Origin: Arthrobacter sp. MN05-02
GTDB lineage: Bacteria > Actinomycetota > Actinomycetes > Actinomycetales > Micrococcaceae
DNA length: 64,000 bases
Direction of reading: 5' to 3'
Assembly: GCA_004001285.1 (NCBI GenBank)
Contig: AP018697.1
Location: 1,922,001 to 1,986,000 of the forward strand
Positions 1-64,000 of the stretch are shown one piece after another. The translations under genes and the position numbers were made by a program. The notes beneath the pieces are model-generated. The model was not told the DNA's origin and did not search any database. It saw only the letters and a list, made by a program, of their open reading frames with translations. Positions within the stretch are counted from its first letter, which is position 1. The number at the start of each line of letters is the position of its first letter.

Positions 1-2035
1 GCTCGCGGGAGAACTCGGCGTTCATCTCGACCACCCGGACGGTGTCGCCGTACGCCTCGCCGAAGAGAGCCGTGGCGCCGAGGGCCTTGGCATCCGCGAG
101 GGACATGATCTTCGTCTCGACCTCGTAGTTGTTGCGGATCGCGATGTTGGAGACCTCCTCGATCTCCGAGCGGGCCGCGGCGCTGATGCCCTCACCCCAG
201 GAGAAGTCGAAGCGCAGATACCCGGCCTTGTTGAAGGACCCGCGCTGGAGTGCCTCGGGGCCGAGGATCTCGTGCAGGGCGGCGTGGACGATGTGCGTTC
301 CCGAGTGGGCCTGCTCCCCCGCGTGGCGCCGCTGCCGGTCCACGGCCGCGGTGACCTTCGAGCCCTGGGCGACCTCGCCCTCGCGCACGACGGCGCGGTG
401 GACGCTGAGGCCCTTGAGGGGCCGCTGGACGTCCAGCACCTCGACGACGAACCCGTCACCCGTGACGAGTCCGACGTCGGCGGCCTGGCCGCCCGCCTCC
501 GCGTAGAAGGGCGTCCGGTCGAGGACGAGTTCGATCTCCTCGCCCTGCAGCGCACTGGTGACGGACTGGCCCTTGTCGAGCACGCCGATGATCGTCGCCT
601 CGGACGTGAGCTCGTCGTAGCCGGTGAAGATCGTCTGGCCGCGTCCGAGCAGTTCGTTGAAGACCGAGAGGTCGGCGTGGCCGGCCTTCTTGCCGCGGGC
701 ATCCGCCTGGGCGCGCTGGCGCTGCTCGAGCATGAGCGAGCGGAAGCCGTCGGCGTCCACTGCCAGCCCCGCCTCCTCGGCCATCTCGAGGGTCAGGTCG
801 ATCGGGAAACCGTAGGTGTCGTGCAGCGTGAAGGCGTCCTGGCCGGACAGGGGGCGTTCCTCGGCGAGCGACTCCCGGACGGCTTCCTCGAGCCGTGCGG
901 TACCCGAGGCGATGGTGCGCAGGAATGCCTTCTCCTCCGCGTAGGCGATGCGGCTGATGCGCTCGAAGTCCTTCTCGACCTCCGGGTAGACGCCCTTCAT
1001 CGCATCGCGTGATGCCGGCAGCAGCTCCGGCAGGCAGGCCTTCTCCACGCCGAGGAGGCGCATGGCACGCACGGCGCGGCGGATGAGGCGGCGCAGCACG
1101 TAGCCGCGGCCCTCGTTGAAGGGGGTGACGCCGTCGGCGATGAGCATGAGCGAGGACCGGATGTGGTCGGCGACCACGCGCATGCGGACGTCGTCGGTGT
1201 GGTGCGGGTCCTCGGGCGACTCGGCGCTCGTGTAGACCTTCCCGCTGAGTGCCGCGGCCCGGTCGAGGACGGGACGCACCTGGTCCGTCTCGTACATGTT
1301 CTCGACGCCCTGCAGGATCATGGCGAGGCGCTCGAGGCCGAGGCCCGTGTCGATGTTCTTCTTCGGCAGTTCGCCGAGGATCTCGAAGTCGTCCTTGCCG
1401 GTGCCCTCGCCGCGCTGGTACTGCATGAACACGAGGTTCCAGATCTCCACGTACCGGGTGTCGTCGGCTTCAGGGCCGCCGTCCACGCCGTACTCGGGCC
1501 CGCGGTCGTAGAAGATCTCGGAGCAGGGGCCGGCCGGGCCGGGCTGTCCGGTGGACCAGTAGTTGTCCTTCTTGCCCATCTTCTGGATGCGCTCGACCGG
1601 GACGCCGATGCTGTCGCGCCAGATCTCCAGCGCCTCCTCGTCCTCGTGGTAGACCGTGATCCAGAGCTTCGAGGCCGGCAGGCCGAAGCCGCCGTCGGCC
1701 ACGTCGCTGGTCAGGAGCTGCCAGGCGAGGCGGATGGCGTCGGCCTTGAAGTAGTCGCCGAACGAGAAGTTGCCGCACATCTGGAAGAACGTGCCGTGGC
1801 GGGCGGTCTTGCCGACCTCCTCGATGTCGCCCGTGCGGATGCACTTCTGCACGCTGGTGGCGCGGCTGTAGGGCGCTACTTCGCGGGCCGTCAGGTACGG
1901 GATGAAGGGCACCATCCCGGCGACCGTGAAGAGCAGCGACGGATCGGAGGAGATCAGTGACGCCGAGGGCACGACCGTGTGCCCGTTCTTCTCGAAGTAG
2001 CTCAGCCAGCGACTGGCGATCTCGTGGGACTTCAT
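1..2035 (-). CDS. alaS: Alanyl-tRNA synthetase, N-terminal 678 residues (runs off left edge)
   Basis: Charges tRNA-Ala with alanine. About 678 codons are visible from the ATG at 2035; the family is usually near 880-900 residues, so the C-terminal part lies outside the window. The N-terminal class II catalytic core is recognisable, beginning MKSHEIASRWL and including the segments TSVQKCIRTGDIEEVGK and NTGLGLERLA-like IDTGLGLERLAM. The editing-domain zinc motif is H577-S-G-T-H581. It is the last visible gene of the minus-strand series rpsD, DUF948, DUF6167, alaS, an order I recognise from many actinobacteria. No lesion is seen in the visible part. Confidence 0.97.
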   Translation of the reverse strand, partial: MKSHEIASRWLSYFEKNGHTVVPSASLISSDPSLLFTVAGMVPFIPYLTAREVAPYSRATSVQKCIRTGDIEEVGKTARHGTFFQMCGNFSFGDYFKADAIRLAWQLLTSDVADGGFGLPASKLWITVYHEDEEALEIWRDSIGVPVERIQKMGKKDNYWSTGQPGPAGPCSEIFYDRGPEYGVDGGPEADDTRYVEIWNLVFMQYQRGEGTGKDDFEILGELPKKNIDTGLGLERLAMILQGVENMYETDQVRPVLDRAAALSGKVYTSAESPEDPHHTDDVRMRVVADHIRSSLMLIADGVTPFNEGRGYVLRRLIRRAVRAMRLLGVEKACLPELLPASRDAMKGVYPEVEKDFERISRIAYAEEKAFLRTIASGTARLEEAVRESLAEERPLSGQDAFTLHDTYGFPIDLTLEMAEEAGLAVDADGFRSLMLEQRQRAQADARGKKAGHADLSVFNELLGRGQTIFTGYDELTSEATIIGVLDKGQSVTSALQGEEIELVLDRTPFYAEAGGQAADVGLVTGDGFVVEVLDVQRPLKGLSVHRAVVREGEVAQGSKVTAAVDRQRRHAGEQAHSGTHIVHAALHEILGPEALQRGSFNKAGYLRFDFSWGEGISAAARSEIEEVSNIAIRNNYEVETKIMSLADAKALGATALFGEAYGDTVRVVEMNAEFSRE

Positions 2036-2188
2036 GGGGCAATCCTTCAGTGGTTGGTCGGGACGCGGTGGAACGGTCAGGGCGCCGGCGCGACCGGGGG
2101 CAGCGCGGCATGGCGTGCCCCGGTGCGACGTCGGGTCGCGGACGTGTTCGCCGCGGAGCCGTCGGGCGGCTGTGCGGGCTGCGCGGCG

Positions 2189-2464
2189 CTAGCCGAGGGC
2201 GCGGCGAGGGCGGGAGCGTCCCGCCGGTCGCGTCGGCGCCGGGGCGGCCGGTGCCTCGACGCCGAGTGCGGCGCGCAGGTCGGTCTCGCGCTCCATCATG
2301 GCCGAGCGCAGGGCGTCGGCGAAGTCGGCGATGCTGTCGCTGATCTGCCCGACGGCGCGGTTCAGCCCCTCGGGACCGAGGGTGGACTTCGCCTGCGACA
2401 CCTTGCGCACCGCGACGACGCCGATCGTGATGCCGGCTGCCAGCCAGAATGCTCTTCGAATCAT
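2189..2464 (-). CDS. DUF6167-like small membrane-anchored protein
   Basis: A 91-residue protein of unknown function. Residues 4-22 form one hydrophobic segment (FWLAAGITIGVVAV) followed by a soluble stretch with Lys/Gln and amphipathic character (residues about 30-70), then a Pro/Ala/Arg-rich tail. This is the shape of the DUF6167 family, usually encoded between DUF948 and alaS in actinobacteria, as here. The upstream DUF948 gene ends 23 nt before this start, so the two are probably co-transcribed. The family assignment rests on position and general appearance; the gene itself is convincing. Confidence 0.75.
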   Translation of the reverse strand: MIRRAFWLAAGITIGVVAVRKVSQAKSTLGPEGLNRAVGQISDSIADFADALRSAMMERETDLRAALGVEAPAAPAPTRPAGRSRPRRALG

Positions 2465-2487
2465 CGTTCTCTCCGGTTCCTTGGGGG

Positions 2488-2862
2488 CTAGCGGCTGCGA
2501 CGGCGTCGTGCCGGCGACTTGCGGCCCGCGAGGGCCGAGCGGACGCCGTAGGAGAACGCCGACACCTTGATGAGCGGCGAACCGATGGTGGCGGCGACCA
2601 GCGACGACAGGGCGGAGATGTTGGCCGACGCGTCGGAGACGTTGGAGGTGATGCCGTCGACGGTCTTGAGCTGCTGGTGGGTGGTGCTCACGGTGCTCGT
2701 GACTTCCTCGATCAGCGGCGTCGTCTCGTCGGTGACGGTGCGGATGGCCTTGCGCAGTTCGTCGAACACCCGCCCGAGCTTCCAGATCGGCACGGCCAGC
2801 AGCAGCACCAGGACGGCGAACACGCCGGCAGCTATCAGGCCCGCGATATCTCCACCTGACAT
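2488..2862 (-). CDS. DUF948 family protein
   Basis: A 124-residue protein with one N-terminal transmembrane segment (residues about 8-26, IAGLIAAGVFAVLVLLLAVP) followed by a long helical region rich in Thr, Ser, Val and Asn (about 35-95), typical of DUF948, and a basic tail ending ARRRRSR. The family resembles periplasmic or cytosolic coiled-coil anchors, but its function is not known. It lies between rpsD and DUF6167-alaS. A strong hairpin at 2941-2972 separates it from rpsD, so it may have its own promoter in 2863-2940. Confidence 0.85.
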   Translation of the reverse strand: MSGGDIAGLIAAGVFAVLVLLLAVPIWKLGRVFDELRKAIRTVTDETTPLIEEVTSTVSTTHQQLKTVDGITSNVSDASANISALSSLVAATIGSPLIKVSAFSYGVRSALAGRKSPARRRRSR

Positions 2863-2940
2863 GGGCGGTCTCCTTTTACACAGGGGTGCACCGCCTCCGG
2901 GGCGGGCGTGGGAATTCTTGCTCTTAGTACCTTACAGAAC

Positions 2941-2972
2941 GAAGAGCCCGCGGCGTGTGCCGCGGGCTCTTC
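2941..2972 (-). terminator. Terminator hairpin after rpsD
   Basis: A perfect 14-bp inverted repeat (GAAGAGCCCGCGGC / GCCGCGGGCTCTTC) with a 4-nt loop lies about 50 nt downstream of the rpsD stop on the minus strand. No long U-tract follows, so termination strength is inferred from the stem alone. Confidence 0.7.
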
Positions 2973-3020
2973 GTCCACCCTTCGTCCTGCGCCGGCGGAC
3001 ACGTCCGTCAGCGGAGGCGA

Positions 3021-3647
3021 CTAGCGTGCGTAGTACTCGACGACGAGCTGCTCTTCGCAGGTCACGGGGACCTCGGAGCGCTTGGGACGACGCACGAGAC
3101 GCGCCTGGAGCTTGTCGAGCTGGACGTCCAGGTAGCCGGGGACGGCGGGGAGGACGTCGCGGTGCGCACCGGCGGCAGCAACCTGCAGCGGGACCATGGT
3201 CTCGCTGCGGCTGTGAACGTGGATGAGCTGGCCTTCGGCCACGCGGAACGACGGGCGGTCCACGCGGGAGCCGTCGACCATGATGTGACGGTGCACGACG
3301 AGCTGGCGGGCCTGGGCGATCGTGCGGGCGAAGCCGGCACGGAGCACGAGGGCGTCGAGACGCATCTCGAGCAGTTCGATCAGGTTCTCACCGGTCAGGC
3401 CTGCGGTGCGGCGGGCCTCCTCGAAGACACGGGTCATCTGTGCTTCGCGGATACCGTACTGGGCGCGCAGGCGCTGCTTCTCGCGCAGGCGTACGGCGTA
3501 GTCGCTGTCCTGCTTGCGACGCGCACGGCCGTGCTGGCCCGGCGCGTACGGCCGACGCTCGAGGTACTTCTCTGCCTTCGGGGTCAGAGCGATGCCGAGG
3601 GCACGCGAGATGCGGACCTTCCGGCGGGCACGTGTGTTGTTAGCCAC
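3021..3647 (-). CDS. rpsD: 30S ribosomal protein S4
   Basis: Primary binder of 16S rRNA in 30S assembly and a translational-accuracy protein. I start it at the GTG at 3645-3647, giving 208 residues beginning MANNTRARRKVR, because AAAGGTAG precedes it at ribosome-binding spacing. The same frame is open for 20 more upstream codons, but they do not look like S4. The N-terminal S4 region includes RPYAPGQHGRARRKQ, and the S4 RNA-binding domain spans about residues 95-160 with LEMRLDALVLRAGFARTIAQ. The C-terminus VVEYYAR is the usual actinobacterial ending. It is a single-copy standalone gene here, terminated by the hairpin at 2941-2972. Confidence 0.97.
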   Translation of the reverse strand: MANNTRARRKVRISRALGIALTPKAEKYLERRPYAPGQHGRARRKQDSDYAVRLREKQRLRAQYGIREAQMTRVFEEARRTAGLTGENLIELLEMRLDALVLRAGFARTIAQARQLVVHRHIMVDGSRVDRPSFRVAEGQLIHVHSRSETMVPLQVAAAGAHRDVLPAVPGYLDVQLDKLQARLVRRPKRSEVPVTCEEQLVVEYYAR

Positions 3648-3935
3648 GTCTACCTTTCGATGTTTTTGCGGCGAAGGAACGGACCTGCGCCACGGGGGCG
3701 TCCGCACTTCCTGGTGTCGCTGGCCTCCACTTGCGGAGAGCCGGGATTGGCCGCTTCCCGGTGCTACAGTCCGCCGCGACCCTGGCCGTCACCCCGCGCG
3801 GGCAGCAGGAACCTGCTGCGACACATGGGGAGATGGCTGGTACACGGCGACTTGCCAGTCAGCGTTCAATGCTAGCAGTCGGGCCGGTCGCCGCCGAATC
3901 GTGCGCCGTGCCGGGACCCGCCGTGCCCAGCGGCG

Positions 3936-5408
3936 CTACGTCCCGCGGATGATGCGGCGCAGGCGGGTCAGGCGCGAGCCGATGTCCCGCTCGGCGCCCC
4001 TGTCCGTCGGCGCGTAGTAGTCGCGCCCCACGAGGTCGTCCGGGGCGTACTGCTGCAGCGCGATGCCGTGGGGCTCGTCGTGCGAGTACACGTACCCCTT
4101 CCCGTGTCCGAGCTGCGACGCCCCCGGATAGTGTGCATCCCGCAGGTGCGCCGGGATCCCCTGGCCGCGCCCCGCCCGCACGTCGGCGATCGCTGCGTTG
4201 ATGCCGTTGTAGGCCGCGTTCGATTTCGGCGCCGTCGCGATGTGCACCACGGCTTCCGCGAGGATGATGCGCGCCTCCGGCATGCCGACGAGCTGCACGG
4301 CCTGCGCAGCGGCGACGGCGGTCTGCAGGGCCGTCGGATCGGCCATGCCGACATCCTCGGACGCGGAGATCATGAGCCGCCGTGCGATGAACCTCGGGTC
4401 CTCGCCGGCCTCCAGCATGCGTGCCGCATAGTGCAGCGCCGCGTCGACGTCGGATCCGCGGAGCGACTTGATGAAGGCGCTCGCGACGTCGTAGTGCTGG
4501 TCACCGGCGCGGTCGTAGCGCAGGGCCGCGACGTCGACCGCCTTCTCCGCGTGCTCGAGCGTCACCAGCACGGGCAGCGCATCCTGCCCCTCGTCGTCCC
4601 CGTCCTCGCTTCCGCCCGTCTCCTCGCCCTCCGGACGGCCCGGGTGATGCCCGGGAGCCTGCGTGTCCCGCTCCGACCGGGCGACGCCGGCAGCCGCTTC
4701 CAGCGCCGTGAGCCCGCGCCGGGCGTCTCCTGCGGCCAGGCGGACGAGGTGCTCGAGCGCTTCCCCGGAGACCTCGACGGTCCCGGCGAGTCCGCGTTCG
4801 TCGTCGACGGCCCGCTCGAGCAGGCCCCGGACGTCAGCTTCGTCGAGTGGCCGGAGGGTCTGCAGGAGCGAGCGGGAGAGCAGCGGCGACACCACCGAGA
4901 AGGACGGGTTCTCGGTGGTCGCGGCGATCAGCACGACCCAGCCGTTCTCCACGCCCGGCAGCAGGGCATCCTGCTGGGCCTTGTTGAACCGGTGGATCTC
5001 GTCGAGGAACAGCACTGTGGTCTGCCGGTACAGGTCGCGCGAGGTCAGCGCCTCGTCCATGACGCGCCGCACGTCCTTGACCCCCGCGGTGATCGCTGAG
5101 AGTTCGACGAACTTCCGGCCCCGACCGCGCGCGATCACATGGGCGAGCGTCGTCTTGCCGGTTCCCGGCGGGCCCCACAGGATCACGGACGACGGCGCGG
5201 CGTGCGCACCGGGATCGTGCTCGCCGGCGAGCGTCCGGAGGGGTGAGCCGGAGCCGAGCAGGTGCTGCTGCCCGACCACCTCGTCGAGGGTGCGCGGGCG
5301 CATGCGGACGGCGAGAGGGCTGCGCGGCCGTACCGCGCCCGGTGCGCCGGAACCGCCGTCGGTGACGGTCTCGTCGTCGTCCGCCGCCGCACTGAATAGA
5401 TCATTCAC
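3936..5408 (-). CDS. rarA: Replication-associated recombination protein A (RarA/MgsA AAA+ ATPase)
   Basis: A clamp-loader-like AAA+ ATPase that acts at stalled replication forks. I use the GTG at 5408 (490 residues, beginning [11 protein letters not shown]), because the open frame upstream overlaps the divergent gene and does not resemble RarA. Walker A is GPPGTGKT at residues 79-86, Walker B LFLDEIH at 133-139 and sensor region [10 protein letters not shown] near 163. An acidic Gly/Glu/Asp-rich insertion (residues about 246-277, with [15 protein letters not shown]) sits between the ATPase and C-terminal oligomerisation regions. A -10-like TAACGT lies 7 nt upstream of the GTG and no clear ribosome-binding site is present, suggesting a leaderless message. 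The divergent neighbour is acVLRF1. Confidence 0.95.
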
Positions 5409-5502
5409 GGTGTCAACGTTACTGTGGGCCACTGACGAGCAAGGCACCGCGGGGCCGTCTTTCGCACCCGATCCTCCCCCGCTGACGACGAGAAGGTACC
5501 CC

Positions 5503-6174
5503 ATGTCCCCGAGCCGGTCGGTCCTCGTCGAGGCGCAGCGGCTCGAGGGTTGGCTCGGGCGCTTCGGCGAGCGCAACGGCCCCTTCGAGGTGCAGCCGGA
5601 CCCGGAGGCCACCGACGGCTCCCTGAGGATCGTCGCCGCGAACGGCTGCAGCGCCGTCCTGACCCCACCGTTGCGGGCGGCCCGTCCGCCGGCGGTCCCG
5701 ATCCCGGGGCCGGCCGGGCTGACCGCGGCTCTGCTGTCGGGTAGCGACCTCACGATTCCCGTGGGACTGCTCCTGCTCCGACGGGGCGGCTACTCGGTAG
5801 GGGTCGCGCGAAAAGGCGTGGTCGTCTCGTCGAAGACGGGCACGCGCTACGTCCAGGGCAGGACGGCGGCCGGAGGCTGGTCCCAGCAGCGCTTCGCGCG
5901 TCGGCGCGCCAACCAGGCCGACGCCCTCGTCGAGGAGACCGCGATCCGCGCCGCCGCACTCTATGCGGCGGACACGCCGTCGTGCCTGCAACTCGGCGGT
6001 GACAGGGCGCTGGCGGCAGCGGCGCTCGGCGAACCCGTCCTCGCACCCTTCGCGGATCTTCCGCAGGTGCCCTTCCTGACCGTGCCGGATCCGCGGTTCG
6101 CCGTCCTTCAGGAAGCGGCCCGGTCGGCACTGTCCGTCCGCATCACCGTGACCGACCCGCCCGCGGCGGTCTAG
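5503..6174 (+). CDS. acVLRF1-family peptidyl-tRNA hydrolase/release factor
   Basis: Predicted to release nascent chains from peptidyl-tRNA on stalled large ribosomal subunits, as eukaryotic Vms1/ANKZF1 does. The ATG at 5503 has AGAAGG at 5491-5496. The 223-residue protein has the VLRF1 catalytic loop region with [12 protein letters not shown], whose Gln128 or Gln129 would be the conserved catalytic glutamine. It is flanked by divergent rarA and convergent rpe, whose stop is only 9 nt away. The family call is from sequence resemblance; the ribosome-rescue role is inferred from the family and is untested here. Confidence 0.85.
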
Positions 6175-6183
6175 GAGGCCGCG

Positions 6184-6846
6184 TCAGGCAGGCCGGGAGG
6201 CCGCCGAGCGCAGGGCGGAGATGGCGGACGCGGCGTCGTCCGCCCCGTAGACCGAGGACCCCGCGACGAAGACCGTGGCGCCGGCCTCGGCCGCGCGGAG
6301 GATCGTCTCCTCCGAGATGCCGCCGTCGACCTGGATGACCAGCGGCAGACCTACACCGCGGATGGCGTCCGCGGCACGGCGGATCTTGGGCAGCGTGAGA
6401 TCGAGGAAGGACTGTCCCCCGAATCCCGGTTCCACCGTCATGACGAGCAGCATGTCGAGCTCACCGAGCATGTCCAGGTACGGCTCCACCGGCGTCGCGG
6501 GCCGGAGTGCCATGCCCGCCTTCGATCCCGCGCCGCGGAGCTCGCGCGCGAGCTTGACCGGCGCTGCCGCCGCCTCCGCGTGGAAGGTCACGGACGCCGC
6601 TCCGGCCTCGGCGTACTGCGGCGCCCAGCGGTCCGCGTCCTCGATCATCAGGTGCACGTCGAGCGGCAGCGGACTGACCTGCTGGATCCGCCTGACCACC
6701 GGCAGGCCGAGGGTGAGGTTCGGCACGAAGTGGTTGTCCATGACGTCCACGTGCACCGCGTCGGCGGACGCGATGCGCTGCAGCTCGGCCTCCAGGTTCA
6801 CGAAGTCCGCCGAGAGGATGCTCGCGTTGATCCGGAGATGCGTCAT
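6184..6846 (-). CDS. rpe: Ribulose-phosphate 3-epimerase
   Basis: Interconverts ribulose 5-phosphate and xylulose 5-phosphate in the pentose phosphate pathway. The 220-residue TIM-barrel starts at ATG 6846 ([15 protein letters not shown]). Metal and substrate motifs include [17 protein letters not shown] near residues 31-47, [12 protein letters not shown] near the middle and QVDGGI near 175. It follows rsmB on the same strand with a 34-nt gap and is probably the end of the def-fmt-rsmB-rpe transcript. It is intact although the three genes upstream are not. Confidence 0.97.
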
Positions 6847-6880
6847 GACCGTTCCTTTCGTCGCGCGGGCCGGGTGTGCC

Positions 6881-8445
6881 TCACGGGTTCTTCCTGATGA
6901 GCGCGAGGTACATCGCGTCGGTGCCGTGCACGTGGGGCCACAGCTGCGCACTCGAGCCGTGTCCGGCGTCGAGGGATCCCCCGACGCTGACGGCGTCGAG
7001 GGCGGCGCCCGCGTCGAGGCGCTCGAACCCGGCCCGTTTCCGCAGGCAGTCGTCGACGACGGCGTCGGTCTCCGCGTGGTGGGGTGAGCAGGTCACGTAC
7101 GCCACCACTCCCCCGGGTGCGACGGCGTCGAGCGCCGAGCCCAGCAGCTCACGCTGGAGCGGCGCGAGGGACACCAGGTCCGATGGCTGCCGGCGCCACC
7201 GGGACTCGGGGCGGCGCCGGAGCGCGCCGAGTCCCGTGCAGGGGGCGTCGACGAGCACGCGGTCGCGCTCGGCTGCTCCCGCCCGACGTCGCGCCCGTCG
7301 CCCACGCGGACCGTCCACGAGTCCGCGGGCAGGGGCCGCAGCGCCTGGCGGACGAGCTGGGCGCGGTGCGGCACCGGCTCGTTCGCCGTGAGGTGGACAC
7401 CGCTGTCCTGCCCGATCGCCGAGAGCAGCGCCGTCTTGCCGCCGGGGCCGGCGCAGAGGTCCAGCCATTGCTCGGGACCGTCCGACCGACGGTTGCCGAG
7501 GTCGACGGCGGCCAGGGCCCGGGCCACGAGCTGCGAGCCGGAATCCTGCACGCGGACGGTGCCCGTCGACACCCCGGGGAGGCGGCTGACGTCGCCGCCC
7601 GAGTAGTAGGCCGACCCGGGAGCGAGGCGACCGGGTTCCGCGCCCTCGGTGAGTGCGTCGTCGAGCGTGGCGAGGCCCGGCAGTGCCACGAGGTGCACCA
7701 CGGGCGCTGCATTGTCGGCCGCCAGGAGTGCGTCGATCTCGGCGACGTCGCGGCCGTGGGCCACGAGCGCCTGGCGCAGTGCCCGGACGATCCACTCGGG
7801 GTGGCTGTGGCGCAGCGCCGCGATCGCGGTCGCGTCCGTCATGCCGTCGACGAGCTCGCCGATCCAGCCCTCGAGGTCGTGTGCGGTCACCTTGCGCAGC
7901 ACCGCGTTGACCAGCGACGAGGGCCCGGCACCGATCACGGCGCGCACCAGTCCGACGGTCTGGTCCAGCGCGGCGTGCGCCGGGACGCGCATCGCCAGGA
8001 GCTGGTGGACCCCGATGCGCAGCGCGTCGAGCACGGCGGGATCGAGCTGACCGAGCGGCCGGTCGACGCAGCGGGCCAGGACGGCGTCGTAGGTCCCTTG
8101 GCCCCGCAGGGCGCCGTAGGTCAGCTCGGTCGCGAACCCGGCGTCCCGGCGGTCCAGCGCGTGCCTGCGGATGCTCGCCGGCAGGACCAGGTTCGCGTAG
8201 GCGTCCTCGGCGGCCACGGCGCGGAGGACCTCGAACGCCACGAGGCGTGCCGGGTCGGCGCGGCGGGTGCGCTGCGACGGCGGCGGACGAGAACCGGCGG
8301 TCCCCGCGGTTGCGCTCCCGGCCCTGCTCGTTGCGGCGGCGCGCCTGCCCCGGCCGGGCTGGTCGCCCGATCCGCCGGCGCCACCGGATCGCCGGGACGG
8401 GCCGTTCTCTCCGGATCCGCTGCTCGTTCCTCCGGTACCACTCAC
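6881..8445 (-). pseudogene. rsmB: 16S rRNA (cytosine-967-C5)-methyltransferase, frameshifted
   Basis: RsmB (Sun/Fmu) methylates C967 of 16S rRNA. A GTG start at 8445 overlaps the fmt stop (GTGA). After a low-complexity Gly/Ser/Arg leader the NusB-like RNA-binding domain and the SAM-binding motif DLCAGPGGKTALLSAIG are in one frame down to about 7270. The rest, containing the catalytic VDAPCTGLGALRRRPE and [11 protein letters not shown] motifs, continues in another frame to the stop at 6881. One missing base near 7268-7274 (CCGAG where CCGGAG would restore REQPERDRVLVDAP) explains this. As read, the protein loses its PCT catalytic cysteine. It could be a sequencing error or a true mutation. Confidence 0.85.
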
Positions 8446-9393
8446 TCGAACACCAGCTCTCCGCGCGTCGCGCCTCGTGCCCAGTCGAGGGCCTTCATCA
8501 TCTTCTTGCCCGCCGGCTGGACGCTGCCGAGCACCACCGGCTCCGTGCCTGTCCAGACCCGGACCTCCCGGTCCACGACCTGCAGCGCGCCGGGCGCGGG
8601 TCGGCCCGCGGCGGCCGGCTGCCCGGTCACCCCGCCGGGGTCTCCCGCGGCAGGCGAGACGGGGCCGAGTTTCACGCGCTGCCCCTCGAGCGTGGTCCAT
8701 GCGCCGGGCTCGGGGGTGACGGCGTTGATGCGGCGCCGGACGGCGACGGCGGGTTCCGACCAGTCGATGCGGGCGTCGTCGATCCCCAGTTTCGGAGCGA
8801 AGCTCGGTTCGCCCGACTGCGGCGCGGCCTCCAACCGTCCGGAGGCGATGCCGGAGAGGGTCTGCACGAGCAGGACGGCACCGCTGTGCGAGAGGCGCTC
8901 GAGGACCTCACCGCTCGTGGCCTGCGGTTCGAGCGTCTCGGTCATCACGCCGAAGACGGGACCGGTGTCGAGTCCCTCCTCGAGGCGGAACGTCGTGGCA
9001 CCGGTGACGTCGTCCCCCGCGAGGACCGCGTGCTGCACCGGGGCGGCACCCCGCCATGCCGGCAGGACCGAGAAGTGCAGGTTGATCCAGCCGTGCTTCG
9101 GCACGGCGAGTCCGGCCGGCGGGGACGATGCCGCCGTACGCGACGATCGCGGCGGCGTCGAGGTCGAGCGAGGCGAGCTGGTCGATCAGCTCCGGCGTGA
9201 ACCTGTTCGCCCTGAGGACCGGCAGCCCGAGCTCCCCGGCCGCCGCGGCGACGGGACTCGGGGTCAGGACCTTCTTGCGGCCCAGCGGCGCGTCGACGCG
9301 CGTGAGCACGGCGGCGACGTCGAACCCCGCGTCGACGAGCGCGTGCAGCGAAGGGACGGCGACCTCGGGCGTTCCCGCGAAGAGGATCCTCAC
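8442..9393 (-). pseudogene. fmt: Methionyl-tRNA formyltransferase, frameshifted
   Basis: Formylates initiator Met-tRNA. The GTG start at 9393 overlaps the def stop by four bases. The N-terminal domain begins MRILFAGTPEVAVPSLHALV and runs in frame to YGGIVP. Then a run of four G on the plus strand (9121-9124), where three would keep frame, shifts reading, and the remainder ([20 protein letters not shown], then VTGATTF) continues in another frame to 8442. Removing one G gives a continuous protein of about 316 residues, the usual length. As read, the product would be cut off after about 90 residues, before most of the catalytic domain. It is translationally coupled to def upstream and rsmB downstream. 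Confidence 0.87.
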
Positions 9394-10002
9394 CGGGTGG
9401 TCCGGCCGAAGGTACCCGCGCCACCCGGGGTCGATGCCGCACCTGGCGTGAAGCTCGAACCGAGCGACCGGGACCGCTCCGCGGCCGTGCGGGACGTGAC
9501 GCTCCTGTAGTCGGCGCTGCGGATCGCCCGAAGGGCGTTCCGGCGGTCCTCCCCCTCGAGCCGGTCGATGTAGAGGGTCCCGCGCAGGTGGTCCGTCTCG
9601 TGCTGCAGCGCTCGGGCCAGCATGCCGGTCCCTTCCACGGTGATCTCCCTGCCGGTCAGGTCCTGTCCGGTGACGCGGGCCCAGTCCGTCCTGTCCACGA
9701 AGCTTCCGAGGCCCGGGACGGACAGGCAGCCTTCGACGTCGGACTCCCCCTGGGAGGGGCCTGCGAGCTCGAGGACCGGATTCACCACGTGCCCCTCTGC
9801 CCCGTCGACGCGGTAGGTGAACACCTGCAGCCCGACCCCCACCTGCGGCGCGGCGAGCCCTGCCCCCTGCCCCCTGCACATCGATCATCGTCTCGGTCAT
9901 GTCCTCGACGAGCCGGGCGAGGTCGGACCCGAAATCGGTGACCTCCACTGCCGGCGTGCGGAGGATCGGATCGCCGATCATGCGGATACTCAGGACGGCC
10001 AT
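9390..10002 (-). pseudogene. def: Peptide deformylase (first copy), disrupted by a 7-bp tandem duplication
   Basis: Removes the N-formyl group from new proteins. It starts at ATG 10002 (MAVLSIRMIGDPILRTP) and is in frame to MTETMIDVQGAG. There the 7-mer TGCCCCC occurs twice in tandem at 9861-9874 (plus-strand view). Deleting one copy gives DVQGAGLAAPQVGVGL, exactly the expected motif 1, and leaves a 201-residue protein with EGCLSVPG (motif 2) and HETDH (motif 3). As written, all three metal and catalytic motifs are lost from the starting frame. The C-terminus has an extra Ser/Arg/Thr-rich tail before the overlap with fmt. An intact second def lies at 63337. Confidence 0.9.
9861..9874. repeat. 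7-bp tandem duplication TGCCCCC x2 within def
   Basis: Two adjacent exact copies of TGCCCCC. The second copy is the whole difference between the observed frame and the frame that encodes deformylase motif 1, so this looks like a slippage or duplication event rather than a one-base miscall. Confidence 0.9.
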
Positions 10003-10138
10003 CGGTGTTCGGTTCCTCGCTTCGCGGAGTGCGCGCAGGGCGCGGGATCATCGGCACCGCGGCACCCGTGTGCGCCGCGGCTCCCGTCAATCCTAGTGCG
10101 GGGGCGCCCGGGCGCGGGGAATCACCCCCGGTCGGCCC

Positions 10139-11014
10139 TCAGGCGGGAAGTGCGGGCTCGGCGGGCGCCGCCTTCGTGGGGGGCGGTCCGATCGGCAGCA
10201 GGGCGCGCCCGGCCTCCTCGGCCTCGAGCCCTGCCTCCCAGGCCCGGCGCAGGGCGCAGAACCGGAGCCAGTGGTTCCGCAGCACGGCGGGGTTGGCCCG
10301 CATCGCCCGCACCTCGGTCTGGCCCACGGCCACGCCGAGCAGCAGCGGCTGGTCGCCATGGACCCACGGCCGCCATTCGCCCTGCTGGGGGTCGACGAGG
10401 GATTCCTGCGCCTTCATGCCCGCGACCAGCTGCATGACGACCTTGTCGTCGAGGGCCTTCACGAAGCCGTTCCGGTCGGTGTTCTTCGTCTTGTAGTCGA
10501 TGAGGCAGGTCCGGCCGCCGATCGTGGCGACGAGGTCCAGGGTGCCCGCGTACCCCAGTTCGGCATTCCACACCGTCAGTTCCGGCTCGACGGGACGGAC
10601 GTCGTACAGCTCCCACCACTCGTCGAACCGCTGCGCGAAGCCGCCCTCCTCGTTCTCCTCCAGGGCCAGCCGGGCGAGCTCGAGCTCCTCGGGGCGGCCG
10701 AGGGCGCGCAGGGCCACCTGCTCGCAGTAGTGGAGGACCCGGGTGCCGCGGAGGGCGGCCTCGTCACGGTAGCGCTCGGCGGCCGACGCCGCGTCCCGGA
10801 CCGCCGTCCTGAGCTCGGCCGGGTCCCCCAGCGCTCCGGGCAGCCGCGGATCCCGTGACAGGGCACTGGCCGCCATGTGCCCGAACCAGCCGCCGAGGGA
10901 ACTGGGCAGCTGCGAGATGACGGTGGTGATGGACGGCACGGACGGCTGCTCGGTCGTGGAGCGGGCGTACATGCGGCCGTGCGGCGTTGCGTGTGCAAGG
11001 AGCGGGGCGGTCAT
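10139..11014 (-). CDS. PD-(D/E)XK nuclease-like protein
   Basis: A 291-residue protein of the RecB/Cas4-like nuclease fold. The core motif is GTLDLVATIGGRTCLIDYKTKN-like: an Asp in YAGTLDLV, then IDYKTK supplying the D-x-K dyad, followed by QLVAGMKA helix as the usual Gln-containing motif IV. Two N-terminal helices contain a His and Glu pattern (GTRVLHYCEQVALRAL). No helicase, Cas or phage neighbours are present, so its substrate is unknown. It starts at ATG 11014 and ends 136 nt before the def start, so it may be the first gene of the def series. Function is inferred from the fold only. Confidence 0.75.
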   Translation of the reverse strand: MTAPLLAHATPHGRMYARSTTEQPSVPSITTVISQLPSSLGGWFGHMAASALSRDPRLPGALGDPAELRTAVRDAASAAERYRDEAALRGTRVLHYCEQVALRALGRPEELELARLALEENEEGGFAQRFDEWWELYDVRPVEPELTVWNAELGYAGTLDLVATIGGRTCLIDYKTKNTDRNGFVKALDDKVVMQLVAGMKAQESLVDPQQGEWRPWVHGDQPLLLGVAVGQTEVRAMRANPAVLRNHWLRFCALRRAWEAGLEAEEAGRALLPIGPPPTKAAPAEPALPA

Positions 11015-11208
11015 GGCTCCAGTCTCTCAGGCCGCTCTGACAGCGAGGTGCAGGCGAGTGGGCATCCCGGGGCCCCGCCGAGGCAGCACGTCATCGCGCC
11101 GATTGGACGAACTCCCGAACGTCCGATAGAGTTTTTTCTCGTTGGAAAACGAAGAAACACCGCGAAATGCTCGGCAGGTAGCGGGAATTCCGGGTTCTTC
11201 CTTCTTCT

Positions 11209-11282
11209 GCGGACGTAGCTCAGCTGGCTAGAGCACCACCTTGCCAAGGTGGATGTCGCGGGTTCGAACCCCGTCGTCCGCT
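11209..11282 (+). tRNA. tRNA-Gly (GCC)
   Basis: A 74-nt cloverleaf: acceptor GCGGACG pairs with CGTCCGC, anticodon loop TTGCCAA, T-loop TTCGAAC. First gene of the Gly-Cys-Val-Gly array. It differs from the fourth gene of the array only in one T-loop base (C here, T there). Confidence 0.97.
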
Positions 11283-11334
11283 CGCAAGTCACTGTATGGC
11301 CGGATCAGTCCGGTGGCCGGAGCGATCCGGTCAC

Positions 11335-11405
11335 GGTGGGGTGGCCGAGAGGCGAGGCAGCGGCCTGCAAAGCCGTATACGCGGGTTCGAATCCCGTCCC
11401 CACCT
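11335..11405 (+). tRNA. tRNA-Cys (GCA)
   Basis: A 71-nt cloverleaf: acceptor GGTGGGG pairs with CCCCACC, anticodon loop CTGCAAA, T-loop TTCGAAT, discriminator T. No CCA is encoded. Confidence 0.96.
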
Positions 11406-11431
11406 CACTACGGTACGAGCACCATGAAAAT

Positions 11432-11503
11432 GGGCGATTGGCGCAGCGGTAGCGCGCTTCCCTGACACGGAAGAGGTCACTGGTTCGATCCCAGTATCGC
11501 CCA
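11432..11503 (+). tRNA. tRNA-Val (GAC)
   Basis: A 72-nt cloverleaf: acceptor GGGCGAT pairs with ATCGCCC, anticodon loop CTGACAC, T-loop TTCGATC, discriminator A. It is followed after 5 nt by an intrinsic terminator. Confidence 0.96.
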
Positions 11504-11508
11504 CGAAG

Positions 11509-11532
11509 GCGCCCCCTCGGGGGCGCTTTTTT
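11509..11532 (+). terminator. Intrinsic terminator inside the tRNA array
   Basis: An 8-bp GC stem (GCGCCCCC / GGGGGCGC) with a tight loop and a run of six T. The T-run ends at 11532 and the next tRNA starts at 11533, leaving no room for a promoter between them. Confidence 0.85.
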
Positions 11533-11606
11533 GCGGACGTAGCTCAGCTGGCTAGAGCACCACCTTGCCAAGGTGGATGTCGCGGGTTCGAATCCCGTCG
11601 TCCGCT
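11533..11606 (+). tRNA. tRNA-Gly (GCC), second copy
   Basis: A 74-nt cloverleaf identical to the copy at 11209 apart from the last T-loop base (TTCGAAT). It abuts the T-run of the preceding terminator, so it must rely on read-through or on an unusual upstream arrangement. Confidence 0.97.
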
Positions 11607-11628
11607 CTTTCCGGCCGATTGCGGCCGT

Positions 11629-11660
11629 TGCCCGGTCCTGGCGAGGACCGGGCATTTTTT
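11629..11660 (+). terminator. Terminator after the tRNA array
   Basis: An 11-bp stem (TGCCCGGTCCT / AGGACCGGGCA) with a 4-nt loop followed by six T. Confidence 0.88.
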
Positions 11661-11772
11661 GTGCTCAGCCCCGAGCGAACTCCCCCGTTCCCCCTCCGGA
11701 CCCGAAGGTTCCTCCTCTATGCTTGGAACAGCGGAAACGGTCCTGCGTTTCCACGACCGAAAGGAGGTGTCC

Positions 11773-12024
11773 GTGGGTTTATTGGACGGGCTCAAGGGCA
11801 AGGCCGGCACCCTCGCGGGTAAGGCGACCGAACTCATTGGCGATAATTCCGACAAGGTGAAGAACGGCATCGGGAAAGCCGGCGACTTCGTCGACGGCAG
11901 GACCCATGGCAAGTACTCGCACCACATCAACGGAGTGCAGGCGAAGGCTTCGGGGATGGTGGACAGGATCGACAAGAAGGACGGCAAGGGCGACATCGGC
12001 GCTACCCCTCCGCCGGCCGTGTAA
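11773..12024 (+). CDS. MT0933-like small antitoxin-family protein
   Basis: An 83-residue protein starting at GTG 11773 behind a strong AAGGAGG. It begins MGLLDGLKGKAGTLAGKATEL and is rich in Lys, Gly and Asp with repeated short helices (KVKNGIGKAGDFVDGRTHGKYSHHI). This matches the MT0933/Rv0909 antitoxin-type family (Pfam MT0933_antitoxin). No adjacent toxin gene is present: the neighbours are tRNAs and the convergent zapE. The toxin-antitoxin role is therefore doubtful here, and a stress or nucleoid-related role is equally possible. The open frame extends further upstream, but the ribosome-binding site clearly marks this start. Confidence 0.8.
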   Translation: MGLLDGLKGKAGTLAGKATELIGDNSDKVKNGIGKAGDFVDGRTHGKYSHHINGVQAKASGMVDRIDKKDGKGDIGATPPPAV

Positions 12025-12043
12025 TTCCCAGCCTGGCAATAAG

Positions 12044-12082
12044 GAAGCGCCGGTCCCGCCGAGAGGCGGCACCGGCGCTTCT
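12044..12082. terminator. Bidirectional terminator between the MT0933-like gene and zapE
   Basis: A long hairpin (GAAGCGCCGGT ... ACCGGCGCTTC with an inner GCCGCC-type stem) between convergent genes; TTCTTG follows on the plus side. Confidence 0.8.
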
Positions 12083-12122
12083 TGCATTCCCGCCGGAGGC
12101 GGCGGGAGGACCGCGGTGGGGC

Positions 12123-13157
12123 CTAGTGGGCGACGTCGCTCCCCTGCCGCGCGAGGGCCGTGAGGCGGGAGACCGCTCGGTAGTACTTCTTCATGTAGCC
12201 GCCGCCCATCATCTCCTCGGTGAAGAGGTGGTCGAACGTCGTCCCGCTCGCCATGATCGGCACGTCGCGGTCATAGAGCCGGTCGGCCAGGACCACGAAC
12301 CGCAGGGCGACGGACTGCTCGGTGATCGTCTCCACGTTGTGCCAGGCGACGGCGTCGATCCCGTCTAGGAGCTGCCGGTACCGGCTCGGGTGGACGTCGG
12401 CGAGATGCCGGACCAGGTTCCCGAAGTCGTCCTCCGCCAGGACGCCGCCGGAGTAGGCGTCGATGCGCTCGCGCAGCGCGGCGTCGTCGAGCGCTGCGGG
12501 AGCCTGTGGCAGCCCCCGGTGGCGGTAGTCCTCGCCGTCGATCCTGGCAACCTCGAACTGGTCCGCGAGGACCTGGATCTCGCGCTGGAAGTCCTCCGCG
12601 GCGAAGCGACCGTCCCCGAGCGACCCGGGAAGGGTGTTCGACGTCGCTGCGAGCTTGACGCCGGCGTCGGCCAGTTCGCGCATCAGCCGGGACATCAGCA
12701 CCGTGTCCCCGGGATCGTCCAGTTCGAACTCGTCGATGCACACGAGGCTGTAGCCGCTCAGCGCGTCGACGGTCTTGCGGAAGCTCAGCGCACCGACGAG
12801 GTTCGTGTACTCGACGAAGGTGCCGAACGCCTTCCGACCCGTGGATGCATGCCAGAGCGATGCGAGCAGGTGCGTCTTGCCGACACCGAATCCGCCGTCG
12901 AGGTAGATCCCTGCCCGCGTGGTGGTCTTCCTGCCCCCGCCGAACAGTCTGCGGAGTCCCGAGGGCTCCGGCTCGCCCACGGACGAGGCGAACTCGCGCA
13001 GCTTGGTCACGGCGGCCGACTGCGACGGCTGCTGGGGATCCGGGCGATACGTGTCGAAGGACACCTCGCCGAAGCGGGGCGACGGATAGAAACCGCCCAG
13101 CAACTCATCGACGGAGACCTTCGGGGTACGCGCTGTGAGGTGTTCGATGGCTGGCAC
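12123..13157 (-). CDS. zapE: Cell division protein ZapE (AFG1-like ATPase)
   Basis: An AFG1/LACE1-type P-loop ATPase; in E. coli ZapE associates with the Z ring under stress. The GTG at 13157 gives 344 residues ([20 protein letters not shown]); open frame upstream does not resemble the family. Walker A is [16 protein letters not shown], Walker [14 protein letters not shown], and the sensor region [12 protein letters not shown] is present. The family-typical [18 protein letters not shown] segment lies at the N-terminus. It is convergent with the MT0933-like gene and divergent from the sulfurtransferase. It appears complete. Confidence 0.92.
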
Positions 13158-13485
13158 GGATCTGGACCGCTTTCTCTTTCCGGCTGGGTGTCGGCGAGGG
13201 CCCCCGCGGGAGGCCGCTTCGCTAGGCAAGACTACGGCAAGGCGGTTCACCTGCCGGCGGCCCGTGCCGCTCCCGCGGGTCCTTGACCGGACGCGGACCG
13301 GACGCCGAGCGGACGCCGAGCGGACGCGGGGTATCCGGTGGCAGGTCCTCCCTGCACCGGCGCCGACACCGGGCAATCGCTGCCCCGGCCGCAAGCGGGG
13401 GAGCCGGAAGCAATCGGCCGGGCGCGTGGTTACGCTAATAAGGAAGAGACGCTCCTTCGAGCAGACAGCTATGCGAAAGGCCGCA
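13158..13485. other. 328-nt intergenic region with a short tandem repeat
   Basis: Divergent region between zapE and the sulfurtransferase. It holds two exact tandem copies of GGACGCCGAGC (13300-13321) and a degenerate third copy to 13332, preceded by related GGACGCGGACC. A TACGCT -10-like hexamer near 13433-13439 lies about 47 nt before the sulfurtransferase start. I see no gene. Confidence 0.6.
13300..13332. repeat. 11-bp tandem repeat, three units
   Basis: GGACGCCGAGC, GGACGCCGAGC, then GGACGCGGGGT. It lies in a non-coding divergent promoter region. Confidence 0.8.
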
Positions 13486-14403
13486 ATGACACTGGCTCCA
13501 GACACGCAGGACAAGTTCGCCGAGTATGCCCATCCCGAACGGCTCGTCTCCACCGACTGGCTCGCCGCCAACCTGGGCGCCGAGGGTCTGGTGGTCGTCG
13601 AGTCCGACGAGGACGTCCTGCTGTACGAGACGGGCCATGTGCCCGGCGCCGTCAAGATCGACTGGCACACCGAGCTGAACGACGAGGTGACGCGCGACTA
13701 CCTCGACGGCGCCGCCTTCGCACGCCTCATGGCCACCAAGGGCATCTCCCGCGACTCCACCGTGGTGATCTACGGCGACAAGAGCAACTGGTGGGCCGCC
13801 TACGCCCTCTGGGTCTTCACGCTCTTCGGCCACGAGGACGTCCGGCTGCTCGACGGCGGCCGGGACAAGTGGGTCGCCGAGGGCCGGGAACTGACCACGG
13901 ACAGGCCGGACACCGCACCGAGCGACTACCCCGTCGTCGAGCGCGACGACGCGCCCGTGCGTGCCTTCCTCGGCGATGTCCTCGACCACCTCGGGAAGCC
14001 CCTGATCGACGTCCGCTCGGGCGACGAGTACACCGGTGCCCGCACCACCATGCCCGCATACCCGGAGGAGGGCGCGATGCGCGGAGGGCACATCCCCACA
14101 GCGCGGTCCGTCCCGTGGGCCCGCGCGGCCGCCGAGGACGGGACTTTCCGGACGCGCGCGGAGCTCGACGCCATCTACCGCGGCGAAGCCGGCCTGCAGG
14201 ACGGCGACGACGTCGTCGCCTACTGCCGGATCGGCGAGCGGTCGAGCCACACGTGGTTCGTCCTGACGCACCTGCTCGGCTTCCGGAACGTGCGCAACTA
14301 CGACGGCTCCTGGACCGAATGGGGCAATGCGGTGCGCGTGCCGATCGTCCGGGGCATCGAACCCGGTGAGGTGCCCGCGAGCGCGGTACGGGCGGCCCGA
14401 TGA
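13486..14403 (+). CDS. Thiosulfate/3-mercaptopyruvate sulfurtransferase (two-domain rhodanese)
   Basis: Transfers sulfane sulfur to cyanide or thiols. ATG 13486 is preceded by GAAAGG at 13475-13480 and gives 305 residues, the usual tandem-rhodanese length. The inactive N-terminal rhodanese domain has [19 protein letters not shown]; the C-terminal domain has the active loop C247-R-I-G-E-R-S. CRIGERS is typical of the CysA/SseA-type actinobacterial enzymes. The stop overlaps the sufE start (ATGA), so the two are translationally coupled, suggesting sulfur handed from the rhodanese to an Fe-S assembly acceptor. Confidence 0.93.
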
Positions 14404-14840
14404 CCACCGGGGCCGTCCCGGCGAAACTCGCCGAGATCATCGACGACTTCCAGGACCTGACCGAGCCGGACCGGCTGCAGCTCCTGCTCGATTTCTCCCG
14501 GGAACTCCCGGACCTGCCGGAGCGCTACGGGGACCACCCCGAGCTCCTGGAGCAGGTGGTCGAGTGCCAGAGCCCGCTCTTCCTCACGATGGAGATCGGC
14601 GAGGAGCCGGAGCGCCGCGTCCATCTGTTCTTCTCCGCCCCGCCGGAGGCTCCCACGACCCGCGGGTTCGCCGGTGTGCTGCTCGAGGGGCTCGACGGGC
14701 TGCCTGCCGCGGACGTCCTCGCCGTTCCCGACGACGTCCCCGACCGTCTCGGCCTGACCCGCGCGATCACGCCGTTGCGCATGCGCGGCATGGCCGCCAT
14801 GCTGGGCCGGATCAAGCGGAAGATCAGGGAAGCGCAGTAG
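14400..14840 (+). CDS. SufE-like Fe-S cluster assembly sulfur acceptor
   Basis: Accepts persulfide sulfur, in the classical system from SufS. The 146-residue protein has the conserved segment [10 protein letters not shown] with the acceptor Cys56, and the C-terminal [17 protein letters not shown] region typical of SufE. No sufBCDS genes are nearby; the coupled partner is the sulfurtransferase. The 3' end overlaps that of the convergent hydrolase by 17 nt. Confidence 0.9.
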
Positions 14841-16091
14841 CTTCCGGGCCGGGTACCTTCCCACCGGGAAGGGCCCGGCCGTTCAGGTGTGCGTCCAGCC
14901 AGCGTTCGACGACGGCCTCCCACCGTTCCGGATCGAGGTTCCACTCCTTCGTGTGGCGGGCGCGGTGGAACCGCTCGAGGGTGACGAAGGCCGGATTCCT
15001 GGCGGCCAGTTCCGCCGAGGGCCCGATGGGGACGAATTCGTCGTCCTCGCTGTGCAGGACGAGCGTGGGCAGGGTCAGCTGCTCGGCCCGGGCGATCCAG
15101 TCCATGCTCTTGAGATTCAGCGGGGCTGCCAGTCCCGTGATCCGCCGCGCACGCCGGCTGGCCAACAGGTACTGGCCGAGCCGCCCGACAGGTGCGGGGA
15201 TCCGGTTCAGCTCGGCGTGGTGCGCGAGCACCTCGATCCAGTTGACGACGGGGCCGTCGAGCACCAGGGCGGCGATGCGCCGCCGGTGCCGGGAGAGGTC
15301 GGCAGTCTGCAGGACGATCGCGCCACCCATGGACCAGCCGAAGAGCACGACGTCGCGGGCACCGGAGGACACGGCGAAATCGATCGCGGCGTCGACGTCG
15401 TGCCACTCCGTCATCCCGAGCCCGTAGCGGCCGTCCGGCGCGGACGGCGCTTCGCCGTCGTTCCGGTAGGACATGACGAGACTGGTCATGCCGAGCCGGC
15501 GCGCCGGCGGGATCGCCCGCAGTGCCTCCGCCCGGGAGGCTCCACGTCCGTGCACCATGATGGCCCAGGTGCCGGCAGGAGCTTCGGCGCGGACGAGCCA
15601 GGCCGGGGCCGAGCCGCCCTCGACGGGGATGCTCACCTCCTCCTCGGCGAAACCCATCGCGGCCGGTGACGGGTAGACGGCCCCACCCCACCACCCGCGG
15701 GTCGCCGAGGCCAGGTCGCCCGTGTAGACCTCCTCCACCTCCCGCTCCACCGTCCCTCCCGGGGCACGTAGGACCGGATGGCGCCCACGCGGGCGTGGCC
15801 GGAGCCCCCGTCGAAGTGCAGGCTGTAGGTACCCTCGATGGTCGTGTCCTCGTTCGCGGGGAGGATGACGGTGCGGTTGCCCGCCTGTCCGACCACCGCG
15901 AGGATCTCCAGGTTCTCGTCGCGCCTGCGCGCCGGGGTGACGATCTGCCGGGCGAAGTACACGGCGAGCCCCGACACCGCACCGGCCGCGGAGGACGCGA
16001 GCGCAGCTCCCGCACCCACCCCGAGTGCGGTCCACTTGAGCCAGGGAGCCCGAACCCGCTGCGTCGCGGCCGTCGACGTTCCAGTTGCCAT
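14824..16091 (-). pseudogene. Membrane-anchored alpha/beta hydrolase, frameshifted
   Basis: A serine hydrolase with an N-terminal membrane segment (WTALGVGAGAALASSAAGAV) starting near ATG 16091. The first about 110 residues, to RSYVPREG, are in one frame; the rest (EEVYTGDLASATRGWWG, nucleophile elbow GWSMGG, acid DDEF, histidine RHTKEW) is in another, ending at 14824. One missing G near 15753-15756 (GAGGGACG where GAGGGGACG fits) explains it. Removing the lesion gives about 422 residues. The catalytic domain also lacks a clear independent start, so the gene is probably inactive as read. Sequencing error is possible. Its substrate is unknown. Confidence 0.82.
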
Positions 16092-16168
16092 AGCTCCATT
16101 TCTACCCTGCGCCGCGGGCGTCGTCGATTCGCGGACCTGCCGCACCGCGGGCCGGCAGGGCGCCGCAG

Positions 16169-16174
16169 TACAGT
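16169..16174 (+). promoter_or_regulatory. -10 element, leaderless spacing (Usp-like gene)
   Basis: TACAGT followed by exactly 6 nt and then the ATG at 16181; no purine-rich ribosome-binding site in between. Confidence 0.55.
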
Positions 16175-16180
16175 GGCGCC

Positions 16181-16666
16181 ATGAGCCGAACAATACTGGT
16201 GCTGACCGAGGAAGCCCTGACCCACCCCGATCTCCGGAACCTGCGGACCCTGCAGGGGGAGGATCCCGCCGAGCTCGTCGTCCTCATCCCCGAGGACCGC
16301 AACGAGTCCGTCCTGGGCGAGTTCTTCCGCCACCTGAGCCTCCTCGAGGTCGGTGAGGCATTCCGCTCGTTCTCCGGCGACGACCGCCGCGACGACGAAG
16401 CCGCCGCCCGCACTGCCCTCGACTCCTCCCTCCGCCTGCTCCGGGACGAGGGATTCGCGGCGCGTGGGCGGACGACGACGGGGAACCCCGTGGACGCCCT
16501 GGTGCGTGAGGCCACGGAGAGCGGAGCCGAGCAGGCGGTGGTGATCACGCGGCCGCACGCCGTGGCCGACACGTTCCACACCGACTGGGCCAACAGGGCG
16601 CAGGACAAGCTCGGTATCGCCGTGCTGCACCTGTACTCGGGTTCGGGATTTATCGGCGACTCGTAG
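16181..16666 (+). CDS. Usp-like protein of unknown function
   Basis: A 161-residue soluble protein beginning [21 protein letters not shown]. It has alternating beta-strand and helix pattern ([29 protein letters not shown]) similar to a universal-stress-protein or nucleotide-binding fold, and lacks an obvious G-2x-G-9x-G ATP signature. I do not recognise a named family. It ends 14 nt before msrB, so the two may be co-transcribed, which hints at an oxidative-stress role. It probably has a leaderless message (see the -10 at 16169). Confidence 0.75.
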
Positions 16667-16680
16667 GCGTTGCACCGGAT

Positions 16681-17106
16681 ATGACTACCGAACGCGACAC
16701 CTACCGGCCCGAGATCGAGAAGTCCGACGACGAGTGGCGCCGGGAACTGACTCCGCAGGAGTTCCAGGTCCTGCGCAAGGCGGGCACCGAGCGCCCCTAC
16801 ACCGGGGAGTACTACGACGCGAAGACGGCCGGCACGTACGCCTGCCGCGCCTGCGGTGCCGACCTGTTCACGAGCAACGAGAAGTTCGACTCGCACTGCG
16901 GGTGGCCCTCGTTCTGGGCGCCGCTGGCGGACGACAGGGTGCGGTACCTGCACGACAGGTCGCTGGGCATGGAACGCATCGAGGTGCGCTGCGCCAGATG
17001 CGATTCCCACCTCGGGCACCTGTTCAAGGGCGAGGGCTTCGACACGCCCACGGATCAGCGGTTCTGCATCAACTCGATCTCCATGAAGCTCGTGCCGGCG
17101 GAGTAG
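16681..17106 (+). CDS. msrB: Peptide-methionine (R)-S-oxide reductase
   Basis: Repairs methionine-R-sulfoxide in proteins. The 141-residue protein has both zinc pairs (C55-x2-C58 and C104-x2-C107), the catalytic Cys129 in [11 protein letters not shown], and another cysteine, C73, in SHCGWPSFW. The canonical blocks [18 protein letters not shown] and [13 protein letters not shown] are complete. A terminator hairpin follows at 17124. Confidence 0.97.
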
Positions 17107-17123
17107 TGCGGAAGCGAGCGTAC

Positions 17124-17153
17124 GGAAAGGCCGGCCCGGGTGCCGGCCTTTCC
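17124..17153 (+). terminator. Terminator after msrB
   Basis: A perfect 12-bp inverted repeat (GGAAAGGCCGGC / GCCGGCCTTTCC) with a 6-nt loop. Confidence 0.8.
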
Positions 17154-17335
17154 TGTGTCCCATGCGTCCGGTCGGTTCCGTACCGGGGAAAGCCGGTCTG
17201 GTCCTCCCCTCGGCGGTGAGGCCTTCGAGCGTAAGAATCTCTGGAGCTGGTGGTGATGGAGTGTAAGCGAAGCTGTCCTGATTGCTACGCTCGCGGCAAC
17301 GGATCCGACATCCCCGACCAGAGAGAGCAGGAGCC

Positions 17336-18703
17336 ATGACCGTCACCCCCCTCACGCCCGTCGGCACCAAGCCCCAGGAGCAGCCCGCCTGGCTGTCCCT
17401 GAAGGCGGCAGCCCAGGATCTGCGCCTGCTGCAGGTCAAGGACGGTTCCATCCCGGACCCGGAGCACCACGCTCCGGCCGCCGAGCTCACGACCGCCATC
17501 ACGGCCGCGATCACGGAGCTCGCTCCCCTGTTCCCCCACGACGCCGAGTACCTCGATCGCACCGTCACGGCTTTCGAGGCCTGGCGGTCGAGCGGATTCG
17601 CCGTTCCGGACTTCCTCGAGCCGCTGCTCGCCTTCCAGCCCCAGCAGGACCGCACGGACGGCCTCCAGCATCTCGTGGTGTTCCCCATGTACACCCAGAA
17701 CGGCAGCACCAGCCGGCTCGTCGAGGCGGTGCTGATCGAGGTCCTCTGGCCCGAGTTCATCGCCGAGCTCGAAGCGGGTGCCTACTCGAACGGCCTGTTC
17801 GTGCCCATCCGGTTCCTCGACTTCACCGAGGGCTACAACACGAACTCCGCCGTCCTGTTCCCCGAGACCGTCGCGGTGAGCGAGACCCCGACCTTCACCT
17901 GGGGAGCCATCTTCGCCGACCGCGAGGCCGCACGGTTCCGCCGCGTGGTCCGGGCAGCCGCCGACATCACGCGCCTGGATCTCCCGCAGGACGCCCTGGA
18001 ACTCCTCGACGACCAGAAGCTCGCCGAGGAGACCTTCGTGATGTGGGACCTCATTCACGACCGCACGCACATGCGCGGCGACCTCCCCTTCGACCCCTTC
18101 ATGATCAAGCAGCGCATGCCCTTCTTCCTGTACTCCCTCGAGGAACTGCGCTGCGACCTCACCGCCTTCCGCGAATCCGTGAGGATCGAGAAGGACGAGG
18201 AGGAGGCGTCGCCCGAGGCGCGGAAGCACGCGAAGCTCGTGCAGTACGCGGTCATCTTCGACCGCATCTTCCGCTTCAGCATCACCGGCAGCCGGGTGCG
18301 CAACTACGACGGCCTCGGCGGACAGCTCCTGTTCGCCTGGATGCACCAGCACCGCGTCCTGCACTGGACCGACACGAAGCTCACCATCGACTGGGACGAG
18401 GCGGCGGATGTCGTCGTCGCACTGGGCGAGCAGATCGAGCAGCTGTACTGGCGCTCGATCGACCGGCCGAAGATCGCGCACTGGCTGGCCGCCTACGACC
18501 TGGTGTCCGCCACGGTCACGCCGCACCCCGCGTCGGTCTGGGCCAAGGGTCCCGACGCGCTCGAGCTCCTCGGTCCCCCGCGTGGCCTGACCGACGCGGT
18601 GCTCGACGACGAGTTCCCGCTCTCGATGTTCTTCGAGGCCCTCGACCGCAAGATGAAGCCGGTCATCGAGTCCACCGCGGGCATCACGGCGGACGCGGCA
18701 TGA
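17336..18703 (+). CDS. DUF6421 family protein
   Basis: A 455-residue soluble protein of unknown function; ATG 17336 has AGCAGGAGCC upstream. I recognise the DUF6421 family from whole-sequence appearance. A notable cluster is H241-D-R-T-H245 followed 24 residues later by E269-E-L-R-C-D274, in the sequence order of a metal-binding HxxxH...E site. Other conserved-looking blocks are VFPMYTQNGSTSRLVEAV and GLFVPIRFLDFTEGYNTNS. The stop overlaps the SDR start (ATGA), and the threonine-aldolase-type gene follows, so it is the first member of a three-gene operon. Enzymatic activity is inferred only. Confidence 0.8.
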   Translation: MTVTPLTPVGTKPQEQPAWLSLKAAAQDLRLLQVKDGSIPDPEHHAPAAELTTAITAAITELAPLFPHDAEYLDRTVTAFEAWRSSGFAVPDFLEPLLAFQPQQDRTDGLQHLVVFPMYTQNGSTSRLVEAVLIEVLWPEFIAELEAGAYSNGLFVPIRFLDFTEGYNTNSAVLFPETVAVSETPTFTWGAIFADREAARFRRVVRAAADITRLDLPQDALELLDDQKLAEETFVMWDLIHDRTHMRGDLPFDPFMIKQRMPFFLYSLEELRCDLTAFRESVRIEKDEEEASPEARKHAKLVQYAVIFDRIFRFSITGSRVRNYDGLGGQLLFAWMHQHRVLHWTDTKLTIDWDEAADVVVALGEQIEQLYWRSIDRPKIAHWLAAYDLVSATVTPHPASVWAKGPDALELLGPPRGLTDAVLDDEFPLSMFFEALDRKMKPVIESTAGITADAA

Positions 18704-19419
18704 GCGAGAGCACCGGCGGCCGGACCGCCGTCGTCGCCGGTGCCACGAGCGCATCCGGCAGAGCCCTCACGCGACGGCTCCTGGCGGACGGACTGACGGT
18801 GGTCGCCGTCGGCTCGGACGCCGGGCGGCTCGCCGAGGCCTTCGCGACGTACGACGGCGTGGACCGCCAGGAGTGCGACCTCGCGGACGAGGCGGCGGTC
18901 AGGGCCCTCGCCGACCGCGTGCGCGTCGACCACGGCGGCACCGACGCGCTGTTCCACCTCGTCGGCGGCTGGCGGGGCGGCAGGGGCATCACCACCCAGT
19001 CCACGGCGGACTACGACGCCCTGCACCGCTCGGTGTTCGTCACCCTCTTCAACACCAGCCGGGCCTTCTACGACCAGTTGGCCGAGCGGGGCGGACGCCT
19101 CGCGGCCGTGTCCGCCACCGCCGTCGCCGCCCCGACGGCCGGCAACGCCTCCTACGCCGCGGTCAAGGCCTCCGTCGACGCCTGGCTCCAGGCCGTCGCC
19201 GACGGTTTCGCCAGGGACGGCAGCGCGGCGGCATCCACCGCCGTGGTGGTCAAGGCGCTGGTCGACGACACCCTGCGGCAGCAGCACCCCGACCGGACGT
19301 TCCCGGGCTTCACGCACGTCGACGATCTCGCCGGCATCCTGGCGTCACTGCTCGGGGCGCCTCCGGCGGACGTCAACGGTGCACGCATCGACGCGGTGCG
19401 CGCCGCGCATCGGGGATAA
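18700..19419 (+). CDS. Short-chain dehydrogenase/reductase
   Basis: A 239-residue Rossmann SDR. The cofactor loop is AGATSASGRAL near residues 13-23, and the catalytic pair is Y-A-A-V-K in NASYAAVKASVDAW. The start codon is within the DUF6421 stop (ATGA), so translation is coupled. Substrate is unknown; the operon context suggests a small-molecule redox step linked to the PLP enzyme downstream. Confidence 0.85.
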   Translation: MSESTGGRTAVVAGATSASGRALTRRLLADGLTVVAVGSDAGRLAEAFATYDGVDRQECDLADEAAVRALADRVRVDHGGTDALFHLVGGWRGGRGITTQSTADYDALHRSVFVTLFNTSRAFYDQLAERGGRLAAVSATAVAAPTAGNASYAAVKASVDAWLQAVADGFARDGSAAASTAVVVKALVDDTLRQQHPDRTFPGFTHVDDLAGILASLLGAPPADVNGARIDAVRAAHRG

Positions 19420-19420
19420 T
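19415..19420 (+). promoter_or_regulatory. -10 element, leaderless spacing (threonine aldolase)
   Basis: GATAAT ends 6 nt before the GTG at 19427 and overlaps the SDR stop region; this would give an internal promoter in the operon. Confidence 0.5.
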
Positions 19421-19426
19421 GGAACC

Positions 19427-20497
19427 GTGACCGACACCCTGACAACAGCCCCGTCCCTGCACGACCGCACCCGGCGGAGCTTCGCCTCCGACAACTATTC
19501 GGGCGTGCATCCGGAAGTCCTCACCGCGCTCGCAGCAGCGAACGAGGGCCACCAGGTCGCCTACGGCGAGGACCAGTACACCGCCCGCCTGCAGGAGGTG
19601 ATGGAGCACCACTTCGGCGAGGGCATCTCCATCTACCCCGTCTTCAACGGCACGGGCGCCAACGTGCTCTCGCTGCAGTCGATCCTGCCGCGCTGGGGCG
19701 CCGTCGTCTGCCCGCGGACGGCCCACATCAACGTGGACGAGAACGCGGCTCCGGAGCGGGTGGGCGGCATCAAGCTGCTGACGGTCCCCACACCGGACGG
19801 CAAGCTGACCCCCGAGCTGATCGACCGCGAGGCGTGGGGCTGGGGGGACCAGCACCGCGCGCAGCCCCTGGCGGTCTCGATCACCCAGACCACCGAACTC
19901 GGCACGCTGTACTCCGTCGCGGAGATCAGGGCGATCGCGGACCACTGCCACGCCCGAGGCATGCGGGTCCACATGGACGGTGCCCGGCTCGCCAACGCCG
20001 CGGCAGCCCTCGGTCAGCCGCTGCGCGCCTTCACGCGCGACGCCGGCGTGGACATCCTGTCCTTCGGCGGCACCAAGAACGGCCTGATGTTCGGCGAGTG
20101 CATCGTCGTCCTGAATCCGGAGGCGTCCACGGGCCTGGAGTACCTGCGCAAGCTCAACATGCAGCTGGCGTCGAAGATGCGCTTCGTCTCAGCGCAGCTC
20201 ATCGCCCTGCTGGAGGGAGACCTGTGGCTCCGCTCGGCGGGGCATGCCAACGCGATGGCCGCACGCCTGACCGAGGGCGTCCGCGGCATCAAGGGAGTGA
20301 CGCTCACGCAGGAGACCACGGCCAACGCGGTCTTCGCCATCCTGCCTCCGGGCTCGGCCGACCGCATCCGCGAGAGCTTCCGCTTCTACGACTGGGACCA
20401 GGCCACCGGCGAGGTCCGCTGGATGTGCTCGTTCGACACCACGGAGGACGACGTCGACGCGTTCGTCGAGGCGATCCGCCGGGAGGTCTCCGCCTGA
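19427..20497 (+). CDS. Low-specificity L-threonine aldolase / beta-eliminating lyase family
   Basis: A PLP-dependent fold-type I enzyme that splits threonine to glycine and acetaldehyde, or acts on related beta-hydroxy amino acids. GTG 19427 gives 356 residues. The PLP lysine is K217 in FGGTKNGLMFGE, and the cofactor Asp-Gly-Ala motif is HMDGARLANAA. The family's N-terminal FASDNYSGVHPEVL is present. It follows the SDR by 7 nt and probably has both operon read-through and its own leaderless promoter. The in vivo substrate is uncertain. Confidence 0.92.
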   Translation: MTDTLTTAPSLHDRTRRSFASDNYSGVHPEVLTALAAANEGHQVAYGEDQYTARLQEVMEHHFGEGISIYPVFNGTGANVLSLQSILPRWGAVVCPRTAHINVDENAAPERVGGIKLLTVPTPDGKLTPELIDREAWGWGDQHRAQPLAVSITQTTELGTLYSVAEIRAIADHCHARGMRVHMDGARLANAAAALGQPLRAFTRDAGVDILSFGGTKNGLMFGECIVVLNPEASTGLEYLRKLNMQLASKMRFVSAQLIALLEGDLWLRSAGHANAMAARLTEGVRGIKGVTLTQETTANAVFAILPPGSADRIRESFRFYDWDQATGEVRWMCSFDTTEDDVDAFVEAIRREVSA

Positions 20498-20578
20498 CGC
20501 GGTCGGCGCGTCCGGGACGGGATAGGCCTGGCCGCACCCGACCCGACGGCGCTCCGCCGCCGCACTCACCGCAGGGCA

Positions 20579-20584
20579 TAACCT
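20579..20584 (+). promoter_or_regulatory. -10 element, leaderless spacing (DUF3000)
   Basis: TAACCT ends 6 nt before the GTG at 20591. Confidence 0.5.
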
Positions 20585-20590
20585 GCGGGG

Positions 20591-21226
20591 GTGAGTGCAA
20601 TCGGCGGCATGACGCAACTACCTGCGGAATTCTTGGACGCCCTCTCCGGCCTGCGGCAAGCAGCCCGTCGCAGCGAGATCCGGCTCGAGGAGATCCCGGC
20701 GCCGTCGCGCCTGGCCCCCTTCGCGGTAGCACTCGGCGCCGAGGTCTTCGAGGCCACGCCCGTCCTGCCGCCACCGCTCCACGGCCCGGCCCGCAGCCTC
20801 CTGCTCCCGCCCGAGCCCGAGGAGCTGGCGACCGGACGCTTCATCCTCCTCTACGATCCCGCCGGGTCCGAGGTCTGGAACGGCCGCTTCCGGATCGTCA
20901 CCTACATCCGTGCGCAGCTCGAACCGGACATGGGCAACGACGCGCTCCTCGGCTCGGTCGCCTGGACCTGGCTGGTGGAAGCCCTGGGGAACCACGGGGC
21001 ACGCCACCACAGCACCGGCGGGACGGCCACGAGGATCCTCTCCGAGAGCTACGGGACGCTCGAGGATCGGCCCGACACCATCGACATCGAGCTCCGCGCA
21101 TCCTGGACACCGGAGACCTCCGACGTCCGGAGGCACCTCGAGGCGTGGTCGGAGATGGTCTGCACCTTCGCCGGACTGCCCCCGCTGCCCGACGGCGTCG
21201 CGCACCTCCCGCACCGCAGGTCCTGA
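20591..21226 (+). CDS. DUF3000 family protein
   Basis: A 211-residue actinobacterial protein of unknown function. The family recognition rests on the pattern ending in WTPETSDVRRHLEAWSEMVCTFAGLPPLP and the central segment IVTYIRAQLEPDMGNDALLGSVAWTWL, and on its position just before rnd, a pairing I recall from many actinobacteria. GTG 20591 is chosen because of the -10 spacing; an alternative ATG at 20609 would be 6 residues shorter. Confidence 0.85.
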   Translation: MSAIGGMTQLPAEFLDALSGLRQAARRSEIRLEEIPAPSRLAPFAVALGAEVFEATPVLPPPLHGPARSLLLPPEPEELATGRFILLYDPAGSEVWNGRFRIVTYIRAQLEPDMGNDALLGSVAWTWLVEALGNHGARHHSTGGTATRILSESYGTLEDRPDTIDIELRASWTPETSDVRRHLEAWSEMVCTFAGLPPLPDGVAHLPHRRS

Positions 21227-21309
21227 GTCCGCGCCGCACCGTCGGGCCTCGGGAGCAGCACCCGGTGCTTCCCGGGCGCACACGCCCGCGGGGATAGACT
21301 GAAATCACC

Positions 21310-22599
21310 ATGAGTTCCCATACTTCCGAACACACGGACAGCACCGACGCGTCCGATCCCGCCACACCCGCTGCACTCCCCCTGCTGACCGAGCCCCGCG
21401 AGGGCGTCCCGCTCGTGATCGACACGCCCGCCGGGCTCGAGCGAGCAGCAGCGGCCCTTGCAGCCGGTACGGGACCGGCGGGCGTCGACGCCGAGCGCGC
21501 CTCCGGCTTCCGGTACGGACAGCGCGCCTTCCTCGTCCAGATCCGCCGGGAGGGTGCGGGGACGTGGCTGATCGACCCCGAGCCATTCGACGACCTCCAC
21601 ATCATCGACGACGCCCTCGACGGCGTCGAGTGGATCCTGCATGCCGCGAGCCAGGACCTCCCCTGCCTTGCCGAGCTCGGGATGTGGCCGGACAAGCTCT
21701 TCGACACGGAGCTCGCCGCGCGCCTCGCCGGACTCCCTCGGGTCGGCCTCGCCGCCGTCATCGAGTCCCAGCTCGGTTTCAGCCTGGCGAAGGAGCACTC
21801 GGCAGCGGACTGGTCCAAGCGGCCGTTGCCGGAGCCCTGGCTCCGCTATGCCGCGCTCGACGTCGAGGTCCTGGCGGAACTGCGGGACAAGCTCGCCGGC
21901 CTGCTGGAGGAGGGCGGCAAGCTCGGGATCGCCGAGGAGGAGTTCGAGCACATCCGCCGCACCCCGCCCGCCGAACCCCGCGTGGACCCGTGGCGCCGCA
22001 CCTCGGGCCTGCACCAGTTGCGCGACCGCCGCCAGCTCGCCGCCGTACGGCAGATGTGGCTGGAGCGCGAGGACCTCGCACAGCGCCGTGACGTCGCACC
22101 CGGCCGCCTCATCCCCGATTCGGCGATCGTCGCGGCCGCGCGCGCGATGCCGGCCACGGTCCCCCAGCTGCTGGCGACGAAGGGATTCCACGGCCGGGCA
22201 GCGCAGAAGGAAGCGCCCCGGTGGCTGAGATGCATCAGCGACGCGAGGAAGCTCACCGACCTCCCGCCGCTGCACGTGCCGACCAATGCGCCGCCCCCGC
22301 CACGCATCTGGCCCGAGAAGGATCCCGAAGCCGCAGCCCGGTTGCAGACCGCGCGCCCGCGCGTCGCGCAGTGTGCGGAGAAGCTGGACATGCCGGTGGA
22401 GAACCTGCTCACGCCGGACTACCTGCGCCGTATCGCGTGGCGCCCGCCGGCGGAGATCTCGCTGGAGTCCGTCTCGGCGGCACTCGCCGACCTGGGGGCG
22501 CGCCCCTGGCAGATCGAGCAGGTGGCGGCGATCATCACCGTCGCCTTTTTGGACCCCGATCCTCTGCCTGCGAAGGGCCGGGAGACGCCCGAAGGCTGA
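21310..22599 (+). CDS. rnd: Ribonuclease D (HRDC domain)
   Basis: A 3'-5' exoribonuclease involved in tRNA 3' maturation. The 429-residue protein has the DEDDy exonuclease motifs: GVDAERASGFRYGQRAFLVQ, HAASQDLPCL, FDTELAARL and RYAALDVEVL with the catalytic Tyr. The HRDC domain (residues about 230-310, DVAPGRLIPDSAIVAAARAMP) follows. A TAGACT -10-like element lies 9 nt upstream of the ATG. Downstream are fadA and its promoter. Confidence 0.95.
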   Translation: MSSHTSEHTDSTDASDPATPAALPLLTEPREGVPLVIDTPAGLERAAAALAAGTGPAGVDAERASGFRYGQRAFLVQIRREGAGTWLIDPEPFDDLHIIDDALDGVEWILHAASQDLPCLAELGMWPDKLFDTELAARLAGLPRVGLAAVIESQLGFSLAKEHSAADWSKRPLPEPWLRYAALDVEVLAELRDKLAGLLEEGGKLGIAEEEFEHIRRTPPAEPRVDPWRRTSGLHQLRDRRQLAAVRQMWLEREDLAQRRDVAPGRLIPDSAIVAAARAMPATVPQLLATKGFHGRAAQKEAPRWLRCISDARKLTDLPPLHVPTNAPPPPRIWPEKDPEAAARLQTARPRVAQCAEKLDMPVENLLTPDYLRRIAWRPPAEISLESVSAALADLGARPWQIEQVAAIITVAFLDPDPLPAKGRETPEG

Positions 22600-22621
22600 A
22601 CCCAGGGCCGGCTCCCGTCGC

Positions 22622-22650
22622 TTGCACGCTATGTTACTCACCAGTAACAT
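22622..22650 (+). promoter_or_regulatory. fadA-fadB promoter with overlapping 20-bp palindromic operator
   Basis: -35 TTGCAC (22622-22627), 17-nt spacer and -10 TAACAT (22645-22650). The palindrome ATGTTACTCACCAGTAACAT (22631-22650) is an 8-bp perfect inverted repeat around CACC that covers the spacer and the whole -10, the layout of a repressor site. A TetR-type acyl-CoA-responsive repressor is inferred from the gene content. Confidence 0.75.
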
Positions 22651-22684
22651 GATCGCTGACCTACATCTCGAAGAGGAGCAACAG

Positions 22685-23935
22685 GTGAGCCCAGAGACCG
22701 GAACGGCGCCCGCACGGAGCGCGTCACGAGCCGTCCGCGACGTCGTCTTCGTCGACGGAGTACGCACCCCCTTCGGCAGGGCGGGCGAGAAGGGCATCTA
22801 CGCCGGCATGCGCGCGGACGACCTCGTGGTGAAATGCATCCGCGACCTGCTGCGCAGGAACCCGGCCCTGCCGCCCGAGCGGATCGACGACGTCGCCATC
22901 GCCGCCACCACGCAGACCGGGGACCAGGGCCTCACCATCGGCCGCACTGCAGCCCTCCTGGCCGGGCTCCCCCGCACGGTCCCCGGATTCGCGATCGACC
23001 GGATGTGCGCCGGCGCCATGACGGCCGTGACCACCACCGCCCCGGGCATCGCCTTCGGTGCGTACGACGTCGTCATCGCGGGCGGTGTCGAGCACATGGG
23101 GAACCACCCCATGGGAGCGGATGCCGATCCCAACCCGCGCTTCGTCTCGGAGCGCATCGTCGATCCGGCGGCACTGACCATGGGCACCACGGCGGAGAAC
23201 CTGCACGACCGCTTCCCGTCCATCACCAGGGACCGCACGGACGCCTACGCGGTCCGCAGCCAGCAGAAGCTCGCGCAGGCCTACGAGACGGGGCGGATCC
23301 AGCCCGACCTCGTGCCCGTGGCGGGCAGGAAGCCCGGCTCCGGCTGGACTCTGAACACGGTCGACGAACCGCCCCGCCCCGGGACCACGGCCGAGGACCT
23401 GGCAGCGCTCCGAACCCCCTTCCGTCCGCACGGCCGCGTCACCGCCGGCAACGCAGCGGGCCTGAACGACGGCGCCACCGCGGCCCTGCTCGCCTCCGCC
23501 GACGCGGCAGCCGAACTCGGGCTGCCCGTCCGCATGCGTCTGGTCGCCTACGCCTTCGCCGGCGTCGAACCGGAGGTCATGGGCATCGGGCCCGTTCCGG
23601 CCACGGAGAAGGCGCTCCGTCAGGCTGGCCTGGCGATCGAGGACATCGGGTTGTTCGAGATCAACGAGGCCTTCGCGGTACAGGTGCTGAGCTTCCTCGA
23701 CCATTTCGGGATCGACGACGAGGACCCCCGCGTGAACCGCTACGGCGGCGCGATCGCCGTCGGGCACCCGCTGGCCAGCTCCGGCGTGCGGCTCATGAAC
23801 CAGCTCGCCCGCCAGTTCGAGGAGGACCCGAGCGTGCGCTACGGCATGACGACCATGTGCATCGGCCTCGGCATGGGCGCGACGGTCATCTGGGAGAACC
23901 CCCACCACGAGCACTACGGACAGGACGCAGCATGA
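22685..23935 (+). CDS. fadA: Acetyl-CoA acyltransferase (thiolase)
   Basis: Thiolytic cleavage of 3-ketoacyl-CoA in beta-oxidation. GTG 22685 has GAGGAG at 22672-22677. The 416-residue protein has catalytic Cys108 in DRMCAGAM, the motif NEAFAVQ, GHPLASSG with the catalytic His and TMCIGLGMG with the second Cys. The 3' end overlaps fadB by an ATGA, so the two subunits of the trifunctional-type complex are made together. It is controlled by the palindrome-bearing promoter upstream. Confidence 0.97.
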   Translation: MSPETGTAPARSASRAVRDVVFVDGVRTPFGRAGEKGIYAGMRADDLVVKCIRDLLRRNPALPPERIDDVAIAATTQTGDQGLTIGRTAALLAGLPRTVPGFAIDRMCAGAMTAVTTTAPGIAFGAYDVVIAGGVEHMGNHPMGADADPNPRFVSERIVDPAALTMGTTAENLHDRFPSITRDRTDAYAVRSQQKLAQAYETGRIQPDLVPVAGRKPGSGWTLNTVDEPPRPGTTAEDLAALRTPFRPHGRVTAGNAAGLNDGATAALLASADAAAELGLPVRMRLVAYAFAGVEPEVMGIGPVPATEKALRQAGLAIEDIGLFEINEAFAVQVLSFLDHFGIDDEDPRVNRYGGAIAVGHPLASSGVRLMNQLARQFEEDPSVRYGMTTMCIGLGMGATVIWENPHHEHYGQDAA

Positions 23936-26058
23936 GTTTCGAACGCTACGACGAACTGGCCCGGCTCGTTCCGGCCGAGATCGTCACCCACTCCTATGTG
24001 CAGGACATCCCGCTGCCCGAGGGCGCGGGTGTCCTCGCGCTCATCACGCTCGACAACGACCTCGACTCCACGAAGCCCACCACGCTGGGCCCCACCACGC
24101 TCATCGAGCTCGGCCGGACCCTCGAAGGCCTGAAGGAACGCGCGGCCCGCGGCGAGATCTCCGGCGTCGCCGTGACGGGCAAGCCCTACTTCCTCGTGGC
24201 CGGCGCCGACCTCAGCACCGTCAAGAGCGTGAGGTCCGAGCACCTCGGCCGGCTCATGGCCGAACTGGGACACGAGGCCTACGACCTCCTCGCCGACCTG
24301 GGCGTGCCGAGCTTCGCCTTCATCAACGGCGTCGCACTGGGTGGCGGTCTCGAGATCGCCCTCGCCGCGAACTACCGCACGGTGTCCTCCGGGGCCAACG
24401 GCATCGGCCTGCCCGAGGCCTTCATCGGGCTCGTGCCCGGCTGGGGTGGCGTCTACCGCCTGCCGCGGCTGATCGGCCCCGCTCATGCCGTGAAGGTCAT
24501 GATCGAGAATCCGCTGAGCAACAACCGCAGCCTCGACGGCAGGGCCGCCTACGAGCTCGGCATCGCCGATGCCCTCTTCGAACCCGCCGACTACCTCGAG
24601 CAGTCACTGCGGTGGGCGGCGCAGGTGCTGCGCGGTGGAGCTGCCGCTGCCGCCGTCGAGGAGCGGCGCGCCGCGCTCACGCAGTACGACGACGCAGCCT
24701 GGACCGCAGCGGTGGCCGCAGGCAGGGCGTTCGTCGAGGCCAGGACCGGCAACGCCGCTCCCGCACCCTCGCGGGTGCTGGACCTGCTCGAGTCCGGCCT
24801 CACCTGGTCGAGGCAGGAGTCGGCGGCAGCGGAGTGCGCCGCACTGGCGGAACTGATGCAGACGCCCGAGTTCCATGCGACGGTCTACGCCTTCCTCGAC
24901 CTCGTGCAGAAGCGCGGCAAGCGCCCGGCAGGAGCTCCCGACCGGAAGCTCGCGCGCCCGGTCTCGAAGGTCGGCGTCGTCGGTGCGGGTCTCATGGCCG
25001 GCCAGCTCGCGCTCCTGTTCGCCCGGCAGCTCAAGGTTCCGGTGGTCCTCACCGACATCGACCAGGACCGCGTGGACAAGGGTGTGGCGTACGTGCACGC
25101 CGAGATCGAGAAGCTGCTCGGGAAGCAGCGACTGTCCCAGGACGCGGCCAACCGGACGAGGTCGCTGGTGACCGGATCGGTCTCCAAGGACGCCTTCTCC
25201 GACGCCGATTTCGTGATCGAGGCCGTGTTCGAGGAGCTGTCCGTCAAGAAGCAGGTCTTCGCGGAGGTCGAGGCCGTCGTCTCCCCCGAGTGCATCCTCG
25301 CGACCAACACCTCCTCGCTGTCCGTGGCGGAGATGGCGGCGGATCTCGTCCATCCCGAGCGGGTGGTCGGTTTCCACTTCTTCAACCCCGTCGCCGCCAT
25401 GCCGCTGCTCGAGGTCGTGCGTGCGCCCACGACGGACGACGCCGTGCTGGCGACGGCGTTCGTGCTCGCGAAGGGCCTGAAGAAGAACGCGGTCCTCGTG
25501 CAGGACGCTCCCGCCTTCGTGGTGAACCGCATCCTCGGACGCATGTTCGGCGAGATCACCGCCGTCTTCGACGAGGGCACGGACGCCGCGACGGCCGACG
25601 ATGCGCTGCGCCCGATGGGTCTGCCCATGACGCCCTTCCGGCTGCTCGCCCTCGTGGGACTGCCCGTCGGCCAGCACGTCCAGGAGTCGCTGCACGCGGC
25701 CTTCGGGGAGCGCTTCCACGTCTCTGCGAACCAGCGCAGACTCATCGACGCCGGCATCAGGGGGCTGTGGGTGAAGCAGGAGGACGGCACCGAAACCGTC
25801 CCCGAGCAGACCCTGGCGCTGATGGAGCGTGGAAACCGCGCATCGTCATCGGAGGACGTGCTGCGCCGCACGCAGGATGCGTTGGCCGACGAGATCGGGC
25901 GGATGCTCGACGAGGGCGTGGTCGCCGCGCCGGAGGACATCGACCTGTGCATGATCCTGGGCGCGGGATGGCCGCTGCACCTCGGCGGGATCACCCCCTA
26001 TCTGGACCGTGTCGGGGCGTCCGAGCGGGTCACCGGGAGGACCTTCCACCGGGCCTGA
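23932..26058 (+). CDS. fadB: Multifunctional enoyl-CoA hydratase / 3-hydroxyacyl-CoA dehydrogenase
   Basis: Two consecutive steps of beta-oxidation. The 708-residue protein has an N-terminal crotonase domain (about 15-200, ALGGGLEIALAANYR and LPEAFIGLVPGWGG) and an HAD domain whose Rossmann motif G348-V-V-G-A-G begins near residue 348. The dehydrogenase catalytic segment FHFFNPVAAMPLLEVV is present, as is the C-terminal 6-phosphogluconate-like helix domain. Length is close to the family norm. It starts inside the fadA stop and ends before the terminator at 26120. Confidence 0.96.
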   Translation: MSFERYDELARLVPAEIVTHSYVQDIPLPEGAGVLALITLDNDLDSTKPTTLGPTTLIELGRTLEGLKERAARGEISGVAVTGKPYFLVAGADLSTVKSVRSEHLGRLMAELGHEAYDLLADLGVPSFAFINGVALGGGLEIALAANYRTVSSGANGIGLPEAFIGLVPGWGGVYRLPRLIGPAHAVKVMIENPLSNNRSLDGRAAYELGIADALFEPADYLEQSLRWAAQVLRGGAAAAAVEERRAALTQYDDAAWTAAVAAGRAFVEARTGNAAPAPSRVLDLLESGLTWSRQESAAAECAALAELMQTPEFHATVYAFLDLVQKRGKRPAGAPDRKLARPVSKVGVVGAGLMAGQLALLFARQLKVPVVLTDIDQDRVDKGVAYVHAEIEKLLGKQRLSQDAANRTRSLVTGSVSKDAFSDADFVIEAVFEELSVKKQVFAEVEAVVSPECILATNTSSLSVAEMAADLVHPERVVGFHFFNPVAAMPLLEVVRAPTTDDAVLATAFVLAKGLKKNAVLVQDAPAFVVNRILGRMFGEITAVFDEGTDAATADDALRPMGLPMTPFRLLALVGLPVGQHVQESLHAAFGERFHVSANQRRLIDAGIRGLWVKQEDGTETVPEQTLALMERGNRASSSEDVLRRTQDALADEIGRMLDEGVVAAPEDIDLCMILGAGWPLHLGGITPYLDRVGASERVTGRTFHRA

Positions 26059-26119
26059 ACCGCACGGGCGAGCAGGCGGGAACGGCGATGGACCTCCCGG
26101 CACCAGCCGGGGTCCACCG

Positions 26120-26153
26120 CCGTCCGGGGCGGCGATCACACCGCCCCGGACGG
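26120..26153. terminator. Bidirectional terminator between fadB and the aldo-keto reductase
   Basis: A perfect 13-bp inverted repeat (CCGTCCGGGGCGG / CCGCCCCGGACGG) with an 8-nt loop between convergent genes. Confidence 0.8.
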
Positions 26154-26173
26154 TCCGGGGCGGCGCCGCCGGG

Positions 26174-27139
26174 TCAGGCCGACGGGCGGGGGAAGATGCC
26201 GTCGAGTTCCGCCAGGTCGGCGTCCGACGGCGTCCAGTCGGCTGCGGCCGCATTCTGACGCACCTGCTCGGGAGTGGTGGCGCCGGCGATCACCGAGCCG
26301 ACGGACGGCTGGGCGGCGAGCCAGGAGAAGGCGACCTGCACCTCGGTGAGTCCCCGTTCGGCTGCGAAGGCCGAGAACGCTTCGAGCTGGTCCCAGTCCG
26401 CGGTCTCCAGCACGTTCTTCCGTGAGTGCGTGAGCCGACTCCCGGCAGGAACCTCGTCGCGGCGGTACTTGCCCGTCAGCAGGCCGTTCGCCAGGGGGAA
26501 GTAAGGCAGCACGCCGAGCCCGTACGCCTCGACGGCAGGGACGACCTCCCGCTCCAGGCGGCGGTCCAGCAGGTTGTAGGGGTTCTGCGCGGAGATGAAC
26601 GGCGTGTATCCGCCGCTGCGTGCTGTGAACTCGGCCTCGGCGATCTGCCAGCCGGCGAAGTTGGAGTGCCCGAGATACCGCACCTTGCCGCTCGTCACAA
26701 GGTCGTCGAGGGCCGCGAGAGTCTCCTCGATGGGTGTCGCGGCATCGGGCGCGTGGTACTGGTAGAGGTCGATCCACTCGGTGCCGAGGCGTCGCAGGGA
26801 TGCCTCGACGGCCCGGATGATGTAGCGCCGCGATCCGCGCGCGCCCCAGTCGGGTCCGTTGACCCCGTTCATGTCCAGCCCGAACTTCGTGGCGAGGACG
26901 ACGTCGTCGCGACGGCTGCCGAGCGCCTTGCCCAGCTGCTCCTCGCTGACGCCGGGCGCCCTGCCGTACATGTCGGCCACGTCGAAGAGCGTGATGCCGG
27001 CGTCGATCGCCGCATGCACCACGGCGTCCGTGCCGTCCTGCGATTCGGAGGTGGTGCCGGCCCTGCCGAGGTTGTTGCAGCCGAGTCCGACGGTGGAGAC
27101 GCTGAGCCCTGAGGAACCCAGTCTGCGGTAGGTCATCAT
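26174..27139 (-). CDS. Aldo-keto reductase
   Basis: An NADPH-dependent oxidoreductase of the AKR superfamily, 321 residues (MMTYRRLGSSGLSVS). The catalytic tetrad is visible as the Asp and Tyr of FDVADMYGRAPG, the Lys of VLATKFG, and the His of YQYHAPD; the C-terminal cofactor segment SVIAGATTPEQVRQNA is intact. It most resembles the YajO/Tas type. The start at 27139 fits the leaderless -10 (27146-27151). Substrate is not predictable. Confidence 0.92.
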   Translation of the reverse strand: MMTYRRLGSSGLSVSTVGLGCNNLGRAGTTSESQDGTDAVVHAAIDAGITLFDVADMYGRAPGVSEEQLGKALGSRRDDVVLATKFGLDMNGVNGPDWGARGSRRYIIRAVEASLRRLGTEWIDLYQYHAPDAATPIEETLAALDDLVTSGKVRYLGHSNFAGWQIAEAEFTARSGGYTPFISAQNPYNLLDRRLEREVVPAVEAYGLGVLPYFPLANGLLTGKYRRDEVPAGSRLTHSRKNVLETADWDQLEAFSAFAAERGLTEVQVAFSWLAAQPSVGSVIAGATTPEQVRQNAAAADWTPSDADLAELDGIFPRPSA

Positions 27140-27145
27140 GGGCCT

Positions 27146-27151
27146 AACCTA
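27146..27151 (-). promoter_or_regulatory. -10 element, leaderless spacing (aldo-keto reductase)
   Basis: TAGGTT on the minus strand, then AGGCCC and the ATG at 27139. Confidence 0.55.
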
Positions 27152-27172
27152 CCAACTCCCGTGCCTTCCGTT

Positions 27173-27195
27173 GCCCCGGGCACACGACCCGGGGC
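27173..27195 (-). terminator. Hairpin after ndk
   Basis: An 8-bp GC inverted repeat (GCCCCGGG / CCCGGGGC) with a 7-nt loop, 25 nt after the ndk stop. Confidence 0.5.
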
Positions 27196-27219
27196 GACGG
27201 AGACGCCGGGTGGCGACGC

Positions 27220-27636
27220 TCAGGCGAACCAGATACCGATCTCGCGCTCCGCGGACTCGGCGGAATCCGAGCCGTGCACGAGGTTCTGCTGGACCTTCAC
27301 GCCCCAGTCGCGGCCGAGGTCGCCCCGGATGGTCCCGGGCGCCGCCGCCGTCGGCTCGGTGGTCCCCGCGAGCGAACGGAACCCCTCGATGACGCGCTGG
27401 CCCTCGAAGACCGCGGCGACGATCGGACCGCTGAGCATGAACTCGACGAGCGGCTCGAAGAAAGGCTTGCCCACGTGCTCCGCGTAGTGCTCCTCCAGGA
27501 GTTCCCGCGTGGCACGGACCTGCTTCAGCTCCGCAATGGTGTAGCCCTTCGCCTCGATGCGGGACAGGATGGTGCCGGTCAGGCCTCGGGACACGCCGTC
27601 GGGCTTGACGAGGACAAGGGTGCGCTCAACGCTCAT
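27220..27636 (-). CDS. ndk: Nucleoside diphosphate kinase
   Basis: Balances NTP pools by phosphate transfer through a phosphohistidine. The 138-residue protein has the active histidine at H121 in NLVHGSDS and the conserved KPDGVSRGL and GTIRGDLG blocks. It is the last gene of the ileS-folC-DUF4233-ndk series. Confidence 0.98.
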   Translation of the reverse strand: MSVERTLVLVKPDGVSRGLTGTILSRIEAKGYTIAELKQVRATRELLEEHYAEHVGKPFFEPLVEFMLSGPIVAAVFEGQRVIEGFRSLAGTTEPTAAAPGTIRGDLGRDWGVKVQQNLVHGSDSAESAEREIGIWFA

Positions 27637-27726
27637 GGGAACTCATGGGGTGGGCGCCGTCCGGGACGGCGCGCTGTCGGGTCGGGGAATCGGTGGTATC
27701 AGGTCCGACTCTACTAAAGCGGGCGG

Positions 27727-28158
27727 CTATTCCGGGTTCGCCTTCTCCCACTCGGCCTGCAGCCGGTCCCGCTCCACGTTCTCGCGGTCCACGCGCATCC
27801 CCTGCCGGATGCCGTAGAGCCAGGTCAGCGCGAACGCGATGCCCACCACGAACATGGCCGGTTCGAGGACGCCGCCCGCGATGATCACGAGCTGCAGGAT
27901 CCACCCGAGGCCGATCCCCCACCGCTTCGTCAGCACGGCGCACGTCAGCACGAGGATGACGCTGAGCAGCAGCCCCGAGGTCAGGATGACGGCGGGCGGG
28001 ATCTCGTCGCGTCGCAGGCCGAAGACCGCGAGCGTCGCGAAGAACACGACGAACGCCTCGAGCAGCAGGACCGTGGAGGCGAAGAGGATCTTCGTGGACC
28101 TGCGCTTCTTCGGCATGCCGGGCCGCCATTCGCGCTGTGCCTTCGTTCTGCGTGCCAT
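27727..28158 (-). CDS. DUF4233 family membrane protein
   Basis: A 143-residue protein starting at ATG 28158 behind GGTAGG. A basic N-terminus (MARRTKAQREWRPGMPKKRRSTK) is followed by about four transmembrane helices in residues 24-115 (ILFASTVLLLEAFVVFFATLAV, PAVILTSGLLLSVILVL and others) and a charged tail. It follows folC by 8 nt, as DUF4233 commonly does in actinobacteria. Its function is unknown. Confidence 0.85.
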   Translation of the reverse strand: MARRTKAQREWRPGMPKKRRSTKILFASTVLLLEAFVVFFATLAVFGLRRDEIPPAVILTSGLLLSVILVLTCAVLTKRWGIGLGWILQLVIIAGGVLEPAMFVVGIAFALTWLYGIRQGMRVDRENVERDRLQAEWEKANPE

Positions 28159-28166
28159 TGCCCTAC

Positions 28167-29552
28167 CTACTTCCCCAGGAGCGTGCGGGCCTCGCCGACC
28201 ACGGTGATGGAGCCGGTCACGAGGATACCGCCCGCGAGGTCGTTGTTCTCCTCGGCCTTCATGACGGCCCATTCGAGGGCGTCGTCGAGGCCGGGGGCGA
28301 TGTTGATGTTCTCCTCGGCGAAACCCGCCGCGAGGGCGGCCTGCAGGAGGTCCGCGGCGGGGACCGAGCGGGGCGACGTGGACTGCGTGAGGCAGACGTC
28401 CTCGAGGATGCCGCCGAGCTCCTCGTGCAGTTCGGCGAGGATCCCTGCGGCGTCCTTGTCCTCGAGGATGCCGATGACCAGCACGAGCCGGGAGAAGTCG
28501 AACGCCTCGCTGATGCCCTTCGCGGCGGCGCGGGCACCGGCCGGGTTGTGGGCGGCGTCCACGATGATGCTCGGCGCGGTCCGCACGACCTCGAGGCGGC
28601 CGGGCGAGGTGACGGTGCGCAGCCCGGTGCGGATCAGCTCGGTCTCGAGTCGCCGCTCACCACCGCCGAGGAACGCTTCGACCGCCGCGACGGCGATGGC
28701 CGCGTTCTCCGCCTGGTGCTCGCCGTGCAGGGGTACCAGCAGGTCCCCGTACCGTCCGGCGAGCCCGGTGAGGGACACCACCTGCCCGCCGACGGCGACG
28801 GTGCGTGACTCCACACCGAACTCGACGCCTTCGAAGCGGAACTCCGCGCCCACCTCCCGGGCGCGCTCCAGGAGCACCTGTGCGGCGTCACGTGGCTGGA
28901 TCGCGCTGACGAGGAAGGAACCGGGCTTGACGATGCCGGCCTTCTCCAGGGCGATGTCCTCGACGGTGTCGCCGAGGAGGTCCGTGTGGTCGAGCGAGAT
29001 GGGGTTGACGACCGCCACCTGTCCGTCGCCGACGTTCGTGGCGTCGGTGATGCCGCCGAGTCCCACCTCGATCACGCCGACGTCGATCGGCTCGTCGGCG
29101 AAGATGGCGAACGCGAGGATCGTGACGCACTCGAAGTAGGTGAGGCGGGGTTCGCCGGCGACCAGGAGCTCGCCGTCGACGATGTCGAGGTAGGGCTTGA
29201 TCTCGTCCCAGACGCGCACGAACGTGTCGTCGGCGACGGGCTCACCATCGATGCTGATGCGCTCCGTGACACGCGAGAGGTGCGGGCTGGTGAAACGGCC
29301 CGTCCGCAGGTCGTGCGCCAGCAGGATGCTCTCGATCATGCGCGCCGTCGTCGTCTTGCCGTTGGTGCCGGTGATGTGGATGATCGGGAAGGCCCTGTTC
29401 GGCTCCCCCAGGATCTCCATGGCCCGGTGCAGGGGAGCCATGCGCGGCTCCATCCTGTTCTCCGGCGCGCGACCCAGGAGTTCCGCGTACACACTCTCCA
29501 CCGAGAAGGCGTCCAGCCCTGGCCCGCCCCCGGTGCCGTTGGTGTCATCCAT
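28167..29552 (-). CDS. folC: Folylpolyglutamate synthase / dihydrofolate synthase
   Basis: Adds glutamate to folates (and makes dihydrofolate from dihydropteroate). The 461-residue Mur-ligase-fold protein has the P-loop [14 protein letters not shown], the [25 protein letters not shown] block and [12 protein letters not shown]. The start overlaps the ileS end by 8 nt, so the two are translationally coupled, and DUF4233 follows 8 nt later. Confidence 0.96.
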
Positions 29553-32500
29553 GCTGCTGTTCCCGCTTTCCGACGGTGATGCTGAAATCGCTGCCGGCGT
29601 CCTCGGCAGCAGTGATGCGGAGCTCCACGGTGAGGGTCTCCGCCCGGATCAGGTCGGCGTTCGCCTCGAGCGCCGCGACCTGCTCGGGCGCGACACCGAT
29701 GGTGGTGGTGATGCGGTCGCTGATGTCGAGGTCGGCGTCGCGGCGCGCCTGCTGGACGGCGCGGATCGCGTCGCGCGCCGTGCCCTCCGCCGCCAGCTCC
29801 TCCGTGACCTCGGTGTCGAGGACGAGGAACCCGCCGCCGGGCAGGACCGTCACGGCCTTCGACGCGGCGCCGTTGCCCTCCACCACGGTGTCGAGCGTGT
29901 ACTCGTGCGGCTCGAGCCCGAGACCGCCCGCGGTGACGCCGCCGTCGTCGTCCACGGACCAGTCCCCGGACTTCGATGCCTTGATGGCCGCCTGCACGTT
30001 CCTGCCGAGGCGGGGCCCTGCCGCGCGGGCGTTGACCACGAGGCGCTGCGTGATCCCGAACTCGGCCGGTTCGGCGTCGGCCGAGTCGACCAGGCGGACG
30101 CCCTTCAGGTTCAGTTCGTCCGCGATGATCGCGGAGTACTGGCCCGAGAGGGCGGCGGCACCGGGAGCGACGACGGTCAGCTCACGCAGCGGCAACCGCA
30201 CCCGGAGGTTCGCAGCCTTGCGCAGGCTGGAGCCTACGGAGCACACCTGACGCGTCCGGTCCATCTGCTCCACGAGGTCGGGAGCGGCGGGGAACGCCGC
30301 GGCCTCGGGCCAGTCCGTGAGGTGCACGGACCGACCGCCGGTGAGTCCGCGCCAGATCTCCTCCGTCACGAGGGGAAGCAGGGGCGCCGCGACGCGGCAC
30401 ACGGCCTCGAGGCACGTGTAGAGCACGTCGAAGGCGTCCGTGTCCTCGTCGAAGAACCGCTGGCGGCTCCGGCGCACGTACCAGTTGGTGAGCGTGTCCA
30501 GGTAGCGGCGCAGGGACTCGCAGGCGTCACTGATCGAGAAGGCGTCCAACGCCTCGGTGATCTCGCGCACGAGGTTGCCGGTGTTCGCGAGGATGTAGCG
30601 GTCGATCGGCTCGTCCAGCCGGGCCGCGGCCTCCGGTGTCACGGTCCTGGCCTCGTAGCCCGCACCGCCGGCAGCCGCGTTCGTGTACAGGCTGAAGAAG
30701 TGCCAGACGTTCCACAGCGGCAGGAGGACCTGCCGGACGCCGTCGCGGATGCCCTGCTCCGTGACCACGAGGTTGCCGCCGCGGAGGATCGGCGAGGCCA
30801 TGAGGAACCAGCGCATGGCGTCGGAGCCGTCACGGTCGAAGACCTCGGAGACGTCCGGGTAGTTGCGCAGGCTCTTGGACATCTTCTGCCCGTCCGAGCC
30901 GAGCACGATCCCGTGGCTGATGACGTTGCGGAACGCCGGACGGTCGAACAGCGCCGTGGACAGGATGTGCAGCATGTAGAACCAGCCGCGGGTCTGGCCG
31001 ATGTACTCGACGATGAAATCCGCGGGGTTGTGCGTGTCGAACCACTGCTCGTTCTCGAACGGGTAGTGCACCTGGCCGTAGGGCATCGATCCGGAGTCGA
31101 ACCAGACGTCGAGGACGTCCTCCACGCGGCGCATCGTGGACCGGCCGGTCGGATCGTCCGGGTTGGGCCGGGTGAGTTCGTCGATGAACGGACGATGGAG
31201 GTCCACCTCGCCCTGCTTGTTCAGCGGGAGCCTGCCGAAATCGGCCTGCAGTTCGGCGAGCGAGCCGTACACGTCCGTGCGCGGGCACTCGGGGTCGTCC
31301 GACTCCCAGACCGGGATGGGGCTGCCCCAGAAGCGGTTGCGGCTGATGGACCAGTCGCGCGCGTTGGCGAGCCACTTGCCGAACTGGCCGTCCTTGACGT
31401 TGCCGGGGATCCAGGTGATGTCCTGGTTGAGCTCCACCATGCGGTCACGGATCTTGGTCACCTCGACGTACCACGAGGACACGGCACGGTAGATGAGCGG
31501 GTTGCGGCACCGCCAGCAGTGCGGGTAGCTGTGCACGTAGCTGGCCTGGCGTACGAGGCGTCCCTCGGACTTCAGCACGCGGGTGATGTGCCGGTTCGCG
31601 TCGAAGACCTGCAGCCCGACGATCTCCGCGAGCGGGCCCCGGGCGAACATCGGCAGGAACTTCGCGCCCTCGTCGACCGAGAGGATCACCTGGATGCCGG
31701 CGTCCTCGCAGACCTTCTGGTCCTCCTCGCCGTAGGCGGGTGCCTGGTGGACGAGGCCGGTGCCATCCGTCGTCGTGACGTAGTCCGCCACGAGGATGCG
31801 GAAGGCGTTGCGGTAGCCGCCCTCCTCGGGATCGGCGAGGTAGTCCCACAGCGGCTCGTAGGTGAGCCCTTCCAGTTCGGTCCCGAAGTGGCGGGACGTG
31901 ACGGCTTCGCGTGCGGCGTCGGCGTCGGCGAAGCCGAGGTCCCTGGCGTAGCTGCCCAGGAGGTCCTCCGCCAGCAGGTAGCGGCCGGCCTCGCCGTCGC
32001 GCTCGCCGCTGACGACCACGTAGGAGATGTCGGGCCCGACGGCGAGCGCGGCATTGGTGGGCAGCGTCCACGGCGTCGTGGTCCAGGCGAGGGCCTGCAC
32101 GCCCGCGAGCTCCTTCGACAGGGCGGTTGCGCCGGCGAGGATCGGGAACGTGACCGTGACGGTCTGGTCCTGCCGGTCCTGGTACACGTCCTCGTCCATG
32201 CGCAGCTCATGGTTGGACAGGGGCGTCTCGTCGTTCCAGCAGTACGGCAGCACCCGGTACCCGCTGTAGGTCAGGCCCTTCTCGTGGAGCGTCTTGAAGG
32301 CCCAGAGGACGGACTCCATGTACTCGGGGTTGAGGGTCTTGTAGTCGTTGTCGAAGTCCACCCAGCGCGCCTGGCGGGTCACGTAGTCACGCCACTCCCC
32401 CGCGTACTTCATGACGGAGGCCCGGGCGGCGTCGTTGAAGTTGTCGATGCCCATGGCGAGGATCTGCTGCTTGTCCGTCATCCCGAGCTGCTTCATGGCC

Positions 32501-32841
32501 TCGAGCTCGGCGGGCAGGCCGTGCGTGTCCCAGCCGAACCGCCGCTCCACGCGGTGGCCGCGCTGCGTCTGGTAGCGGCCCACGAGGTCCTTCGCGTAGC
32601 CGGTGAGCAGGTGCCCGTAGTGCGGCAGCCCGTTGGCGAACGGTGGGCCGTCGTAGAACACGAACTCGTTGGATCCGTCGACGCCGGGGTCGCGGGCGTC
32701 GATGGATGCCTGGAAGGTGCCGTCCTCCTGCCAGTAGCGGAGCACGCGCTCTTCGAGGTCGGGGAAGCGCGGGGACGCGCTGGTTCCGGGAGACGTACCA
32801 CTGTCGTCGGGCGACACTGCTTTGGGGTAGATCTGCGGCAT
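29545..32841 (-). CDS. ileS: Isoleucyl-tRNA synthetase
   Basis: Charges tRNA-Ile. I use ATG 32841 (1098 residues, [15 protein letters not shown]); an alternative ATG lies three codons upstream. HIGH is H74-Y-G-H77 in [14 protein letters not shown] and KMSKS is K653-M-S-K-S657. The CP1 editing domain (about 200-400) and the C-terminal anticodon-binding domain are present; the gene shows no lesion. It is the long class-I form with the Trp-rich zinc-like region [21 protein letters not shown]-box leader controls it (32842-33129). Confidence 0.97.
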
Positions 32842-33129
32842 GGTTCTCATCCTGTGTACGGCGGCGTCGGGGAGTGCAGGAATCCTGCCGTGAGGACGGG
32901 TTTCCGTTGTGCCTGCCACCGGTTGCCGGACCGGCCGCAGGGTGTCGGACCCGCGGTACCACCTCACTTGCCGCCGTCGTCCGCCGTGCCGCTCATCGCG
33001 GTCACGGCAGGCGGGGCTGCCGCTCGTTGCCAGGCTGTGACGGGCCGCCCCGTCCGGTTCTACGGGCCGCCGTCGAGGGGCTGGCCTTTCTTCCGGAAGC
33101 TCGCCGGTGATTGCCGGGTCGATGCTGGT
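32842..33129 (-). ncRNA. ileS T-box riboswitch leader (actinobacterial, ultrashort stem I type)
   Basis: The canonical T-box sequence appears on the minus strand at 32967-32947 (GAGGTGGTACCGCGG). The 5' part contains CCGGCAATCACCGG, where the isoleucine codon ATC (33111-33109) sits in a small specifier loop, followed by the purine-rich TTCCGGAAGAAAGG. Short stem I plus T-box upstream of ileS is the translational T-box described for actinobacteria, in which uncharged tRNA-Ile pairs with TGGT and frees the ribosome-binding region. The 5' end is inferred from the -10. Confidence 0.88.
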
Positions 33130-33135
33130 CCGCCA

Positions 33136-33165
33136 AGTCTAGCCCCGCGGTGATTTCGTTGTCGA
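33136..33165 (-). promoter_or_regulatory. ileS promoter
   Basis: -10 TAGACT (33141-33136) and -35 TCGACA (33165-33160) with an 18-nt spacer; the predicted RNA start near 33129 precedes the T-box specifier element. Confidence 0.6.
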
Positions 33166-33275
33166 AAGGGCACCTGCACATCCGCAGGGCCGGCAGGCGC
33201 TGCGAAAGGCGTTGTGGTCCCCGCCCGGGAACGGCAGGCTGGGAGGGCCCCCGACCGCGACAGGATGGATACCGC

Positions 33276-34631
33276 ATGACGACCCCGACCTTCCCCACCG
33301 CCTCCGCACTGGACACCGCCCGGCTGCTGCTGGGAGTCCTCCTGCCGACCGTGGCGAAGGGCCCCATCATCCGGCGGCCCGGGGCGGTCGGGCTCTCCGC
33401 CCGCCTCGGCCTCGACACGAGGGCCGTCCGGGTCCTGCAGGCGATCCACGCGAAGTACCCTTCCGGCCCCCTGATGCTGAAACTCCCGATCCGGAAGCAG
33501 GCGGTGGTGCTGGCGCCCGAGGACGTCCACACCGTCCTGGCCCGGTCGCCCGAGCCGTTCTCGCCGGCGACCACGGAGAAGCGCGCCGCCCTGTCCCACT
33601 TCCAGCCCTCCAACGTCCTGATCTCCCAGGGGCCCGTCCGCACGGTCCGACGCGCCCTGCAGGAGCAGGTCCTCGACACCAGCCATCCGGTACACCACCT
33701 CGCCGATCGATTCGTCCCCGTGGTGGAGGAGGAGATGCAGCACCTGCTGGCGGAAGCCTCGTCCCGCGGTTCCCTGCCCTGGGGCGATTTCCTGGACGCG
33801 TGGTACCGCGTGGTCCGCCGGGTGGTCTTCGGGGATCACGCGCGGGACGACAAGGAACTCACCGAGATGGTGATCCGGCTGCGCAGGGACGGCAACTGGG
33901 CGTTCCTGAGACCGGTGCGCAGGAGGACGCGCGAGCGGTTCCTGGCCCGGATCGGTCACGAGCTCACCCATGCCGAGCCCGGGAGCCTTGCGTCGGTGCT
34001 GGCCGCCGCCCCGAAAGGCGACGGCGCCGAGCCCGTGGAGCAGGTCCCCCAGTGGCTCTTCGCCTTCGACCCGGCCGGGATGGCGACGTTCCGGGCGTTG
34101 ACGGTCCTCGCCACGCATCCGGCGGCGATGGCGGCCGCCCGGGAGGAGGTGCACGACGACGCGTCGGGCCGCCGGTTCCTCCCCTACCTGCGAGCCGCTG
34201 TCCTCGAGTCACTGCGGCTCTGGCCGACCACCCCGATGATCCTGCGGCAGACGACCGCGCCCGTGCAGTGGGAGCAGGGTCGGATGCCCGCGACGTGTGG
34301 CGTGCTGATCTACTCGCCGTACTTCCACCGGGACGAGCACCACGTCCCTGGTGCCCACGATTTCTCGCCGGAACGCTGGCTGACCGGCGAGCAGGACGAC
34401 TGGCCTCTCGTGCCGTTCAGCGACGGGCCGGTGGTGTGCCCGGGGAAGCAACTGGTACTCCTCCTGACGAGCGCCGCGCTGGCCTCGCTGGTGCACGGGC
34501 ACGACGTCAGCCTGGAGGACGGCCAGGCCCTCGATCCGGACCGCCCCCTGCCCGGCACCCTGGACAACTTCTCGGTGCGCCTGCGCGTCGTGTCGCGGAC
34601 GGACGCCCACGACACGGCTCCTCCCGCCTGA
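33276..34631 (+). CDS. Cytochrome P450
   Basis: A heme-thiolate monooxygenase-type protein of 451 residues; ATG 33276 has AGGATGG upstream. The ExxR motif is E311-S-L-R314, the Cys-ligand loop is FSDGPVVCPG with Cys388, and the I-helix reads A267-G-M-A-T271. The usual acid before the threonine is Ala270, so the acid-alcohol pair for O2 activation is incomplete. No ferredoxin or reductase gene is nearby. It may be a peroxygenase-like or specialised P450; substrate unknown. Its 5' region is shared with the divergent ileS leader. Confidence 0.9.
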   Translation: MTTPTFPTASALDTARLLLGVLLPTVAKGPIIRRPGAVGLSARLGLDTRAVRVLQAIHAKYPSGPLMLKLPIRKQAVVLAPEDVHTVLARSPEPFSPATTEKRAALSHFQPSNVLISQGPVRTVRRALQEQVLDTSHPVHHLADRFVPVVEEEMQHLLAEASSRGSLPWGDFLDAWYRVVRRVVFGDHARDDKELTEMVIRLRRDGNWAFLRPVRRRTRERFLARIGHELTHAEPGSLASVLAAAPKGDGAEPVEQVPQWLFAFDPAGMATFRALTVLATHPAAMAAAREEVHDDASGRRFLPYLRAAVLESLRLWPTTPMILRQTTAPVQWEQGRMPATCGVLIYSPYFHRDEHHVPGAHDFSPERWLTGEQDDWPLVPFSDGPVVCPGKQLVLLLTSAALASLVHGHDVSLEDGQALDPDRPLPGTLDNFSVRLRVVSRTDAHDTAPPA

Positions 34632-34695
34632 GCGGCAGCGCGTTCCGCCCGGATCCCCGCCCTTCGGGCCGGGTGGGTCTCCGGGGTTTCGGCCG

Positions 34696-35091
34696 TCAGG
34701 TTCCGGCCCCGCTGTGCGGGTGATCACCCAGCCACGCCCGCGCCCGGTCGGAGTCCTCGAAATGCCGGGTGGGGTACGGCGGCCGGTGCACCCGCTTGAA
34801 GAACTCGGACAGGGTACGATCGACGGCCGACGGTCCCACCAGGGCCATGGCGGCGATGTTCAGACCGGAGGCGAACCGGTGCAGGGCACCGCGGCTCAGC
34901 GACACCATGCCGTTGAGCTCCACGAGCATCGGCGGGCAGAGGTCGGGGCTGAGCCGGTTCGTCCGCGCGACCAGGGCCTCGGCCATCTCGTCGCTGACCG
35001 TCGCGCTGCGGCTCCACTCCACCCAGAGGACGGCGTCCCTCATCTCCGCCGCGAATGCTGCCACGTCCGTCCCGCTCGGCTGATCGTCCAC
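34696..35091 (-). CDS. DUF7793-like (STAS-like) protein
   Basis: A 131-residue protein using GTG 35091, preceded by AGGGGGACGG; the frame is open further upstream. It contains PPMLVELNGMVSLSRGALHRFA and FKRVHRPPYPTRHFEDSDRARAWL, which I recognise as the DUF7793/SpoIIAA-like fold. The His-Phe-x-Asp motif near the C-terminus is typical of the group. Genomic context (next to a P450) gives no role. Family assignment is moderate. Confidence 0.65.
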   Translation of the reverse strand: MDDQPSGTDVAAFAAEMRDAVLWVEWSRSATVSDEMAEALVARTNRLSPDLCPPMLVELNGMVSLSRGALHRFASGLNIAAMALVGPSAVDRTLSEFFKRVHRPPYPTRHFEDSDRARAWLGDHPHSGAGT

Positions 35092-35421
35092 GCTGTCCGT
35101 CCCCCTGTCGGTGCAACACCTGCCCAGAGGCACCCTACTCCGAGTCGCGGAGCGCCGTGCGGACCCGGCAGCGGACGGCAGGGCTCTCCGCGGCGGAAGG
35201 ACCTGCGCCCGTGCCGGCTCAGAAGCTGCCGGCGATCTCCCGCAGTGCCGCCGGATGGTTCCGCCACACGGCGTCCCCGGCCTTCGTCATCGTCAGCCAG
35301 GTGCGGGGGCGCTTCCCAGGTGCACGCCGTCGTCGTGGGTATCGCTCAGGGTCGTGCCCCTTCCGGGTGATTACCGAGGGAGTCACCCGGAACTACTCTC
35401 CGCACTGGCACGTACTTCCGG
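35092..35421. other. 330-nt intergenic stretch
   Basis: Region between the DUF7793-like gene and the SDR. It has no convincing start, ribosome-binding site or family similarity in any frame I examined and no strong hairpin. Confidence 0.5.
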
Positions 35422-36222
35422 TCAGGACGTCGAACGGAGCACCTTGTGGTTCGCCGCCTGCGCCAGCGGGCGCAGGACGAGCTGGTCGATGTTCATGTGA
35501 TGGGGCGCGTTGAGGGTGAAGGCCACGGCATCGGCGACGTCCTCGGCCGTCAACGGGTGCTCCACGCCCTCGTAGACCTTGTCCGCGGCACCCTGGTCCC
35601 CGCCGAGGCGGTTGAGCGAGAACTCCTCCGTGCGCACCATGCCCGGGGACACCTCGATGACACGGATGTTGTTCCCGGCCTCCTCCAGCCGCAGCGAACG
35701 CGCCATCGACTCCTGGGCGGCCTTCACACCGCAGTACCCGGCTCCCCCCTCGTAGGCCGCGAGCGCGGCAGTGGACGTCAGGAACAGGACGCTGCCCTGG
35801 CCGCCGTCGCGCAGTGCCGGCAGCAGCGCGCGGGTCATGCGCATCGACCCGAGCACGTTGACGTCGTACATCCGCTGCCAGTCCTCGGTGACGGAGTGCC
35901 CCACGGGGTCGGCCCCGAATGCTCCGCCGGCATTGTTGACGAGCGCGTGGACGGGACCGCCCGCGGTGACTTCGGCCGTGAAGGCATCGACGGACGCCTG
36001 GTCCGTGACGTCCAGGGCGAGGGCCGTGGCGCCGGTCTCCGCCGCGAGGGCCTCGAGCCGGTCCACGCGGCGGGCTGCCGCGACGACGTCCCAGCCGTCC
36101 CGGCGGAGGGCGCGCACGGTCGCCGCGCCGATGCCGGAACTGGCTCCGGTGACGATGGCGCGCAGGGCAGAGGGGGCTGGGTCGGCAGGCGCGCCGAGGG
36201 GCGCCGGGGATGTCTGGGTCAT
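35422..36222 (-). CDS. Short-chain dehydrogenase/reductase
   Basis: A 266-residue classical SDR. The cofactor motif is VTGASSGIGAATVRAL near residue 25, NNAG is LVNNAGG, and the catalytic Y-C-G-V-K is in GYCGVKAAQESMARSL. It belongs to the YdfG/serine-dehydrogenase-like group of NADP-dependent oxidoreductases. The start at ATG 36222 has a -10 TACAGT exactly 6 nt upstream, so a leaderless message is likely. Divergent to valS. Confidence 0.9.
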   Translation of the reverse strand: MTQTSPAPLGAPADPAPSALRAIVTGASSGIGAATVRALRRDGWDVVAAARRVDRLEALAAETGATALALDVTDQASVDAFTAEVTAGGPVHALVNNAGGAFGADPVGHSVTEDWQRMYDVNVLGSMRMTRALLPALRDGGQGSVLFLTSTAALAAYEGGAGYCGVKAAQESMARSLRLEEAGNNIRVIEVSPGMVRTEEFSLNRLGGDQGAADKVYEGVEHPLTAEDVADAVAFTLNAPHHMNIDQLVLRPLAQAANHKVLRSTS

Positions 36223-36228
36223 GGGGCC

Positions 36229-36234
36229 ACTGTA
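36229..36234 (-). promoter_or_regulatory. -10 element, leaderless spacing (SDR)
   Basis: TACAGT, then GGCCCC, then the ATG at 36222. Confidence 0.55.
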
Positions 36235-36463
36235 GCCATCACGGGCGGTGCTGTGCCTCCGGTGGGTTACCCCGGACGCGGCACGGACCCCCGCCTTCCG
36301 CCCAGTCAACGATCCCTGGTGAGGCTGGCGCTCCGAACCCCGCGGCGCCCCCTTCCTCGTCCAGCCGATGGCCGCCGTGCGACCGGCTGCGCGGATGGTT
36401 CGGGGTCCGAGGCGCGAAAGCGCCGCGCATCCCGTGCCCGCCGCCGTAGGGAACAATGGAGGA

Positions 36464-39088
36464 ATGGCCGACACGACCCAGGGCACAGACACGCCCTCAC
36501 CCCAGACCGTTTCCGTTCCCGACAAACCCGCACTGGAGGGACTCGAGGAGAGGCTCTCCCGCCAGTGGCGCGAGGACGGCACCTACACCTTCGATCGCGA
36601 CACGACGCGTGAGCAGGTGTACTCGATCGACACTCCCCCGCCCACGGCGTCTGGATCGCTCCACGTCGGTCACATGTTCTCCTACACGCAGACCGACGTG
36701 ATGGCCCGCTTCCAGCGCATGCGGGGCGCCAACGTCTTCTACCCCATGGGCTGGGACGACAACGGCCTGCCGACCGAGCGCCGCGTGCAGAACTACTACG
36801 GCGTGCGCTGCGATCCCTCGGTCGCCTACGACCCCGCCTACCGGCCGCCCGCCGAGCCGGCCAAGAACCAGCGCGACTTCGACGCGGTGTCGCGCCGCAC
36901 CTTCATCGAGCTCTGCGAGGAGCTCGCGGTCGAGGACGAGAAGGTCTTCGAGAACCTGTTCAGCACGCTCGGCCTCTCGGTCGACTGGGATCTGACCTAC
37001 CGGACCATCGACGACACCTCGCGGGCCGTCTCCCAGCGTGCCTTCCTCGAGAACCTGCAGGCCGGTGACGCCTACCTCGCGGAGGCGCCCACCCTGTGGG
37101 ACGTGACCTTCCGGACCGCCGTCGCGCAGGCCGAGCTCGAGGACCGCGAGCAGCCCGGCGCCTACCACCGGATCGCCTTCGCCACGCCCGACGGTGGACA
37201 GATCCACATCGAGACCACGCGGCCCGAGCTCCTGCCGGCATGCGTCGCCCTCGTCGCGCACCCCGACGACGAGCGCTACCAGGCCCTGTTCGGCACCACC
37301 GTCACCTCCCCGCTGTTCGACGTCGAGGTCGAGATCAAGGCCCACCCCCTCGCCAAGCCCGACAAGGGCAGCGGCATCGCCATGATCTGCACCTTCGGCG
37401 ACCTGACCGACGTGACGTGGTGGCGCGAGCTGCAGCTGCCGACCCGTGCAGTCGTCGGTCGCGACGGGCGCATCCGCTCGGAGACCCCCGAGTGGATCGA
37501 GACCGAGCGAGCCCGCGAGAGCTATGCGCAGCTGGCCGGCAAGACGATCTTCAGCGCCAAGGAGGCCGTCGTCGCACTGCTCCGCGAGAGCGGTGACCTC
37601 GACGGCGAACCGAAGAAGATCGTGCACCCGGTGAACTTCTACGAGAAGGGCGACAAGCCCCTGGAAGTGGTGACCAGCCGCCAGTGGTACATCCGCAACG
37701 GCGGACGCGACGCCGGTAAGCGGGACGCGCTGATCGAGCGCGGCCGCGAGATCGACTTCCACCCGGCCTTCATGCGCTCGCGCTACGAGAACTGGATCGA
37801 GGGCCTGAACGGCGACTGGCTGGTCTCCCGGCAGCGATTCTTCGGAGTGCCCGTACCCGTCTGGTACCGCCTGGACGCCGACGGCGAGCCCGAGTACGAC
37901 GATCCCGTCCTCCCCGCGCCCGAGTCCCTCCCGGTCGATCCGGCGGCAGACCCCGCCCCGGGCTTCGAGGAATCGGCGCGCAACCAGCCGGGCGGATTCA
38001 TGGGCGACAACGACGTGCTGGACACCTGGGCGACCTCGTCCCTCACACCGCAGATCGTCGGCGGCTGGGCCCGCGACGAGGACCTGTTCGGCAAGGTCTT
38101 CCCGTTCGACCTCCGCCCGCAGGGGCACGACATCATCCGGACCTGGCTGTTCTCGACAGCGGTCCGCGCCGACGCGCTGCAGGACTCGGTGCCGTGGAAG
38201 CACGCGGCACTCTCGGGCTGGATCCTCGATCCCGACCGGAAGAAGATGTCCAAGTCCAAGGGCAACGTCGTGGTGCCCACGGACGTCCTCGAGCAGTTCG
38301 GTGCCGACGCCGTACGCTACTGGGCGGCATCCGCGAAGCTCGGCGCGGACACCGCGTACGAGGTGAACCAGATGAAGATCGGCCGGCGTCTCGCGATCAA
38401 GCTGCTCAACGCCTCCAAGTTCGTCCTGAACCTCGGCGTCACCGAGGGGTCGGTGGGCGAGGGCGCGGTCGGACGGGTCTCCAACGCCCTGGACCTGTCC
38501 CTGCTGGCACAGCTGCGGACCGTGACCGACCAGGCGACCGCGGCATTCGAGAAGTACGACTACGCCCGGGCGCTCCAGCTCACCGAGTCCTTCTTCTGGA
38601 CCTTCACCGACGACTACGTGGAACTGGTCAAGGACCGCGCCTACGGGGACGCCGCGGACGCAGGCACGCAGTCCGTCCAGACAGCGCTGGCCACGACGCT
38701 CGATGCCCTGCTGCGACTGTTCGCGCCGTTCCTGCCGTTCGCCACCGAGGAGGTCTGGAGCTGGTGGCGTCAGGGCTCCGTCCACCGGGCGGCCTGGCCG
38801 AGCGCGGATGCGCTCGCCGGACTGCCGGACACCGCCGACGCCGGTGTCCTCACCTCCGTCGCACTGGCCCTCGGCGGCATCCGCAAGGCCAAGTCCGAAG
38901 CGAAGGTCAAGCAGCGTACGGAGGTGGAGACCGCCGTCGTGACGGCGCCGTCGGCACAGGTGGAGCAGGTCCGGGCCGGGCTCTCCGACCTCCTCGCCGC
39001 GGGCAACGCCAGGGATCTCCGCTTCGCGGAGGGCGACGGCACCCTGGCCGTCTCCGACGTCGAGCTGGTCGCCCAGCCCGCCGAATAG
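36464..39088 (+). CDS. valS: Valyl-tRNA synthetase
   Basis: Charges tRNA-Val. ATG 36464 is preceded by ATGGAGGA. The 874-residue protein has HVGH at residues 67-70 and KMSKS at 594-598 with the usual GNDVLDTWATSSL-like segment NDVLDTWATSSLTP. It is shorter than the E. coli enzyme at the C-terminus. No T-box was found upstream. It ends before the perfect palindromic terminator at 39119. Confidence 0.97.
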   Translation: MADTTQGTDTPSPQTVSVPDKPALEGLEERLSRQWREDGTYTFDRDTTREQVYSIDTPPPTASGSLHVGHMFSYTQTDVMARFQRMRGANVFYPMGWDDNGLPTERRVQNYYGVRCDPSVAYDPAYRPPAEPAKNQRDFDAVSRRTFIELCEELAVEDEKVFENLFSTLGLSVDWDLTYRTIDDTSRAVSQRAFLENLQAGDAYLAEAPTLWDVTFRTAVAQAELEDREQPGAYHRIAFATPDGGQIHIETTRPELLPACVALVAHPDDERYQALFGTTVTSPLFDVEVEIKAHPLAKPDKGSGIAMICTFGDLTDVTWWRELQLPTRAVVGRDGRIRSETPEWIETERARESYAQLAGKTIFSAKEAVVALLRESGDLDGEPKKIVHPVNFYEKGDKPLEVVTSRQWYIRNGGRDAGKRDALIERGREIDFHPAFMRSRYENWIEGLNGDWLVSRQRFFGVPVPVWYRLDADGEPEYDDPVLPAPESLPVDPAADPAPGFEESARNQPGGFMGDNDVLDTWATSSLTPQIVGGWARDEDLFGKVFPFDLRPQGHDIIRTWLFSTAVRADALQDSVPWKHAALSGWILDPDRKKMSKSKGNVVVPTDVLEQFGADAVRYWAASAKLGADTAYEVNQMKIGRRLAIKLLNASKFVLNLGVTEGSVGEGAVGRVSNALDLSLLAQLRTVTDQATAAFEKYDYARALQLTESFFWTFTDDYVELVKDRAYGDAADAGTQSVQTALATTLDALLRLFAPFLPFATEEVWSWWRQGSVHRAAWPSADALAGLPDTADAGVLTSVALALGGIRKAKSEAKVKQRTEVETAVVTAPSAQVEQVRAGLSDLLAAGNARDLRFAEGDGTLAVSDVELVAQPAE

Positions 39089-39118
39089 GTTTCCCGGCTC
39101 GGAACGGCGCGGAATGCG

Positions 39119-39150
39119 GAACGGGACCCACCGTACGGTGGGTCCCGTTC
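39119..39150. terminator. Bidirectional terminator between valS and the DsbA-like gene
   Basis: A perfect 32-nt palindrome (16-bp arms, GAACGGGACCCACCGT and its complement) between convergent genes. Confidence 0.85.
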
Positions 39151-39166
39151 TGCGTGTCCTGCGGAC

Positions 39167-39784
39167 CTAGTCGAATTTCGGGCGCTCGGTGCGGGACCGC
39201 TTCAGCTCGAAGAACTCCGGGAACTCCGACATCAGCACGGCGCCGTCGAAGATGCGGCCGGCTTCCTCGCCGCGCGGGATCCTCGTGAGGACGGGACCGA
39301 AGAACGCCGTGCCGTTGAAGGCGACGACCGGGGTGCCGACCTCGTCGCCGACACGATCGATGCCGTCCTTGTGGGACGCCCGGAGCTTCTCGTCGTACTC
39401 GTCGGTGGCGGCGGACCGGGCCAGGTCCCCGGGCAGGCCCACCTCCTCGAGGGACTCGCGGATGACCCGCTCGAAATCCTTGTCCTGCCCGATGTGGATG
39501 CGGGTACCCATCGCGTCGTACAGCTTCTTGATGTACTCGTCCCCGTGCAGGTCCGCTGCGGCGATGATGACCCGGACCGGACCCCAGCCCTGCAGCATCA
39601 TGGCCTGGTATTCCTCCGGCAGGTCACGTCCCTCGTTGAGGACGGACAGGCTCATGACGTGCCAGTCGACGGAGATGTCGCGGACCTGCTCCACCTCGCC
39701 GATCCAGCGCGACGTGATCCAGGCGAACGGGCACAGGGGGTCGAACCAGAAATCGGCCTTCTCGACGGTCGTGGACTCGCTCAT
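39167..39784 (-). CDS. DsbA-family protein, Rv2466c-like (mycothiol-dependent nitroreductase group)
   Basis: A 205-residue thioredoxin-fold protein of the DsbA/FrnE group, closely resembling mycobacterial Rv2466c. It starts at ATG 39784 (MSESTTVEKADFWFDPLCPFAW). The active-site motif is C18-P-F-A21, where Rv2466c has CPWC, so the second cysteine is replaced by Ala. Other conserved blocks are VMSLSVLNEGRDLPEEYQ and GPVRVIIAAADLHG, and the cis-Pro loop is VGTPVVAFNGTAFFGPVLT. A monothiol mechanism using mycothiol is plausible but inferred. Convergent with valS. Confidence 0.88.
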   Translation of the reverse strand: MSESTTVEKADFWFDPLCPFAWITSRWIGEVEQVRDISVDWHVMSLSVLNEGRDLPEEYQAMMLQGWGPVRVIIAAADLHGDEYIKKLYDAMGTRIHIGQDKDFERVIRESLEEVGLPGDLARSAATDEYDEKLRASHKDGIDRVGDEVGTPVVAFNGTAFFGPVLTRIPRGEEAGRIFDGAVLMSEFPEFFELKRSRTERPKFD

Positions 39785-39863
39785 GCAGTACTCCTTCTGA
39801 GGGTGGGAGGCCGGAGCCTTTTCCGGTGCAACCCGCCCCGTCGACGTCGTATTCCGCCGCGAG

Positions 39864-39893
39864 TTGGTGCCGTGCTGCCGGAGGCGGTCTAAT
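39864..39893 (+). promoter_or_regulatory. Candidate gap promoter
   Basis: -35 TTGGTG (39864-39869), 18-nt spacer, -10 TCTAAT (39888-39893), giving an about 95-nt leader before the TTG start at 39994. Confidence 0.45.
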
Positions 39894-39993
39894 GAGAGGA
39901 CACGACCAGCCGATGGTGCCTGGCGCTATCCCTGCGTCGCATCGGGCTGGATGAGTTCGCACCGGGCTTCCCGGTGACGGAAGGGACGCCGTT

Positions 39994-41514
39994 TTGCAGC
40001 AGCACCGGACCGAGGACCACGCCGACACCCCCGCCGACACCTCCGACGGCTGGCTCGACCGCGAGGAACTCGCCGAAGCCATGATCCCGCTCATCGGGCG
40101 CCTGTACCGGAAGAACAACGTGGTCACGAGCATCCACGGACGCAGCCTGATCAACAAGTCCACGATGAACATCCTCAAGGCGCACCGCTTCGCCCGCCGT
40201 ATCACCACCGAGGAACTCCGCCTCGAGGACACCGCCCCCATGCTGGCGATCCTCGCCGACCTCGACCTCGGGGCCGCCGCCATCGACATCGGACGCCTGC
40301 GTCTCGCCTACGACCGGGTCACTGAACAAGCCGCCGACGCCGGGGACAGGCCGTCCCTGGAGGAGTTCCTGCGCACCGAGCTCGCCGACATCGTCGGTCG
40401 GGGCGGACACGACGAGCGCACCAGCACCGACGTCGTCCTCTACGGCTTCGGGCGGATCGGCCGCCTCGTGGCCCGCCTGCTCATCGAGAAGACCGGCGGC
40501 GGCCACGGACTGCGGCTGCGGGCGATCGTCGTCCGCCGCGGCTCCGCCAACGACCTCACCAAGCGCGCCAGCCTCCTGCGCCGCGACTCCGTCCACGGGT
40601 CCTTCGAGGGCACCATCCAGGTCGACGAGGCCTCGAACACGATCACCGCCAACGGCACCCGCATCCAGGTCATCTACTCCGACGACCCGGCGACCATCGA
40701 CTACACCGCCTACGGCATCTCCGACGCCCTCGTGGTCGACAACACCGGCCGCTGGCGCGACGAGGCCGGTCTCTCCCAGCACCTGCAGAGCACCGGCGTC
40801 GCCAAGGTGCTGCTCACCGCACCCGGCAAGGGAACCCTGAAGAACATCGTGCACGGCATCAACCACGGCACCATCGAAGACACCGACCGGATCATCACCG
40901 CCGCGTCCTGCACCACCAACGCCATCACCCCGGTCCTGAAGGCGATTCACGACCGCTTCGGCGTCGTGCACGGCCACGTCGAGACCGTGCACTCCTTCAC
41001 CAACGACCAGAACCTCATCGACAACTTCCACAAGGGCGACCGCCGCGGCCGCTCCGCCGCCCTGAACATGGTCCTCACCGAGACCGGAGCCGCGACCGCC
41101 GTCGCCAAGGCCCTGCCCGAACTGGCCGGCAAACTCACCGGAAGCTCCATCCGGGTGCCCACCCCTGACGTGTCCATCGCGATCCTGAACCTCACCCTCG
41201 AACAGGGCGCCACCAAGGAGGAGGTCAATACCTACCTGCGCGAGATGTCCCTGCACTCGGGCATGCGCAAGCAGGTCGACTACATCGACAGCCCCGAAGT
41301 CGTCTCCACCGACTTCGTCGGCTCCCGCCGCGCCGGCATCGTCGACGGCCTCGCGACCATCGCCGAGGACATCCACCTCGTCCTCTACGTCTGGTACGAC
41401 AACGAATTCGGCTACAGCTGCCAGGTGGTGCGCGTCATGGAGGAAATGGCAGCCGTCCACCCACCCAGCTACCCGAAGGCGGACGCCGGGGCCACCGCGG
41501 GCGCGATAACCTGA
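39994..41514 (+). CDS. gap: Glyceraldehyde-3-phosphate dehydrogenase, N-terminally extended type
   Basis: Converts glyceraldehyde 3-phosphate to 1,3-bisphosphoglycerate (or the reverse). A TTG start at 39994 has GGAAGGGA upstream and gives 506 residues. About 140 residues of extension precede the Rossmann motif GFGRIGRLVARLLIE (G151 onward). The active Cys306 is in AASCTTNAI and the C-terminal WYDNEFGYS is typical. This resembles the long GAPDH type that I recall as the gluconeogenic-leaning GapB of corynebacteria. A classical gap copy is not in the window. A terminator follows directly. Confidence 0.93.
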   Translation: MQQHRTEDHADTPADTSDGWLDREELAEAMIPLIGRLYRKNNVVTSIHGRSLINKSTMNILKAHRFARRITTEELRLEDTAPMLAILADLDLGAAAIDIGRLRLAYDRVTEQAADAGDRPSLEEFLRTELADIVGRGGHDERTSTDVVLYGFGRIGRLVARLLIEKTGGGHGLRLRAIVVRRGSANDLTKRASLLRRDSVHGSFEGTIQVDEASNTITANGTRIQVIYSDDPATIDYTAYGISDALVVDNTGRWRDEAGLSQHLQSTGVAKVLLTAPGKGTLKNIVHGINHGTIEDTDRIITAASCTTNAITPVLKAIHDRFGVVHGHVETVHSFTNDQNLIDNFHKGDRRGRSAALNMVLTETGAATAVAKALPELAGKLTGSSIRVPTPDVSIAILNLTLEQGATKEEVNTYLREMSLHSGMRKQVDYIDSPEVVSTDFVGSRRAGIVDGLATIAEDIHLVLYVWYDNEFGYSCQVVRVMEEMAAVHPPSYPKADAGATAGAIT

Positions 41515-41520
41515 GGACAC

Positions 41521-41554
41521 AGGAGAGGCCCGGCCGATCGGCCGGGCCTCTCCT
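41521..41554. terminator. Bidirectional terminator between gap and clpX
   Basis: A perfect 34-nt palindrome (17-bp arms beginning AGGAGAGGCCCGGCCGA) between convergent genes. Confidence 0.88.
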
Positions 41555-41578
41555 GTCGAATCACTGTCTGCCGAGCGG

Positions 41579-42871
<1,293 letters not shown>

Positions 42872-42985
42872 GGTTCAATCCCCTTAGGTATTACGCGATT
42901 GCTAGAACCACTCTAGGCCACATGGCCGTGGTAGCCGGTATCAAAATGCCCGTGGTGCCTTGCGGCGCCACGGGCGGTGACCGGA

Positions 42986-43026
42986 CGATCGGGCGGGTCC
43001 CCTGGACCGTCGGATCCGCCCGATCG
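42986..43026 (-). terminator. Hairpin between clpP2 and clpX
   Basis: An 11-bp stem (CGATCGGGCGG / CCGCCCGATCG) enclosing an inner short stem, immediately after the clpP2 stop; it could separate clpX transcription from clpP1P2. A second small hairpin lies near 42930-42955. Confidence 0.5.
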
Positions 43027-43027
43027 A

Positions 43028-43702
43028 CTAGGGCGTGTTGATCTTCGGCGGGGTGATCTTGCGCGAGCTCAGGACCTCGTCCACCAGGCCGTACTCGACG
43101 GCGTCGGCGGCGGTGAGGATCTTGTCGCGCTCGATGTCGATGTTGACCTGCTCGGCCGTGCGGCCCGAGTGCAGCGCCAGCGTGTCCTCGAGCCAGGTGC
43201 GCATGCGCATGACCTCGTTGGCCTGGATCTCCAGGTCGGAGGCCTGCCCGCCCTGTCCGCCGGACAGCGCGGGCTGGTGGATCAGCACGCGGGCATTGGG
43301 CAGCGCGAGGCGCTTGCCGGGTGCACCGGCAGCCAGCAGGACGGCTGCCGCGCTGGCGGCCTGGCCGAGGCAAACGGTCTGCACCTCGGGCCGGATGAAC
43401 TGCATGGTGTCGTAGATCGCCGTCATCGCGGTGAAGGATCCGCCGGGCGAGTTGATGTACAGGGTGATGTCGCGCTCGGGGTCCGTGGACTCGAGCACGA
43501 GCAGCTGCGCCATGACGTCGTCCGCGGATGCGTCGTCGACCTGGGTGCCGAGGAAGATGATGCGGTCCTCGAACAGCTTCGTGTAGGGGTCCTGGCGCTT
43601 GAAGCCGTACGGCGTGCGCTCCTCGAACTGGGGAAGGATGTAGCGGCTGGTCGGCAGGTTCTGCGCCGTGGAACCCGCTGCTGCCTGGAAATCGTGGTTC
43701 AT
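43028..43702 (-). CDS. clpP2: ATP-dependent Clp protease proteolytic subunit 2
   Basis: One of the two ClpP subunits of the actinobacterial mixed tetradecamer. The 224-residue protein has the catalytic triad Ser117 (GQAASAAAV), His142 (VLIHQPA) and Asp193. N-terminal [20 protein letters not shown] matches the ClpP2 type. It follows clpP1 by 40 nt. Confidence 0.97.
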
Positions 43703-43742
43703 GGTGTCTCCTGTAGGACGACTGGTGGAAGGCTGCTGCGGA

Positions 43743-44369
43743 CTACGCGGTCTGCTCGGTGCCGCCGCCGCCGGCGACGGAGCCCGAGTGCGCGGAGATG
43801 TGGTCGAAGAAGCCGTAGTCGAGGGCTTCCTGGGCCGTGAACCACTTGTCGCGGTCGTTGTCCTTGAGGATCGTCTCGACGGTCTGGCCCGTCTGCTCGG
43901 CCGTGAGTTCGGCCATCACGCGCTTCATGTGGAGGATGAGTTCTGCCTGGATGCGGATGTCGGTGGCCGTTCCGCCGATGCCGCCGGAGGGCTGGTGCAT
44001 CAGGATGCGGGCGTGGGGCGTCGCGTACCGCTTGCCCTTCGTACCCGAGGACAGGAGGAACTGGCCCATGGAGGCGGCGAGGCCCGTGGCGACCGTGACG
44101 ACGTCGTTCGGGATGAACTGCATCGTGTCGTAGATGGCCATGCCCGCGGTCACGGAGCCGCCGGGCGAGTTGATGTAGAGGAAGATGTCGCGCTCGGGGT
44201 CCTCGGCCGACAGCAGGAGCAGCTGCGAGCAGATGGCGTTCGCGTTGTCGTCGCGGACCTCGGAACCGAGCCAGATGATGCGCTCCTTGAGGAGCCGGGT
44301 GTAGATGTACTCGTCACGGCCGCCCATCTCGGGACCGGCCATGCTCGGGGTACTTGGTTCGGTTGCCAT
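43743..44369 (-). CDS. clpP1: ATP-dependent Clp protease proteolytic subunit 1
   Basis: Partner subunit of ClpP2. The 208-residue protein has the triad Ser100 (GLAASMGQF), His125 (ILMHQPSGG) and Asp174. It is the first gene of the clpP1-clpP2 transcript and lies downstream of a strong ClgR-box match at 44481-44497. Confidence 0.97.
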
Positions 44370-44480
44370 TGCGTTAACCTCTCACTCTGGCGGGCCGCTG
44401 CCACTTCGGCCGACCCGTCCGTTTGTCTCTCCTTGGACACTAACCCGCTGCGGCGGTGAATTGCTCCCGCACCGCGAACT

Positions 44481-44497
44481 GTTCGCTGACGGCGCAC
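44481..44497. promoter_or_regulatory. Predicted ClgR operator upstream of clpP1P2
   Basis: GTTCGCTGACGGCGCAC fits CGC-Y-N-A-N-R-GCG fully in the core (CGC T G A C G GCG), and the 5' flank WNNW is also matched (TGTT). ClgR activates clp genes in corynebacteria and streptomycetes; the consensus is from memory. A further inverted repeat, GCGAACTGTTCGC (44474-44486), overlaps its edge. Confidence 0.7.
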
Positions 44498-44567
44498 GGT
44501 GGCGGGACGCCTCCCGGCAGCCGCTCCGCGGCGGCTTGCGAACGGCTCCGGCGGTGCTTAACGGGAC

Positions 44568-44601
44568 AGCGGTGCCGCCGCCCGGAGGCTGCGGCACCGC
44601 T
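44568..44601 (-). terminator. Terminator after tig
   Basis: An 11-bp stem (AGCGGTGCCGC / GCGGCACCGCT) with a 12-nt loop, 20 nt after the tig stop on the minus strand. Confidence 0.7.
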
Positions 44602-44621
44602 GTCTGCGCTGCGTCGGAAGG

Positions 44622-46109
44622 CTACTTCGTCGCTGCCTTCTTCGTGGCCTTCTTCTTCTTCGGAGCCGCTTCGGCATCGGCCTCGTCGGCAGCCTCAGCG
44701 GTCTCGGTCACCTCAGCGGCCTGAGTGGGCTCCGCGGTCTCCGACTCGCCGGCCCCGGCTTCCTCGACGGCGTCCTGCTCGGTGTCGTCCACGGTGATCG
44801 TCTCGGCCTCGTCCCCGGCGGGACGGACGAACTCGCTCAGGTCGACGACGGCACCGGTGGTGTCGGTGACCGTGGCGTACTCGAGGACCTTGGCGAGGGC
44901 CTTCCGGCGGCGGACCTCTCCGACGATCATCGGGACCTGGCCGCTCTGGTCCAGCATCTGGGCGAACTGGTTCGGCTCCATGCCGTACTGGCCCGCGGTG
45001 GAGACGATGTAGTCGATGAGCTCGCTCTGGCTGACGCCGACCTCTTCCTTCTCGGCGACGGCGTCGAGGATGACCTCGTTCTGGAAGGCGCGCTCGGTGT
45101 TGGTGCGGACCTCGGCGCGGTGCTCCTCGGTGTCGTGGTCCTCACCGGCGCTGTGGGCGTTCTCACCGTTGAAGTGCTGCTCCAGCTGCTCTTCGACGAC
45201 GCTGGCCGGGACGGGCACGGCGACGAGCTCGACGAGCCGGTCGAGCACCTTGTCGCGCGCCTCGACGCCCTGGTCCATGAGCTTGGACTCCGAGGCCTGC
45301 TTCGCGAGGTCGGCCTGCAGTTCCTCGGCGGTGTCGAACTCGGATGCGAGCTGGGCGAACTCATCGTCGACGGCGGGGAGCTCGCGCTCCTTGACGGCCT
45401 TGACGAGCACGGTGACCTGGGCCTCTGCGCCGGCGTGCTCACCGCCGGCGAGCTTCGTCTCGAAGATCGCGGTCTCGTCCGTGGACAGCCCGGTGACGGC
45501 CTCGTCCATGCCCTCGAGCATGGTGCCGGAGCCGATCTGGTAGGAGAGGTCCTGCGCCGAGTCGACCTCCTCGCCGTCGACCGATGCGGTCAGGTCGATG
45601 GTGAGGAAATCGCCGTCCTTGGCGGGGCGGTCGACGGCGGCCAGGGTGCCGAAGCGCCCACGCAGCTCGTCCATCGCCTTCTCGATGTCCTCGTCGGACG
45701 CCTCGACGGCCTCGACGGTGACCTCGATGCCCTTGTAGTCGGGGAGCTCGATCTCCGGACGGACATCCAGTTCGACGGTGAAGGTGAGCTGGCCGTCCTT
45801 CTTCGCGGGATCGGGGACCTCGGTGATCTCGACCTCGGGGCGGCTGAGGGGACGGATTCCCGTCTCCTGCACGGCGCTCTGGTAGAAGCCGTTCAGGCCG
45901 TCGTTGATGGCCGTCTCGATGACGTAGCCGCGGCCGACACGCTGGTCGATGAGCTGCTGCGGAACCTTGCCCTTGCGGAACCCTGGAACCTGGACCTGGG
46001 TGGCGATGGTCTTGTAGGCCTCGTCGATGCTGGGCTTCAGTTCCTCGAAGGGGACCTCGACGTTCAGCTTCACCCGGGTGGGGGAAAGGGTTTCAACAGC
46101 GCTCTTCAC
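44622..46109 (-). CDS. tig: Trigger factor (ribosome-bound peptidyl-prolyl isomerase chaperone)
   Basis: Binds the ribosomal exit tunnel and nascent chains. GTG 46109 is chosen because AGGAG lies 9 nt upstream; it gives 495 residues ([20 protein letters not shown]). The ribosome-binding signature [15 protein letters not shown] is at residues about 43-57 and the PPIase domain lies in the middle. The tail is acidic (EETAEADEADAE-like) and ends [12 protein letters not shown], longer than in E. coli. Followed by a terminator, then clpP1. Confidence 0.96.
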
Positions 46110-46178
46110 AGCGTAGGACTCCTGAGATGATTGGGATTGGTTCTGCAGCGGAGGCACTTTCCTCATCACACGACAGAG

Positions 46179-46252
<74 letters not shown>

Positions 46253-46366
46253 TAAGTGCGAGTGTCAGTCTACGCACCTTTACGCCTACCGCGCACATTT
46301 GGCGATCGCGCGGCAGCTGTGGTGTAGTTATATGCGTTCAACGGGGCTCCGAGAGGGGCCCGCTGC

Positions 46367-46437
46367 GGGGATGTAGCTTAATGGTAAAGCCTCAGTCTTC
46401 CAAACTGATTACGCGGGTTCGATTCCCGTCATCCCCT
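46367..46437 (+). tRNA. tRNA-Gly (TCC)
   Basis: A 71-nt cloverleaf: acceptor GGGGATG pairs with CATCCCC, anticodon loop CTTCCAA, T-loop TTCGATT. A terminator follows at 46459. Confidence 0.94.
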
Positions 46438-46458
46438 CTCCTTCCGCCCGAAGCGGCC

Positions 46459-46490
46459 CACCCGGACTCCTGGTCCGGGTGTTTCTCTTT
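46459..46490 (+). terminator. Terminator after tRNA-Gly
   Basis: A 9-bp stem (CACCCGGAC / GTCCGGGTG), 5-nt loop, then TTTCTCTTT. Confidence 0.8.
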
Positions 46491-46508
46491 AACTGCCGCC
46501 CGAGGTGC

Positions 46509-47387
46509 TCAATCCGCCTGGCACCGAGGACACCAGTAGACGGTGCGGGCAGCCATCTCCGCGGTGAGGATCGGGGTTCCGCACCGTCGGCACGGCTCCC
46601 CCGTGCGCTTGTAGACGTAGTGGGGTGCCGACGCCCTGGGGCGGCCGCCGCGGGCCTCCGCCGTCGTCGTGATGATGCGGCCCTCGCGCACGCCGTCCTT
46701 CATCAGCCGCACGGTGTCCGCCCAGATCCCCGCCGCCTCGTCGTCGCGGAGCTGCCGGCCCGGACGCCAGGGAGAGATGCCCTGCAGGAAGAGCACCTCG
46801 GCGCGGTAGACGTTCCCGATACCTGCGATCACCGCCTGGTTCATGAGCTGGATACCGACCGGGGTGATGCTCGAGGTGATGCGCCGGACGAACAGCGTGC
46901 TGTCGGAGCCCGGCTGCAGCGGGTCCGGACCCAGCTTCGCCCGGGCGGCGTTTTCCTCGGCGCCCGTGATGACCTCGCAGGCCGTGGGACCCCTCAGGTC
47001 GGCCCACCCGTGCGCCGACACGAACCGGACCCTGACGGCTCCGACGGGCGCGGGCGGCCCCGAGTAGCCGGACGCGTCGTGGTCGCCGGACGCTTCGGTC
47101 TCGCCCACGCGGCGGGGCGCGCCGATACTCGAGGCACCGCGGAAGGTGTCGTCACCACCGAAGCTCCACGCGCCGTACAGCCCGAGGTGCACGCGCAGCA
47201 CGCGGTCGTTGTCGAAGCGCAGGAACAGCTGCTTCCCATGGGCGAGGGCACTGAGGAGGGTGCCGCCGTCGAGCTGCGCGGCTCCCGCGGCGAAGCGGCC
47301 CTGCGGACTGGACACGGCCAGCGTCTCGCCGACGAAGACGGACGAGAACTGCTTCGCCAGTCGGTGGACGGAGTGGCCCTCAGGCAA
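46509..47387 (-). CDS. nei: Fpg/Nei-family DNA glycosylase (Nei2-type endonuclease VIII)
   Basis: Excises oxidised bases. I use the TTG at 47387, giving M-P-E-G-H-S, so the catalytic Pro2 and Glu3 are at the true N-terminus (no ATG in this frame fits). The 292-residue protein has the helix-two-turn-helix GIGNVYRAEVLF region and a Cys4 zinc finger (CRRC...CPRC) at the C-terminus. MPEGHSVHR is Nei-type rather than Fpg. The start overlaps the rpiB end by 8 nt. Confidence 0.9.
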   Translation of the reverse strand: MPEGHSVHRLAKQFSSVFVGETLAVSSPQGRFAAGAAQLDGGTLLSALAHGKQLFLRFDNDRVLRVHLGLYGAWSFGGDDTFRGASSIGAPRRVGETEASGDHDASGYSGPPAPVGAVRVRFVSAHGWADLRGPTACEVITGAEENAARAKLGPDPLQPGSDSTLFVRRITSSITPVGIQLMNQAVIAGIGNVYRAEVLFLQGISPWRPGRQLRDDEAAGIWADTVRLMKDGVREGRIITTTAEARGGRPRASAPHYVYKRTGEPCRRCGTPILTAEMAARTVYWCPRCQAD

Positions 47388-47850
47388 CGCTGCCCGTCTC
47401 CTCGTAGCGCGCGATCTGGCCGATCCGGCGTCTGTGCCGCTCGGCGCCGCTGAACGGCTCGGCGAGGAAGGCGTCGATGATCGCGGTGGCCTCCTCCACG
47501 GGGTGCTGGCGGCCGCCGACAGCGATGACGTTCGCGTCGTTGTGCTGGCGGGCAAGGCGCGCCGTATCCAGGTTCCACGCGAGTGCCGCCCGGACGCCGC
47601 GTACCTTGTTCGCCGCGATCTGCTCACCGTTCCCCGAGCCGCCGAGCACGATGCCGAGCGCCTCGGTCCCCGCTGCGCGATCATCGACGACGGCCTGCGC
47701 GGCGTCGATGCAGAAGGAGGGGTAGTCGTCCTCGGGATCGTAGGAGGTCGGACCATGGTCGACGACGTCGTGGCCGGCCGCCGTGAGGTGGGAGAGCAGG
47801 TGGGCGCTCAGCTCCATGCCGGCGTGGTCGGTGGCGAGGTGGACGCGCAT
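47380..47850 (-). CDS. rpiB: Ribose-5-phosphate isomerase B
   Basis: Interconverts ribose 5-phosphate and ribulose 5-phosphate. ATG 47850 has AGAAGGAACAG upstream and gives 156 residues. The motifs ATDHAGMEL and GIVLGGSGNGEQIAANKV are those of RpiB. It is coupled to nei by an 8-nt overlap and divergent from pepN. Confidence 0.95.
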   Translation of the reverse strand: MRVHLATDHAGMELSAHLLSHLTAAGHDVVDHGPTSYDPEDDYPSFCIDAAQAVVDDRAAGTEALGIVLGGSGNGEQIAANKVRGVRAALAWNLDTARLARQHNDANVIAVGGRQHPVEEATAIIDAFLAEPFSGAERHRRRIGQIARYEETGSVA

Positions 47851-48049
47851 GGCGATCTGTTCCTTCTCGTGGCGCCGGGGTGAGCCGGCGGTGGCTGCGG
47901 GGGACGTCCGCCCAGCGTGGCAGGACCCTTCCAGCCTAGTCCGGACCCGCTGCGCGCCGGGCAACCTCACGCCGGCACCCGGTGGAGTGAGAGAATACGA
48001 AACGCCGCGGTCACCTGCGAGCACCCGCACACCACCCTGGAGGCGATCC

Positions 48050-50611
48050 TTGCCCGGTCTGAACCTGACGCGCGACGAAGCACGTACACGCGCCGATCTG
48101 CTCATTGTCCACTCCTACGAGATCACCCTCGACCTGACCCGCGGCGACCGCGTGTTCGGATCGACGACGGTGATTTCCTTCGACGCGCAGCAGGGCGCCT
48201 CGACCTTCATCGATGCCGTGACGGACACGGTCCACCGCGTCGAGCTGAACGGCGTGGAACTGGACCCGGCAGAGGTCGCCGACGGTGCCCGGATCCAGCT
48301 TCCCGTGCTGGCCGCCGCCAACAGGCTGGTCGTCGAGGCCGACATGCTCTACATGAACACGGGCGAGGGACTCCACCGCTTCACGGACCCCGTGGACGGC
48401 GAGGTCTACCTCTATACCCAGTTCGAGGTCCCCGACTCCCGGCGGGTCTTCGCGGTGTTCGAGCAGCCGGACCTGAAGGCGACGTTCCGCTTCGCCGTGA
48501 CGGCGCCGTCGCACTGGGACGTCATCTCGAACACCACCACGCCGGAACCGGTCCAGGCAGGGGCCGGCGCGGACGGCGGCGCGAGCGCGACATGGTACTT
48601 CGAACCCACGCCCGTCCTGTCCTCCTACGTCACGGCCCTCATCGCCGGCCCGTACCAGTCCGTGCGCAGCGAGCTGACGAGTTCCGACGGCAGGACGATC
48701 CCGCTCGGCGTCTTCGCCCGCAAGTCGCTCATGCAGTACATGGATGCGGAGAACATCTTCGCGCTGACGCGGCAGGGCTTCGCCTTCTTCGAGGAGCAGT
48801 TCGGCGCACCGTACCCGTTCGAGAAGTACGACCAGCTGTTCGTCCCCGAATTCAACGCCGGCGCCATGGAGAACGCGGGCGCGGTCACGTTCGTCGAGAC
48901 CTACGTCTTCCGCTCCCGGGTGCCCGACGCGACCGTCGAGCGGCGTGCCATCACGATCCTCCACGAACTCGCCCACATGTGGTTCGGCGACCTCGTCACG
49001 ATGCGCTGGTGGAACGACCTCTGGCTGAACGAGTCCTTCGCCGAGTTCATGTCCACACTCGCCGCCGCCGAGGCGACGGAGTTCGAGCAGGCCTGGACGA
49101 CCTTCGCGATCCTCGAGAAGGGCTGGGCGTACCGCCAGGACCAGCTCCCCTCCACGCACCCGATCGTCGCGCAGATCAACGACCTCGAGGACGTCCAGGT
49201 CAACTTCGACGGCATCACCTACGCCAAGGGCGCCTCCGTGCTCAAGCAGCTGGTCGCGTGGGTGGGGCAGGAGGAGTTCATGCAGGGCGTGCGGCAGTAC
49301 TTCGCCAAGCACTCCTGGCAGAACACGGAACTGGCCGACCTCCTGTCGGAACTCGAGGCGGCCAGCGGCAGGGACCTCCAGGCGTGGTCCGCCCTGTGGC
49401 TCGAGACCGCCGGCGTCAACACCCTCCGTCCCGAGTTCGAGACGGACGACGACGGCACCATCACGTCGTTCGCCATCCTCCAGACGGCCGTCGAGGCCTT
49501 CCCGACCATCCGCCCGCACCGGCTCGCCGTCGGTTTCTACGACCATGACGACGACGGCGCCCTGGTGCGCGTCCACCGCCTCGAACTCGACGTCGACGGC
49601 GAGCGCACGGAGGTGCCCGAACTCGTGGGCCTCGCGCGCCCGGCGCTCGTCCTGCTGAACGACGACGACCTCGCGTACGCGAAGATCCGCCTCGACCCCG
49701 CGTCCCTCCGCACCTCCGTGCGGCACGTGAAGGATTTCCGCGACTCCTTCCCCCGCACGCTCGTGCTCGCGTCGGCCTGGGATGCCGCCCGCGACGGCGA
49801 GACGCCCGCCCGCGACTACGTCGAACTCGTCCTGCAGAACATCGGTGCGGAATCGGACTCCTCCGTGGTCCTGGTGCTGCTCCGGCAGCTCGCCTCCACC
49901 CTCGCGTTCTACGTCAACCCCGACGACCGCGAGGCGATGGGCGACGCGGCCGCGGACAGGCTCCTCGAGCTCGCACTGGCCGCCGATGCCGGCTCCGACG
50001 CACAGTTGCAGTTCACAAGGGCCTTCTCGGCGCACGCCCGCACGGCAGCCCAGCTGGACACCGTGTCGGCGATGCTGAGCGGCGAGCAGGTCCCCGAGGG
50101 CCTCACCGTGGACCAGGACCTGCGCTGGGAGCTGCTGACCAGCCTGGTGGCCGGCGGACGCTCCGGTGAGGCCGACATCGACGCGGAACTACGCCGCGAC
50201 TCGACGGCGACCGGGCAGCTCGCGGCAGCAGCGGCCCGGGCCGCAGTGCCGACCCCGGAGGCGAAGGAAGCGGCCTGGGCGGCACTCGTCGACGCGACGG
50301 ACCTGCCGAACGCCACCCAGCGCTCGATGATCTCCGGGTTCACGCGGGTCCATGACCGCTCCCTCCTCGAACCGTTCGTCGAGCGGTACTTCGCGTCGAT
50401 CCAGGAGGTCTGGGCCACCCGCACCCACGAGATCGCCCAGCAGATCGTCGTGGGACTCTACCCCTCGCTGCTCACCACGCCGGGCACGCTCGAGCGGACC
50501 GACGCCTTTTTGGCGGCACTCGGGACCGACTCGCCGTCGCTGCGGCGCCTGATCCTCGAGAGCCGCGACGGCGTCGTGCGCGCACTCACGGCGCAGGCCG
50601 CGGACAGGTAG
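48050..50611 (+). CDS. pepN: Aminopeptidase N (M1 zinc metallopeptidase)
   Basis: Removes N-terminal residues from peptides. A TTG start at 48050 follows GGAGGCG and gives 853 residues, about the length of the M1 family. The GAMEN exopeptidase signature is at 271-275, the zinc site is H305-E-x-x-H309 with E328. ERAP1-like C-terminal domain is complete. A terminator hairpin follows at 50621. Confidence 0.97.
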   Translation: MPGLNLTRDEARTRADLLIVHSYEITLDLTRGDRVFGSTTVISFDAQQGASTFIDAVTDTVHRVELNGVELDPAEVADGARIQLPVLAAANRLVVEADMLYMNTGEGLHRFTDPVDGEVYLYTQFEVPDSRRVFAVFEQPDLKATFRFAVTAPSHWDVISNTTTPEPVQAGAGADGGASATWYFEPTPVLSSYVTALIAGPYQSVRSELTSSDGRTIPLGVFARKSLMQYMDAENIFALTRQGFAFFEEQFGAPYPFEKYDQLFVPEFNAGAMENAGAVTFVETYVFRSRVPDATVERRAITILHELAHMWFGDLVTMRWWNDLWLNESFAEFMSTLAAAEATEFEQAWTTFAILEKGWAYRQDQLPSTHPIVAQINDLEDVQVNFDGITYAKGASVLKQLVAWVGQEEFMQGVRQYFAKHSWQNTELADLLSELEAASGRDLQAWSALWLETAGVNTLRPEFETDDDGTITSFAILQTAVEAFPTIRPHRLAVGFYDHDDDGALVRVHRLELDVDGERTEVPELVGLARPALVLLNDDDLAYAKIRLDPASLRTSVRHVKDFRDSFPRTLVLASAWDAARDGETPARDYVELVLQNIGAESDSSVVLVLLRQLASTLAFYVNPDDREAMGDAAADRLLELALAADAGSDAQLQFTRAFSAHARTAAQLDTVSAMLSGEQVPEGLTVDQDLRWELLTSLVAGGRSGEADIDAELRRDSTATGQLAAAAARAAVPTPEAKEAAWAALVDATDLPNATQRSMISGFTRVHDRSLLEPFVERYFASIQEVWATRTHEIAQQIVVGLYPSLLTTPGTLERTDAFLAALGTDSPSLRRLILESRDGVVRALTAQAADR

Positions 50612-50620
50612 GCGGCCTGC

Positions 50621-50654
50621 GGACACGGGGAGGACATCGGTCCTCCCCGTGTCC
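50621..50654 (+). terminator. Terminator after pepN
   Basis: A 14-bp stem (GGACACGGGGAGGA / TCCTCCCCGTGTCC) with a 6-nt loop. Confidence 0.8.
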
Positions 50655-50671
50655 GGGTCCACGCCGCGTAC

Positions 50672-50677
50672 TAGGTT
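50672..50677 (+). promoter_or_regulatory. -10 element, leaderless spacing (OsmC)
   Basis: TAGGTT followed by 6 nt and the ATG at 50684. Confidence 0.55.
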
Positions 50678-50683
50678 GGATCC

Positions 50684-51181
50684 ATGAACCTGCAGGAACA
50701 CCACTACTCGGCGCGGATCCGCTGGACCGGCAACCTCGGTTCGGGGACGTCCGGCTACCGGTCCTACAGCCGGGACCACGAGATCGAGGTCGAGGGCCCC
50801 GGATCACTCGCCGGTACCGCGGATCCCACCTTCCACGGGTCGAGGGACCGGTGGAACCCCGAACAGCTGCTGCTCACCGCCGTCGCCCAGTGCCACCTGC
50901 TGTCCTACCTCCATGTCGCGGTGAAGGCAGGCGTCGTCGTGACCGGATACCGGGACGCGGCGACGGGCACGATGCGCCTGAACAGGGACGGCAGCGGCGA
51001 GTTCACCGGCATCACGCTGCACCCGCAGGTGGAGCTAGCCGACGCCGCTCAGATCGCCCTGGCCGACTCCCTGCTGCACGCGGAGGCGAACCGGCTCTGC
51101 TTCATCGCGCGGTCCCTCAACTTCCCGGTGCACCACGAGCCGCGCTCGACGGGTCCATCGAGCAGCACGACGGGCACCTAG
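50684..51181 (+). CDS. OsmC family protein
   Basis: A thiol peroxidase-like protein, 165 residues. The catalytic Cys of VAQCHLLSYLHVA and a second Cys in NRLCFIARSLN are present, and the N-terminal segment HHYSARIRWTGNLG matches the OsmC/YhfA-type fold. It may reduce organic hydroperoxides; the exact type is not certain. Probable leaderless transcript. Next to the damaged mscS. Confidence 0.85.
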   Translation: MNLQEHHYSARIRWTGNLGSGTSGYRSYSRDHEIEVEGPGSLAGTADPTFHGSRDRWNPEQLLLTAVAQCHLLSYLHVAVKAGVVVTGYRDAATGTMRLNRDGSGEFTGITLHPQVELADAAQIALADSLLHAEANRLCFIARSLNFPVHHEPRSTGPSSSTTGT

Positions 51182-51309
51182 GGGTCCGGAACGCACGGCC
51201 CCGTCCGGCCACGCCGTCGCTGTAGCCTGTTAAGGCGTCCCCGCGCCCCGCTCATCGACCGACGCCTCCCGCGCGGACCCCACCCGGGCGCCTGCACGAA
51301 AGCGACAAC

Positions 51310-51945
51310 ATGACATTCCTCCCCTCCCTCGGCTACGGCGGCCAGGTCATCGGCGCGGCCGTCATCCTGATCGGCGCCCTCCTCCTGTGGCTCGTGGTCC
51401 GCTTCCTCATCGCACGGTCGGTCAAGCGCGTCCAGGACGGCTACAGCGTCTTCAAGAAGCCGCACTTCAAGTGGGCGCAGCCCGCCCTCCGCTCGTTCGA
51501 CAGCGCGCGGCGCGTGCAGCGGGCCGAGACGATCGGCGGCCTGATGTCGAGCATCGCCGCCGGGACCATCGCCGTCGTGGCCATCCTCATGGCCATCGAG
51601 ACCCCTCGGCTTCAACATCGGTCCCATCCTGGCGAGCGTCGGCATCGTCGGTATCGCGATCGGTTTCGGCGCCAGGGAGGTCATCCGCGACGCCTTCCTC
51701 GGCTTCTTCATCACCATCGAGGACCAGTACGGGATCGGCGACACCATCGAGGTGGGAGAGACACGGTGGGCGTCGTCCAGTCCCTCGGCCTCCGCATCAC
51801 GCGGATGGTCGACGGAGACGGCGCCATCTGGTACGTGCGCAACGGGGACATCACGAAGGTGGGCAACCGGTCGCAGGGGGACTACGTGGCACCGCCCGCT
51901 GAACCGGCAGCGCCCGCTGCCGCTGCTACGGAGGGACAGGCATGA
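51310..51945 (+). pseudogene. Small-conductance mechanosensitive channel (MscS), two compensating frame lesions
   Basis: The N-terminal membrane part (VIGAAVILIGALLLWLVVRF) and the C-terminal end (QSLGLRITRMVDGDGAIWYVRNGD) are in one frame, but the pore-adjacent central part between 51605 and about 51760 (GFNIGPILASVGIVGIAIGFGA and EDQYGIGDTIEVGE) is in another. One extra C in the CCCC at 51602-51605 and one missing base near 51757-51765 explain it. As read, a 211-residue open frame survives but about 52 middle residues are replaced by an unrelated Arg/His-rich stretch, so the pore helix and cytosolic entry are lost. The stop overlaps glbO (ATGA). Confidence 0.8.
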
Positions 51946-52494
51946 GCTCCACCGACCACGACGAGGCAGGGTCGCCGGGCGAGAACCGGCCGCAGGACGG
52001 GGCCCCCTCGACTCCCGGCCCCGGCCGGTCCCTCCCGCTCCCGGTCGCCGGCGTCCGTCCCCCGTTACCGGCCGAACGGCTCGTCGTGGCGGGGCAGCAG
52101 TTCAGCCAGCCTCAGTACACGGACAACTTCTACGAGGCGGTCGGCGGTCATGCGACGTTCGTGACGCTCGTCGATGCGTTCTACGACGGCGTCGCCGGCG
52201 ACGACGTCCTCCGGCCCATGTACCCCGAGGAGGATCTGGGGCCCGCGAAGGAACGGCTCCTGCTGTTCCTCGAGCAGTACTGGGGCGGACCGAAGACCTA
52301 CGGGGAGCAGCGTGGACACCCGAGGCTGCGCATGCGGCACATGCCCTTCCGCGTCGGCCCCGAGGCGCGGGACCGCTGGTTGCACCACATGCGTGCCGCC
52401 GTGGACGTCCTGGATCTCGCTCCCCCTGCACGAGGCCACATTGTGGGACTACCTCGACCGCGCCGCACACTCGATGGTCAACGCGGCGGACTGA
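51942..52494 (+). pseudogene. glbO: Group II truncated haemoglobin, frameshifted near its C-terminus
   Basis: An oxygen- or NO-binding trHbO-type globin, with a Pro-rich N-terminal extension of about 60 residues. The globin core [40 protein letters not shown] (proximal-type His) and [16 protein letters not shown] is in frame. A run of five C at 52423-52427 breaks the frame; removing one gives [22 protein letters not shown] and the stop at 52494. As read, only the last helix is altered and the frame continues past this point. It is co-transcribed with mscS. Confidence 0.8.
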
Positions 52495-52523
52495 GACGCC
52501 GGACACGGCACTCGCCGCTCGTC

Positions 52524-53169
52524 CTACCCGGTCGAGGGTGAAGCTGTCGACGAGACGTCCCGATTGATCGATGGCCCTGCCGACGATCCGCCGGTCGTAG
52601 ACCAGCAGGTCGAGGAAGTGCAGCGTCGAGCTGCTCACCGCGGTGAAGTCCCTGCGACCGGCCGCATGGAGTCTCGCGCCCGCGCCGGAGACGATGTAGG
52701 TGACCCCGTCCTGGGGAATCGAGCGCTGGTAGTCGTGGTCATGGCCGGGCAGCACCAGTGGGATACCCGCTTCGGCGAACAACGGGCTCCACGCGTCGCG
52801 TACGGCGTCGTTCGACCCGTTGTGGCCGGCCGAGTACGCCGGGTGGTGCATCGCGACCACGGTCCAGGTCCCCGAGGAGGATCAGCGCGTCGTAGGGGTC
52901 CGCCCGGCTTTCAGCGGCCATCCGATCGGCCGTGGCCTGCTCGGCTGCGTCCCCGGTCCCGGTGTCTCCGGCGATTGCCAGGCGTACGATCGGTGGTTCG
53001 GCCACCGGCGGAAGGGGATCACCGGCGACGGCTGCGGGCCTGTCGCGGGTGAGGGGGACGCGATGAACGCCGGCGGATACAGCATTGCGACGACGAGGGC
53101 CGCGCATGCCAGCACCAGCCCGAGTCCCATTCCCGGTCGCAGCATGACTCCGTGCCGCCGGTGCACCAT
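52524..53169 (-). pseudogene. Secreted metallophosphoesterase, decayed
   Basis: An N-terminal signal-like segment (LGLVLACAALVVAMLYPPAFIA) begins near ATG 53169 or 53145 in one frame. A calcineurin-like start (IVRLAIAGDTGTGD, then DALILLGD) is in a second frame, so a shift lies near 53005-53025. Directly after GGGGAC at about 52872 the sequence continues with TVVAMHHPAYSAGHNGSND and LVLPGHDHDYQRS in the first frame, and the middle of the fold (the GNHD block) is missing. A deletion of roughly 75-100 codons is inferred, with GGAC as possible microhomology. The 3' end is uncertain. Confidence 0.8.
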
Positions 53170-53358
53170 CTCCCCATTCTGGCCGGTTGGCGGGTGCCCC
53201 GCTGTTCCGATCATTCCGGTGCGCACCCTGTACAGCACCGCGACCGGATGCGGCCCGGCGGGCGGCTGCTCCGTGTCCAGGCGGGCGACCGCCTGCCGGG
53301 GCTCGGCCTGCTCCGTTCCGGACGCGAACGGACGCGGCCCGGCGAGTCCTCGTGCTCC

Positions 53359-54027
53359 CTAGAGGATGGCCGCCGCGCGGACCAGGATGTGCCCGCGACG
53401 GGTGCTCAGCCGGGACCAGCGGCCGTTCGTGTGCATCGTCGCCTCCCCGCCCGGCTCCAGGAACCCCAGGCTGAAGGCCCCGAAGGCGGCTCCCGCCGGT
53501 ATCGCGCCGGTGACCCCTGCCAGGGCCCGGCCCCAGACGGCGGTCCGGGCGCTGCTCACGAGCGGGGCACCGGCCCGGTCCGGCAGACTGCGCGCCACTT
53601 CCCCGATGCCGTCCTTGGCAGCCTGGTCGAGGGCATCGCAGCCGACCGTCCCGGCATGCTGCCAGCCGGAGCGGGGTGGCAGGATCCCGGCCCAGTTCTC
53701 GGTCGTCGTGACCGTCGGTACGGTGAACTCGACGTCGGTGTCCCCCATCCGGGCGAGCCGGTCGAGGACGGATCCCAGGGACACCGTGACGTCCACGGCG
53801 GTCGCACCGTCCGAGTCCGCTGCGAGCGCCATGGTGCGCAGGCCGAGAACCGTGGGGACGGGTTCCCCGAGCACCGTGGGGCGGAGGGTGCAGACGTAGG
53901 CAGCCAGGACCGGGCCCGCCGCGACGAGCCGCATGCCGCCGTCGTCGTTGGCCCTGGCGCGGGCGGTGAAGGTCCGGAAGTCCGCGACGGTCTGCGGATC
54001 CGCGAAGCGCAGGAAGGGGGAGGTCAT
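53359..54027 (-). CDS. Conserved hypothetical protein
   Basis: A 222-residue soluble protein (MTSPFLRFADPQTVADFRTF). I do not recognise a named domain. It is alanine- and glycine-rich and has a WAGILPPRSGWQHAG segment, as in an Arthrobacter-type conserved protein. The thioesterase lies immediately upstream, 7 nt away. Its function is unknown. Confidence 0.7.
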   Translation of the reverse strand: MTSPFLRFADPQTVADFRTFTARARANDDGGMRLVAAGPVLAAYVCTLRPTVLGEPVPTVLGLRTMALAADSDGATAVDVTVSLGSVLDRLARMGDTDVEFTVPTVTTTENWAGILPPRSGWQHAGTVGCDALDQAAKDGIGEVARSLPDRAGAPLVSSARTAVWGRALAGVTGAIPAGAAFGAFSLGFLEPGGEATMHTNGRWSRLSTRRGHILVRAAAIL

Positions 54028-54034
54028 CGGCGTG

Positions 54035-54499
54035 CTACTTGCTGCGAGCGCGGCGGAAGGGTACGGCAGGACCGGCCCAGGAGGAGAGGATGCGCTTCTG
54101 CGCCTCCGACAGACGGACGGGTCGCCCGGTGCTCCGGCTGACCAGCACCATGGTGGTCGCGGCGATCGCGCTGGTGGTGCTTCCGTCGGTCTCCACGCGG
54201 TCCCGCACGGCATAGCCGAGTTCGAAGCTGGAGCCGCCGACGGCGGTCACCCAGAGGTCGACGGCGGCGGGCGTGGTGCTGAAGTTCAGCGGGGCCCGGT
54301 ATTCGATCTCCTGCCGCCCCACGAGCGTGAAGTGGTCGGCATCGACCAGGTCCATGAACGATCCGCCGGGCTGGGGCTCGCTCATCAGCAGCACGCGCGC
54401 GTCCTCGAGGAACTGGAGGAAACGGACGTTGTTGACGTGGCCGTAGGAGTCCTCGTCGCCGAACCGCAGCTGAAGGGGGATGGTGTGCACGGGAGACAT
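54035..54499 (-). CDS. Acyl-CoA thioesterase (hotdog fold, 4-hydroxybenzoyl-CoA thioesterase-like)
   Basis: A 154-residue single-hotdog thioesterase. The signature LRFGDEDSYGHVNNVRFLQFLEDAR carries the catalytic Asp (GDEDSYGH), and FSTTPAAVDLWVTAVG follows. It is divergent from tesB, and a 15-bp palindrome lies between the two. The substrate acyl group is not predictable. The following hypothetical gene starts 7 nt away. Confidence 0.85.
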   Translation of the reverse strand: MSPVHTIPLQLRFGDEDSYGHVNNVRFLQFLEDARVLLMSEPQPGGSFMDLVDADHFTLVGRQEIEYRAPLNFSTTPAAVDLWVTAVGGSSFELGYAVRDRVETDGSTTSAIAATTMVLVSRSTGRPVRLSEAQKRILSSWAGPAVPFRRARSK

Positions 54500-54616
54500 A
54501 GGGCCATACTCTCAAAAGCTGCTCGGCCGGAGCGATCCGCAGGTCCCGTCGAGGCTCCGGTGTGAGCAACGCCATGCGGTCACGCGCCTGGCGTGTTGAG
54601 CGCCGCTGGGTCGGCG

Positions 54617-54631
54617 TCTACTGTCAGTAGA
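54617..54631. promoter_or_regulatory. Palindrome between the thioesterase and tesB
   Basis: TCTACTGTCAGTAGA, a perfect 7-bp inverted repeat around one T. It contains TACT and AGTA half-sites, as does the fadA operator (TACT-CACC-AGTA), although the spacing differs (3 versus 4 nt). Confidence 0.5.
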
Positions 54632-54709
54632 TGCCCGGGACCGCCTCGCGCGGCTGCCGGGCTCCGCTGCACCGCCCGCCGCATCCGCCCTACGAGGAGA
54701 CACCGAACC

Positions 54710-55630
54710 ATGGCAGAACACGCGCCCCCAGCTGAAGCACCGGCGGAGGGAGGACCGCGGAGGGATCCGACGGCGACGCTCCTGGACCTCCTCGACCTCA
54801 GCAGTGCGGAGGGCGCCCAGACGGACGAGGAGATCTTCGTCGGAACCTCGTCCCGGCAGCCGAGCCGCCGCGTCTTCGGAGGGCAGGTGCTCGCGCAGTC
54901 GCTCATCGCAGCGATGCGCACCGTGGAGCCCAGCCGGGACGTCCACTCGATGCACGCCTACTTCCTGCGTGCCGGGAATGCGGACCAGCCGATCACGTTC
55001 GGGGTGCAGCGCCTGCGGGACGGGCGCTCGTTCTCGGCGCGCCGCACGCACGCCTACCAGAACGGCGTACCCATCCTGTCGATGATCGCTTCCTTCCAGG
55101 AGCCGGATGACGGGATCGTCCACCAGGACGCGATGCCGGCCGACGTGCCGGACCCCGAGAGCCTGCCCTCGACCGTCGACCTCCTCGGCGGTTTCGACCA
55201 CCCCGTGGCGCGCGCCTGGGCCTTCGACCGTCCTTTCGACATCCGGCACATCGACGCTCCCCTGTACCTGTCCAACGAGGGGTCGCGGGAGCCACGGAAC
55301 GCGGTGTGGATGCGCAGCCTGGGGCCCATGCCCGACGACCCCGACCTCCACCGCGCGGCCCTGGCGTACGCGAGCGACTACACCCTCCTGGAGTCCATCC
55401 TCAGGCCGCACGGGCTGAGCTGGATCCAGCCCGGCATGAGCGTGGCAAGCCTTGACCACGCGATGTGGTGGCATCGCCCGGTCCGCGTGGACGACTGGCT
55501 GCTGTACGTCCAGAGCTCCCCCAGCGCCTCGGGAGCCCGCGGACTCGCTGCGGGACGCATCTACAACCGGAGCGGCGACCTCGTGGCCAGCGTGGCGCAG
55601 GAGGGCATGGTCAGGATCCCCTCCGCCTGA
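54710..55630 (+). CDS. tesB: Acyl-CoA thioesterase II
   Basis: Hydrolyses acyl-CoA with a double hotdog fold. ATG 54710 has ACGAGGAGAC upstream, giving 306 residues. The N-terminal half has VFGGQVLAQSLIAAMRTV and the C-terminal half YTLLESILRPHG, ASLDHAMWWHRP with the catalytic Asp, and LLYVQSSPSASGARG. It is terminated by a strong hairpin at 55679. Confidence 0.95.
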   Translation: MAEHAPPAEAPAEGGPRRDPTATLLDLLDLSSAEGAQTDEEIFVGTSSRQPSRRVFGGQVLAQSLIAAMRTVEPSRDVHSMHAYFLRAGNADQPITFGVQRLRDGRSFSARRTHAYQNGVPILSMIASFQEPDDGIVHQDAMPADVPDPESLPSTVDLLGGFDHPVARAWAFDRPFDIRHIDAPLYLSNEGSREPRNAVWMRSLGPMPDDPDLHRAALAYASDYTLLESILRPHGLSWIQPGMSVASLDHAMWWHRPVRVDDWLLYVQSSPSASGARGLAAGRIYNRSGDLVASVAQEGMVRIPSA

Positions 55631-55678
55631 GGGAGTCCGCCCTGTTCCGCCGGTACCCCGGGTCGGCGTGCTGCGGAG

Positions 55679-55719
55679 ACGGAGGAGGGACACGGCATGA
55701 CGCCGTGTCCCTCCTCCGT
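55679..55719. terminator. Bidirectional terminator between tesB and ettA
   Basis: A perfect 18-bp inverted repeat (arms beginning ACGGAGGAGGGACACGGC) around a 5-nt loop between convergent genes. Confidence 0.88.
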
Positions 55720-55736
55720 ATCCGGTCGCGGTGCTC

Positions 55737-57419
55737 CTAGTCGCGGGTGAGGCGGCGGTGCGTGACGCGGTGCGGCTTCGCGGCGTCGGGGCCGAGCCGC
55801 TCCACCTTGTTCTGCTCGTAGGCGTCGAAGTTGCCCTCGAACCAGTACCAGTTGTCCGGGTCGTCCTCGGTGCCCTCGTAGGACAGGATGTGCGTCGCGA
55901 CCCGGTCGAGGAACCAGCGGTCGTGCGAGACGACGACGGCGCAGCCCGGGAACTCGAGCAGTGCGTTCTCGAGGCTCGAGAGCGTCTCGACGTCGAGGTC
56001 GTTGGTCGGCTCGTCGAGGAGCAGGAGGTTGCCACCCTGCTTGAGCGTCATCGCGAGGTTCAGGCGGTTGCGCTCACCGCCGGAGAGCACGCCCGCCTTC
56101 TTCTGCTGGTCGGGTCCCTTGAAGCCGAACGCCGAGACGTAGGCGCGGGACGGCATCTCGACCTGGCCCACCTGGATGAAGTCGAGCCCGTCGGAGACGA
56201 CCTCCCACAGCGACTTGTTGGGGTCGATGCCTCCGCGCGACTGGTCGACGTAGGAGATCTTCACCGATTCGCCGACGCGCAGTTCCCCGCCGTCGAGAGG
56301 CTCGAGGCCCACGATGGTCTTGAACAGCGTGGTCTTGCCGACGCCGTTGGGACCGATGACGCCGACGATGCCGTTGCGGGGCAGCGAGAAGGACAGTTCG
56401 TCGATGAGGACGCGGTCGTCGTACCCCTTGCGCAGGTTGCGCGCTTCGATGACCTGGCTGCCGAGCCTCGGGCCCGGCGGGATCTGGATCTCCTCGAAAT
56501 CGAGCTTCCTCGTGCGCTCGGCCTCCGCTGCCATCTCCTCGTAGCGGTTCAGGCGTGCCTTGGACTTCGTCTGCCGCCCCTTGGCGTTCGAGCGCACCCA
56601 CTCGAGCTCCTCGCTGAGACGCTTCGACAGCTTCTGATCCTTCTTGCCCTGGACCTCGAGGCGGGCGCGCTTCTTCTCGAGGTACGTCGAGTAGTTGCCC
56701 TCGTAGGGGTAGAGGTGACCGCGGTCCACCTCCGCGATCCATTCCGCCACGTGGTCGAGGAAGTACCGGTCGTGGGTGACGGCGAGCACGGCACCGGCGT
56801 AGGACTTCAGGTGCTGCTCCAACCAGAGGACGCTCTCGGCGTCGAGATGGTTGGTGGGCTCGTCGAGGAGCAGGAGGTCCGGCTTCTGCAGCAGGAGCTT
56901 GCACAGTGCCACGCGACGGCGCTCACCGCCGGACAGCACACGCACATCGGCCTCCGGCGGCGGGCAGCGCAGTGCGTCCATCGCCTGCTCGAGCTGGGAG
57001 TCGAGGTCCCAGGCGTCGGCGGCATCGATGGCTTCCTGCAGCTTGCCCATCTCGTCGAGCAGCGTGTCGAAGTCGGCGTCGGGGCTGGCCATCTCCTCGG
57101 AGATCTCGTTGAACCGCTGGATCTTCCCGTAGATCTCGCCGACGCCCTCCTGGACGTTGCCGAGTACGGTCTTCTCCTCGTTCAGGGGCGGTTCCTGCAG
57201 GAGGATCCCTACGGTGTAGCCGGGGCTCAGGCGCGCTTCGCCGTTCGACGGGGTGTCGAGGCCCGCCATGATCTTCAGGATGGTCGACTTACCGGCACCG
57301 TTCGGCCCGACCACGCCGATCTTCGCTCCGGGGAAGAACGACATGCTGACGTCGTCGAGGATGACTTTGTCGCCAACGGCCTTGCGGGCCTTGGTCATTG
57401 TGTAGATGAATTCCGCCAT
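55737..57419 (-). CDS. ettA: Energy-dependent translational throttle protein EttA (ABC-F ATPase)
   Basis: An ABC-F protein that binds the ribosomal E site. The 560-residue protein has two ATPase domains: Walker A GPNGAGKST and signature LSGGERRR in the first, GPNGVGKTTLF and LSGGERNRLNL in the second. The linker between them contains an Arg/Lys-rich segment, and the EttA-type toe/arm insertion is present in domain 1. It begins at ATG 57419. Co-directional with ssb. Confidence 0.96.
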   Translation of the reverse strand: MAEFIYTMTKARKAVGDKVILDDVSMSFFPGAKIGVVGPNGAGKSTILKIMAGLDTPSNGEARLSPGYTVGILLQEPPLNEEKTVLGNVQEGVGEIYGKIQRFNEISEEMASPDADFDTLLDEMGKLQEAIDAADAWDLDSQLEQAMDALRCPPPEADVRVLSGGERRRVALCKLLLQKPDLLLLDEPTNHLDAESVLWLEQHLKSYAGAVLAVTHDRYFLDHVAEWIAEVDRGHLYPYEGNYSTYLEKKRARLEVQGKKDQKLSKRLSEELEWVRSNAKGRQTKSKARLNRYEEMAAEAERTRKLDFEEIQIPPGPRLGSQVIEARNLRKGYDDRVLIDELSFSLPRNGIVGVIGPNGVGKTTLFKTIVGLEPLDGGELRVGESVKISYVDQSRGGIDPNKSLWEVVSDGLDFIQVGQVEMPSRAYVSAFGFKGPDQQKKAGVLSGGERNRLNLAMTLKQGGNLLLLDEPTNDLDVETLSSLENALLEFPGCAVVVSHDRWFLDRVATHILSYEGTEDDPDNWYWFEGNFDAYEQNKVERLGPDAAKPHRVTHRRLTRD

Positions 57420-57475
57420 GCGTCTAAGGCTAGTGGTTGCCCACCGTGTTCTCCCATTCGGGGCGGCCCGTAGTG

Positions 57476-58078
57476 CTAGAACGGCGCGGACGCGTCCTCC
57501 AGCGCCTCGTTCCGGGTGCCCGCGCCCGCTTCAGCGCCCGAACCGGCTGCGACTCCCTCCGCGAGGTCCCCCGTGGCGTCGTCCGAGGACGCCCTGGCGG
57601 AGGAGACGCCGTACACCTCGCCGGTCGTGGCGTCGACTCCGTCGGGAACGCCGTGATCCCCCGCGATGTCTGCCGGCTGCTCGTCCGTACCGACCCCGGG
57701 CTGCGCCTCGGTGCGGTCCGCGGCTGTCCTCCTGAAGTTCGCGGTACCCCACATCAGGTCGTGGCCGGCGGTGTCCGCATCGATCTCGACGGACGTGCCG
57801 GTCCGGCCCTCCGCGTTGATCCACGGGCGGATCTTCAGCCGACCGGTGACGATCACGCGGTCACCCTTCCTGATGCTCGCTCCGGCATTGGTGGCGAGCT
57901 GACGGAACATCGAGACGGAATACCAGTTGGTGTAGGCATCGACCCAAGCATTGGACTCCTTGTCGAACCGGCGTTCGGTGGAACACATGCGGAACCCCGC
58001 GATGGGCAATCCGCTCTGTGCCAGGGTGAGGCGCACGTCGGTGGCCACGTAGCCCCGCACGGTGATGATGTCGGTCAT
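57476..58078 (-). CDS. ssb: Single-stranded DNA-binding protein (second SSB type)
   Basis: An OB-fold SSB of 200 residues from ATG 58078 (MTDIITVRGYVATDVRL), with AAGGA upstream. The OB fold covers about residues 1-110. The tail is acidic and Gly/Ala-rich and ends EDASAPF, resembling the partner-binding tip of SSB. It is separate from the usual rpsF-ssb-rpsR group, so it is probably the paralogue rather than the main SSB. Followed by ettA 56 nt later. Confidence 0.9.
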   Translation of the reverse strand: MTDIITVRGYVATDVRLTLAQSGLPIAGFRMCSTERRFDKESNAWVDAYTNWYSVSMFRQLATNAGASIRKGDRVIVTGRLKIRPWINAEGRTGTSVEIDADTAGHDLMWGTANFRRTAADRTEAQPGVGTDEQPADIAGDHGVPDGVDATTGEVYGVSSARASSDDATGDLAEGVAAGSGAEAGAGTRNEALEDASAPF

Positions 58079-58259
58079 GATTCGTCCTTCCGTCGGCCTG
58101 GAGGGCGGTACCTTCCCGCCCCGCTCAAGTCTCGGCCGGCCGGCACCGGGACGGAGGCTTGGGCCACCCGTATGTGGACAACGTCTACGCCACCAGGGCG
58201 CAGAGCGGAAGCCCGGCAGGAGCACCAATTCCTCCTTGAGGCGGTCGGACCGGGATTCC

Positions 58260-58265
58260 TAGCGT
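58260..58265 (+). promoter_or_regulatory. -10 element, leaderless spacing (DUF6098-like)
   Basis: TAGCGT ends 6 nt before the ATG at 58272; the spacer is GGAGGT, which could also serve as a ribosome-binding site. Confidence 0.45.
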
Positions 58266-58271
58266 GGAGGT

Positions 58272-58715
58272 ATGGAAACCGCATCACCTTCCCAGACCAC
58301 AGGATCCGACGAGCGCATGATCGGCACGATCGGCGAGCTCGCCGATCTCGTCCAGGGCTCCGAGCCGGTGTACCTGCGCTATTCGTGCGGCTTCGAGGCC
58401 GACCGCGACTCGAACAGCAGGGACGGGGAGAGCGGACTCGCCCTGCCGGGCCTGTCCGTCAATCCGCTGACCCCCGAGCGGTGGTGGACCCGGCCCCTGA
58501 CGGACTGGTTGGCTCGGCAGATCTGCCAGTACCGGCACCTGGCGCGAGACGAGGAGCGCTTCCCCTGGGTCCTCACCGGATCATGCGTGGGCCGCGGCCC
58601 TGATTGCGAACCCCTGCTCGCCGACGTGAGACCGCTCGGCAGGCTGCACGAGGACCTCCTACAGGAGGCCGGACGCGTGTACGACGAGAACTTCGACACA
58701 GGCAACCGTCCCTAG
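58272..58715 (+). CDS. DUF6098-like hypothetical protein
   Basis: A 147-residue protein with GTIGELADLVQGSEPVYLRYSCGFEADRD, WWTRPLTDWLARQICQYRHL and FPWVLTGSCVGRGPDCEPLL segments. I think it belongs to DUF6098 but am moderately sure only. It has two Cys (SCVGRGPDC) that could bind metal or form a pair. Function unknown. A terminator follows. Confidence 0.7.
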   Translation: METASPSQTTGSDERMIGTIGELADLVQGSEPVYLRYSCGFEADRDSNSRDGESGLALPGLSVNPLTPERWWTRPLTDWLARQICQYRHLARDEERFPWVLTGSCVGRGPDCEPLLADVRPLGRLHEDLLQEAGRVYDENFDTGNRP

Positions 58716-58746
58716 GCACGCGCCCACCGTCACGGGCGGGACGCGA

Positions 58747-58776
58747 AAGGGCCGGACACCACGGTGTCCGGCCCTT
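58747..58776. terminator. Bidirectional terminator
   Basis: A perfect 14-bp inverted repeat (AAGGGCCGGACACC / GGTGTCCGGCCCTT) with a 2-nt loop between the DUF6098-like gene and tRNA-Arg. Confidence 0.82.
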
Positions 58777-58782
58777 CTCTCG

Positions 58783-58855
58783 TGCCCCCGGCAGGATTCG
58801 AACCTGCGACCAGAGGATTAGAAGGCCCCTGCTCTATCCCCTGAGCTACGGAGGC
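58783..58855 (-). tRNA. tRNA-Arg (TCT)
   Basis: A 73-nt cloverleaf on the minus strand: acceptor GCCTCCG pairs with CGGGGGC, anticodon loop CTTCTAA, T-loop TTCGAAT, discriminator A. The anticodon stem contains a C31-U39 mismatch and one G-U pair. Confidence 0.93.
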
Positions 58856-58870
58856 AGTCCGACCAGTTTA

Positions 58871-59320
58871 CTATGGCCGTTCCGGACCGTCCTCGGCGAA
58901 GGTCACCCTCAACTCGAGGCGATGCTGGCCGTCCGGGTCCTGCGAGTAGATCGCCTTGCCCGAGATACCCCGGAGCCCCTCCGTCCCCGAGCCGGGGATG
59001 ATGTGCCCCGAACTCGCCGCGTCGGCTCCTTCCGCGACCCCCCAGTGCTGCACGGTCATCGAGCCGGTCCTGTCACCCACCGTCCCGACGAACTGTTCCG
59101 ACGCCACATAGCCTGCTCCGACGTCGTTCCCGGCCATCAGCAGTTCTGCTGTGCTCGTGCCACTGATCTCCCCCTCGAACACCTTCGCGGCCCGCACGCG
59201 TGAAAGTTCTCCGGTGCTGCCGGGCTCCGAGTAGGGTTCGGCGTCCCAGGCGGTGATCTCGAACTCGCCGCTGTACGTCGTCGTTCCTGTTTCAATCATC
59301 TGCTTAGTATTGCCGCTCAT
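58871..59320 (-). CDS. DUF3224 family protein
   Basis: A 149-residue protein of the DUF3224 beta-barrel family. It begins MSGNTKQMIETGTTTYSGEFEITAWDAEPYSE; GMTVQHWG-like GSMTVQHWGVAEGAD and SGHIIPGSGTEGLRGISGKAIYS are family-typical. The biochemical role is unknown. It lies between mptB and tRNA-Arg on the minus strand. Confidence 0.88.
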   Translation of the reverse strand: MSGNTKQMIETGTTTYSGEFEITAWDAEPYSEPGSTGELSRVRAAKVFEGEISGTSTAELLMAGNDVGAGYVASEQFVGTVGDRTGSMTVQHWGVAEGADAASSGHIIPGSGTEGLRGISGKAIYSQDPDGQHRLELRVTFAEDGPERP

Positions 59321-59381
59321 CGCCCGTCCCGCATGCCGGAATCCGGCGGAGGGCGCTCCTGCGGACCCGCTGCGCGGGAAG

Positions 59382-60902
59382 TCAGCGCAGTTGCCCGGGT
59401 GACAGCGGACGGTAACGACGGCGGAACAGGACCTTGGTGCTGCGATCCACGAAGACGAGGTAGAGCGCGAAACCGAGCGCGACGACGGCTGCCAGCTGGC
59501 GTGCCATCATCAGGCTGAGGTCGAAGTACGGGAAGATGTCCAGCTGGTCCGTGATGGCATACACCATGAAGAACGCCACCGTGAGATAGAGGAACTTCAC
59601 CTGCCAGTCGTTCCGGATCCCTGTGACCGCGAACAGCGGGATGAGCCACACCACGTACCAGGACTGGATCATCGGCGACAGGACGACGACGGCGGCGAAC
59701 GCGATGGCGAGCCGGCGGACCAGTCGGCTGTGGTCGCCGCGGAAGATCTGGAGCGCGATGACCACCAGCGAGGCCACCCGCGCGAGCGTGTGGAACACGC
59801 CGGCGAGATCCCAGCCGGGGAGGCCGACGGCGTCGCCGAGCGTCGCGATGACCAGACCGATGAACCCGATCGGCGCGTACCAGATCCAGACGCTGCCGGG
59901 AGTGCTGAGGGCGCCCACCCAGCCGAACCCGAAGGTGTTCACGAGGCCCATGACCCACAGGATGCCGAGGGACAGTCCTGCCGTCAGGAACCAGTAGAGG
60001 AACCGGCGCGGCCAGGACGCACCCCTGCCCGCCCACATCAGCCCCACGAACGGCAGGAAGATCAGGGTGATCGGCTTGATGCCGACCGACAGGGTGATCA
60101 GCAGGATGCCCAGGAGCGGCCGCTTCGTCGCCGCGAGGTACAGCCCGGCGAGTGCGAGTCCGATCATCAGCGAGTCGTTGTGGATGGCGGCGACGAAATT
60201 GATGAGGAACAGCGGATTGGCGACGGACAGCCAGAGCGCGCGGTTGGGGTTGATGGAGTGGAGCTGCGCGAGCTTCGGGACGATGTAGACGCAGAGGGCC
60301 ACACCGATCAGGGCGACGACCCGGAACAGGATGATCGAGGTGTCCGGGTGCCCGCCCGTGATGCGGACGATCCCCTCCTCGATCCAGAGGAAGACGGGCC
60401 CGTAGGGGGTGGGGCTCTGGGCCCAGAGATCGTCGGCGCCGATCTGCAGGTAGTTCGAGATCTGGGAGTAGCCGTCGACGTAGGGATTCAGCATGGCCAC
60501 CATGACCTGGCCCTGGGCGATGTAGGCGAAGACATCCCGGCTGAACAGCGGCAGCGCGGCTGCGAGCGGGATCGTCCACGCGATGATCGCCCGGAGCAGG
60601 TACGGGCGGGTCTCGTCCGACCATCCGTTGAGCCGCTGGCCCAGCCGGAGCCACGCCCGGATCAGGAGCATGCCTCCCAGTGCCAGGAGCAGCACGGACA
60701 GCACGGCTCCGGTCGGCTCGAAACGGAGCCAGATGATCACGGGGTTGCGCCGCAGCTCCGCCGAGGCGAGGGACAGCCAACCGACGCCGAGCGAGCCCAT
60801 CCACATCAGCAGGGACCCGACGAAACCCTGCACCACGGCGACGTTGGGACGATTCGGGCCCGGCTGCGTCTCGACCTCGGTGAGCGGGACCTGGGCGGGC
60901 AT
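59382..60902 (-). CDS. mptB: Polyprenol-phosphate-mannose alpha-(1->6)-mannosyltransferase (MptB-like)
   Basis: A GT-C glycosyltransferase of the cell-envelope lipomannan/arabinomannan pathway. The 506-residue protein has about 12-14 transmembrane helices, and the GT-C motif region FSRDVFAYIAQGQVMV with an acidic pair in the first extracytoplasmic loop. The C-terminus is basic (LFRRRYRPLS). It fits actinobacterial envelope assembly. A GCGAACTGTTCGA sequence similar to one near clpP1 lies upstream. Polar loops and catalytic acid are from general knowledge of the family. Confidence 0.88.
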   Translation of the reverse strand: MPAQVPLTEVETQPGPNRPNVAVVQGFVGSLLMWMGSLGVGWLSLASAELRRNPVIIWLRFEPTGAVLSVLLLALGGMLLIRAWLRLGQRLNGWSDETRPYLLRAIIAWTIPLAAALPLFSRDVFAYIAQGQVMVAMLNPYVDGYSQISNYLQIGADDLWAQSPTPYGPVFLWIEEGIVRITGGHPDTSIILFRVVALIGVALCVYIVPKLAQLHSINPNRALWLSVANPLFLINFVAAIHNDSLMIGLALAGLYLAATKRPLLGILLITLSVGIKPITLIFLPFVGLMWAGRGASWPRRFLYWFLTAGLSLGILWVMGLVNTFGFGWVGALSTPGSVWIWYAPIGFIGLVIATLGDAVGLPGWDLAGVFHTLARVASLVVIALQIFRGDHSRLVRRLAIAFAAVVVLSPMIQSWYVVWLIPLFAVTGIRNDWQVKFLYLTVAFFMVYAITDQLDIFPYFDLSLMMARQLAAVVALGFALYLVFVDRSTKVLFRRRYRPLSPGQLR

Positions 60903-61204
60903 CTGGGAAATCCAATCGTCGGCAAGCAGAAGGGGCGTGGACGCCCATGTCCTCAGGCCGTCAGCCGGGGCCGGACGGCGGGCATCCCGCAGAGCGGCGC
61001 CCTTGCCGGAAGCAGCAGGGTTACCCAGATCTCCCCGCAGCCCTGAGCGAACTGTTCGAATATTAGCACCGGCACCGGGGGCTGCCGGGGAAGGGCGCCG
61101 GTCCCATGCCCATCGACAGGACCGCCGATGCGTGGGCCGATACGTGGGCCGACGCCGCGGTCACCGCCGCCGGAAGCGTCACTACCGGGCGGTACATTGG
61201 TCGG
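60903..61204. other. 302-nt divergent region between mptB and orn
   Basis: Includes a minus-strand -10-like TAATAT (61065-61060) for mptB with no good -35, the inverted repeat GCGAACTGTTCG at 61047-61058, and the orn -10. No gene is seen. Confidence 0.5.
61193..61198 (+). promoter_or_regulatory. -10 element, leaderless spacing (orn)
   Basis: TACATT ends 6 nt before the ATG at 61205. Confidence 0.55.
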
Positions 61205-61807
61205 ATGCCGATATCGAGTGAACACATCGTCTGGATCGACTGCGAGATGACGGGGCTGGACCTCGTGAACGACGCCCTGATCGAGGTCGCCGTCCTCGTC
61301 ACCGACGCCGAGCTCAACATCCTGGGCGACGGCGTGGACGTGGTGATCAAGCCCACACCGGAGGCCCTCGCCCAGATGGGCGACTTCGTGCGGAACATGC
61401 ACACGACGTCGGGACTGCTCGAGGAGCTCGACGGCGGCATCCCCATGGCGGAAGCCGAGCAGCAGGTCCTCGACTACATCAGGAAATGGGTGCCGGAGCC
61501 GCGCAAGGCCCAGCTCGCCGGCAACTCCGTCGGCACGGACCGGAACTTCCTCGTGCGTGACATGCCCAGTGTCGTCGACTACCTGCACTACCGGATCATC
61601 GATGTGTCGACCATCAAGGAACTGGCGCGCCGCTGGTACACCCGCGCCTACTTCCAGGCCCCGGCGAAGACCGGAGGGCACCGCGCCCTGGGCGACATCG
61701 AGGACTCGATCCGGGAGTTGCGCTACTACCGCGCCGCCGTCTTCGTCCCCGCGCCCGGCCCCGACTCCGCGACCAGCAAGGCCATCGCCCGCACGATCGC
61801 TCCCTGA
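61205..61807 (+). CDS. orn: Oligoribonuclease
   Basis: Degrades 2-5-nt RNA and pGpG. The 200-residue protein has the DEDDh motifs WIDCEMTGLD (Asp and Glu), NSVGTDRNFL (Asp) and GGHRALGDIEDSIREL (His and Asp). ATG 61205 is close to its -10 (61193-61198). The usual actinobacterial orn-then-tRNA-His order is present. Confidence 0.96.
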   Translation: MPISSEHIVWIDCEMTGLDLVNDALIEVAVLVTDAELNILGDGVDVVIKPTPEALAQMGDFVRNMHTTSGLLEELDGGIPMAEAEQQVLDYIRKWVPEPRKAQLAGNSVGTDRNFLVRDMPSVVDYLHYRIIDVSTIKELARRWYTRAYFQAPAKTGGHRALGDIEDSIRELRYYRAAVFVPAPGPDSATSKAIARTIAP

Positions 61808-61933
61808 CGCCCTGCACCGCCCCGCTCCACCGGCGGTCCGGAGCACGGAAAAAAGTGTGTAAACTTGTATCCGCTGCCTTTCGCAGACAGCCAAGCCGGA
61901 GTTCCTCGGCCTGGCTGACGGGCGAAGACACAT

Positions 61934-62007
61934 GGTGGGTATAGCTCAGTTGGCAGAGCGCCTGGTTGTGGTCCAGGAGGTCGCGGGTTCAACCCCCGTT
62001 ACTCACC
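61934..62007 (+). tRNA. tRNA-His (GTG)
   Basis: Acceptor GTGGGTA (plus G at -1, encoded at 61934) pairs with TACTCACC; anticodon loop TTGTGGT, T-loop TTCAACC. The extra 5' G pairs with C73, as histidine tRNAs need. Confidence 0.95.
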
Positions 62008-62032
62008 CTCAGTCGCCAGGGAAGACCTGGCC

Positions 62033-62071
62033 GCGTATGCCGTCCCGGAGACCATCCGGGACGGCATACGC
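62033..62071 (+). terminator. Terminator after tRNA-His
   Basis: A perfect 16-bp inverted repeat (GCGTATGCCGTCCCGG and its complement) with a 7-nt loop, then ATTTCC. Confidence 0.82.
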
Positions 62072-62158
62072 ATTTCCGGCCCCAGCAAGCCCGCCCCGGA
62101 TGGCAGCAATTACGGTCTGCGAGATCCTCCGGTCGACAGCAACGAAGGACCAAGAACG

Positions 62159-63331
62159 ATGGAACGCACGGTGTTCGAAGAAGATCACGAGCTTTTCCGC
62201 GATGTCGCCCGCGAATTCAACGAACGCGCCGTCGCCCCCCATTACGCGGGGTGGGACCGGCAGCACATGATGGACCGGTCGGTGTGGACGGCGGCGGGCG
62301 AGCAGGGGCTGCTCGGACTGGCGGTCCCCGAGGAGTTCGGCGGCGCGGGAATGCCGGACTACCGGTTCCGCACCGTGCTCGACGAGGAATTCGCCCGCAG
62401 CAACCATCTGGCCGTCGGACTCGCCTTCCACCTGCACGACGACCTCGTCCTGCCGCACCTGCTGGCCCACGGTTCCGAGGACCTCAAGGAGCGGTGGCTG
62501 CCGGGCATGGTCTCGGGCGAGATCGTGACGTCCTGTGCGTGGACCGAGCCGGGAGCCGGCAGCGACCTCCGCGGCATCCGCACCAAGGCGGTGCGTGACG
62601 GCGACGACTGGCTCATCACGGGACAGAAGGTCTTCATCGGCAACGGCATCAGCGGTGATGCCTCACTCGTCCTCGCCCGCACGGACGGCAGCTCGGGTCG
62701 CGGCTCCAGCGACTCCTTCTCCCTCTTCATGGTGCGCAGGGGCGAGGGCTACACGCCCGGGCGCCAGCTGGACAAGATGGGGCTCCGCGCCTCCGACACC
62801 GCCGAGCTGTTCTTCGACAACGTACGCGTGCCCGGCGCCGATCTGGTCGGTGAGGTGGGGCAGGGTCTGCGCTACAGCCTCGAGCAGATCCCCCAGGGCC
62901 GCCTCGGCATCGCCGTCGCGGCCGCAGCCCTCGCACGTGCCACCTACGAGCAGACGGTGCGGTACGTGACCGACCGGAATGCCTTCGGTGAGCGTGTGCT
63001 CGACTTCCAGACGACGCGCCACGTCCTCGCCGACATCCTGACGGAGGTCGAGGTGACCGAGACCTTCGTCGACCGGGCGGTGCTGGCCTTCAACGCCGGC
63101 TCGCTGACCCCCATCGCCGCCGCGCAGGCCAAGCTGTGGGCGAGCGAGCGGGCCAAGTCCGTCACCGACCGGTGCCTGCAGCTGCACGGCGGCTACGGGT
63201 ACATCCTCGAGTATCCGGTGTCGCAGGCCTTCTTGGCCGCACGGCTGCTGACCATCTTCGGCGGTACGAGCGAGATCATGCGCGAGTCCATCGGGCGGTC
63301 GATCGCCGGCCGCCCCACGCAGAACAGGTAG
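62159..63331 (+). CDS. Acyl-CoA dehydrogenase
   Basis: An FAD-dependent dehydrogenase of fatty-acid or branched-chain acyl-CoA oxidation. ATG 62159 has GAAGGACC upstream; 390 residues. It has the substrate/FAD motif [15 protein letters not shown], the family [21 protein letters not shown] block, the C-terminal [16 protein letters not shown], and the [18 protein letters not shown] tail. The catalytic glutamate is probably in that EIMRE segment or in the YPVSQ region; the exact subfamily is not certain. It ends 5 nt before def2. Confidence 0.94.
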
Positions 63332-63336
63332 GTCCC

Positions 63337-63909
63337 ATGGCTGTCCACCCCATCACCATCACGGGCGAACCGGTCCTCCACCGGCGTGCCCAGCCGGTCG
63401 AGGCCTTCGACGAGGAGCTGCGCACGCTGATCGCCGACATGTTCGAGACCATGGATGTCGCCAACGGCGTGGGCCTCGCGGCGCCGCAGATCGGCGTGGG
63501 GCTGCGCATCTTCGTCTACGGCATGGAGAACGACGACGGCGTTGCTCCGCGCGGTGTCCTCGTCAACCCGACGCTCGTGACCTCGAAGGTGCCCGGATCC
63601 GAGCCGGACCCGGACGACGAATCGGAGGGCTGCCTCTCCGTACCCGGGGAGGCGTTCCCCCTCAAACGCGCCGACTGGGCGCGGGTCTCCGGGTTCGACG
63701 GTGACGGCGCCCCGGTCGAGTTCGAGGCGACGGGCTGGTTCGCCCGATGCATGCAGCACGAGTACGACCACCTGGACGGGAAGCTCTACGTCGACCGCCT
63801 CGACAACCGGCAGTCCAGAAAGGCCAAGAAGGCCCTGAAGAACCACGGGTGGGGCGTCCCCGGACTCACCTGGATGCCCGGCGTCGATCCGGACCCGTTC
63901 GGTCACTAG
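63337..63909 (+). CDS. def: Peptide deformylase (second, intact copy)
   Basis: Removes N-formyl groups. ATG 63337 gives 190 residues. All three catalytic motifs are present: G44-VGLAAPQ (residues 44-51), E97-G-C99-L-S-V-P-G and H141-E-Y-D-H145. It is only about 40 percent like the broken copy by eye, so the two are paralogues, not recent duplicates. If the first copy is truly inactive this one must carry deformylation. It follows acyl-CoA dehydrogenase by 5 nt. Confidence 0.96.
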
Positions 63910-63942
63910 GACACCGGCCCCGCGTGAGCCGACGTCTCCCCG

Positions 63943-64000
63943 TCAGGCGTTCTCGGTCGCGCCGAGACGATCGACGGTGTCGGTGGGCGCCGGGGCCTCG
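63943..64000 (-). CDS. Partial minus-strand gene (C-terminus only)
   Basis: The last 58 bases read on the minus strand as ...EAPAPTDTVDRLGATENA followed by TGA at 63943-63945. It is a plausible protein C-terminus convergent with def2. Too short to identify. Confidence 0.35.
   Translation of the reverse strand, partial: EAPAPTDTVDRLGATENA

Follow-up and report, generated by a model that had tools for sequence, protein, structure and literature searches.

Replication slippage, as generally understood, duplicates an exact unit beside a pre-existing short repeat, and the 7-bp duplication described here in a peptide deformylase gene (def) of Arthrobacter sp. MN05-02 has this form, although it is seen in an assembly that has false indels elsewhere. 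The other close comparison is technical. PMC12007338 reports bacterial assemblies from long reads in which hundreds of genes are frameshifted, and the present case resembles the indel errors described there for Kastor in that many conserved genes are split by short indels in a two-contig assembly while relatives are intact. It differs in its 7-bp unit, which exceeds the homopolymer errors usually described in that work. Our analysis makes it quite probable that the extra 7 bp is a spurious gain of one repeat unit in an assembly prone to indels and not a real mutation. Positions below are those of the window, the whole 64,000-nucleotide stretch analysed, unless otherwise stated.

The duplication interrupts a conserved def gene that runs on the minus strand from about 10002 to 9390 and is divided as follows:

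9878–10002, minus strand: 5' portion of def, sharing the frame of the start codon (MAVLSIRMIGDPILRTP...), identified by a deformylase model match
9390–9881, minus strand: open frame with the 3' part of def (GLAAPQ, EGCLS, HETDH), which the extra 7 bp has put in another frame
9861–9874, minus strand: two tandem TGCCCCC units (plus-strand letters), one unit above any of 31 aligned relatives

The frame from the start codon reads ...MIDVQGAGGRARR..., and the other reads ...GQGAGLAAPQVGVG.... In a profile search, deformylase models matched both pieces, in two different frames, across which the motifs G.G.AA.Q, EGC.S and HE.DH are found; we take these to be the three peptide deformylase motifs. The locus is thus like other members of the family (PF01327) in its profile match and its usual motifs, and unlike them in occupying two frames owing to the extra 7 bp. 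With that insertion, the frame from the def start stays open into the neighbouring gene, fmt, giving a 364-residue read-through (8908–10002, minus strand) that matches fmt at its end. The two genes overlap out of frame with each other, so this read-through is probably due to chance.

On the plus strand, TGCCCCC is read twice back to back, at 9861–9867 and 9868–9874, within a period-7 array at 9858–9877 of 2.9 copies and 100% match (Tandem Repeats Finder). The first-pass annotation had claimed an exact tandem duplication that breaks def, and both parts of that claim are borne out. The sequence around it on the coding strand, GCAGGGGGCAGGG, is a short G+C-rich repeat. The repeat at 9861–9874 is the only lag-7 run of 13 exact matches in the window, and such an array would seldom arise by chance: of 60 simulations of the window under a first-order Markov model, 1 produced a lag-7 run of that length. 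When lags 4–12 were pooled, each simulation contained a mean of 0.05 such runs, against two in the window, the second being a lag-11 run at 13299–13327. The latter lies in an 11-bp tandem array (13285–13327; 3.9 copies, 93% match) with a CGGACGCCGAG-like unit.

The annotation had also proposed comparing the locus in related strains. This was carried out for def, and the extra 7 bp was found in none of 38 aligned rows, representing 31 distinct Arthrobacter genomes, seven of which are present twice; the rows comprise 29 of the 30 loci of one fetched set, the thirtieth being that of the window itself, and 9 of the 80 loci of another. The relatives have a plain open def frame, most of them with no repeat at all at the site. 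The closest genome, with 93% DNA identity over def, is that of A. agilis UMCV2, and the window's genome belongs to an Arthrobacter close to A. agilis. At the repeat, UMCV2 shows the window's local sequence minus one unit, with two GCAGGG units 7 bp apart. The window's def thus differs at this site from the intact copies in its near kin. In addition, an intact database protein of 201 residues (P0002) contains both def pieces of the window in one frame, without a mismatch, so an intact def allele encoding the same protein exists somewhere. It also agrees with the earlier prediction that removing one unit would restore a 201-residue deformylase. The contig that encodes this protein is 2,936 bases long, and the protein may come from another strain.

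Frame breaks were then counted in the window and in a 200-kb stretch lying 22–222 kb upstream of it, within those parts of genes in which a second relative bears out the open frame (validated coding sequence). The genome, of 3.64 Mb in two contigs and 96.4% complete, contained 16 candidate breaks in 119.4 kb of such sequence. The same census in three relatives gave none in 66.8 kb, two in 67.2 kb (G006) and five in 67.5 kb (G023), that is, seven over 201.5 kb in all, these control breaks being census-level candidates. Sixteen of the 23 breaks thus fall in the window's genome (binomial p 0.002), a comparison in which three query genomes for the target against two for the controls favours breaks in the target. 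Restriction to sites backed by two queries (14 of 16) gave a binomial p of 5e-5, which is biased by the same unequal query numbers. UMCV2 proved unfit as a yardstick for the whole window, as the 72 kb taken from it contained six shared genes and 1429 N. Its assembly consists of one contig, yet has a listed completeness of 89%, and given this value it may also be indel-rich.

Nucleotide alignments confirmed 11 of the 16 candidates, which amounts to about one for every 11 kb of the validated sequence. The sites left out of the confirmed set, by census coordinate, are 84214, which precedes the start of its gene; 3712, before the start of rpsD; 8279, in the rsmB linker, where the indels relative to UMCV2 sum to -12; and 93330 and 138719, with one query each. 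A +1 break at 52421, with one relative behind it, was kept out of the count. Besides the +7 in def, the breaks confirmed within the window, together with the fmt gene, are:

7258–7270, minus strand: -4 frame break in rsmB (nucleotide alignment)
8442–9393, minus strand: fmt, methionyl-tRNA formyltransferase, in two frames (profile search)
9121–9125, minus strand: +1 break of the fmt frame, with one base above all aligned relatives (nucleotide alignment)
15753–15756, minus strand: -1 frame break in a conserved gene without a name (nucleotide alignment)

Outside the window, the confirmed breaks are in prcA (+1), an unnamed gene (+1), hemW (+2), lepA (+2), holA (-2), leuS (+2) and priA (-2). The ten indels other than that of def therefore comprise three of +1, three of +2, one of -1, two of -2 and one of -4, all smaller than the def insertion. 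In five of the seven confirmed insertions an adjacent repeat is lengthened: a C in prcA, a G in fmt, a GC in lepA and in leuS, and the 7-bp unit in def.

Leucyl-tRNA synthetase is essential, and the profile search found one leuS locus above the family cut-off in the genome. It is split by a +2 insertion of a GC unit just after the HIGH motif region (contig 1 of this genome, about 1886950), so that its HIGH motif and the remainder of the enzyme lie in different frames. As the only locus of an essential gene is broken, this indel cannot be true of the living cell, and the assembly must contain false indels. Two further genes have one locus each: prcA, which is also split, and holA, whose single locus above the cut-off ends at model position 289 of 316.

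At a rate of about one confirmed break of this false type per 11 kb, error is what any one frame break in the assembly should first be put down to, that of def included, and from its short G+C-rich local repeat we infer that the def site belongs to the same error class as the other indels. Errors in unit number, in the reads or in the consensus, occur in repeats of this kind, and the cell itself would most likely carry an intact def with one TGCCCCC unit fewer. The explanation set against this, which we regard as unlikely, is that the sequenced strain recently acquired a genuine duplication by slippage. Under it, the GCAGGG units lying 7 bp apart would have mispaired at replication and a unit would have been gained; def would have been lost, and two other deformylases would carry on. 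UMCV2 does have this direct repeat, so a substrate for slippage exists, and the window has the exact duplication. Two other def loci in the genome, one of them in the window, are intact with their catalytic motifs (HExDH among them), and the loss of the broken gene should therefore be survivable:

63346–63813, plus strand: core domain of a second peptide deformylase gene, which is intact (profile search)

A repair protein is also relevant here: the NucS_C domain was found in the genome, and NucS-type repair is reported to be unable to correct short indels (PMC8228993). For the same two reasons, loss of NucS was rejected as the source of the many indels. The size of the def insertion also speaks for slippage, but the GC-unit expansions in lepA and leuS mean that 7 bp is no strong argument against error. 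The protein on both sides of the break is identical to the intact copy, which indicates no decay since. The first-pass annotation held the duplication to be a slippage mutation, hard to explain as an error. Its mechanism retains some small probability through the GCAGGG units, whereas its dismissal of error is not supported, as the assembly holds ten other short indels, that of the only leuS among them, which cannot all be real. Assembly error is thus the likelier reading at def, and mutation, as yet unproven, the less likely one; if it did occur, one of three deformylase genes would have been lost, an ordinary event.

The breaks in rsmB, fmt and def, three of the eleven confirmed, lie within 2.6 kb, a clustering that might reflect local decay and speaks against the error reading, as do the matches listed, among which there was neither an identical intact fmt (best other, 92%) nor an identical intact rsmB (best other, 97% over 63%). 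It is very doubtful that the duplication is real and, together with the fmt and rsmB breaks, marks a recent loss of the fmt-def cluster in a strain sustained by the two other deformylases. A joint genuine decay of rsmB-fmt-def, in a lineage abandoning N-formylation via that operon, is more improbable still. The three neighbours are all frame-broken, and no second, intact fmt scored above the family cut-off in the rest of the genome. Against decay, unrelated and essential genes are broken likewise, and polarised counts for rsmB and fmt together show no excess of substitutions on the window side (26 there, 42 for UMCV2), while def has 12 unique to the window against 4. The def figure speaks for a real mutation, though its protein equals that of the intact copy. 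Were it true, loss of fmt and of the def linked to it would provide a test of bacterial life without N-formylation. Least credible of all are programmed frameshifting and phase variation, in which a 7-bp repeat would toggle def. Since 7 is not divisible by three, a change in the number of units would put def in another frame; the array has only 2.9 copies, however, and these explanations were rejected on the comparison with the 31 relatives, in which the extra unit is absent, the frame is plainly open and the repeat is mostly lacking.

The preferred reading of a false insertion has a practical consequence: the apparent pseudogenes of this assembly should be checked against the reads before they are taken as biology. 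The window also contains four tRNA genes within 400 bases (11209–11606), on the plus strand.
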